36,065 bases of DNA from an uncultured Ruminococcus sp. Lineage in GTDB: Bacteria; Bacillota; Clostridia; Oscillospirales; Acutalibacteraceae. Location: the NCBI GenBank assembly GCA_902778175.1, contig CACYWT010000018.1, positions 1 through 36,065 on the forward strand, written 5' to 3'. The notes under the pieces are model-generated. The model was given only the letters and a program-made list of their open reading frames with translations. It was not told where the DNA came from and searched no databases. Of this stretch, positions 1 to 36,065 are shown piece after piece. The position numbers and the translations under genes were made by a program. Position 1 is the first letter of the stretch. Every line of letters starts with the position of its first letter.

Positions 1-14
1 CAGGATTTTCGCTT

Positions 15-99
15 TGGTGCGAGTGATGGGACTTGAACCCATACGTCGTGAAACACACGCCCCTCAAACGTGCCTGTCTGCCTATTCCAGCACACTCGC
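15..99 (-). tRNA. tRNA-Leu (anticodon GAG)
   Basis: Read on the minus strand, the acceptor stem GCGAGTG pairs with CACTCGC, followed by discriminator A and an encoded CCA. A long variable arm marks a class II tRNA. The anticodon stem CACGT/GCGTG carries a seven-base loop TTGAGGG, giving anticodon GAG, which reads CUC and CUU leucine codons. The TTCAAGTCC T-loop is present. Confidence 0.95.
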
Positions 100-116
100 T
101 TATCTGATGCTATACC

Positions 117-145
117 ATTATATACGATATCTTTCTTTTTGTCAA
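117..145 (-). promoter_or_regulatory. Sigma-A promoter of tRNA-Leu
   Basis: On the minus strand a perfect TTGACA (140-145) and a perfect TATAAT (117-122) are separated by 17 bases. The -10 box ends about 18 bases before the mature tRNA 5' end, which suits a short 5' leader removed by RNase P. Confidence 0.9.
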
Positions 146-178
146 TAGAAAAATCCAAATATTTTTCGATATCCGGCA

Positions 179-826
179 TCAGTATTCAAGGCAATCAGCA
201 ATTTCATGATAACCGTTGATGAAAACATCTGCAACATTCTTTATTTCGTCAAGATGCGCCTCATTCGACGGATCATATACGGCTACGGTTTTCATTCCGG
301 CAGATGACGCACTGCGCAGCCCTTCAATAATATCTTCGTATACCGTACATTCATCAGGCTCCGCTCCAAGCTTACGGGCAGTATACAGATATATATCCGG
401 ATTGCTTTTGTTCATTCCTACCTCAGATGTATAACAGATGCAGTCGAAAACTCCGTCCAGACCGTTATTCTCCAGACAGGGCAGCAAAAGATAAGGGTTG
501 TTCGAGGTCGCCATTCCGAGCATTACGCCTCTTTCTTTCAGCTTTCTTATATATTCGCCTGCATACGGTTTAAGCCTGACATTGTTTGCATATTCATAAT
601 GCGCCATATCAAGCCATTCCTGCATTATTTCCTCAATGCTGTCGGGAAGTGAATAGGTATTTTTTGTAAATACGGCGGCAGTTTCAAAATACATACTGCG
701 CACCTTGTCGCTGTATTCTTCCGTCACGGGTATTCCGCGCTTAGTCAGAAAATCCTCGTCGACTTTCTCCCAGACATACATCGAATCAACAAGAGTTCCG
801 TCAAAATCGAAAATTGCCGCCTTCAT
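179..826 (-). CDS. HAD-superfamily hydrolase (beta-phosphoglucomutase/phosphatase-like)
   Basis: This 215-residue protein has haloacid-dehalogenase phosphohydrolase motifs in order. Motif I is DFDGTLVDS at residues 7-15, with the nucleophilic Asp and the acid/base Asp two residues on. Motif II is the Thr/Ser in GMATSNN near residue 108. The motif III lysine is near NKSNPDIY, and motif IV acidic residues lie in YEDIIEGL. The helical cap inserted after motif I fits subfamily IA, which includes phosphoglycolate phosphatases and beta-phosphoglucomutases. The substrate cannot be read from the sequence. AAGGAAGAAGG precedes the ATG. It starts 36 bases after the SGNH-like gene on the same strand and is probably the last gene of the dlt-like transcript. 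It could be a general sugar-phosphate phosphatase carried along with the envelope genes. Confidence 0.85.
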   Translation of the reverse strand: MKAAIFDFDGTLVDSMYVWEKVDEDFLTKRGIPVTEEYSDKVRSMYFETAAVFTKNTYSLPDSIEEIMQEWLDMAHYEYANNVRLKPYAGEYIRKLKERGVMLGMATSNNPYLLLPCLENNGLDGVFDCICYTSEVGMNKSNPDIYLYTARKLGAEPDECTVYEDIIEGLRSASSAGMKTVAVYDPSNEAHLDEIKNVADVFINGYHEIADCLEY

Positions 827-862
827 TACCTTCTTCCTTTCGGGGTGAGTTTGTTATCACAG

Positions 863-2011
863 CTATTCTTCAAGCGCCTTGAGCTTGTATCTGATATAAC
901 CCTGATATTTCTTATAATCATTGTTCCAGCGCTTAGCAAGCACCTTGTTATTCCTCCGGTCGGGTATATCATAATGATCCTTGATGTAATTGCCAAGGTA
1001 ATCGGAAATTTTCTTTGCGCCGAAGGTATTCAGATGTACTCCGCCGTCACGGGTATCCATTGTCCAGTCGATATTTGCATATTCTGGATGCGTTCCGAAA
1101 TCTATATGCGGGATATGTTTTTCCTCAGCATATTTGTGCACAGCCTCATGGTTTTCCTTGCTGCTTGTAAGGGTATTGGGTATGGTCACAAGGATAAGCT
1201 CTATATTCTTTTCACGGCAGAGATCAACGAATTTATTAAGATACATCATAATATACGGACTGATCACACCGTTTTTGTATTCCTCATTCTTTCCGTCCTC
1301 AAGACGAAGTTCGGGAGTTTCAAGAGGAACAGTTGACGGGTCTACCATCTGCCCGCGTGAGAAAGACTGCCATGTGTATTTTATCGGGGCGAAAAACTGA
1401 CCCATTTTAAATATTTTCCAGTTGTCATGATATTTGAACAGCGGCATTTCGTTTTCCATGACATTATTGAGCGTCCTGTCCCTGAGAGTATCATCAGATT
1501 TCAGCGGAAACAGAACATCTGTTTCAAAAACCACAACCGACGGCGTCTGGTTTTTCAGTATCTCCTTGAGAATGTAATATGCTTCAGACATAAGTATCGC
1601 GCCCTGAGCGGATACATAACTCGTCATTCCGTGGGAATGCCACATTTCCAGAGGAGAAAAGGAGGAATAAGCCTCGCTGTTTCCGATAATTACAGTATCA
1701 ATGGTATTAGCAGGCTCAGCATAGAAGCCATGGGCATTCTGATCCTTCATACCGTCTTCTACTGTATTGTTTTTCGGATGGAACATATATGTAAGTATCG
1801 GCAGCAAAAGTGCAAGTATCAGAAAAAAACATAGTCCGCGGAAAAATTTTCCGGCGTAGACGAAAGCCTTGCTGCGTTTCTTTTCCGGTTTGTTTTCTGT
1901 TCCGGATAAGCCCTCGTCATTTTCGTTCATTTCATCAGTTTCCTTTTTGGTTTCTTCCGATATGTTTTTTTCTTCTGCCTTATTGATATTCTCTGAATCC
2001 TTGTTTTTCAT
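863..2011 (-). CDS. SGNH-hydrolase-like membrane-anchored protein of the dlt-like operon
   Basis: This 382-residue protein has a charged, Glu/Lys/Asn-rich cytoplasmic N-terminus (residues 1-45), one membrane segment (about 50-75) and a large extracytoplasmic domain. IIGNSEAYSSFSP resembles block I of SGNH/GDSL esterases with Ser as nucleophile, and RDGGVHLNTFGA near the C-terminus supplies the Asp/His block V. This is the arrangement of AlgJ/AlgX/DltD-type partners of MBOAT acyltransferases. It follows the MBOAT gene by 35 bases with a GGTGG ribosome binding site. I infer that it acts outside the membrane in transferring or trimming the acyl/aminoacyl group placed by the MBOAT protein. It occupies the position of dltD but I do not assign that symbol, because similarity to DltD proper is not obvious. 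Confidence 0.7.
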   Translation of the reverse strand: MKNKDSENINKAEEKNISEETKKETDEMNENDEGLSGTENKPEKKRSKAFVYAGKFFRGLCFFLILALLLPILTYMFHPKNNTVEDGMKDQNAHGFYAEPANTIDTVIIGNSEAYSSFSPLEMWHSHGMTSYVSAQGAILMSEAYYILKEILKNQTPSVVVFETDVLFPLKSDDTLRDRTLNNVMENEMPLFKYHDNWKIFKMGQFFAPIKYTWQSFSRGQMVDPSTVPLETPELRLEDGKNEEYKNGVISPYIMMYLNKFVDLCREKNIELILVTIPNTLTSSKENHEAVHKYAEEKHIPHIDFGTHPEYANIDWTMDTRDGGVHLNTFGAKKISDYLGNYIKDHYDIPDRRNNKVLAKRWNNDYKKYQGYIRYKLKALEE

Positions 2012-2046
2012 TATACCACCTTAATAAAGAATAAGCCGGTGCTTTC

Positions 2047-3648
2047 TCAGAACTGTGCGTATATATTGTCAACAACACCGTAATGCGGTCCGAATGCACC
2101 TAATACAAGTACCGCAAGAATAAGTCCTATCATAACAGGCCACTTGATATATATCCTGCCTGTCGAAACTGATTTCAGCGGATCCCTGCCCTTTTCTTTA
2201 AGGACAGCAACAATAAACATAATTATAACGCCTATGGCTATGACAACAAAATCATGTCTGTCCGTACCGCGTTCAAACAGCGTACCGTACATCAGATCAT
2301 TCATGCTGAAATTAGTAAAGCTGCGCCAGATGATAGCTCCGAAATCGCCTATTGTATTTGCTTTGAACATAGTCATACCCATATTGACAAGCAGAAGTGT
2401 GCGCAATACAGCCCATGAATTCATCAGCCTGCCCCTGCGGTCGATCTTCGATTTGCTGAACATCTTTACAAATACAGGCTCGAATAATGTTCCGAGAATC
2501 ATTATCAGGAAATAGTAAAGCCCGTAGAGAACATATTTTATGTCTGCGCCGTGCCACAGTCCCGTTCCGAGCCATACCACAAACAAAGCGCATGACGACG
2601 GTACTATGCTTGCCATGAATTTGCTCATATGATTCTGCGAAGCCTTGCTGAGCTTCATGAACGGCTTGGACAGCGATACGGGATAGAATACATAATCCTT
2701 GAACCATGTGCCGAGAGTAATATGCCATCTTCTCCAGAATTCACCGACAGACTTCGAGAAAAACGGCTGCCGGAAATTCGGCTCCAGCCTGATACCAAAA
2801 ATTCTTGCCGTTCCCGACATAATATCAATACAGCCGGAAAAATCGGTATAAAGCTGTATAGTATAGCAGATCATCGCAAGGATAATAACAAAGCTGCCGT
2901 ATTTATTATAATCCGAGAAAACGTCGGTTGCTATATACGAAGCCCTGTCGGAGATCACAAGCTTTTTGAAAAGACCCCAAAATATCAGCGTAATGCCGGC
3001 TGTAAAATCCTCGTTATTATATCTGTGTCCCTGCTCAAGCTGAGGCATGAGCTTATCATAACGTCCGATAGGACCTTCTGTCATCTGAGGAAAAAAGCTG
3101 ACAAAAAGCAAAAGCTTTGCCGGATTTGTTTCTGCCCTGTATTTTCCCCTGTATGTATCGACAACATAACCGATAGCCTGAAGTGTATAGTAGGATATAC
3201 CCAGCGGCAATACAAAGCCCACGAGAGGGATCTCAAACCCTGCGCGGAAAAACGCAGATATGCCGTTAATTGTTCCAAGGAAGAAATTCGTATATTTCAG
3301 CACTATAAGTATTCCCAGAGAAATGATAACGGCTGCCGCCACTACTGTTTTCTTCTGTTTGGTTACTTTATTTTTCAGTTCCTTTTTTTCGTCCTTTGAC
3401 AATCCCTTTTTTGCGCTGTTAAAGTCGTCCTGCATTTTTGTCAGCTGCAATGCGCAGAAATATGATGAAAATGCCGTAACGAACAGACATAACGAAAGAA
3501 ACCCATCCAATATTATACTGAACAGGCAGCTACCGGCAAGCAGTACCTTCCATCTGTGTTTTATCGGAAAAAGCAGATACATTACATATACGATTATCGC
3601 AAATCCGAAAAAATACAGGTATGAAGTATATGTCAAAAAAATCACCAA
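2047..3648 (-). CDS. MBOAT-family O-acyltransferase (DltB/AlgI-like)
   Basis: This is a polytopic membrane protein of up to 533 residues with many hydrophobic segments. It has the MBOAT signature FWRRWHITLGTWFKDYVFYP around residue 310, and the later GLWHGADIKYVLYG contains the conserved catalytic-type His. DltB proteins are near 400 residues, while AlgI/PatA types are near 470-520, so its size is closer to AlgI. With an upstream ligase and carrier protein it probably passes a thioester-bound group across the membrane to a surface polymer. The start is uncertain: the open frame begins with TTG then GTG, with only AAGG nearby, so the real start may lie a few codons inside. A MITE-like element and a second repeat separate it from the carrier-protein gene. 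Confidence 0.85.
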   Translation of the reverse strand: MVIFLTYTSYLYFFGFAIIVYVMYLLFPIKHRWKVLLAGSCLFSIILDGFLSLCLFVTAFSSYFCALQLTKMQDDFNSAKKGLSKDEKKELKNKVTKQKKTVVAAAVIISLGILIVLKYTNFFLGTINGISAFFRAGFEIPLVGFVLPLGISYYTLQAIGYVVDTYRGKYRAETNPAKLLLFVSFFPQMTEGPIGRYDKLMPQLEQGHRYNNEDFTAGITLIFWGLFKKLVISDRASYIATDVFSDYNKYGSFVIILAMICYTIQLYTDFSGCIDIMSGTARIFGIRLEPNFRQPFFSKSVGEFWRRWHITLGTWFKDYVFYPVSLSKPFMKLSKASQNHMSKFMASIVPSSCALFVVWLGTGLWHGADIKYVLYGLYYFLIMILGTLFEPVFVKMFSKSKIDRRGRLMNSWAVLRTLLLVNMGMTMFKANTIGDFGAIIWRSFTNFSMNDLMYGTLFERGTDRHDFVVIAIGVIIMFIVAVLKEKGRDPLKSVSTGRIYIKWPVMIGLILAVLVLGAFGPHYGVVDNIYAQF

Positions 3649-3716
3649 CCTTGATGAGCATAACGGAATGAAAGCCGTTCAGGAAATGCTGACACCATAA
3701 TAATATGCAAAATTTC

Positions 3717-3859
3717 AAGGAAGCACTGATAAGATCAGGCGCCTGTATAGCACAGTCGGATCGTATCAGATGAGCGCCGTAAACCTGACGTTCTTCAAGC
3801 GGATCCGGTGCAAATGCCCTTTGGGGCATCGTCTGCCGCGATCAATTCAGTGGTTCCTT
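3717..3859. mobile_element. MITE-like element with 13-base terminal inverted repeats
   Basis: The left end AAGGAAGCACTGA (3717-3729) and right end TCAGTGGTTCCTT (3847-3859) are inverted repeats with one mismatch, and partial matching continues inward. The 143-base interior has no gene but includes a short dyad ATGCCC/GGGCAT. No transposase is present, so any movement would need one elsewhere. I could not identify a clear target-site duplication. It lies inside the dlt-like operon between the carrier protein and MBOAT genes. Confidence 0.65.
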
Positions 3860-3920
3860 AATGCACAGATCGGAAAATCAGCCGAAAAGATATTTTTCAG
3901 GCTTAGTGTCAACACGACCT
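3860..3920. repeat. Dispersed ~60-base repeat, copy A
   Basis: The segment matches 21181-21240 at most positions; both contain CGGAAAA, then TTCAGGCTTAG and GTCAACA in the same order and spacing. It abuts the stop codon of the carrier-protein gene and follows directly after the MITE-like element. Confidence 0.6.
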
Positions 3921-3922
3921 GA

Positions 3923-4147
3923 TCAGTCCTCAAGTCTTTGTATCATTGCATAAATTGCTTCTGCGGAATTGAAGTTTTCGGGAACAAGCTCCATAGGAGT
4001 GATCTCTATATCATATTCGTCGGTAAGTCTTGCAACAAGCTGAATGATGGTCATGGAATCAAGTATTCCCGAATCAACAAGCTCTTTCTCTGTTTCAAAG
4101 TCCACACCGGGTTTTACCTCGCTGAGTATTTCAAGTAATTCTTCCAT
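3923..4147 (-). CDS. dltC: Acyl/D-alanyl carrier protein
   Basis: This 74-residue acidic protein has the phosphopantetheine attachment site in GILDSMTI, the Ser being residue 31. Length, charge and the helix pattern around DSM match DltC and other small carrier proteins. AAAGGAGAAATTGAA gives a strong ribosome binding site. It starts 13 bases after the ligase stop, so the two are translated together and the ligase presumably loads this carrier. A 4'-phosphopantetheinyl transferase must be encoded elsewhere. The name is based on context: a carrier for another activated acid remains possible. Confidence 0.85.
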   Translation of the reverse strand: MEELLEILSEVKPGVDFETEKELVDSGILDSMTIIQLVARLTDEYDIEITPMELVPENFNSAEAIYAMIQRLED

Positions 4148-4160
4148 TTCAATTTCTCCT

Positions 4161-5669
4161 TTACTGATCTTTGTAATTTGCTTTAAGAAGCGCGCGGTCT
4201 ATCTTGCCGTTGCTGTTATGCGGCATAGTGCCGAGCTTTACAAGCTTTGCCGGAAGCATATATTCCGGAACTCTTGCCCTGAGCTGCGCAAGCAGCTCTT
4301 CCTCAGACGTTTTCCCTTCGTAGATAAGGATTATCCTGTCTGTTCCGCCGTTATATATACAAGCGCAGGAAAGCACTCCCTCCTGCGCACAGGCAGCGTT
4401 TTCTATCTCGCCCAGCTCTATGCGGTAGCCCATATGCTTGATCTGGAAATCCTTTCTTCCGCAGTAGATAAGCTCTCCGAGTTCATTATATTTTACGATA
4501 TCACCGGTTTTGTACACTATTTCGGGATATGCGGAATTAAGCGGATTCTGCACAAATGCCTCGGCGGTTTTCACGGGATTGTTGTAATAACCTGCCGCAA
4601 CAAAGGGACCGCCTGCATAAAGCTCGCCCTCCTGCCCCGGAGCACATTCCTTTCCGTCAGCTCCGATAACGGAAATACGGCAGTTGTCGCACGGTACGCC
4701 TATCGGTAAAGGCTGACCGTCATCAAAACTGCGGTTCACCACATAATATGTACAGATATCGGTTGTTTCTGTGGGACCGAAAAGATTTGCAAAACGGCAG
4801 TCCGGAAAATGACCGATCCAGTAATTAAGCTGCTTTGTGGGCATCACCTCTCCGGCAAAAAGCACCTGAGTCAGATGCTCCGGCTTTGCATACCTGAAAA
4901 GATCCATATTTGCCGCAATGCAAAGAGCGGAAGGGACCCAGTATATCGTATTTACCATTTTTTCGTTCATATACTGAACGAGCTTTATCGGAAAAGCAAA
5001 GAATTTTTTCGGGATTATCGCAAGCTCTGCACCCGTTCGCAGGGCAGAATAAAGATCGGTCACCGACATACTGAAATAAAACGGCGTCTGGCTGCCGAAT
5101 ACGGTACTGCTGTCTATGCCGAAGGTCTTTATGAACCAGTCTGTATAGGAAACAACATTCGCATGGGTAACTATCGTACCCTTAGGAACGCCCGTCGAAC
5201 CGGAGGTGAACAGACAATACATCGGATCCGAGGATGTCATTTCCGCGCGAACTGACAGGATAGCCTGATCATCAGCTTCGGTTTCATTTATTTCGTCCTG
5301 TGTCAGTACCTTTCCGTCAAAGCTTGTTTCAGAGAGCTTTTCCGCAAGATCGGAATTTGTGATAACGGCAAACGGTTTCACTACATCAAAAATAAGTCTT
5401 ATTCTCTCGGCAGGCATTTTTGAATCAATTACCACATAGAAATTTCCGCTGTAGACCACACCGAGCATAGCAGCGGCACATTCGGGAGTCTTGTCCATAT
5501 AAACAGCGGCAGCGGATCTTTTTCTTCCGCAGGAAATAAGAGCAGCGGCAGTTTTTCTTGCAAGAGAAGAAAGCTGGGCATAAGTCAGCCCATGAGTTTC
5601 ATCGCAGACGGCTGTTTTATCGGGATATGATTCAACCGATCTGTCAAAATAATCCGTGAAAATTTTCAT
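4161..5669 (-). CDS. dltA: D-alanine--carrier protein ligase-like adenylating enzyme
   Basis: This 502-residue member of the ANL adenylating superfamily spans the whole fold. The ATP-binding loop is LFTSGSTGVPKG near residues 153-164. FGPTETTDIC is the A5 aromatic/Glu motif, YKTGDIVKY the A7 motif and GRKDFQIKHMGYR the A8 hinge. NSNGKIDR near the C-terminus holds the catalytic lysine. Length and the N-terminal FTDYFDRSVESYPDKTAV match DltA, which makes D-alanyl-AMP and loads DltC. It is the first gene of the operon, behind a sigma-A promoter. D-Ala specificity is inferred from family and neighbours, not proved by the sequence. Confidence 0.85.
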   Translation of the reverse strand: MKIFTDYFDRSVESYPDKTAVCDETHGLTYAQLSSLARKTAAALISCGRKRSAAAVYMDKTPECAAAMLGVVYSGNFYVVIDSKMPAERIRLIFDVVKPFAVITNSDLAEKLSETSFDGKVLTQDEINETEADDQAILSVRAEMTSSDPMYCLFTSGSTGVPKGTIVTHANVVSYTDWFIKTFGIDSSTVFGSQTPFYFSMSVTDLYSALRTGAELAIIPKKFFAFPIKLVQYMNEKMVNTIYWVPSALCIAANMDLFRYAKPEHLTQVLFAGEVMPTKQLNYWIGHFPDCRFANLFGPTETTDICTYYVVNRSFDDGQPLPIGVPCDNCRISVIGADGKECAPGQEGELYAGGPFVAAGYYNNPVKTAEAFVQNPLNSAYPEIVYKTGDIVKYNELGELIYCGRKDFQIKHMGYRIELGEIENAACAQEGVLSCACIYNGGTDRIILIYEGKTSEEELLAQLRARVPEYMLPAKLVKLGTMPHNSNGKIDRALLKANYKDQ

Positions 5670-5718
5670 GCCGTAAACCTCTCCTTATAAGCTTTTTTCC
5701 ATAATTGAATCTTTAAAC

Positions 5719-5747
5719 ATTATAACATTGACATTTTTCATTTTCAA
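5719..5747 (-). promoter_or_regulatory. Sigma-A promoter of the dlt-like operon
   Basis: Minus-strand TTGAAA (5742-5747) and TATAAT (5719-5724) are separated by 17 bases, about 50 bases upstream of the ligase start, in an AT-rich region. Confidence 0.8.
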
Positions 5748-5820
5748 TTACAAAGAATACCGATAAATACTCAATATTTATAATAAATAAGTGCATTTTT
5801 CACTAAAGCCTTATATATGA

Positions 5821-5851
5821 TAAAAAACAGACAGCATTTGCGGTCTGTTTT
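5821..5851 (-). terminator. Second intrinsic terminator downstream of pflA
   Basis: On the minus strand AAACAGAC (43-50 of this block) pairs with GTCTGTTT and runs into TTTTTT. It lies in tandem after another terminator and can insulate the pfl transcript from the dlt-like promoter. Confidence 0.8.
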
Positions 5852-5860
5852 ACGCAATAA

Positions 5861-5887
5861 GAAAAAAGTCTCCCGAAAGAGACTTTC
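5861..5887 (-). terminator. First intrinsic terminator downstream of pflA
   Basis: On the minus strand AAAGTCTC pairs with GAGACTTT around a six-base loop, followed by a run of T. It is the first of two tandem terminators closing the pfl genes. Confidence 0.85.
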
Positions 5888-5934
5888 AAGACAGTGCCGC
5901 AGATAAGGCGATCTTTGTACGGCGGCGCATAAAA

Positions 5935-6669
5935 TCATATTCCGAGGATTTTTTCCGCACGGGCGATCTCCTCTTTTGTCGGAACGGGAACACCATCGAG
6001 CGGATAAGGGATATTCAGCTCCTCCCACTTCATTATACCGAGGGTATGATACGGCAGTATCTCGACCCGATCAACCGTATCAAGCGAGGAAATGAGATCT
6101 CTCAGCGCGATAAGATCCTCTTCCCTGTCCGTAATACCCGGCACAAGAACATGACGGATCCACATTTTCTTTCCGTTATCCGAAAGATAACGCGCCATTG
6201 CAAGTATGTTTTCGTTTCCAACGCCGGTCAGAGCCTTATGACCTTCGGGATCCATATCCTTGATATCGAGGATAAAAAGATCTGTCACCTGCATGAGCCT
6301 GTCAAATTTACGCATCCATTCAGGATCGCTGCAAAAAGGCTGACCCGCCGTATCAACTGCGGTATGAACGCCGTCCTTTTTGGCAAGCGCGAAAAACTCT
6401 GTCAGAAATCCGATCTGCAACAGCGGTTCTCCGCCGCTGACGGTAACGCCGCCGTTATCCTTCCAGTAAGGACGGTAGCGTTTCACCCTTTGCCAGAGTT
6501 TTTCCGGCGTCCATTCTTCCCCGTCCTTTTTCCATGTTTCGGGATTATGGCAAAATCTGCACCTCATATTGCATCCGCTGAGGAATACCACAAATCTCAC
6601 TCCCGGACCGTCAACCAGACCGAAGGTTTCAAGGGAGTGTACCCTCCCGGTTTCATTGTTTTCAGACAT
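5935..6669 (-). CDS. pflA: Pyruvate formate-lyase activating enzyme (radical SAM)
   Basis: This 244-residue radical SAM glycyl-radical activase has the cluster-binding CNMRCRFCHNPE (CxxxCxxC) near residue 28, preceded by SLETFGLVDGPGVRFV, and TVSGGEPLLQ as the SAM-binding GGE motif. It creates the glycyl radical on PflB using SAM and a [4Fe-4S] cluster in the cytoplasm under anaerobiosis. I chose the ATG at 6669 because GGGGGAAAAG lies just upstream; an in-frame ATG 24 codons earlier would run through an intergenic hairpin. It lies 85 bases after pflB on the same strand, with two terminators behind it. Confidence 0.96.
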   Translation of the reverse strand: MSENNETGRVHSLETFGLVDGPGVRFVVFLSGCNMRCRFCHNPETWKKDGEEWTPEKLWQRVKRYRPYWKDNGGVTVSGGEPLLQIGFLTEFFALAKKDGVHTAVDTAGQPFCSDPEWMRKFDRLMQVTDLFILDIKDMDPEGHKALTGVGNENILAMARYLSDNGKKMWIRHVLVPGITDREEDLIALRDLISSLDTVDRVEILPYHTLGIMKWEELNIPYPLDGVPVPTKEEIARAEKILGI

Positions 6670-6693
6670 GATCTTTTCCCCCGAAAAAAGCAT

Positions 6694-6723
6694 AAATGGA
6701 AAATTGACTGCAATTTCCCATTT
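6694..6723 (-). terminator. pflB-pflA intergenic hairpin (possible partial terminator)
   Basis: A 13-base-pair stem, all Watson-Crick except one G-U pair, closes a four-base loop. On the minus strand it is followed within a few bases by a run of six T just before the pflA ribosome binding site. It may lower pflA expression relative to pflB or protect the pflB mRNA 3' end. The structure is seen in the sequence; the role is inferred. Confidence 0.6.
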
Positions 6724-6754
6724 TACGCTGTCAGTTTTCAATTTGAATTTGCGG

Positions 6755-9013
6755 TTATAAAGTATTGTGGCAGGTTCTGGATATTACATCGAGCTGCTGT
6801 TCACGGGTCAGGTCAATGAATTTAACAGCGTAGCCTGAAACACGGATAGTAAAGTTTGCATATTCTTCCTTTTCGGGATGCTCCATTGCGTCATAGAGCT
6901 TTTCCGTACCGAATACGTTTACATTCAGGTGATGAGCGCCCTGATCAAAATATCCGTCGAGAACCTGAACAAGATTGTCTATGCGCTCCTGTTCATTATG
7001 TCCGAGAGCATCGGGATTTATCGTCTGTGTATTGGAAATACCGTCAAGCGCCCACGGATACGGCAGCTTTGCAACCGAATTAAGAGATGCGAGCAGTCCG
7101 TTCTTTTCTGCGCCGTAGCTCGGATTCGCGCCCGGCGAAAGCGGTTCTCCTGCCTTTCTTCCGTCAGGCATATCAGACGTTGCCTTGCCATAGACCACAT
7201 TTGAGGTAATAGTAAGAATTGATGTGGTAGGCTCGGAATTACGGTAGGTGTGGTGCTTTTTGATCTTATCAAGGAATGTGCCGAGCAGCCATACGGCAAT
7301 ATCGTCTGCGCGGTCGTCATCATTTCCGTATCGCGGAAAATCTCCCTCAGCCTCATAATGCAGCGCAAAGCCGTCAGTATCGCGGATCGTTCTGACATGA
7401 GCATACTTTATTGCGCTGAGTGAATCAACAACGTGAGAGAAACCTGCGATACCCGTTGCAAATGTACGGCGGACGTCCGTATCTATAAGAGCCATTTCAG
7501 CCGCTTCATAGAAATATTTATCGTGCATATAGTGGATAAGGTTGAGGGCATTTACATATACGCCTGCGAGCCAGTCCATCATTCTTTCAAATTTATCAAC
7601 TACCTCATAATAATCAAGATATTCCGAGGTGATCGGACGCATCATCGGTCCCACCTGTTCGCGGGTCTTTGCGTCCACGCCGCCGTTGATAGCATAAAGC
7701 AGACATTTTGCAAGGTTTGCTCTTGCTCCGAAGAACTGCATTTCCTTTCCGGTCTGTGTTGCCGAAACGCAGCAGCAGATCGAATAATCGTCGCCCCATA
7801 CGGGTTTCATGACATCATCATTCTCATACTGCACAGAGCTTGTATCTATTGATATCTTTGATGCATATTTCTTGAAATTTTCAGGAAGCGCGGAAGAATA
7901 GAGCACTGTCAGGTTCGGCTCCGGGGAAGGTCCCATATTTTCAAGCGTATGCAGGAAACGGAAATCATTCTTCGTTACCATAGAACGTCCGTCAACGCCG
8001 ACGCCGCCCACTTCAAGCGTAGCCCATACAGGATCGCCGGAGAAAAGCTCATTATATGACGGAATACGCGCGAATTTTACCATACGGAATTTCATGACGA
8101 GGTGGTCGATAAGCTCCTGAGCCTCCTGCTCGGTAAGAATACCCCTGTCAAGGTCACGCTGTATATAGATATCGAGGAAGGTAGAAACTCTGCCGACGGA
8201 CATAGCCGCGCCGTTCTGTGTCTTGATAGCTGCAAGATAGCCGAAATAGAGCCACTGTACTGCTTCTCTTGCATTCTTTGCCGGAGCGGAGATATCGCAG
8301 CCGTAGATCTCAGCCATTTTCTTCATACCCTCAAGGGCGCGTATCTGTTTGGCAAGCTCCTCACGAAGACGGATAACATCATCTGTCATCGTACCGTCGC
8401 CGCAGTTTGCGAAATCCTTTTTCTTCTGCTTTATAAGGAAATCTATACCATAAAGAGCAACCCTGCGGTAATCGCCTACGATTCTTCCTCTGCCGTAGGT
8501 ATCCGGCAGTCCGGTGATTATCTTATTATGGCGCACAGCCTTCATTTCGGGGGTATATGCATCAAAAACGCCCTGATTGTGGGTAGTTATATAATCATTG
8601 AAAATGCGGTGAAGTTCCGGATCGGGGGTATAGCCGTGGCTCTGACAAGCCTGTTCAGCCATTTTGATGCCGCCGAAGGGCATAAATGCTCTTTTGAGCG
8701 GAAGATCTGTCTGCAGACCGACGATTTTTTCCATTTCGGGGTGATCCTCGTCGATATAGCCTGCGCCGTAAGCTGTCAGACCTGAAACAACCTTTGTTTC
8801 CATATCGAGTATACCGCCCTTGGCGCGTTCCGCCTTCTGATATCGCTGAACCTTATCCCAGAGATAATTTGTAGCCTCAGTCGGAGGTGCAAGAAAAGAC
8901 TCATCTCCGTCATAGGGACGATAATTTTTCTGTATAAAATCTCTTGTATTTACCTCTAATTTCCATAATCTTCCATCAAAGCCTTCCCATGCCTCATTGA
9001 ATACTGCATCCAT
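6755..9013 (-). CDS. pflB: Formate C-acetyltransferase (pyruvate formate-lyase)
   Basis: This 752-residue glycyl radical enzyme cleaves pyruvate with CoA to acetyl-CoA and formate. The adjacent active-site cysteines are in [13 protein letters not shown] near residue 410, and the radical glycine is in [11 protein letters not shown] close to the C-terminus. The N-terminal [19 protein letters not shown] and full length match the E. coli-type enzyme. AAAGGGGTATCGCT precedes the ATG. pflA follows. A copy of the 95-base repeat lies about 50 bases upstream of the start, so it may be part of the leader. No consensus sigma-A promoter is obvious upstream; an imperfect dyad at 9293-9322 is a candidate regulatory site. 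Confidence 0.97.
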
Positions 9014-9064
9014 AGCGATACCCCTTTCCCTGACCGTACAGTAATATTTTCTGCAGATTACAGT

Positions 9065-9160
9065 TTAAAAGCTTTGCTTTCAACAAGCAAAGGCAAGCCG
9101 TAGGCTTGCTGTCGTTCAGTGGGAGATTTTTACTCCCACTGAACGGATATATGGCACCCG
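9065..9160 (-). repeat. 95-base three-hairpin repeat, copy 1 (pflB leader)
   Basis: The first 95 bases are identical to copies at 9374-9469 and 35971-36065, in the same orientation; copies 1 and 2 also share base 96. On the minus strand it folds into three perfect hairpins: an 11-bp stem GTTCAGTGGGAG-type arm with a seven-base loop (plus-strand arms about 9115-9125 and 9133-9143), GCAAGCC/GGCTTGC with a three-base loop, and CTTTGCTT/AAGCAAAG with a five-base loop. The flank 9157-9174 adds a CCCG/CGGG dyad whose inner bases differ from copy 2. It lies 51 bases upstream of the pflB start. Confidence 0.9.
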
Positions 9161-9292
9161 AGCTGATTCCGGGCTTTGTCAACCTAAAAAGGAGTCTTTC
9201 CCGAATTATCGTGCAAAGTCAATAAAAAAAGAAATACCGACAATATTCTTTCTGCCATTTTGCCAAGCCGTATTTTCTTTATAAACACTATA

Positions 9293-9322
9293 TATTGTGT
9301 ATGATACATTCTGTATACAATA
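9293..9322. promoter_or_regulatory. Imperfect inverted repeat, candidate regulator site
   Basis: The arms TATTGTGTA and TATACAATA are inverted repeats with one mismatch around a 12-base centre, in the AT-rich stretch upstream of pflB. The TTGTG/ACAA character vaguely recalls redox-regulator sites such as Rex, but spacing does not match the Rex consensus. Confidence 0.3.
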
Positions 9323-9373
9323 CCTATAGTATATACGGGCAGAAAAAACTTTTCTCTCATATTTTCCGGCAGC

Positions 9374-9469
9374 TTAAAAGCTTTGCTTTCAACAAGCAAA
9401 GGCAAGCCGTAGGCTTGCTGTCGTTCAGTGGGAGATTTTTACTCCCACTGAACGGATATATGGCACCCG
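9374..9469 (-). repeat. 95-base three-hairpin repeat, copy 2
   Basis: This copy is identical in sequence to copy 1 over 96 bases, while the flanking DNA differs. It lies 360 bases upstream of pflB and 56 bases before the helicase promoter. It is followed on the plus strand by a CCCGGG/CTCGGG dyad (9466-9482), equivalent in position but not in sequence to the dyad beside copy 1. Confidence 0.9.
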
Positions 9470-9524
9470 GGCGAGACTCGGGGGACATACTTTGCGGTTA
9501 TACCCGGCACTCCGCCGGTTCAAA

Positions 9525-9553
9525 TTGACAAAGCAATTGTTTTTTGCTACAAT
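9525..9553 (+). promoter_or_regulatory. Sigma-A promoter of the DEAD-box helicase
   Basis: TTGACA (9525-9530) and TACAAT (9548-9553) are separated by 17 bases, 43 bases before the helicase start. Confidence 0.85.
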
Positions 9554-9595
9554 AGGAAACTGAAAAGAAATGGAAAAAAGAAACGAGGAAAAAGA

Positions 9596-11311
9596 ATGAA
9601 TGTAAATATCGGAAATAACGGCTTTGACAAGCTCGGTCTTTCCGCTCAGATAATGAGAGCAATTGAAGATATGGGCTTTTCGCAGCCGACGGAAATACAG
9701 GAAAAAGCTATCCCCGTTATGCGCAGCGGTAAGGATATTATCGGCAGATCAAGAACAGGTACCGGAAAAACTATGGCTTTCGCTATTCCTGCAATAGAAA
9801 TGATCTGCGCTCAGCACGACAGATCAGATGTTCTCGCCGTAGTGATGCTCCCGACAAGAGAGCTTGCCATGCAGTGCTGTGAGGAGATCCGTAAACTGAC
9901 AAAATTCTGCGAGGGTATCCGCCCCGTTGAGGTTTACGGCGGCGCTCCTATGGACAGACAGATCACAAAGCTCAAACGCGCCAATATCGTTATCGGTACT
10001 CCGGGACGAATAATGGATCATATGCGCAGAAAAACTCTTAAACTCGACCATGTCAAACTCGCTGTCCTCGATGAAGCCGACGAAATGCTCAGCATGGGTT
10101 TCAAGGAAGACATGGAAACTATTCTCCGCGCAACGCCTGATGACCGCCAGACGGTTCTGTTTTCGGCTACCATGCCCGAGGCTATCCTTTCTATTACTGG
10201 AGAATTCCAGCATGATCCCGTTATGATCGAATCCGGGAACAATAAGCTTACTCTCGAAAATATCAGGCAAACATACGTTGATGTCCCTATGGGCAGAAAA
10301 AGCGACGCGCTCAAGCTTCTTCTGTATTATTATGCGCCGGGGCTGTCCATAGTTTTCTGCAATACCAAAAAAATGGCGGAGGAAGTCGCTGTTTCTCTTT
10401 CACAGAGCGGCTTTAATGCAGAAGCTCTCCACGGCGACCTGAAACAGTCACAGCGTACTGCCGTTATGGATAAATTCCGCAGCGGCGCTGTCAATATTCT
10501 CGTTGCGACCGATGTCGCAGCAAGAGGAATAGATGTAAGCGATGTTGAATATGTTTTCAATTACGATATTCCGCAGAATAATGAGTACTATGTCCACCGT
10601 ATCGGCAGAACAGGCCGTATCGGAAAGCAGGGTACAAGCGTTACCATTTGCAGCGGAAGACGACAGGTAATGATACTTCAAAGCATTGCGCACGAAACAG
10701 GCAGCAAGCTCGAAAAAACAGACGTTCCGTCCCGTGATGATATTAATTACCGCATTTCCGTACAGCAGCTGACTGATGTTGAAAAGGCTCTCGCTGAACC
10801 AATGAGCGAAAGATACCGCGATATGGTCAATATGCTGCTGTCAAAGGGCTATTCCCTGTTTGATATTGCCGCGGCAGGTCTGAGTCTTGGTTTTTCCGAA
10901 AAGGAAATAAAAATAAATGATATTGTTACCGAGAAAAAGAAGCTGAAATCCGGGGGCGATATTGATTTCAGCCGCATATTGCTCAATATCGGACGCGCAA
11001 GCCGTGTTGCTCCGAATCATATAGTAGCATCGATCACCGAAAGAAGTCTGCTTCACGGCGGCGATATCGGAAAGATAGAAATATTTGACGACCATTCCCT
11101 CGTATCCGTTCCGACCTCATCTCTCGACGATGTTATCGACAGTATGTACGGCGCAAAGATCTGCGGCAGACCCGTTCAGGTCTCACTTTATGAAAACAGA
11201 CAGCACCGTCACCGTGACAGCGCTGCCGCTCAGCGCCGCAAAAAAAATATCAAAGCCGTCCAGAAGCCGTCTAAAAAACCGCACCGCAAGCCTTCGCAAA
11301 GACACCGTTAA
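9596..11311 (+). CDS. DEAD-box ATP-dependent RNA helicase with C-terminal RNA-binding domain
   Basis: This 571-residue protein has the DEAD-box motifs in order: the Q-motif FSQPTEIQEKAIP, Walker A SRTGTGKT (about 48-55), PTRELA, TPGRI, DEADEM, SATMP, ATDVAARGID and HRIGRTGR. After the helicase core, a C-terminal region (about residues 430-540) resembles the DbpA/CsdA RRM-like RNA-binding domain, ending in a Lys/Arg/His-rich tail. This is the layout of CshA/DeaD helicases, which remodel rRNA and mRNA during ribosome assembly, cold adaptation and RNA decay. GAGG precedes the ATG by eight bases. A lipoprotein gene follows 16 bases later. I do not choose among cshA, deaD and dbpA. Confidence 0.95.
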   Translation: MNVNIGNNGFDKLGLSAQIMRAIEDMGFSQPTEIQEKAIPVMRSGKDIIGRSRTGTGKTMAFAIPAIEMICAQHDRSDVLAVVMLPTRELAMQCCEEIRKLTKFCEGIRPVEVYGGAPMDRQITKLKRANIVIGTPGRIMDHMRRKTLKLDHVKLAVLDEADEMLSMGFKEDMETILRATPDDRQTVLFSATMPEAILSITGEFQHDPVMIESGNNKLTLENIRQTYVDVPMGRKSDALKLLLYYYAPGLSIVFCNTKKMAEEVAVSLSQSGFNAEALHGDLKQSQRTAVMDKFRSGAVNILVATDVAARGIDVSDVEYVFNYDIPQNNEYYVHRIGRTGRIGKQGTSVTICSGRRQVMILQSIAHETGSKLEKTDVPSRDDINYRISVQQLTDVEKALAEPMSERYRDMVNMLLSKGYSLFDIAAAGLSLGFSEKEIKINDIVTEKKKLKSGGDIDFSRILLNIGRASRVAPNHIVASITERSLLHGGDIGKIEIFDDHSLVSVPTSSLDDVIDSMYGAKICGRPVQVSLYENRQHRHRDSAAAQRRKKNIKAVQKPSKKPHRKPSQRHR

Positions 11312-11327
11312 GCAAGGAGCTGATGTT

Positions 11328-11939
11328 ATGAAGAAAACAGTTATACTGATACTGACCGCAGCATTTATTATCTCTGTCGCCGGCTGCGGCGGAAAGGAAA
11401 AAGAAGAAGAAGCGTCCGTAACCGGTTCCTCACCGGCAATAATTCACCGCGAAAGCTCAGTTTCAAGCCCTGAAAGCAGTACTGCCGTTTCATCAAAGCA
11501 GGAAAGCCGCCTGCCTGACGGAGTACATGAGGAAAAGGAGGGTTTCCTGCGCTATACAAGCCCCGGAAAGGAGATCACTTCCGTATTCTCCTCGGAATTC
11601 AATACCGAAAATACTGAATACAGACCTGCAATAGGGATCATGCTCTCTGACGACGACGGCAGCGCAACTCTGCAGATCGAAGCCGTAAAGAACAAAGGGA
11701 TAAGCCGCAATGATCTTGTTGATTACCTGAAAGAAACCTATCCCGACGCTGAGGTATATGTCACCGACAATAAGCAGATCATCTGCAAAAGCAAAATAAA
11801 GGACGGCAGCGGAACAGAGGTCATGGCTTATCTGAAAGCGGCTGTCACCGATATCGGCTATAACGAAGCAGTTCTTTTCTTCAAGGAATCTGACAAAAGC
11901 AAATACGAAACCGTCTTTAACAGAATAACCCTTTCGTAA
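11328..11939 (+). CDS. Putative lipoprotein of unknown function
   Basis: This 203-residue protein has a lipoprotein signal peptide: MKKTVILILTAAFII, then lipobox SVAGC with the lipidated Cys near residue 20. A Ser/Glu-rich linker (about 22-65) leads to a compact C-terminal domain. AAGGAGCTGATGTT gives the start; an open frame extends far upstream but overlaps the helicase and is a shadow. Probably cotranscribed with the helicase, because the gap is 16 bases and a strong terminator follows. I do not recognise the C-terminal domain; it is probably anchored to the outer face of the membrane. Confidence 0.8.
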   Translation: MKKTVILILTAAFIISVAGCGGKEKEEEASVTGSSPAIIHRESSVSSPESSTAVSSKQESRLPDGVHEEKEGFLRYTSPGKEITSVFSSEFNTENTEYRPAIGIMLSDDDGSATLQIEAVKNKGISRNDLVDYLKETYPDAEVYVTDNKQIICKSKIKDGSGTEVMAYLKAAVTDIGYNEAVLFFKESDKSKYETVFNRITLS

Positions 11940-11942
11940 AAC

Positions 11943-11989
11943 AAAAAGAAGTAACCGTTCATATAAGTATCGGTTACTTCTTTATTTTT
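11943..11989 (+). terminator. Intrinsic terminator, bidirectional, between lipoprotein gene and rluD
   Basis: GAAGTAACCG pairs with CGGTTACTTC, flanked by A-rich sequence on the left and TTTATTTTT on the right. It can end both the plus-strand helicase/lipoprotein transcript and the convergent minus-strand division operon. Confidence 0.9.
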
Positions 11990-11993
11990 ATTA

Positions 11994-12902
11994 TCAGGAA
12001 AGCTTTTTCAGAAATCCCGTAAAATAATCCGGAAGATCAGAAGAAAGCGTAAGCATCTGACCTGTGCGCGGATGCACAAATGAAATGAAATATGCATGAA
12101 GGCATTGCCCGTCAAGGGAAGATATGACCTTTTTTGGACCGTATACCGGATCCCCCGCTACAGGATGACCGATATGTGCCATATGCACCCTGATCTGATG
12201 CGTTCTGCCCGTTTCAAGAGTAAGCTCAAGATGCGTAAAGCCGCTGTATCTTCCTATCACCCTGTAATGCGTCACTGCAGGACGTGAATTTGACATAGTC
12301 ACAGTCATCTTTTTCCTGTCCGAAGGGTGTCTGCCTATCGGCGCGTCTACCGTACCCTCGTCATTCCTGAAATTACCGTAAACGACAGCCTGATATTTTC
12401 TCGTAAAGCTGTGTTCCTTGATCTGCTCCGCAAGAATCCTGTGCGAAAAATCATTCTTTGCAACGATCAGAAGTCCGCTTGTATCCTTGTCTATCCTGTG
12501 TACTATTCCCGGTCGCAGGACGCCGTTTATCCCCGACAGACTGTCACGGCAATGGAACATAAGAGCATTGACCAGAGTTCCGCTGTAATGCCCTGCCGCC
12601 GGATGCACGACCATTCCCTTAGGCTTGTTCACAACAAGAAGATCATTATCCTCATATGCGATCTCCAGCGGAATATCCTCTGGAAGGATCTCGTATTCCT
12701 TCGGCTCAGGGATAGAAACCGAAATCAGATCTCCTGCTTTCAGCCTGTAATTCTTCGATACTGTCTTTCCGTTTACCGAAACACTTCCGTCACTGATAAG
12801 CTTTCCTGCTGCGCTGCGGCTCAGCCCGTCAATTTTTTCCGCGATAAAGCTGTCTGTCCTGCTGCCTGCGGAAGCTTCGTCGATCATAAGTGATTCATTC
12901 AT
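11994..12902 (-). CDS. 23S rRNA pseudouridine synthase, RluD/YlyB type
   Basis: This 302-residue protein has an N-terminal S4 RNA-binding domain (about 17-75, including GKLISDGSVSVNGK) followed by the RluA-family catalytic domain. The active-site motif is HRIDKDTSGLL with the catalytic Asp, and the domain ends with GRTHQIRVHM. It isomerises uridines in rRNA. Its start overlaps the lspA stop in ATGAATGA, and lspA-rluD adjacency is classical in Firmicutes. It is the last gene of the operon and faces the shared terminator. Confidence 0.92.
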   Translation of the reverse strand: MNESLMIDEASAGSRTDSFIAEKIDGLSRSAAGKLISDGSVSVNGKTVSKNYRLKAGDLISVSIPEPKEYEILPEDIPLEIAYEDNDLLVVNKPKGMVVHPAAGHYSGTLVNALMFHCRDSLSGINGVLRPGIVHRIDKDTSGLLIVAKNDFSHRILAEQIKEHSFTRKYQAVVYGNFRNDEGTVDAPIGRHPSDRKKMTVTMSNSRPAVTHYRVIGRYSGFTHLELTLETGRTHQIRVHMAHIGHPVAGDPVYGPKKVISSLDGQCLHAYFISFVHPRTGQMLTLSSDLPDYFTGFLKKLS

Positions 12903-13389
12903 TTTCCTCTTCCCTTTCCGGAAGCTCAGCTCTCTTTTTGCTGTTATCGGGCATCAGCAGGATACTCAGTATGAATAATACCGCGCCCACTGTTATGCAG
13001 TAATCCGCAAAATTGCATATCGGCGGGAAAAACGAAACAGAAAGATAATCAATTACAAAACCGCGGAATAACCTGTCTATAAGATTGCCGATCCCTCCGC
13101 CGATAATAAGCGCAACGGAAACATTGAAAAGTTTCCCCTGCATCTTTTTACTGATAAGAATATAAAGGAACACTACGATAAGCGCTGCTGTCAGAAAAAT
13201 AAAAAGCAGCGTACCGTTCTGTAATACACCGAATGCCGCGCCCCTGTTTTCCGAATAGACAAGAGAAAAAAGATTGTCTATAACCGTGACCCTTCCGTCG
13301 GGATATAGTCCCTGATAAATAAAATACTTGATAAGCTGATCCGCGCCAGCAATAAGCACTGCTGCTGTCAATACTAAAGCCGTTGTCAT
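12895..13389 (-). CDS. lspA: Lipoprotein signal peptidase II
   Basis: This 164-residue membrane aspartyl protease has four hydrophobic segments. The catalytic aspartates lie in GGIGNLIDRL and CNFADYCI, and ENRGAAFG is the conserved loop. It removes the signal peptide from diacylglyceryl-modified prolipoproteins, such as the lipoprotein encoded convergently at 11328. I chose the ATG at 13389 because GGAGG lies eight bases upstream and the protein then begins directly with the first membrane segment. It is translationally coupled to rluD by an eight-base overlap. Confidence 0.95.
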   Translation of the reverse strand: MTTALVLTAAVLIAGADQLIKYFIYQGLYPDGRVTVIDNLFSLVYSENRGAAFGVLQNGTLLFIFLTAALIVVFLYILISKKMQGKLFNVSVALIIGGGIGNLIDRLFRGFVIDYLSVSFFPPICNFADYCITVGAVLFILSILLMPDNSKKRAELPEREEENE

Positions 13390-13471
13390 ATAAAACCTCC
13401 GTAAACACCTCAAGCGGTGCATCCGCAGACACACCGCTCATGCGTTTTTATTCAAGAAACAACCATTGCGG

Positions 13472-14350
13472 TTATTTTCCATCTTTCTTTGCAGGAACAC
13501 CGAAGCTTACCTCTGTCGGTTCAGCGTCAAGAATAACAACAGGCTCGCGCACGTTTTTGCTCTTTTCCTCTTTCTTATTCTCCTTAACCGCAGATTTCTT
13601 TTCTTCGCCTGCAAATTTTATCTCAGGTTCGCTTTCAACTGCCATCTTTGTCACATCAGACTTTTCTTCGGAAACTGCCGGTTTCTCCTCCGTAGCGTCA
13701 GCCGCCTTCTCCTTGACTTCCGGCTTTACGGAAGCTACAACAGGCTCATTGCCCTTCATTTCGGGATATTTTTTGTCAAGCTCTTTTTTCTTCGACTTGA
13801 CATCTCCCTTTGTAATGGCATTGATAAGGCTGAGATGCTCCTTGTAGGAGATAAGCAGCGAATTCTTGAATTTATTTGCCTCGCCCATAAGTCTGAGGAT
13901 ATTTCTCTTCTGTTCATCGAGGATCTTATTGTTTTCCTCAATCTTTGCAGATGATTCACGAAGAGCCTTATTCATTATCTCTTCCGTTTTCGCATCAGTT
14001 TCGGCATTGATCCTTGCTGCTCTTACCTTTGCGTCATTAACGAGCTTTTCAGACTTTTCCTTTGCCTCGGAAAGCTGCTCGTCAGACTTACGGGTAGCCT
14101 CCATAACGATCTGCTTAGCTGTCATCTGCGCGCTGATGAGTGCGCTCTGAACGCTGTCTTCTTTTTCCTTATATTTCTGTATATCCTTATCCTGTGTTTC
14201 TATCCTTGCTTCAAGCTCGCGATTCGCCTTTTCAAGACTTTTGACCTTTTCTATAACCTTGTCAATGAAATTGTCAACATCCTCGATCTTATAACCGCCA
14301 AGACCGGACTTACGCAAAGATATATTCTGTATCTCTTCTAAAGTAAGCAT
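13472..14350 (-). CDS. divIVA: DivIVA-domain cell division protein
   Basis: This 292-residue protein opens with a DivIVA domain: LTLEEIQNISLRKSGLGGYK and VDNFIDKVIEKV are the conserved membrane-curvature-binding and first coiled-coil parts. A long coiled coil follows (about 30-165). The C-terminal tail (about 180-292) is Lys/Glu/Ala-rich and looks disordered. DivIVA binds negatively curved membrane at septa and poles and recruits division or envelope proteins. It lies between sepF and lspA, as in the Firmicute ylm cluster. AAAGGG precedes the ATG. Confidence 0.92.
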   Translation of the reverse strand: MLTLEEIQNISLRKSGLGGYKIEDVDNFIDKVIEKVKSLEKANRELEARIETQDKDIQKYKEKEDSVQSALISAQMTAKQIVMEATRKSDEQLSEAKEKSEKLVNDAKVRAARINAETDAKTEEIMNKALRESSAKIEENNKILDEQKRNILRLMGEANKFKNSLLISYKEHLSLINAITKGDVKSKKKELDKKYPEMKGNEPVVASVKPEVKEKAADATEEKPAVSEEKSDVTKMAVESEPEIKFAGEEKKSAVKENKKEEKSKNVREPVVILDAEPTEVSFGVPAKKDGK

Positions 14351-14396
14351 CTTTTACCCTTTCTTTCCTGATCTATTTGTACTGCCTTGCCGTTCA

Positions 14397-14864
14397 TCAG
14401 AAATATACGTTGTCGCTGCCGACCTCGTCCATTGCATCCTGACCTGAAAGTGTAACATTGCTGGGCATAATAATGAAAGTATCCTCTGCTACCTTCTTTA
14501 CATTGCCGTTGTTTGCATAAGCAACGCCGCCGAGAAAGTCGATTATTCTTCTGGATACATCCTTGTTTGTATCTTCAACATTGAGGATAACAGTATGCAT
14601 CTGCATAAGCTCGTTAGCCATTTCCTTTACGGAAGGATCAAATGCTTCCGGCTTGAAAAGAACGAACTGTACGCTTGCGCCTGCGCTCATATTCATAACA
14701 TTTGTACCCGAAGATGATTCCTCGGAGCTGTCGTCATTATCCTGATATGTATCCTCGATATCATTTGTATCAGCAGCTTCGGTATCATCATAGAAATCGT
14801 CGTATGCCACCTCATCCTCAGGCTGCTTGAGTATGCTCTTGAATTTTCCCATTATGTTTGCCAT
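14397..14864 (-). CDS. sepF: Cell division protein SepF
   Basis: This 155-residue protein has the SepF layout. A short basic N-terminal membrane-binding helix (MANIMGKFKSILK) leads into an acidic Asp/Glu/Ser-rich linker (about 16-55) and a globular domain with VQFVLFKPEAF, VILNVE and RRIIDFLGGVAYA. SepF bundles FtsZ and tethers it to the membrane. It sits between yggS and divIVA, the normal ylmE-ylmF-divIVA order. AGGAGGAAAACAAA is its ribosome binding site. Confidence 0.93.
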   Translation of the reverse strand: MANIMGKFKSILKQPEDEVAYDDFYDDTEAADTNDIEDTYQDNDDSSEESSSGTNVMNMSAGASVQFVLFKPEAFDPSVKEMANELMQMHTVILNVEDTNKDVSRRIIDFLGGVAYANNGNVKKVAEDTFIIMPSNVTLSGQDAMDEVGSDNVYF

Positions 14865-14882
14865 TTTGTTTTCCTCCTGATT

Positions 14883-15617
14883 TTATCTGTATATTCTGGC
14901 GCCAAAAAGACCCGAACCTACGCGGATCATATTTGCGCCGCACAGAATTGCTTCATAGTAGTCTTCGGACATTCCCATTGAAAGAAAGTCCATACTTATA
15001 TTATCTGATTTTTTTGTCGAAATGTCAATAAATAGTTTATACATTTCATCGAAAAATTTACAAATTTTTTGTTTAGTGTCACAGATTGGCGGCACAGACA
15101 TCAATCCGCGGACTTTAATATTCTTTAAAAGACTTATTTGTCCGAGAAGATCGTCAATTTCCTCTTTATAGACGCCGGATTTATTTTCTTCCCTGCCGAT
15201 ATTGACCTCGACAAGAATATCAGTTTCCAGTCCGTTTTTTTCCGACTGACGGGAGATCTCCTGCGCAAGGCGGATATTGTCAACGGACTGTATCATAGAT
15301 ACCTTGCCGACTATCTGTCTTACCTTATTCGTCTGCAAATGACCGATAAACTGCAGATCGGCATTTGCAAGATCATATTCGTCATATTTTGACAAAAGCT
15401 CCTGAACCCTGTTTTCACCGATCTTTTTCAGTCCCAGCGAAACAGCATAATTTATATATTCCGGCTCCACCGTCTTTGTAGCGGCAAGGAAGGTGATATC
15501 CTCCTTTTTTCTGCCGGACTGCAATGCAGCCTTTTCAATATTTTCACAGATAGTCAGATAATTTGCCCTTATATCGTCAAATCTCTGCTGTCTGTCAGCT
15601 GATAATTTTTCCGTCAT
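14883..15617 (-). CDS. YggS/PROSC-family pyridoxal-phosphate homeostasis protein
   Basis: This 244-residue fold-type III PLP-binding protein carries the cofactor lysine in FLAATKTVEPE. VEVNIGREENKSG and LSMGMSEDYYEAI are the family signatures, and it ends in MIRVGSGLFGARIY. The family buffers PLP and affects amino-acid balance. Members (YlmE) stand next to sepF in Firmicutes. I chose the ATG at 15617 because GGAG lies nine bases before it. It overlaps the end of the HlyD-like gene by 23 bases and so is coupled to it. Confidence 0.93.
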   Translation of the reverse strand: MTEKLSADRQQRFDDIRANYLTICENIEKAALQSGRKKEDITFLAATKTVEPEYINYAVSLGLKKIGENRVQELLSKYDEYDLANADLQFIGHLQTNKVRQIVGKVSMIQSVDNIRLAQEISRQSEKNGLETDILVEVNIGREENKSGVYKEEIDDLLGQISLLKNIKVRGLMSVPPICDTKQKICKFFDEMYKLFIDISTKKSDNISMDFLSMGMSEDYYEAILCGANMIRVGSGLFGARIYR

Positions 15618-16902
15618 AGAGATTAGCTCCTTCCACAACAACATCATCATATGCCTTGAGTATACCGTATTCCTTTGTCACCCATTCTTCCCGCGGCGGA
15701 GAATTTTTGCATACGACAAAATCATCACCGGTATAGATAACGATTATCTGCTTGAACTGCAGTTCGTTTCCTATGCGCACATATACGCCCTTGACATTTT
15801 TTGTTTCCGCAGTCTTATTACCTTTTTCATCTTCCGTAGTTTCAGTCACCTGACGTTCATGGACAGCCGCTTTGGGAACGTAAATACCCTTATATGTATT
15901 CACCACTATCGAGATATCCTCTTTGCGGATATTAGCCATTTCAGCATTTACATAGCTGCCCTTGAGTATGACGACTGCGTCCGAAGTCTGGGTCTTCTGG
16001 TTTACGGATTCAAGCTCTACATCAATGATCGAGCTGTTTGCCGTAGGAATATCAACTCCGAGCTGATATGCATTCTTTATCTTGAGAGCCTCATCAGCCG
16101 AGACCTCGCAGGCAACATACCAGTATACCCCGCTGAATGTTTTTCCTATAACATTATCGGGAATATCCTTTTTCTTTATCTTATCATCGGAAAGATCGCC
16201 GGGCATAAGTTCCTTTAAGTCGGAAATATTGATGCAGCCCTCATATCCATCGACGCAGCTTGCAAAATATCCCGTTGCCGGAGATAGCACCTTTTTTCCG
16301 GTTATTGCCGCAGAATTCTTTTTCAGCTCGCTTACTCTGCTCTGCAGCTCAGCGATCGTGCCGGAAAAGCTCTTTACCTTTCCGGTAGCTATCTGTCTTT
16401 CGTTGATATTATAGAGCATCGTTTCGATATTCTTGTTTGCAAGAGCAAAATCCCTGCGGTCAACGTCCAGATTGATGTCCGAAAGCAGAGATGCTATATT
16501 CTTATCAAGGCTGTCGGGAGAAGCCGAGATCGTCTGCGAGGTTTTTTCAAGCTGCTGCAGACCCGATATCTGAGTTTCCAGCTTATCTATAGTCTGCTTG
16601 TCGGCAGCCGCGCTTTCATCTTTATATACACAGGCTACTGTTTCATTTACCGATATCTTATCTCCGTCGCTCAGTTCATAGGAAATGAACCCCTGATTAT
16701 CGTTTTTTATCAGATGCTCGTCACGGATAAAATATCCCGATACGGATATCGCATCAGGCACCGTCATGATATTTGCGGTTTCCGTCTTTATTTGCGTAAA
16801 ATTCGCTTTAAGAACTACGGAAACTATATATGCGATCAGAAGCAGGGTTATAATTGCGACTGCAACCTTTCTGATTATGACCGTTTTATCACTTTTTTCC
16901 AT
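15595..16902 (-). CDS. HlyD-like membrane protein upstream of the division genes
   Basis: This protein of about 435 residues has one N-terminal membrane helix (about 10-32, TVIIRKVAVAIITLLLIAYI) and a large extracytoplasmic part. The latter has a beta-rich biotinyl-lipoyl-like segment (SVSGYFIRDE to ISVNETVACVYKDE), a coiled-coil hairpin (about 95-185) and a return strand (KVLSPATGYFA). This is the build of HlyD/membrane-fusion proteins, but no transporter gene is adjacent. The family is known in clostridial ylm clusters; its function is not settled. AGGG about nine bases before the ATG at 16902 decides the start over an ATG five codons upstream. It is first in the division operon. Confidence 0.7.
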   Translation of the reverse strand: MEKSDKTVIIRKVAVAIITLLLIAYIVSVVLKANFTQIKTETANIMTVPDAISVSGYFIRDEHLIKNDNQGFISYELSDGDKISVNETVACVYKDESAAADKQTIDKLETQISGLQQLEKTSQTISASPDSLDKNIASLLSDINLDVDRRDFALANKNIETMLYNINERQIATGKVKSFSGTIAELQSRVSELKKNSAAITGKKVLSPATGYFASCVDGYEGCINISDLKELMPGDLSDDKIKKKDIPDNVIGKTFSGVYWYVACEVSADEALKIKNAYQLGVDIPTANSSIIDVELESVNQKTQTSDAVVILKGSYVNAEMANIRKEDISIVVNTYKGIYVPKAAVHERQVTETTEDEKGNKTAETKNVKGVYVRIGNELQFKQIIVIYTGDDFVVCKNSPPREEWVTKEYGILKAYDDVVVEGANLYDGKIIS

Positions 16903-16940
16903 CAAATTATCCCTCATTCTTCCGTTAAGTGATAAATTCT

Positions 16941-16969
16941 ATTATACTACTTTATTTCTTTTATGTAAA
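16941..16969 (-). promoter_or_regulatory. Sigma-A promoter of the HlyD-yggS-sepF-divIVA-lspA-rluD operon
   Basis: Minus-strand TTTACA (16964-16969) and TATAAT (16941-16946) are separated by 17 bases, about 40 bases before the HlyD-like start. Confidence 0.85.
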
Positions 16970-16978
16970 CTGTTTTTT

Positions 16979-17004
16979 GTGTGGAATGTAATTACACTCC
17001 ACAC
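16979..17004. promoter_or_regulatory. 26-base palindrome upstream of the division-operon promoter
   Basis: GTGTGGA and TCCACAC arms flank the core TGTAATTACA; only one base pair of the 26-base dyad mismatches. It begins at the miaA stop and ends nine bases before the -35 box. In the miaA direction it is followed by A residues, not T, so it does not look like an intrinsic terminator. It could be an operator. Confidence 0.5.
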
Positions 17005-17934
17005 TCACATGAAACGGTCTATTATTTTTTCAGCTTCACCAAAAACGTCCTCACACATATCCGTTTCTATCCAGTGAATATATTCGTCGCGGCGGAACCA
17101 TGTAAGCTGCCGCTTGGCATAATGCCTTGTTTCAAGCCTGAGCTTTTCCGCTGCTTCTTCAAGGCTGATTTCTCCGTCAAGATAAGGCTTCAGTTCCTTA
17201 TAGCCTATCGCAGCAGACGCGGTCTGCCCCTTGTATTCGCTGTAAAAAGCCTTTGCCTCCTGCAAAATCCCCTTTTCGAGCATTATATCCACACGCCTGT
17301 TTATCCTGTCATACAGTTTCTGTCTGTCACGGCAGGTCAGACCTATCGCTGTCACATCATACGGAGAAGGATTTTTTCTTGAATCCTCAAGCTGACGCGA
17401 CATTGTTCTTCCCGTGGATTCATAAAGCTCTATTGCCCGTATTATCCTTTTTCTCTGGGACGGTATCAGCTTTTCTGCTGTCTGAGGATCAAAGCTGCGG
17501 ATATGATCTATCATTGCCTGTCCGCCCTGGGTGTCATACCTGGCCTCAAGCTTCTTTCTCAGCTCAGGATCGGTATTCTCCTGCGCAAATGTTATATTCT
17601 CAAGAAACGAACGCACATACAGTCCCGTTCCTCCGCAAAGTACGGGCGGTTTGCCTCTGCCGGTTATTTCCGCTGCGGCTTTATGCGCAAGCTCAACATA
17701 CTGCGAAACGGAAAAACCCTCCTTCGGATCAAGAAAATCCATCAGGTGATGCGGTATACCCTGTTTTTCCTCATCAGTCGGCTTTGCGGTAGCGATATCC
17801 ATTCCCTTGTATATCTGCATGGAATCGGCGGATATGATCTCTCCGCCGTATTTTTTTGCGATCTCCACAGCAAGAGCCGTCTTGCCCGAGGCTGTCGGTC
17901 CCACCACTGCAATTATTTTTATTTTGTCATTCAT
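17005..17934 (-). CDS. miaA: tRNA dimethylallyltransferase
   Basis: This 309-residue protein starts with the P-loop VVGPTASGKTALA, followed by GGEIISADSMQIYKGMDIAT, the PHHLMD motif and CGGTGLYVR. All are MiaA signatures. It transfers a dimethylallyl group to N6 of A37 in tRNAs reading UNN codons. Its start overlaps the nucleoside-phosphorylase stop in ATGAATGA, so the two are translationally coupled. Confidence 0.96.
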   Translation of the reverse strand: MNDKIKIIAVVGPTASGKTALAVEIAKKYGGEIISADSMQIYKGMDIATAKPTDEEKQGIPHHLMDFLDPKEGFSVSQYVELAHKAAAEITGRGKPPVLCGGTGLYVRSFLENITFAQENTDPELRKKLEARYDTQGGQAMIDHIRSFDPQTAEKLIPSQRKRIIRAIELYESTGRTMSRQLEDSRKNPSPYDVTAIGLTCRDRQKLYDRINRRVDIMLEKGILQEAKAFYSEYKGQTASAAIGYKELKPYLDGEISLEEAAEKLRLETRHYAKRQLTWFRRDEYIHWIETDMCEDVFGEAEKIIDRFM

Positions 17935-18688
17935 CTTTTTTACCTATTATTTTCCGCAGGGCAAGTACTGCGGTTTTTATCGCCGCCCCGGTATCGAAAT
18001 CCTCCTGCTCTGCAATACCTTTTTCTTTTCTTTCCTGATTCCATAAAGCGTGAAGAACGCAGCCGAGCTTTATTCCCCTGACAGCGCCCACCGTAAAGAG
18101 CGCAGCCGTTTCCATTTCAGAGGCAAGCACACCAAGACGCTTCCACGCATCCCATTTGTTTTCAAGCTCATAATGTACGGGCATTGTCTGCGGACTGTGC
18201 TGTCCGTAGAAGGAATCCTTGCTCTGGATCACTCCCGCATGAAAGCGGTATCCAAGCTCCCCCGCAGCGGCAGCAAGCTCCGACAATACTGTAAAATCCG
18301 CAGCAGCAGGATATTCGGCAGGCGCATATTCCTTTGACGTTCCCTCCATGCGCACCGCCGCTGTCGGGATAACAAGATCCCCCGGAGCAACAGAAAGCTG
18401 TATTCCTCCGCAGGTACCGACCCTTACCGCACAGCCTACGCCGATCTGTCCCAGCTCCTCGAGCGCAATTGCCGCCGAAGGTCCCCCTATCCCCGTAGAG
18501 GTGACTATAACGCTTTCTCCGTCAAGAGTGCCGATCACCGATCTGAATTCCCTGTTGCTGCCGGCAAGCCGGGGAGAAGAAAGGTGCTTTGCGATTTTAT
18601 CGACTCTTCCCGGATCACCGGGAAGAATTGCATAACCGACTCTGACAGATGTGGGAATATCGAGATGGAATAATCTTTCTTCATTCAT
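17927..18688 (-). CDS. Nucleoside phosphorylase (uridine phosphorylase-like)
   Basis: This 253-residue member of the PNP/Udp family has phosphate-binding ILPGDPGRVDKIA, RVGTCGGIQ and SEMETAALFTVG near the ribose/base site. QSKDSFYGQHSP resembles the uridine-phosphorylase specificity region, so uridine phosphorolysis to uracil and ribose-1-phosphate is the best guess; a purine nucleoside substrate is not excluded. GGAGGG seven bases before the ATG at 18688 fixes the start. miaA follows with an overlap. Confidence 0.85.
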   Translation of the reverse strand: MNEERLFHLDIPTSVRVGYAILPGDPGRVDKIAKHLSSPRLAGSNREFRSVIGTLDGESVIVTSTGIGGPSAAIALEELGQIGVGCAVRVGTCGGIQLSVAPGDLVIPTAAVRMEGTSKEYAPAEYPAAADFTVLSELAAAAGELGYRFHAGVIQSKDSFYGQHSPQTMPVHYELENKWDAWKRLGVLASEMETAALFTVGAVRGIKLGCVLHALWNQERKEKGIAEQEDFDTGAAIKTAVLALRKIIGKKDE

Positions 18689-18704
18689 AATGATCCCTCC
18701 GGTA

Positions 18705-18735
18705 AATACAAAGCCTTCCCCGCAGGAAAGGCTGA
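18705..18735 (-). terminator. Possible terminator between corA and the nucleoside phosphorylase
   Basis: On the minus strand AGCCTTTCC pairs with GGGGAAGGCT around a short loop, followed by TTTGTATTT. The T run is interrupted, so termination may be partial. Confidence 0.45.
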
Positions 18736-18755
18736 GCATGATAAAAGGACAGTTA

Positions 18756-19697
18756 TCAGAACATATCCTTTCGTTTCAGAATAATATACATTATTATCAT
18801 CAGAACAATCGACAATACCCCCGGGAACCACCACAGCTTATCAAACGGCAGTCCTCCGACTATATTCATACCGTACAGACCCGATATTACAGTAGGTACC
18901 GATACCAAAAGCGTAAGGGACGCCTGTATTTTCATTACGGTATTGAGGTTATTTGAAATAATTGATGCAAAAACGTCCATTGTTCCGTTCAGGATATTCA
19001 GGTATATAGCAGCCATATCAACAGCCTGCTTTATTTCGATAAGCACGTCCTCAAGAAGATCCTGATCCTCATCATAGAGCTTTATGTAGCGTCCTCTCAT
19101 TATCTTCTCAAGCGTCATTTCGTCAGATTTAAGAGATGATGAAAAATACACAAGGGATTTCTCTACGTCAAGCAGCTGTTCAAGCTCCTTATTTTTCGCG
19201 CTTTTGCGCAGGTTGCGTTCAATACGGTTGCTGATCTTGTCTATCTGTTTGAGGTACTGCAAATATTTGGTCGCCATGCGCAGCATTATATGCAGCACAA
19301 AATGCGTCTTGAAATTCGTCATTACATTTCTGACAACGCCCTCTGAAAACTCAGTCAGTATCGTGCTTTCTTTCAGCGCCACGGTAATGACATTATTTTC
19401 CGTTATCATTATACCTATCGGCATAGTTGAATACGAAATACTTCCGCTGACCTTTTCGACAACAGGAACGTCAATAATGATAAGGGTCGTATCGTCCTCG
19501 CTGTCTATATGCGCAGATTCTTCTTCATCAAGCGCGCTTCTCAGCAGTTCAGGCGGAATATCGAAAAAATCAAGCAGATACTGTACTTCCTCGTCCTCGG
19601 GTGCGACACAATTCACCCAGCAGCCCGGTTCATACTGATCTATCTCCCTGATCCTCCCGTTTACGGTTTTATAAAAATTGACCATCGGACAGTTCAT
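18756..19697 (-). CDS. corA: CorA-family divalent-cation transporter
   Basis: This 313-residue protein has a large cytoplasmic alpha/beta N-terminal domain, long helices (about 140-240) and two C-terminal membrane segments. The invariant pore motif YGMN comes at the end of the first. It forms pentameric Mg2+ (or Co2+/Zn2+) channels. The first ATG overlaps the TGA of an upstream 26-codon ORF as ATGA, directly after AGGAG; a second ATG four codons later has the more usual spacing from that AGGAG. Either is possible. The overlap suggests re-initiation control. Confidence 0.93.
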   Translation of the reverse strand: MNCPMVNFYKTVNGRIREIDQYEPGCWVNCVAPEDEEVQYLLDFFDIPPELLRSALDEEESAHIDSEDDTTLIIIDVPVVEKVSGSISYSTMPIGIMITENNVITVALKESTILTEFSEGVVRNVMTNFKTHFVLHIMLRMATKYLQYLKQIDKISNRIERNLRKSAKNKELEQLLDVEKSLVYFSSSLKSDEMTLEKIMRGRYIKLYDEDQDLLEDVLIEIKQAVDMAAIYLNILNGTMDVFASIISNNLNTVMKIQASLTLLVSVPTVISGLYGMNIVGGLPFDKLWWFPGVLSIVLMIIMYIILKRKDMF

Positions 19698-19774
19698 CTC
19701 CTGCGGAGTACCTCCGGCAATGCAGAGTACTCTTTTATTAAATTACAATATCGACTGTAAGGGTCAGAACTCAT
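19694..19774 (-). CDS. Candidate 26-residue leader ORF coupled to corA
   Basis: On the minus strand, ATG AGT TCT opens 26 codons beginning MSSDPYSRYC and ending EVLRRR, with GGGGAGG nine bases before the ATG. Its TGA overlaps the corA ATG. I recognise no family. The well-formed ribosome binding site and exact coupling argue that it is translated. It could be a regulatory leader peptide like those upstream of Mg2+ transporters in enterobacteria, but no sequence similarity is claimed. Confidence 0.5.
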   Translation of the reverse strand: MSSDPYSRYCNLIKEYSALPEVLRRR

Positions 19775-19853
19775 ACATTACCACCTCCCCGCGCATAAGC
19801 TGCGCTGTCACTCGAAAAATGTGCATCAGGATATAACAACAATTACGCTTTTT

Positions 19854-19882
19854 ATTATACTCTTGCATAATAAAAGAATCAA
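19854..19882 (-). promoter_or_regulatory. Sigma-A promoter of the corA leader
   Basis: Minus-strand TTGATT (19877-19882) and TATAAT (19854-19859) are 17 bases apart. A GCGCA/TGCGC hairpin lies between it and the leader-ORF ribosome binding site. Confidence 0.75.
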
Positions 19883-19908
19883 TAGTTTTTAGCCTGAAAA
19901 AAACAATA

Positions 19909-21114
19909 TCACTTATTTTTCAGTTCATGCTTGCGAATATACATACGTTCGTCCGCACGAATAAAAACATCATTCAAACACAGATCTTCGCCTTCCACGA
20001 AATCCGACATACCCATGGCAATGACCGCCATATTCTCATCGGTCTGCAAATCCATTTTACTGTCAAAGCTTTTTTTCAGTTCAATACGGTTTTCATAATC
20101 CGATCTTTCCAGAAAAGCAACAAATTCATCTCCGCCCACACGAAACACGGGACTATGCTTGAAACATCTGCATATCACCATACAGGCGTCTTTTATAAAC
20201 TTATCTCCCTTTTCATGTCCGAGTCTGTCGTTAATATCCTTCAGACCGTTAAGGTCAAATACGGCAACGGCAAATTCAGAAATCTTCTTTTCCCTGATCC
20301 GGAGATTAATGATCTCTTCCATCTCGACATATGCCGTCTTGTTTTTAACCCCGGTCAGCGGATCCCTGTATGCTGCTGCACGGGCAGACTTCAGTTCCTC
20401 GTACTGCTGTCTTTCTCTTTCATAGGCTTCTTCAAGCCTGATCTTGTATTCTTCCTTTTCGTCATTTACTACGAACGTATGCAGCAGACAAGTCCCCAGC
20501 ATATATGCAACAGAATAAAGCGGAAGATACGGGAACCACAGCTGAACAAAAAGGAACAAAGACATTATCATTCCGAACAGCGCCATAGTTTTGTATCGGT
20601 TTTTCGGAGCATCTTTTTTCATGACCATATATGCAAATGCATAAACAGAAATAAGCAAAAGAAGTACTATCTGTACAACGAGCATTACATAACGTACAGG
20701 GCTTGCATGATAAACGCTCCCTTCATCGACAATAAACATGATCGGGAAGAACATATTGATACAAAGCAGAAGTGTAACCACCACGAAGAATATCCGACCG
20801 GCATAGACAAGAAATTTGCCGAAAGCATTTTTCTCATCAAGGTATGCCACGGCATATTTCGTCCAGAAAAGGACGCCCACGGACATTAATATAAAGTAGA
20901 TAACGGTATCAATGAACAATGGGACCCTCAGCTTGAAATATTCAAATATTCCCCACACGACATCGGAAGCATAATACAACAATACCGCATAAAGAAAACG
21001 GCGGTAGACCTTCCAGACAGTTACCTTCTGTTTTTTGCCCGATCTCAGCACAATATCATGATTTTCAATAATAAGTACAAGTATTGCAAGCATACCTATT
21101 GTACAGTAATACAT
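19909..21114 (-). CDS. Membrane-bound diguanylate cyclase (GGDEF)
   Basis: This 401-residue protein has six or seven hydrophobic segments (about 1-225), a short coiled linker (about 228-255) and a GGDEF domain. The domain opens with DPLTGVKNKTAY, has FDLNGLKDINDRLGHEKGD, and keeps an intact RVGGDEF active site. It makes cyclic di-GMP from two GTP. The allosteric inhibitory site RxxD expected just before GGDEF is not present (RCFK-HSPVF instead), so product inhibition through that site is unlikely. The ATG at 21114 has GAGGG upstream. No c-di-GMP effector lies nearby. Confidence 0.92.
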   Translation of the reverse strand: MYYCTIGMLAILVLIIENHDIVLRSGKKQKVTVWKVYRRFLYAVLLYYASDVVWGIFEYFKLRVPLFIDTVIYFILMSVGVLFWTKYAVAYLDEKNAFGKFLVYAGRIFFVVVTLLLCINMFFPIMFIVDEGSVYHASPVRYVMLVVQIVLLLLISVYAFAYMVMKKDAPKNRYKTMALFGMIMSLFLFVQLWFPYLPLYSVAYMLGTCLLHTFVVNDEKEEYKIRLEEAYERERQQYEELKSARAAAYRDPLTGVKNKTAYVEMEEIINLRIREKKISEFAVAVFDLNGLKDINDRLGHEKGDKFIKDACMVICRCFKHSPVFRVGGDEFVAFLERSDYENRIELKKSFDSKMDLQTDENMAVIAMGMSDFVEGEDLCLNDVFIRADERMYIRKHELKNK

Positions 21115-21180
21115 AACATATTTCCCTCTTTTTGTATTTTGATCAGGGAGTATTAACACTATAATGATGTGCAGATTTTT

Positions 21181-21240
21181 AACGCAAAAACGGAAAAATC
21201 ACCCAAAAAATGTGCTTCAGGCTTAGCGTCAACAGAACCC
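21181..21240. repeat. Dispersed ~60-base repeat, copy B
   Basis: It matches copy A (3860-3920) at most positions, including CGGAAAA and TTCAGGCTTAG-GTCAACA. It lies upstream of the diguanylate cyclase. A TTGCGT/TTATAG pair 17 bases apart partly inside its end could be a weak promoter for that gene. Confidence 0.6.
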
Positions 21241-21404
21241 AAATACCTTTCAAAATATATGAAGCAAAAAAAATTATAAGAATATGTTATAGGACTGATT
21301 GCATAAAACCATGTATCATTTGTTGTTATATTACAATAATATTATACTATATTTTCAATTAATTTCAACCATATTTCAGGAAAATGAGCAAATTCTTTTC
21401 ATCA

Positions 21405-24400
21405 TCAGCTGACGAGAGAAACATTCTCGTCCCCTATTCTCTTTCTCAGCTCGGCAAGCATTACATCATTGACATCAACGCGCATATCAGGCGGAGTTTT
21501 CCAGAGCCTTCTGCTTTCGGTAAAGAAAATGAAAAGCGGAGTATTTCCGTCAAAAATATCAAGTATCTGCTTTGCCCTTAAATATTCACAGCAGCTGTCG
21601 TTTGCCACTCTGAGATAAAGTCCGGGAGGAGTATTTTTGCCTGCCGGACGCGCCTTCTTTCTGGCATTATCAATATTCTGCGGCACAGGAAGTATCTTGT
21701 CGCATATTATCTGCACAGGATTATCCTCACGTCTGCTTACGCTGCCGAGAACCCTTACCGCCTGTCCCTCTGCGATAAGCCCTCCGAATTCGTCGAATAC
21801 TCTCGGAAAGACGATCATTTCCACACTGCCGTATTTATCCTCGACCACGACAAAAGCCATGCGCGCATTATTCTTTGTCACCTTGGTTTTTACAGAGGCT
21901 ATCATGCAGATCATATCAATTTTTTTCCCGTCGGGATAAGCGTCGGTCTCGTCGCTGATTATATAGCAGAGCCTGTCGGAATTCATTGCCTCTATTATCT
22001 CATCATATGCGATCATGGGGTGTCCGCTGAGATAAAGACCGGAGCTTTCCCTTTCCATATCGAGAAGCTCGCGCTTTGAATATTCGGGAAGCTGCGGAAG
22101 CGCCGGTTCGGCTTCCCGGAAATTTTCATCACCGAAAAGATTGAGCTGTCCTTCGATTATATTCTTTTTTTCCGCGGCTATCTGATCCATATACATCGGC
22201 AAGGTCACCATCATCTGTCTGCGCCCTGCGCCCATTCCGTCAAGCGCGCCTGCCTTGATAAGATTTTCAAGTGCGCGCCTGTTCAGTTCCTTGCCGTAAA
22301 CGCGGCTGCAAAAATCGTAATACGAAACGAATCTGCCCTTCTGTCTTTGCGCAAGGATAACATCTATCAGTCCCTTACCTATGCTTTTTATTGCCCTGAG
22401 CCCGAAACGGATACTGTTTCCGCTGACGGTGAAGCCCATCTCGCTTTCGTTCACATTCGGCGGAAGGACCTTTATCCCTTGCCTGTTACATTCGTCGATA
22501 TATGCAGCGACCTTTCCCCCGTCACCGAGTACGCTTGTCAGCAAAGCTGCCATATATTCGCGCGGATAATAATATTTGACATACGCCGTCTGATACGAAA
22601 TATAGGCATAAGCCGCGGCATGGGCGCGGTTGAAGGCATAGGACGCAAAGCTTTCCATTTCCGAGAAAATATCCAGAGCGGTTTCCTCTGGTATTCCCCT
22701 GCGTATACAGCCGTCTACAATGACATTTCCGTTTTCATCGGTAAGACCGTTTATGAAGATCTGTTTTTCCTCGTCCATTATATTCTTTTTCTTTTTTGCC
22801 ATTGCCCGGCGCACAATATCCGCTCTTCCGAGAGAATAGCCTGCCAGCGAGCGGAATATCTGCATTACCTGCTCCTGATAAATGATACAGCCGTAGGTCA
22901 CTTCAAGTATAGGCTTCAGCAGCGGATGCCTGTATGTGATCTTTTCGGGATTGTGACGGTTCTGTATATATTTCGGAATAGAATCCATCGGTCCCGGACG
23001 ATAAAGGGATATCACGGCTATAATATCCTCAATACTTTCCGGGTGCAGTCGCACAAGCACGTTTTTCATTCCCTTTGATTCAAACTGAAAAACGCCCTCG
23101 GTATCGCCTTTCGCATACATCTCCATTACCGACTTGTCGTTATCGGGTATTTTTCTCACGGAGAAATCCTTGTCACGAAGGCGTATCATTTTTTCCGCGT
23201 AGCTAAGAACTGTCAGGTTCCTTAGTCCGAGAAAATCCATTTTCAGCAGACCAAGCTCATCAAGCTCCGTCATACGGAACTGAGTGACAGCAACGTCATC
23301 ATTTTTTGCAAGCGGAACATATTCATATACAGGCTTATCGGTAATAACTACCCCTGCCGCATGGGTCGTCGTATTTCTCGGCATACCCTCAAGCTTCATT
23401 GCTGTATCTATCAGCTCTCGTATGCTTTTTTCGGTATCGTAATGCTTTTTAAGATCCTTTGATACCTCCAGCGCCTTTTTCAGCGTCATTCCGATATCGC
23501 GCGGTATCATCTTTGAGATACTGTTGCAAACCGTAAAGGACATTCCCAGCACCCTGCCGACGTCATGCACCGCAGCCCTCGCTGCCATTGTACCGAAGGA
23601 AACTATCTGCGCAACATGATCGGCGCCGTATCTTCCTATAACGTAATCAATGACCTCCTGCCGTCTTTCGGTACAGAAATCAATATCAAAATCAGGCATA
23701 CTTACCCTTTCGGGATTCAGGAAACGCTCGAACATAAGGTTATAGCGTATCGGGTCTATCTCGGTTATTCCGATACAGTATGCCGCAAGACTTCCTGCGC
23801 CCGATCCTCTTCCTGCGCCGACGGGGATATCGTGATCCTTCGCATAATTGACATAATCCGCAACTATAAGGTAGTAGTCGATAAATCCCATTTGTGAGAT
23901 CACATCAAGCTCATATTCAAGTCTGTCCGTGATTGATTTATCCGGCTTGTCGCCGTAATATCTGTGCAGACCGTCATAGCACAGTCTGCGGAAATATTTT
24001 TCATGGTCTTCATTATCGGGAGTTTCAAATCTCGGAAGTCTTAGTTTCCCGAATTCGATCTCAACATTGCATCTCGCGGCTATTTTTGCGGTATTTTCCA
24101 CAGCCTCGGGATAATCGGGAAAAAGCTCAAGCATTTCCTGTTCGCTTTTGATATAGAATTCATTGCCCGGGAAAGCCATTGCATTAGGGTCATTTATCGT
24201 TTTTCCCGTCTGGATACAGAGCAGTATTCTTTGTATTTTGCTGTCCTCTTTTTTAACATAATGGCAGTCATTTGTTGCCACAAGAGGAATACCGAGTTCC
24301 TGTGAAAGTCTTGCGATCTCCGGCAGTATTTTTTTCTGTTCCGGGATACCGTGATCCTGTATTTCGAGAAAGAAATTATTTTCCCCGAAAATGTCGCGGT

Positions 24401-24881
24401 ATTTTCTTGCCCTGGCTTTCGCCTCTTCATAATCTCCTTCCAGAAGTGCGCGCGGAATATCCCCTGCAAGGCAGGCAGACAGAGCTATCAGCCCCTCATG
24501 ATACTGCCTAAGCTGTTCCATATCCACCCTCGGCTTTGAATAAAATCCCTCTGTCCACGCAAGTGAAACGAGCCTCATAAGATTTCGCAGACCGGTATTA
24601 TTCTCGCAAAGCAGCACAAGATGGCGGTTTTCCCTGTCCGGCTCGCCTTCCCTGTCGGCATGACCTCTCGGAGAAACATATACCTCGCACCCGATAACCG
24701 GACGTATTCCCTGTTCCTTGCAGGATTTATAGAATTCTATTATCCCATACATAACGCCGTGATCGGTGATCGCAATACTATCCTGTCCAAGCTCCTTGGC
24801 AGCCGCCGCTATTTCATTTATTTTTCCTGCTCCGTCGAGCAGACTATACACACTGTGTACATGAAGATGTGCAAAAGCCAT
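21405..24881 (-). CDS. dnaE: DNA polymerase III subunit alpha
   Basis: This 1158-residue replicative polymerase is the normal size for DnaE. It opens with a PHP domain (AFAHLHVHSVYSLLDGAG and ITDHGVMYG), followed by the palm with catalytic MPDFDIDFC, fingers, helix-hairpin-helix (around QKGRFVSYYDFC) and a C-terminal OB-fold domain (MICMIASVKTKVTKNN). The ATG at 24881 is chosen because it begins the PHP domain and has GGAGAGGA upstream. An open frame runs 61 codons further, but that stretch is only the hairpin array translated into Gly/Arg/Pro-rich repeats. The unusual leader may affect expression. Confidence 0.96.
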   Translation of the reverse strand: MAFAHLHVHSVYSLLDGAGKINEIAAAAKELGQDSIAITDHGVMYGIIEFYKSCKEQGIRPVIGCEVYVSPRGHADREGEPDRENRHLVLLCENNTGLRNLMRLVSLAWTEGFYSKPRVDMEQLRQYHEGLIALSACLAGDIPRALLEGDYEEAKARARKYRDIFGENNFFLEIQDHGIPEQKKILPEIARLSQELGIPLVATNDCHYVKKEDSKIQRILLCIQTGKTINDPNAMAFPGNEFYIKSEQEMLELFPDYPEAVENTAKIAARCNVEIEFGKLRLPRFETPDNEDHEKYFRRLCYDGLHRYYGDKPDKSITDRLEYELDVISQMGFIDYYLIVADYVNYAKDHDIPVGAGRGSGAGSLAAYCIGITEIDPIRYNLMFERFLNPERVSMPDFDIDFCTERRQEVIDYVIGRYGADHVAQIVSFGTMAARAAVHDVGRVLGMSFTVCNSISKMIPRDIGMTLKKALEVSKDLKKHYDTEKSIRELIDTAMKLEGMPRNTTTHAAGVVITDKPVYEYVPLAKNDDVAVTQFRMTELDELGLLKMDFLGLRNLTVLSYAEKMIRLRDKDFSVRKIPDNDKSVMEMYAKGDTEGVFQFESKGMKNVLVRLHPESIEDIIAVISLYRPGPMDSIPKYIQNRHNPEKITYRHPLLKPILEVTYGCIIYQEQVMQIFRSLAGYSLGRADIVRRAMAKKKKNIMDEEKQIFINGLTDENGNVIVDGCIRRGIPEETALDIFSEMESFASYAFNRAHAAAYAYISYQTAYVKYYYPREYMAALLTSVLGDGGKVAAYIDECNRQGIKVLPPNVNESEMGFTVSGNSIRFGLRAIKSIGKGLIDVILAQRQKGRFVSYYDFCSRVYGKELNRRALENLIKAGALDGMGAGRRQMMVTLPMYMDQIAAEKKNIIEGQLNLFGDENFREAEPALPQLPEYSKRELLDMERESSGLYLSGHPMIAYDEIIEAMNSDRLCYIISDETDAYPDGKKIDMICMIASVKTKVTKNNARMAFVVVEDKYGSVEMIVFPRVFDEFGGLIAEGQAVRVLGSVSRREDNPVQIICDKILPVPQNIDNARKKARPAGKNTPPGLYLRVANDSCCEYLRAKQILDIFDGNTPLFIFFTESRRLWKTPPDMRVDVNDVMLAELRKRIGDENVSLVS

Positions 24882-24897
24882 AACATTCCTCTCCTCC

Positions 24898-25033
24898 CCG
24901 GGCTGCCGCCCGGACCTGCTCTCCGGGCTGCCGCCCGGACCTGCTCCCCCGGGCTGCCGCCCGGACCTGCCCGGGGCTGCTCGCCCCGAACCCCCGGCAG
25001 GGAGCAAGCTCCCTGCACCCACGCACTTCGTGC
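24898..25033 (-). repeat. GC-rich tandem hairpin array in the dnaE leader
   Basis: Three near-identical units of 25-26 bases each contain the perfect hairpin CCGGGC-TGCC-GCCCGG (24898-24913, 24923-24938, 24949-24964). Next come CGGGGC/GCCCCG (24972-24988), a nine-base-pair stem GCAGGGAGC/GCTCCCTGC with a two-base loop (24997-25016) and GCAC/GTGC (25023-25033). Six hairpins end about 17 bases before the dnaE ATG. Base composition is far more GC-rich than the surroundings. Confidence 0.85.
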
Positions 25034-25130
25034 TTTTCGCGTTGAAAGTTCTATCGGGATTCAACTATAAAGCCGCGATCGGTACCTATTCATAAAAATA
25101 GCGCCTGTATTGCGCCGCCAAAGTTCACAG

Positions 25131-25179
25131 CCGCACGGAACAATTTTATCAGAGCATATTGTTTCAGGGGTTTGTGCGG
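25131..25179. repeat. Dyad-symmetric element beside the GNAT-gene MITE remnant
   Basis: CCGCAC at 25131 and GTGCGG ending at 25179 are inverted ends, with ACAAT and ATTGT as a second inner pair. The left half of the MITE-like repeat (25170-25245) overlaps its right edge, so this may be a nested or rearranged insertion. Confidence 0.45.
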
Positions 25180-25245
25180 ACTGATAAAAAAGAAAAAGCA
25201 GATGTGGTGCTAAGCCGTAAGGCGGTCTCCCAGTGGTGTTGCCTT
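25170..25245 (-). mobile_element. MITE-like repeat, partial copy at the 3' end of the GNAT gene
   Basis: Read on the minus strand, this begins AAGGCAACACC and shares GACCGCCTT, GGCTTAGC-type sequence, ACCACATCTGCTT and GCACAAA with 34859-34936 in the same order. The right terminal repeat seen in that copy is missing here. Its first bases overlap the TAA stop of the GNAT gene. Confidence 0.65.
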
Positions 25246-25807
25246 AACAAGTCGGAACATCTTTATTGCAAAAATCAGGACTATTATCCGAAACCGCTGA
25301 TTCATACAATACCTCCCGGCGAGGCTCGTCACTAATGCGGTTTTTTCTTCCGTCGCTCACGGAAACAAGCTTCATGCCGAGCTTTTCCATAACTCTGATG
25401 GAAGCTGTATTTTCGCTGTCGGCATGGGCTATATATTTTTTTACGCCGAATTTTTCGGTACAGTACTGCATAAAGGCAGCCGCTGCCTCATAAGCAAAGC
25501 CGCTGCCCCATTCGGCTTTGCTTATTATCCAGCCGAGTTCACCGATTGTCATATTATCAAAAAACTCAACGCTCACAGCACCGATATGCTTTCCGTCATG
25601 CAGTATCGCCGCATCAAGATATTCCGGTTTTTCTTTACTCCATTGTATTTCACATTTGCGAAGGTAATCCATTACCTCCTCGCCGCTTTCACAGGGCATG
25701 AAACACATCATTTTCGTATTTTCGGGGTCGGTTGAGTATACAACGGTCGTATCATAATGCTTTGTTCCGTAGGGTTCAAGCACAAGACGGCTGGTTTTTA
25801 TCAGCAT
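25244..25807 (-). CDS. GNAT N-acetyltransferase (RimJ/RimL-like)
   Basis: This 187-residue protein has the RimL-type start TSRLVLEPY, the acetyl-CoA-binding segment SKAEWGSGFAYEAA (the normal W-G-x-G-x-A-xEA pattern) and the late AHADSENTASIRVMEKLGMK. It acetylates a protein N-terminus or small amine; the substrate is unknown. The ATG at 25807 follows AGGA and sits 11 bases after the methyltransferase stop, so the two share a transcript. The final TAA lies on the edge of a MITE-like repeat, so the C-terminal tail may have been altered by the insertion. Confidence 0.88.
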   Translation of the reverse strand: MLIKTSRLVLEPYGTKHYDTTVVYSTDPENTKMMCFMPCESGEEVMDYLRKCEIQWSKEKPEYLDAAILHDGKHIGAVSVEFFDNMTIGELGWIISKAEWGSGFAYEAAAAFMQYCTEKFGVKKYIAHADSENTASIRVMEKLGMKLVSVSDGRKNRISDEPRREVLYESAVSDNSPDFCNKDVPTC

Positions 25808-25818
25808 ATTTTTTATCC

Positions 25819-26943
25819 TCACTTGTTTTTGAAATACATATAGAGCTGGCATTTTATCATGCCGTTATAGAGCTTTCTGCGCTTGTCGGCAGCTCTGCCG
25901 AAGCTTGCCTCAAAGGTATCATCAGGACTGATGATCGTATAGCTCCAGCCCTGACGCTTTACGAATTTTTTACCCATTATACGGTAAAGCTCCCTTGCCT
26001 GTTCTATATCGAGAAGTCTTTCTCCGTAGGGCGGATTGCAGATAACGGCAGCCCTTTCATTATCGCAGTCAAAATCCGCTATCCCTCTTTGCATTACGCT
26101 TATACGCTTTTCAACGCCTGCTTTTTTTGCATTGGCAGCAGTAAGCTCCACAGCCTCGGGATCAATATCATAGCCATATCCGCAGAACTCAGCGTTATGG
26201 TCAATAAGGTCAAGACAGCGTTCTCTTTCCTGCGACCATATTTCAGGCGGCATGATCCTCCATTTTTCTGCAGAAAAACTTCTGCGCAGTCCCGGCGCGA
26301 TATTCATCGCCTTCATTGCCGATTCGATAAGTATAGTACCCGATCCGCAGAACGGGTCTATCACTGTACTGAAAGGTCTGACATGAGAAAGATCCGCCAT
26401 TGCCGCGGCAAGCGTTTCTTTTATAGGCGCAGCGGTAGAATCACGGCGATATCCTCGCTTATGCAGACCCTCGCCGGATGTATCGAGCATTATGCTTACC
26501 TCATCTTTCATAATAAGAAACTGTATCTGGTGACGGCTGCCTGTTTCATCGAACCACGTTTTTCCGTATTTAGCCGAAAGTCTGCTGACAACGGCTTTTT
26601 TTATTATTTTCTGACAATCCGGAACACTTGACAGCTTTGACCTTACGCTATGACCCTTTACGGGAAATTCTTCATCAGCGGTGATCCAGTTTTCCCAAGA
26701 AATGTTTTTAACTCCCTGAAAAAGCTCCTCAAAACTGAAAGCCCTGAACCTTCCGAGAAGAATATGTACTCTTTCCGCATAGCGCGAACAGAGATTGACC
26801 CTTGCAAGAGTAGAAAAGTCACCCGAAAACAGTACCCTGCCGTTTTCGGCGCTGACATTTTCAATACCCATTCTTTTAAGTTCATCAGCGCAGATGCCCT
26901 CTATCCCGAACAAACACGGAGCCGAAAAATTTATTTTATCCAT
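25819..26943 (-). CDS. THUMP-domain class I SAM-dependent RNA methyltransferase (RlmL/YpsC type)
   Basis: This protein of about 374 residues has an N-terminal THUMP RNA-binding region (about 40-160) and a Rossmann methyltransferase domain. The domain shows VIDPFCGSGTILIES (SAM binding), YGYDIDPEAV and the catalytic NPPYGERLLD, the (N/D)PPY motif of N2-guanine/N6-adenine methyltransferases. Family members make m2G in 23S rRNA. The ATG at 26943 has GGTGAT just upstream; two earlier start codons three and two codons away are possible. Confidence 0.9.
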   Translation of the reverse strand: MDKINFSAPCLFGIEGICADELKRMGIENVSAENGRVLFSGDFSTLARVNLCSRYAERVHILLGRFRAFSFEELFQGVKNISWENWITADEEFPVKGHSVRSKLSSVPDCQKIIKKAVVSRLSAKYGKTWFDETGSRHQIQFLIMKDEVSIMLDTSGEGLHKRGYRRDSTAAPIKETLAAAMADLSHVRPFSTVIDPFCGSGTILIESAMKAMNIAPGLRRSFSAEKWRIMPPEIWSQERERCLDLIDHNAEFCGYGYDIDPEAVELTAANAKKAGVEKRISVMQRGIADFDCDNERAAVICNPPYGERLLDIEQARELYRIMGKKFVKRQGWSYTIISPDDTFEASFGRAADKRRKLYNGMIKCQLYMYFKNK

Positions 26944-27044
26944 AACCATCACCCAATCAAGAATTATTTATATATTTATTAATCAAGAATTATATATTTA
27001 TTTTAACTTATTATGCTAAAAAAAGCAACGATAACATTGTTATC

Positions 27045-27095
27045 AGCACACAGCGGAAAAGGAGGAAGATTTTCTTTCAGGCTCAGGACAATTGA
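27045..27095. repeat. Dispersed ~60-base repeat, degenerate copy C
   Basis: CGGAAAA, then TTTCAGGCTCAGGACAA, occur in the order seen in copies A and B, but with more mismatches. It overlaps the -35 region of the promoter for the UDG-like gene. Confidence 0.35.
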
Positions 27096-27120
27096 CTCTG
27101 ACATGAAAATGGATTATAAT
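27092..27120 (+). promoter_or_regulatory. Sigma-A promoter of the UDG-like gene
   Basis: TTGACT (27092-27097) and a perfect TATAAT (27115-27120) are 17 bases apart, 29 bases before the start codon. Confidence 0.85.
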
Positions 27121-27149
27121 TCAAGTATAAAGATCTAAGGAGCTAAGAT

Positions 27150-27710
27150 ATGACTAACAGTAGTTTGAAAATAACAAGAAACGAAGGAAACAGCAATATC
27201 CCGACAGCTTTTATTTTTTCCTGTCCGGGTCAGGAAGAACTGAAAAGCGGTAAACTCGTCAACGGTCAGACAGGAAAAAATCTCGATATGATGCTGACCT
27301 TCCTTAACAAAAAAAAGCCTGATCTTTTTCCCTCGGTGAACCGCTACGATTACAGAATAACCAATTCCTCTGAATGTGTCCACTACAAGGCTTATGACAA
27401 CCGCACCGAACCTAAAACCGCTGAAATAAACGAACCCGATAATCTCAGCCGCCTTGCAGATGATATCAGCGGCTACCGCTGTGTTATCACCTTCGGCAGA
27501 TGCGCCGCTCTTGCGGCAAAGGCTGTTGTTGATTCGGGCTTATGCAAAGATACCGCCTTTCTCTATTCACAGCATTTATCATTTCTCAGCCTTAACAGTT
27601 CAATAAAAAAGGATATCGACGGAAATGATATCCTACGCGGCGCTGCCGATTCGACCTCAAAACGGCTCGAAGTCGCCGCACAGAAGATACTTGACCAGAT
27701 AGATTTTTAG
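27150..27710 (+). CDS. Uracil-DNA glycosylase-superfamily-like protein
   Basis: This 186-residue protein resembles the UDG superfamily. FSCPGQEELKSGKLVNGQTG corresponds to the PGxxE...G motif 1 region of family 4-like enzymes. VITFGRCAALAAKAV recalls the central strand and helix, and SQHLSFLSLN stands where the HP-containing motif 3 would be, without the usual Pro. It may act on damaged bases, or it may be a non-catalytic relative. AAGGAG precedes the ATG. It is monocistronic, with its own promoter and a terminator shared with convergent rpmB. Confidence 0.6.
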   Translation: MTNSSLKITRNEGNSNIPTAFIFSCPGQEELKSGKLVNGQTGKNLDMMLTFLNKKKPDLFPSVNRYDYRITNSSECVHYKAYDNRTEPKTAEINEPDNLSRLADDISGYRCVITFGRCAALAAKAVVDSGLCKDTAFLYSQHLSFLSLNSSIKKDIDGNDILRGAADSTSKRLEVAAQKILDQIDF

Positions 27711-27736
27711 AATAGTAGATTTAAGCTTTTAACAGG

Positions 27737-27769
27737 GTAAAAAAAGCCGCCGCAGATAATGCGGCGGCA
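27737..27769 (-). terminator. Intrinsic terminator of rpmB, shared with the UDG-like gene
   Basis: On the minus strand GCCGCCGCA pairs with TGCGGCGGC around five bases and is followed by seven T. On the plus strand the same stem ends the UDG-like transcript with a weaker AT-rich tail. Confidence 0.92.
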
Positions 27770-27782
27770 ATTATTATTTGTC

Positions 27783-27971
27783 TCAGACTGCTCTTGTAAC
27801 CTTGCCTGAACGCAGACAACGGGTGCATACATTAACTCTCTTGGGTGAGCCGTTAACGATAGCCTTTACTTTGACTACATTCGGCTTCCAAGCTCTGTTA
27901 GAGCGTCTATGTGAGTGAGAAACCTTTATGCCAAAGGTAACTCCCTTATTGCAAATATCACACTTTGCCAT
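27783..27971 (-). CDS. rpmB: 50S ribosomal protein L28
   Basis: This 62-residue protein opens MAKCDICNKG and has NVCTRCLRSG later, so it carries two CxxC pairs and is the zinc-binding form of L28. SHSHRRSNRAWKPN is the family core. AGGAGG eight bases before the ATG at 27971 decides against an overlapping GTG three codons upstream. It follows rplL by 49 bases with no evident terminator between, so it probably shares that transcript. Confidence 0.95.
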   Translation of the reverse strand: MAKCDICNKGVTFGIKVSHSHRRSNRAWKPNVVKVKAIVNGSPKRVNVCTRCLRSGKVTRAV

Positions 27972-28020
27972 TGATAGCACCTCCTGAATAAAGTAGATAA
28001 GTAGTACTGCAAAAGCAGAA

Positions 28021-28395
28021 TTACTTAATCTCTACCTCAGCGCCAACCTCAGCAAGCTTAGCCTTGATAGCCTCAGCATCTTCCTTGCTGATTGCTTCCT
28101 TGAGTGTCTTCGGAGCTTCGTCAACAACAGCCTTAGCGTCCTTCAGACCAAGACCGGTGATCTCACGAACAACCTTGATAACCTTGATCTTCTCTGCGCC
28201 TGCGCTCTTGAGAACAACGTCGAACTCTGTCTTTTCCTCAGCAGCAGCAGCGCCCTCAGCAGGAGCAGCTACAGCAACAGCAGCAGCAGCAGATACGCCG
28301 AACTCATCTTCTACAGCGTGTACAAGCTCTGAAAGCTCGAGAACTGTAAGACCCTTTAATTCTTCAATGATATTAGTAACCTTTTCTGATGCCAT
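28021..28395 (-). CDS. rplL: 50S ribosomal protein L7/L12
   Basis: This 124-residue acidic protein has the N-terminal dimerisation helix ([20 protein letters not shown]), an Ala/Glu-rich hinge (about 37-55) and the C-terminal factor-binding domain ([20 protein letters not shown]). It forms the ribosomal stalk with L10 and recruits translation factors. TGGAGG precedes the ATG. It follows rplJ by 39 bases. Confidence 0.98.
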
Positions 28396-28434
28396 GATAA
28401 TTTACCTCCAAAATTAAAATTCAGTAAGTATTGA

Positions 28435-28980
28435 TTAAGCTTCAGCCGGAGCCTCTGCCTCTGCCGGCTCAGCAGCCGGAACATCTTCACCGCTCTTGTC
28501 AACAATAGCCTGTACAGCTCTTGCGAAAGATGCGATAGGAGCCTGGAATGCGCCAAGTACGTTTGCGAGAAGAACTTCTCTGCTCGGGAGCTTGGCAAGG
28601 CTCTGGATCTTCTCCAGGCTGATGACCTCATTATCGAGATAGCCTGTCTTTACTGCGAATGTCTTGTGACCGTCGGCAAACTTCTGGAGAATACGAGCTG
28701 CTGCTACATAATCCTCATCACTGGTTGCGATTGCTGATGTACCGTTAAGTACCTCCTCAACACCGTTAAGTCCTGCCTTTTCAGCCGCACGCTTGATAAG
28801 GGTATTCTTTACAACAGTGTACTTTACACCTGCTTCACGAAGATCCTTACGGAGCTTTGTATCATCAGCAACTGTAATACCCTCGTAGGAAACGATAACA
28901 CCTGCAACGGAACCCTGTATCCTGTCAGCGAGATCATTTACGATCTTCTGCTTTTCTTCTAAAACCTTCTGACTGGGCAA
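28435..28980 (-). CDS. rplJ: 50S ribosomal protein L10
   Basis: This 181-residue protein holds the L10 signature AGVIVSYEGITVADDTKLRK and LREAGVKYTVVKNTL, with an extended acidic, Ala-rich C-terminus that carries L7/L12 dimers. The start codon is TTG (28978-28980), nine bases after GGAGG; no nearby ATG fits. Expression is controlled by the L10 leader and attenuator immediately upstream. Confidence 0.97.
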   Translation of the reverse strand: MPSQKVLEEKQKIVNDLADRIQGSVAGVIVSYEGITVADDTKLRKDLREAGVKYTVVKNTLIKRAAEKAGLNGVEEVLNGTSAIATSDEDYVAAARILQKFADGHKTFAVKTGYLDNEVISLEKIQSLAKLPSREVLLANVLGAFQAPIASFARAVQAIVDKSGEDVPAAEPAEAEAPAEA

Positions 28981-29004
28981 AACAATTCACCTCCTTGAAA
29001 TATG

Positions 29005-29134
29005 ACGCAAAAACGCGCCTTCCCTTTCCCGAGAAGGCGCGCAATTATACTGATATAATATAATCACATACGCTTACCTCGGCAGGCGGGAAACCCATTA
29101 TGCATTACTGCACCTGCTGTCTTAGGTGACAGCA
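29005..29134 (-). ncRNA. L10 leader (autoregulatory RNA)
   Basis: On the minus strand the transcript start is followed by the conserved CACCTAAGACAGCAGGTG arm (29111-29128) and later TTTCCCGCCTGCCGAGGTAA, the kink-turn partner of the L10-binding fold. A terminator hairpin comes next. L10 in complex with L12 binds such leaders and promotes early termination, matching stalk-protein output to ribosome need. Confidence 0.93.
29009..29042 (-). terminator. Attenuator terminator in the rplJ leader
   Basis: On the minus strand CGCGCCTTC pairs with GAAGGCGCG around a ten-base loop, followed by TTTTT, 28 bases upstream of the rplJ start. It is the regulated terminator of the L10 leader. Confidence 0.9.
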
Positions 29135-29140
29135 TTTGAT

Positions 29141-29169
29141 ATTATAGCACACCTGAGTGCGTATGTCAA
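29141..29169 (-). promoter_or_regulatory. Sigma-A promoter of rplJ-rplL
   Basis: Minus-strand consensus TTGACA (29164-29169) and TATAAT (29141-29146) are exactly 17 bases apart, directly upstream of the L10 leader. Confidence 0.95.
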
Positions 29170-29186
29170 GCACTTTCCCGAAATAA

Positions 29187-29888
29187 TCAGGAAGCGCCGT
29201 TGATCTTGGACGGGTTGATCTTTACAGCCGGTCCCATTGTTGTAGCAACAGCAACGGATCTGATATACTGACCCTTTGCAGCTGCCGGCTTTGCCTTGAT
29301 GATAGCGCCGATAAGAGCGTCGAAGTTCTCGCCGATCTTTTCGGGACCAAAGGATACCTTACCGATCGGGCAGTGAATGATATTTGTCTTATCAAGACGA
29401 TATTCGATCTTACCTGCCTTAGCGTCCTTGATAGCCTTTGCGATATCAGGTGTAACCGTACCCGCCTTCGGGTTAGGCATAAGTCCTCTCGGACCGAGAA
29501 CCTTACCAAGACGTCCTACAAGACCCATCATATCGGGTGTTGTGATAAGTACGTCGAAATCCATCCAGCCTTCGTTCTGGATCTTGCTTGTGAATTCTTC
29601 TGCGCCGACAAATTCAGCTCCGGCCTCCTGAGCCTTTGCTACGTTGTCGCCCTTGCAGATAGCAAGTACTCTTACCTGCTTACCTGTACCGTTCGGAAGA
29701 ACGATAGCGCCTCTTACCTGCTGGTCAGCGTGACGTGAATCTACACCCAGCTTAACATGAAGCTCTACGGTCTCATCAAACTTAGCGGTACCGGTTTTGA
29801 GGCAAACATCAATTGCCTCTGTTGCGTCATACGCCTTTGTCTTGTCGATCTGTTTAGCAGCATCGACATATTTCTTACCGTGTTTCAT
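29187..29888 (-). CDS. rplA: 50S ribosomal protein L1
   Basis: This 233-residue protein opens [20 protein letters not shown] and has [18 protein letters not shown], the L1 signature, plus [13 protein letters not shown] at the C-terminus. It binds the mobile L1 stalk of 23S rRNA and, in many bacteria, its own mRNA. AGGGAGG precedes the ATG. An L1-site-like leader motif lies between rplK and this gene. Confidence 0.98.
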
Positions 29889-29906
29889 TGTTTTCCTCCC
29901 TGTTGA

Positions 29907-29935
29907 GTGGTAAAATCGGATCAGTTCCTCCCACC
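29907..29935 (-). promoter_or_regulatory. L1-binding-site-like leader motif before rplA
   Basis: On the minus strand GGTGGGAGG, then TTTTACCAC, forms a GTGG/CCAC-closed element just before the rplA ribosome binding site. GGTGGGAGG is also the sequence of the L1-binding helix in 23S rRNA, so the element may be an L1 feedback site by mimicry. Confidence 0.6.
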
Positions 29936-29942
29936 CGGGTCA

Positions 29943-30368
29943 TTAATCTACTACTTCAATACCCATTGAACGAGCGGTTCCTGCGATCATAGAGCAAGCT
30001 GCTTCGATAGTTGCAGCGTTGAGATCAGGCATTTTTGTTTCAGCGATCTGCTTTACCTGATCCTTTGTGATCTTAGCGACCTTCTTTTTGTTGGGTTCGC
30101 CGGATGCTGTTTCAATGCCGCAAGCCTTCTTGATAAGAACTGCTGCAGGCGGGGTCTTTGTTACAAAAGTGAACGAACGGTCTGCATATACCGTAATTAC
30201 TACGGGAATGATAAGACCTGCATCCTTCTTTGTACGTTCATTGAATTCCTTTGTGAACGCACTGATGTTTACACCATGCTGACCTAATGCAGGGCCAACC
30301 GGCGGCGCCGGGGTTGCTTTTCCGGCAGGTATCTGGAGCTTAATCAAGCCTGTTACCTTCTGAGCCAT
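29943..30368 (-). CDS. rplK: 50S ribosomal protein L11
   Basis: This 141-residue protein begins [20 protein letters not shown] and has [14 protein letters not shown], the L11 signature, and a C-terminal rRNA-binding domain ending in [12 protein letters not shown]. It binds the GTPase-centre rRNA. The ATG at 30368 has GGAGGTG upstream; the longer open frame is leader sequence. rplA follows by 54 bases. Confidence 0.97.
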
Positions 30369-30390
30369 TTTTTCTTGCACCTCCAAAATT

Positions 30391-30435
30391 CGTGGTAAAT
30401 GTCGGAGCGGTAAGATATTTCCGCTTCCTCCCACG
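30391..30435 (-). promoter_or_regulatory. L1-binding-site-like leader motif before rplK
   Basis: On the minus strand CGTGGGAGGAAGCGG, then CCGC and TTTACCACG, forms nested GTGG/CCAC and GCGG/CCGC pairing just upstream of the rplK ribosome binding site. It shares GTGGGAGGAA and TTTACCAC with the motif before rplA. Confidence 0.6.
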
Positions 30436-30491
30436 AGGGAACTCGTCCCTCTATAATAACGGCAGCGCCGTTATTAACTGACACCTTCCTG

Positions 30492-31211
30492 TCATTCGAC
30501 CGGTTCTACATCAGTAGCCGGCAAATCGGCAGGGATCTTGCGCCCGAACATATTTCCTATGACGGTCACGCTGTTGTTTTCTTCGTCCACAGCATCTACG
30601 ACGCACACCGGATCCTCAAAGGGACAATACTGACCGATAATGCGGACCATATCTCCGGCTTTGAATTTTGCTTTGAATGAAGCCGGTGCTTCGGCTGTGT
30701 CCGCTTCAAGCCCCAGCTGTGCAACTTCCTCATCGGAAAGTGCAGGCGGAGCGTTGTGGATAATCGTTCCTGCGACCTTTTCGGTTGCATTCATGGAATT
30801 CAGTCCTACAAAGCCCGTGCATCCGCGCACAGACCTGACGATATTCTGATTATCGTCGGACATCACCATTTTGATGAAGACATAGCTCGGGAAAATCTTA
30901 TATTCAGTGATTATCTCGGTATCCTCTTCGATAAAATTACCGTCGTCATCCTTTTTATATTTTCCGTCTCTGCCCTTGACCTTCTTTTTGACGATCTCGC
31001 GGACTTTTTCGACGGGGATAACGACATCCCTGAACTGATCCTGAAGACCCATGTTTTCCACTTTTTGTTTCAGTGTAGTGAGTACCTTATTCTCATATCC
31101 GGAATATGTATGTACTATATACCATTTTGCCGCTGCGGGAGCTTCGCTCCTGACCGGCGTGCTTTCAAAAGCATTTTCTTCGCTTGTGAAGACGTTCTGG
31201 TCGTCTGACAT
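30492..31211 (-). CDS. nusG: Transcription termination/antitermination factor NusG
   Basis: This 239-residue NusG is longer than the usual 175-180. Extra parts are an acidic N-terminal stretch (about 1-28) before WYIVHTYSGYENKV and a charged insertion (about 75-100, with RDGKYKKDDDGNF) in the NGN domain. The C-terminal KOW domain is divergent: FKAGDMVRIIGQYCPFEDPV replaces the usual GPF and Gly-x-Val pattern. NusG binds RNA polymerase and links it to Rho or to the ribosome. Gene order secE-nusG-rplK-rplA supports the call. Confidence 0.95.
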   Translation of the reverse strand: MSDDQNVFTSEENAFESTPVRSEAPAAAKWYIVHTYSGYENKVLTTLKQKVENMGLQDQFRDVVIPVEKVREIVKKKVKGRDGKYKKDDDGNFIEEDTEIITEYKIFPSYVFIKMVMSDDNQNIVRSVRGCTGFVGLNSMNATEKVAGTIIHNAPPALSDEEVAQLGLEADTAEAPASFKAKFKAGDMVRIIGQYCPFEDPVCVVDAVDEENNSVTVIGNMFGRKIPADLPATDVEPVE

Positions 31212-31237
31212 AATTTCTCCTCCGTATACAGAATAAT

Positions 31238-31474
31238 TTACGCGTGCATCAGGAAACCAAGCAGATAATGCAGTCCCCAGTCAAGACCGGTCACTACCAG
31301 TCCGACAACCAGCATTGACAGAAGAACCAGACCCATATTCTTGAAAGTTGTCTTAGGCGTAGGCCAGACAATTTTCTTGATCTCGCTCTTGATATCACGG
31401 AAGAATTTCGCTATGCTCTTGCCCATTCTTTTGAAGATATTGGGCTTTTTCTCAGGCTCTTTTTTCTTTGCCAT
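31238..31474 (-). CDS. secE: Preprotein translocase subunit SecE
   Basis: This 78-residue protein begins MAKKKEPEKKPN and has SIAKFFRDIKSEIKKIVWPT (the SecE amphipathic helix) followed by one C-terminal membrane helix. SecE stabilises SecY in the membrane. GGAGG seven bases before the ATG at 31474 sets the start. It lies between rpmG and nusG as usual. Confidence 0.95.
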   Translation of the reverse strand: MAKKKEPEKKPNIFKRMGKSIAKFFRDIKSEIKKIVWPTPKTTFKNMGLVLLSMLVVGLVVTGLDWGLHYLLGFLMHA

Positions 31475-31491
31475 AGAAATCCTCCGTTCAA

Positions 31492-31641
31492 TCACTTAGT
31501 CTCTTTGTGCAGAGTATGCTTTTTGCAAAATCTGCAGTACTTGTTCATCTCGAGTCTGTCGGGATCGTTCTTCTTGTTTTTCATTGTGTTGTAGTTGCGC
31601 TGTTTGCACTCTGTGCAGGCTAGTGTTATTTTTACTCTCAT
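31492..31641 (-). CDS. rpmG: 50S ribosomal protein L33
   Basis: This 49-residue protein begins [20 protein letters not shown] and ends in [14 protein letters not shown]. The CTEC and CRFC pairs make it the zinc-binding C+ form of L33. GGGAGGTG precedes the ATG. It is the first gene of the rpmG-secE-nusG-rplK-rplA transcript, starting 81 bases after the promoter -10 box. Confidence 0.95.
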
Positions 31642-31722
31642 GTCGGCACCTCCCGGTATTTCGGAATAATTTAGCCTCCCTCAAAAAGGCACAAAAAAAT
31701 AAACCCCACTTGAGGTATAAAC

Positions 31723-31752
31723 AGTATACCATATCTCAAGCGGGATTGTCAA
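31723..31752 (-). promoter_or_regulatory. Sigma-A promoter of rpmG-secE-nusG-rplKA
   Basis: Minus-strand TTGACA (31747-31752) and TATACT (31723-31728) are 18 bases apart. An inverted repeat CTTGAG/CTCAAG (about 31709-31740) straddles the -10 box, and the CCC/GGG flanks extend it. Confidence 0.85.
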
Positions 31753-31807
31753 GGCTTTTTTACACAATATATAATAATAATTCCGGTATAAATCCGGGCT
31801 GAACGCA

Positions 31808-32593
31808 TTACATTCTGTTAAGGGTATCGGTCTTGTAGGATCTCGATTTCTTAGGCTTTTCAGGTTTAAGATTTTTGCCCCTGAGCTTTCTTGCAGCCTT
31901 TGTCACCTTCTTGTCGTTTTCGGAGAAGGCAGCCGTAAGCTTTTTGAATTTATCGTCGTCTTCCACTGCATTGAGCATATCATAGGTGATTATGCCCTTT
32001 GTATCAAGGTCGCCTGCGGAATAGATAGCAGCAAGTCCTGCCGAGATCTTTTCGATTTTCTTATCATCGGCTTTTTTTATCATTTCCGCAAAGCGCGGCA
32101 CTATTTTTTCCTCGGCGAAGGTCACTCCGCGGAAATCCTCATAATGCGCCATTTCATAAGCGATCTCATCTCTCAGTTCAGGAAAATATGTCACCATTCT
32201 GTTTGCAAGGAAAAGCGGATCGACATTTCCGTCATTATCCTTTTTGCGTTTTTTCTGTTTCTGTGCAGCCGCGGTCTGTCTGGGGCCCTTTACAGTATCG
32301 CAGAAATCGTCGCCTATGCTTTCCGCCTCTCTTGATCCGTCGGAATCCGGATCGAACAGCCATGTCGCAAGAGTTTTCCATTCATTATCCGGTTCGCCGT
32401 CCTCTACCGCGCAGGAGCGCAGTACGATACGCTTGTTTGAAAATGTGTATACTATACTGTAGGCAAGCTCACCGATATATAAAGCGTTGAGTTCCTCTTC
32501 GCTGTCCGCTGTTGTTTCTCTCCTGTAGCCTTTTGCGGAAAGCGTCTTTTCAAATCTGGAATTAATTATATCAAAAGCATTGTTGATATCCAT
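31808..32593 (-). CDS. Conserved-looking hypothetical protein
   Basis: I do not recognise this 261-residue cytoplasmic protein. It has an N-terminal alpha/beta-looking part (about 1-95), a polar Lys/Gln-rich linker (about 108-122, QKQKKRKKDNDG), a helical middle (about 125-215) that includes MVTYFPELRDEIAYEMAHYE, and a strongly basic Lys/Arg-rich C-terminal tail (about 222-261). The basic tail suggests nucleic-acid or ribosome contact, which is inference only. GGAGATCTC precedes the ATG. It stands alone between the DUF6465-like gene and rpmG. Confidence 0.7.
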   Translation of the reverse strand: MDINNAFDIINSRFEKTLSAKGYRRETTADSEEELNALYIGELAYSIVYTFSNKRIVLRSCAVEDGEPDNEWKTLATWLFDPDSDGSREAESIGDDFCDTVKGPRQTAAAQKQKKRKKDNDGNVDPLFLANRMVTYFPELRDEIAYEMAHYEDFRGVTFAEEKIVPRFAEMIKKADDKKIEKISAGLAAIYSAGDLDTKGIITYDMLNAVEDDDKFKKLTAAFSENDKKVTKAARKLRGKNLKPEKPKKSRSYKTDTLNRM

Positions 32594-32663
32594 CTGAGAT
32601 CTCCTTTATTTCAAATTATCATTCTGATTATAGCACACCTTCGCTTATTAATCAATCACCGCA

Positions 32664-32694
32664 GAAAAAAAAGACGCCCGGACCCGCCGGACGT
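32664..32694 (-). terminator. Intrinsic terminator of the DUF6465-like gene
   Basis: On the minus strand GACGTCCGG pairs with the TCCGGGCGTC side around a short loop, followed by eight T. Confidence 0.88.
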
Positions 32695-32723
32695 CACCGT
32701 TATGCATTACTGGTCAGAGCTGA

Positions 32724-33020
32724 TCAGAATTCAACGCTCTTGCCTTCCTCAACGCCGTTGATCACATAGTAAGCAACATTGTTCTCGGGCTGAATGTATA
32801 CATCAAGAGTTTTGATAGCTTCGGTATTGCCCTCGTTCTTGTAAGCTTCCTTGATAGCGTCAATGATCGATACAACAGTTGTATTCTTGCCGCCGAATTC
32901 AATTGTAGCCTTTATTTCGGGCTTAGCAGCTGCCTTTGTTGCTCTGGGCTTCTTTGCCTCTGCCTTTACCTCTGTTACCTTCTCTTCAACTTTAGCTGTT
33001 TCTTTTTTTGCTCTTGCCAT
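32724..33020 (-). CDS. DUF6465-like small protein
   Basis: This 98-residue protein has an Ala/Lys/Glu-rich low-complexity N-terminus (MARAKKETAKVEEKVTEVKA) and a small C-terminal domain with IEFGGKNTTVVSIIDAIKEA and LDVYIQPENNVAYYVINGVE. I recall this layout from DUF6465 proteins of Clostridia; no function is known to me. GGGAGG precedes the ATG at 33020. It has its own promoter and terminator and looks highly expressed from signal strength. Confidence 0.75.
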   Translation of the reverse strand: MARAKKETAKVEEKVTEVKAEAKKPRATKAAAKPEIKATIEFGGKNTTVVSIIDAIKEAYKNEGNTEAIKTLDVYIQPENNVAYYVINGVEEGKSVEF

Positions 33021-33071
33021 GATTAATTTCCTCCCTGAAATAATTGATCGTGTGAATCCCTGTATCGGACA

Positions 33072-33091
33072 TAAAAGCATAATGCTTTTAT
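33072..33091. promoter_or_regulatory. AAAAGCAT/ATGCTTTT palindrome near the DUF6465-like transcription start
   Basis: Eight-base arms AAAAGCAT and ATGCTTTT surround one base, just downstream of the -10 box on the minus strand. It could be an operator covering the start site or a 5' hairpin of the mRNA. Confidence 0.4.
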
Positions 33092-33094
33092 ACA

Positions 33095-33124
33095 ATTATA
33101 TACACAACAGGTTATATTTGTCAA
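33095..33124 (-). promoter_or_regulatory. Sigma-A promoter of the DUF6465-like gene
   Basis: Minus-strand TTGACA (33119-33124) and TATAAT (33095-33100) are consensus boxes 18 bases apart. Confidence 0.88.
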
Positions 33125-33356
33125 ATATAAACCTTGATTTTATGCGGTTTTTTCGGCAAAAACAGTTACTTGTCTAAAATATCGGAATTTTTTTCCTTTT
33201 TATTGTTTACAGTGCCTATTTATACAAAGACGCATAAAAACAGGCTTTAAAGCTAAAAATAATTATATACCGTTCTGCTTTTCTGAAAGACGGGATATGA
33301 TGACAAGCCGAAAAATGAACACCGGAACAATACTCATATTATGGAGGGTCTGTACA

Positions 33357-33536
33357 ATGGCAAAAAACACAATGAATATGTTCAAAGGAATAGGCGCAGG
33401 AATGGCTGCCGGAATAATGGTCGGAGCGGCGTCCGCATTGATGCTGAAGGATTCAAGAAAGGGCAAAAAGACCATGAACAAGGCTATTCAGGCATTTGAA
33501 GGAGTACTCGACAAGGTACAGGGAGCATTCGCCTGA
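33357..33536 (+). CDS. YtxH-like small membrane-associated protein
   Basis: This 59-residue protein has a Gly/Ala-rich hydrophobic segment (GIGAGMAAGIMVGAASALML, about 10-29) followed by a charged helix (KDSRKGKKTMNKAIQAFE). This is the arrangement of YtxH/gas-vesicle-GvpP-like small proteins. Function is unknown. GGAGGG eight bases before the ATG at 33357 sets the start; the longer frame is untranslated leader. A strong terminator follows. Confidence 0.7.
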   Translation: MAKNTMNMFKGIGAGMAAGIMVGAASALMLKDSRKGKKTMNKAIQAFEGVLDKVQGAFA

Positions 33537-33543
33537 TGAATGC

Positions 33544-33592
33544 TGCTGTGAAGCTGATGTGAAGGACATCACTGCTTCACAGCATTTTATTA
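33544..33592 (+). terminator. Intrinsic terminator of the YtxH-like gene
   Basis: TGCTGTGAAGC pairs with GCTTCACAGCA, with an inner GATGT/ACATC pair, followed by TTTTATTAT. Confidence 0.85.
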
Positions 33593-33618
33593 TCCCGATA
33601 CGGCGCCGTCAGATAATC

Positions 33619-33660
33619 ACCCGATCGGGTAATGACATTTTCTGATTTGCGATGTATAAT
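33619..33660 (+). promoter_or_regulatory. Promoter with adjacent 12-base palindrome, truncated GNAT gene
   Basis: ATGACA (33632-33637) and TATAAT (33655-33660) are 17 bases apart. The perfect palindrome ACCCGATCGGGT (33619-33630) ends one base before the -35 box and may be a regulator site. Confidence 0.6.
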
Positions 33661-33682
33661 ATTTATATAATTCTGATCAGAG

Positions 33683-34117
33683 ATGAACGAAATGAAAAAG
33701 CTTTTTTCCGAAATACCGCGCATAGGCAGCGGACACATTGAAATAAAGGAACTGACGGAAAACGATGCCGACGCACTGAATGAACTTGCAAGGAACGACA
33801 AGGTATATAAATACCTCCCGACTTTCCTGTTTGAACGGAAATATGAAGATATTCACTATGTTATAAAGGATTTATATGATGAATGTTTTGAGGAATCCAT
33901 TATTCTCGGCATATTCGCCGGCGGAGTATTTTGCGGGATCGCGGAAATGTACGGATATCGCGATGAATTACATAAGATCATTACAGCAAGTACAATGACA
34001 GAAAATCATGCATCCGCAAATGTACTGAGAAAAAACGGATTTGATCTTGTTGTTCACGAAGCTTCGGAGAACTGGGGATTTCCGCTTTCCGTAAAGGTTG
34101 ACAAATGGATAAGATAA
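33683..34117 (+). pseudogene. GNAT acetyltransferase with apparent internal deletion of the acetyl-CoA-binding motif
   Basis: This 144-residue frame has a RimJ/RimL-like N-terminal half (GHIEIKELTENDADALNELA, YVIKDLYDECFEESIILGIF, GIAEMYGYRDELHKI). It then passes straight to the C-terminal ITASTMTENHASANVLRKNGFD. The segment that normally lies between them, including the W-G-x-G-x-A acetyl-CoA loop and its helix (roughly 30 residues), is absent, though the frame stays open. The deletion suggests loss of activity, so I mark it as a probable in-frame-deleted gene. Family members run about 170-180 residues. Start is the ATG at 33683 or the one three codons later; the ribosome binding site is weak. 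Confidence 0.6.
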
Positions 34118-34231
34118 AAAACTTTTTCCGTAACCGCAACGGGCTGATATGATGAGCGGCGCATATGTTTCTGCCCGGATTTTTTCCGTAAAAAAATGCA
34201 GAACGGTATTCTATGATCCGTAAATATGTGC

Positions 34232-34237
34232 TATACT
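34232..34237 (+). promoter_or_regulatory. Extended -10 promoter of luxS
   Basis: TGC-TATACT is an extended -10 box 38 bases upstream of luxS. The -35 region is weak (TTCTAT at 17 bases). Confidence 0.6.
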
Positions 34238-34275
34238 AATGAAAGCAAATCAATATAACAAAGGAGAAAAGAAAA

Positions 34276-34800
34276 ATGGAACTGATACAAAGCTTTTCGG
34301 TAGATCATACGCGCATTGTCCCCGGCATTTTCACAAGCAGGACAGACAAACTCGGCAGCTATACGGTCACGACCTATGACATAAGGCTCAGAAGACCGAA
34401 CAGGGAACCCGCGATCGACGTTGCGGCAATGCATTCTCTTGAACATATCATCGCAACCTGTCTTCGCAATGATCCCGACTGGAAGGACGAGGTCATATAC
34501 TGGGGACCAATGGGCTGTCTTACGGGGTTCTATATCATACTCAAGGGCAGCCGCACTCCGAAGGAGATCTTCGGGCTGATACTCAGAGCCTTCAGATCCG
34601 TTGAAAATGTGCAGGAGGTTCCGGGGACATCTCCCGAAAACTGCGGATATTATCGTATGCATAATCTTGAAATGGCAAAATGGTATGCCTCACGGTTTGC
34701 CGCTTATCTTGAAGAAAACGCAGAAAACAGCGATATCTTTGAATATCCGAGAACGGAACGTCTTGTAACAGACGAAGGACAGCATTTCTACGATTCGTGA
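34276..34800 (+). CDS. luxS: S-ribosylhomocysteine lyase
   Basis: This 174-residue metalloenzyme has the metal-binding HSLEH at about residue 54, the catalytic Cys in GPMGCLTGFY and the third ligand region ENCGYYRMHNL. It cleaves S-ribosylhomocysteine to homocysteine and DPD, the precursor of autoinducer-2. AAAGGAG precedes the ATG. It is monocistronic here; the nucleosidase that feeds it is not in the window. Codon use and length are normal. Confidence 0.97.
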   Translation: MELIQSFSVDHTRIVPGIFTSRTDKLGSYTVTTYDIRLRRPNREPAIDVAAMHSLEHIIATCLRNDPDWKDEVIYWGPMGCLTGFYIILKGSRTPKEIFGLILRAFRSVENVQEVPGTSPENCGYYRMHNLEMAKWYASRFAAYLEENAENSDIFEYPRTERLVTDEGQHFYDS

Positions 34801-34859
34801 CAGGTATTACTCAGGTCAAGAAAACTATCCTGTCACAAATTTGAAAGATCAATTATTAA

Positions 34860-34967
34860 AGGCAACACCGCACAAAGACCGCCTTGCAGCTTAGCACCAC
34901 ATCTGCTTGCTCTTTTTCCGTCATTCTGCACAAAACTTGCTTGATAACCGTCAGGTTGGTATTGCCT
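34860..34967 (+). mobile_element. MITE-like element with terminal inverted repeats downstream of luxS
   Basis: The left end AGGCAACACC (34860-34869) and right end GGTATTGCCT (34958-34967) are inverted repeats with one mismatch, bounding 108 bases with no gene. The left 78 bases recur near 25170-25245. Both copies lie just downstream of a gene, in the same orientation relative to it. Confidence 0.7.
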
Positions 34968-34984
34968 AAAAAAGAGGTATTATT

Positions 34985-35191
34985 TTGAAAAAGATCAAGC
35001 CAAGATAAATATTCTGCATTGTTTCATTAGTCCTGATCTTTATCGGATATTTTATTTTCCTGTGCAGCTATTCAAGCCGGTATACGGTTATCCAGTTCTT
35101 AGAGGGCACGACAGATACCAATAGCGTCCGTGTCGAAATATCCGACAAGGAAATAATCACAGTTTTCTTTTTCATTGCTGATCCCTCCTGA
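34985..35191 (+). pseudogene. Remnant of a small membrane protein with an in-frame stop
   Basis: AGAGG eight bases before TTG opens KKIKPR, then TAA (35006-35008). The same frame continues with a good membrane helix (IFCIVSLVLIFIGYFIFLC), then SSRYTVIQFLEGTTDTNSV, to a TGA at 35191. Removing the stop gives a normal-looking lipoprotein- or membrane-anchored start. The last residues run antisense into the start of another orphan gene, so the true end is lost. This looks like a decayed gene, beginning directly after the MITE-like element. Confidence 0.5.
35068..35175 (-). pseudogene. Orphan minus-strand gene start, 35 codons
   Basis: AGGAGG nine bases before ATG opens MKKKTVIISLSDISTRTLLV and runs 35 codons to TAG. 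It has an extended -10 promoter (TGC-TATAAT at 35208-35216). Promoter and ribosome binding site are both strong, while the product is short and runs antisense through the neighbouring remnant. It looks like the intact 5' end of a gene whose body was deleted, or a very small protein. Confidence 0.4.
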
Positions 35192-35207
35192 GATTTTGTA
35201 TGATATG

Positions 35208-35216
35208 ATTATAGCA
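35208..35216 (-). promoter_or_regulatory. Extended -10 promoter of the orphan gene start
   Basis: Minus-strand TGC-TATAAT, with a poor -35, lies 33 bases upstream of the orphan ATG. Confidence 0.55.
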
Positions 35217-35364
35217 TACAGAGTGCGACAAATGTGTGACAAGGGAAAAAATAAATCATTATTTATTATTCAGAGATCAGTAATGAAATAATAACAGTGG
35301 ATCTCATTCTGTCAAATTCACACCTGTTACGGAAATATCAATAAATACCCTTTGCAGCAACCGG

Positions 35365-35402
35365 CAAAAAAGGACGTTCATCTCTGAAGGTGAACGTCCT
35401 GC
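35365..35402 (-). terminator. Intrinsic terminator of the DUF3592-type gene
   Basis: On the minus strand AGGACGTTCA pairs with TGAACGTCCT around a ten-base loop and is followed by six T, just after the stop codon. Confidence 0.92.
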
Positions 35403-35411
35403 TTTTCTGGT

Positions 35412-35954
35412 TTAATCAGCTTTTGCCTGTGCTATTCTGTTATTCTCATATTCTTTAATGTTTTTCTTGTGCTTTGAGCATAATCCGAGAACCGCTATAA
35501 GGATCAGGATCAGAACTACTGTTATCGCGCCGAATATACCTGCCATAATATAATATGATGCAGCATTCGGGTCGCCCTGAGGGGTACCGGGATCTTTTTC
35601 AATAAGATAGACGGTAAGCGTATCTCCCTTTTTGTATGAATCTGCATTTATTACAGAGGCGAGCTTTGTATCCTGATATTCCTTTCCCATATATTCATAG
35701 TTTACATATACGTCTGTCGAACGGTCATCACCGGAATAAGTGACCTCTGTGTAGCTTACGGTTGCATTGACCTTATCAGCATTCTTATAATTATTATCAA
35801 AGTCTATTCCTGAGAATACAAAAAACGCACACAAAACTCCAAAAACGATCAAAGCGATAACCGTAATGACAATTGATACTATTGAAACACGAAATCTTGC
35901 CTTTTCGTTTTCGATAAGAAAATTGTTGTATTCGGGATTGAATTCTGTATTCAT
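35412..35954 (-). CDS. DUF3592-type membrane protein
   Basis: This 180-residue protein has an N-terminal membrane helix (about 22-46), an extracytoplasmic beta-rich domain with VNATVSYTEVTYSGDDRSTD, YVNYEYMGKEY and GDTLTVYLIEKDPGTP (the DUF3592 pattern), and a second helix (about 132-158). Function is unknown. I chose the ATG at 35954 because AAAGGACG lies just upstream. An open frame continues 16 codons further, but those codons come mainly from the 95-base repeat, which ends 16 bases before this start. Confidence 0.8.
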   Translation of the reverse strand: MNTEFNPEYNNFLIENEKARFRVSIVSIVITVIALIVFGVLCAFFVFSGIDFDNNYKNADKVNATVSYTEVTYSGDDRSTDVYVNYEYMGKEYQDTKLASVINADSYKKGDTLTVYLIEKDPGTPQGDPNAASYYIMAGIFGAITVVLILILIAVLGLCSKHKKNIKEYENNRIAQAKAD

Positions 35955-35970
35955 GGCTATACGTCCTTTC

Positions 35971-36065
35971 TTAAAAGCTTTGCTTTCAACAAGCAAAGGC
36001 AAGCCGTAGGCTTGCTGTCGTTCAGTGGGAGATTTTTACTCCCACTGAACGGATATATGGCACCC
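35971..36065 (-). repeat. 95-base three-hairpin repeat, copy 3 (cut by window end)
   Basis: All 95 visible bases match copies 1 and 2, with the same orientation. It lies 16 bases upstream of the DUF3592-type start, so its last hairpin sits next to that gene's ribosome binding site. The outer flank is outside the window. Confidence 0.9.

Follow-up and report, generated by a model that had tools for sequence, protein, structure and literature searches.

A small hairpin-rich element that seems to have spread recently to TTAT sites in an uncultured Ruminococcus genome, and the palindromic module nested within it

The DNA analyzed here (the window, 36,065 nucleotides) is the entire contig C18 of a 118-contig draft genome of 2.69 Mb from an uncultured Ruminococcus sp. 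Three copies of a repeat were confirmed within it, starting at 9065, 9374 and 35971, all on the + strand and identical over 95 bases. Copy 1 (9065..9160) consists of the left 96 nt of the element, its right end being absent and probably lost by a false join. In copy 2 (9374..9501) the left 96 nt (9374-9469) are joined to the last 32 nt (9470-9501), within which the target TTAT is found at 9498-9501. Copy 3 (35971..36065) comprises the left 95 nt and is cut at 36065 because this position is the end of the contig. Each copy contains three hairpins, at 9072-9092, 9093-9109 and 9113-9145 in copy 1, at 9381-9401, 9402-9418 and 9422-9454 in copy 2, and at 35978-35998, 35999-36015 and 36019-36051 in copy 3. 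The three stems, with loops of 5, 3 and 7 bases, were seen on both strands of the 95-base repeat, which folded better than its shuffles with z values of -6.18 and -5.95 for the two strands (0 of 200 shuffles in each case). The original prediction had treated these 95 bases as the element. The repeat is real, but its length is not that of the element; the common stretch is an assembly limit, since copy 3 is cut by the contig end, and the 95-base repeat makes up the left half of a DNA element that is short and rich in hairpins.

The element was found in a short form of 131-132 nt, a full form of 194-195 nt and a mini form of 51-57 nt, with conserved ends which read 5' TTAAAAGC...CTTTGCGG 3' on the + strand. 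Exact patterns of these ends matched 70 left ends, of which 32 are forward and 38 reverse, and 62 right ends in the genome, with 0 matches to reversed control patterns for either end, and searches with the left and right halves of the element each returned at least 40 scored matches. Full-length copies of 194-195 nt are represented by L016 and L028 and short copies of 131-132 nt by L038, together with L040, which carries point changes. The relatives G013 and G020 also have short and full forms, each with one base less. Of nine mini copies recovered, four share one sequence and lie in separate places, an indication that minis too have moved. The retrieved loci contained 72 distinct left ends, of which 3 belonged to intact copies, 10 ran into a contig end, 9 were minis, 8 had no right end and 42 were followed by an internal junction. 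At one locus (L022, C17:39157) approximately 145 nt of unrelated GC-rich sequence separates the left and right parts of the element.

The positions of these interruptions were strikingly uniform. Thirty-eight of the 42 internal-junction copies have one side 92-100 nt from an element end, 7 of the 8 copies without a right end stop at 94-98, 9 of the 10 copies which run into a contig end stop at 94-97, and the match of window copies 1 and 2 to the element extends over its leftmost 96 bases. The break reflects a length and not a site, because this distance leads to a different point of the sequence in the short subtype. The recurrent break at about 96 nt would thus appear to be the k-mer-length limit of the assembly, and most internal-junction copies, including window copies 1 and 2, are probably misjoined; an assembly artefact is also the probable origin of the junction in copy 2 between the left 96 nt and the last 32 nt. 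At two of the three empty sites described below, flank bases absent from the draft could be read in the relative G069. Real internal deletions as the source of most of the unique junctions were rejected because of the 92-100 nt rule (38/42) and these missing flank bases. We infer this origin of the false joins from the draft assembly. The junction copies L035, L053, L054 and L066 and the nine minis fall outside the misjoin explanation.

The nearest relative found by DNA identity was G069, a genome which is 76% complete and holds 2 exact left ends, against 70 in the genome studied here. The joined flanks of 47 copies were searched in G069 and a second relative, G044. At one G069 site the match spanned the junction and had four additional bases, TTAT; at this locus there are three empty sites in G069 where three copies are present in our genome, with TTAT adjoining each right flank. 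All three empty sites lie in this single G069 locus, and for the remaining 46 of 47 joined sites no junction-spanning match was obtained in G069 or G044. Insertion at the three empty sites was immediately before TTAT (ATAA on the other strand). Right junctions from the own genome and relatives, located with anchors that exclude the end bases, were followed by TTAT in 82/83 cases and TTGT in 1/83, and the fifth base was A in 75/83; at left ends from the same sources, TAAAA preceded the anchor in 78/81. No consistent target duplication was found in 66 flank pairs, an ambiguous TTA aside; a TTA duplication and no duplication are indistinguishable because nearly all left ends begin with TTA. No terminal inverted repeats were seen on reading the element ends, as the original prediction had stated, and its further suggestions of recent spread and of mobility were supported by the 70 versus 2 exact left ends and by the three empty sites. 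The element is very probably mobile, and about seventy sites in this genome seem to have acquired it recently.

A search with the full element gave matches in 18/40 relatives, many of the matches covering only the stretch of the nested module described below. The element of G008 keeps the hairpin layout with different sequences, its ends being TTAAACAAG and GTTAT. A check for compensatory changes, as had been proposed, was run on 15 full elements and indicated that the stems are conserved across related Ruminococcus elements, 17/60 pairs having changed on both sides versus 11.0 +/- 1.3 in shuffles (0/500). These counts are not independent events because about three lineages are represented among the 15 sequences, and one of them (RUG12488) is a poor fit. 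Further pair types were no higher than in shuffles (34 vs 33.8). By eye, the right linker seemed able to pair with hairpin 1 in three lineages; this pairing was dropped, as the count did not support it and a one-column slide scored higher. A second, related element family was encountered at two loci of the own genome (L441, C21:67000-69500; L442, C38:17000-19500) and one of G012 (L443). It has the same outer bases, TATAACC, and end hairpin with a different linker.

With respect to function, the repeat had been proposed to be a leader-RNA module. A cis-acting leader or regulatory RNA which spread as such would account for the strong conserved stems, for the two window copies upstream of start codons, and for the left ends which face a gene 5' end in 46 of the 70 with a left neighbour. 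The common orientation of the window copies is, however, not general, left ends across the genome being split between 32 forward and 38 reverse, and neither is placement upstream of genes: a crude ORF screen around 72 copies found 74 neighbours with their 5' end towards the element and 54 of the 128 with their 3' end towards it, 33 of each lying within 100 bases. Three of the 72 copies fell inside ORFs by the same screen. No Rfam family was assigned to the element at cut-off in the scanned loci, the best sub-threshold score being 24.1 vs 43.2 bits. The consistent 5' UTR position and orientation expected of a leader RNA or riboswitch was not observed. The leader-RNA reading is therefore unsupported, as copies adjoin gene 3' ends as well as 5' ends, occur in both orientations and match no Rfam family, and we consider it very unlikely. 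The original prediction had named scatter in orientation and position, with broken stems, as evidence against itself; scatter was found with a mild bias, and the stems were conserved and not broken. The bias consists of 26/72 copies oriented with the local coding majority (p = 0.024), and positive GC skew was found on the + strand of the element in 25/72 copies (p = 0.013).

A terminator was also considered. Hairpins of -12 kcal/mol or lower were present in the 45 nt left of the element in 13/72 copies, and control windows shifted by 10 to 800 nt gave 4 to 10 of 71-72, so that a terminator target was too weak to claim; a first scan for perfect stems, which was overly strict, gave almost no matches. 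Both leader RNA and terminator were set aside on their inconsistent placement around genes. The same Rfam analysis detected an ordinary ribosomal protein leader, L10_leader, at 29000-29144 (-) of the window (71.7 bits; cut-off 44). Another dispersed repeat (AAGGCAACACCGC...) is present in the window as an inverted pair at 25187-25245 and 34859-34917, which are 85% complementary, and a sequence very like it had about 40 matches in G069.

These observations favor a recently active, non-autonomous MITE/PATE-like element moved in trans, for which an IS200/IS605-type single-strand transposase is the likeliest agent, and we hold this overall reading to be probable. A transposase encoded elsewhere would recognize the element ends and hairpins in single-stranded DNA, one cut would follow ATAA on the minus strand and the other the ...CTTTTAA end, and the excised piece would be pasted beside a new TTAT. 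The likeliest enzyme would be an IS200/IS605-type TnpA (HUH, Y1), for example the product of the one intact Y1 gene of this genome, which by reading has a TnpB-type gene beside it. The suggestion of a protein-binding repeat would survive only in the sense of such transposase recognition. In the end hairpin adjoining TTAT, 22-23 of 24 bases are those of the hairpin at the left end of IS605-type elements from this genus, and TAACC, which precedes this hairpin on the minus strand of the element, also precedes it in 6 of 7 IS605 left ends examined. The IS605-like hairpin is absent from the mini copies, and the other end of the element was unmatched. The available text of one source describes a guide tetranucleotide at the hairpin foot which dictates the target of IS200/IS605 elements (PMC6006769); by reading, G000 and G008 have different bases 5' of the foot and the same target TTAT, contrary to this rule. 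Y1 matches were obtained in 17/64 genomes of the genus and their presence does not follow the element: none was found in the element-bearing G008, G012, G013 and G069, and those of G020 and G044 are broken or partial. The IS605 of G008 may have been lost from the draft, because four of its left ends hit contig ends. An autonomous copy was sought by eye among the coordinates of the exact left and right ends, and none was found to enclose a transposase gene. Taken on its own, the assignment of the mover to the IS200/IS605-type Y1 class is about evenly balanced.

A MITE-like element moved by another enzyme, either a DDE transposase making a 3-bp TTA duplication or a recombinase acting at TTAT, would fit the lack of correspondence between Y1 genes and the element, and a left end in TTA beside a right target of TTAT would allow for such a duplication. 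The site-specific recombinase version parallels a suggestion made for the bcr repeats of Bacillus cereus, and the available text on bcr1-bcr3 of the B. cereus group ties these repeats to a TTTAT motif (PMC6542083). The absence of terminal inverted repeats, by reading, and the resemblance of the end hairpin to that of IS605 both weigh against another enzyme, which we regard as possible and the less favored of the two. Classical MITE features were likewise lacking, with no inverted termini by reading and no consistent duplication in the 66 pairs.

Ends-only, PATE-like derivatives of IS200/IS605 have been described (PMC7290912), and as far as the available text of that source sets out the family rules, our element appears to resemble them in having no terminal inverted repeats, no resolvable target duplication and a short fixed target, together with subterminal hairpins and an end hairpin which resembles that of local IS605 elements. 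Unlike PATEs, it has several hairpins and not one per end, its minis have no IS605-like hairpin, and its guide-target relation changes between lineages (by reading). It also resembles bcr1-bcr3, as these are described in the accessible parts of two sources (PMC6542083; PMC3446304), in being a small dispersed repeat of mobile type with tens of copies and a short T-rich motif; the motifs are TTAT here and TTTAT there, and the likeness is one of description. The host is different, and the available descriptions of the bcr repeats contain no counterpart of the nested module. By analogy, the element would be close in habit to the B. cereus bcr repeats and would work like a PATE or MITE. With respect to REP/RAYT-type repeats, the high copy number, palindromic character and location mostly outside ORFs (crude screen) are shared, and REP transposases belong to the same HUH superfamily according to the available text of PMC6006769. 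A unit of 131-195 nt with conserved ends and several hairpins differs from the 21-65 nt of REP, and the single Y1 gene lies beside a TnpB-type gene (by reading), as in IS605; membership of this family appears most improbable. An integron attC site was rejected, as no matching layout was seen by reading. The exact 33-nt left end matched 0 viral contigs, and plasmids gave no match to the full element. A literature search covering mainly open-access papers identified no description of the element, which may have been published elsewhere; two papers that it listed mention Ruminococcus along with one repeat term (PMC2828477, PMC6712873).

The full form differs from the short one by a 63-nt palindromic module, which is inserted into the fourth hairpin at its loop. 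In G006 and G030 the module lies, by eye, in the loops of other hairpins. It is free of stops in all six frames by hand count, and its peptide was found in 10/197 genomes of the order, including the source genome. A phage gene with a C5-methyltransferase match (PF00145, E 1.1e-7) carries the module; compared with two alleles without it, the module is a clean 63-nt insertion with one mismatch at the edge, and it was carried by 3/80 related viral loci, the query's own included. Nineteen placements were obtained from 19 viral loci, one locus giving none and one giving two. For eight of the 19 the surrounding stop-to-stop frame has 241-755 aa and the reading is CGCPVDTS in every one, with L416 and L422 looking like one gene twice, and L425 and L429 likewise. 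Pfam analysis of the viral frames covered L268 and L267 only, and L267 gave no match. In a ninth long frame (L431) the module is in another reading near the frame start, and the remaining ten placements are in frames of 46-159 aa and may be non-coding. The module is also in frame in a TnpV protein (PF14198) of G250; in the TnpV-like copies of L310, L311 and L318 it seems, by reading, to be out of frame. Loci with the module in frame in phage genes and the TnpV gene are L267, L268, L416, L422, L425, L429, L430 and L308. Searches of phage records gave 3 matches by module DNA and none by module peptide. In the Ruminococcus phages PV036433.1 (38345-38410) and PV036441.1 (27765-27830) (L432, L433) the module (88% identity) lies within a 216-nt CDS whose annotation is on the other strand. 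Plasmids gave only 28-base Sinorhizobium matches to the module (E 0.4).

Rickettsia palindromic elements are described, in the available text of PMC10969869, as palindromic, dispersed and present in frame within genes in one consistent reading with a conserved peptide. On that description our module is similar, being palindromic, dispersed and in frame in genes in one reading with a conserved peptide, and its in-frame presence extends to unrelated genes, namely the phage frames and the TnpV gene. It differs in its length (63 nt vs about 150), in its hosts, which are Clostridia, their phages and a mobile-element gene, and in being carried in non-coding repeats as well; the likeness is one of behavior. 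These data may describe a two-layer system, in which a TTAT-targeting carrier holds an independently mobile, coding-tolerant 63-nt module of Clostridia and their phages, a reading which we judge as apt to be wrong as right. On this view, given the same even weight, the module would occupy loops in several dissimilar non-coding repeats found across the order and would also lie, in one preferred reading, in frame in long phage genes and a mobile-element protein. The nested coding-tolerant module is the most unusual feature of the element.

An apparent regulatory RNA is recast as a very probable mobile element, for which a target site is defined and empty alleles are at hand. For draft genomes, identical repeats longer than the assembly k-mer can create false junctions. 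The module would be a further case, far from Rickettsia, of frame-preserving palindromic DNA in protein genes, and the tolerance of such insertions would become testable in phages.
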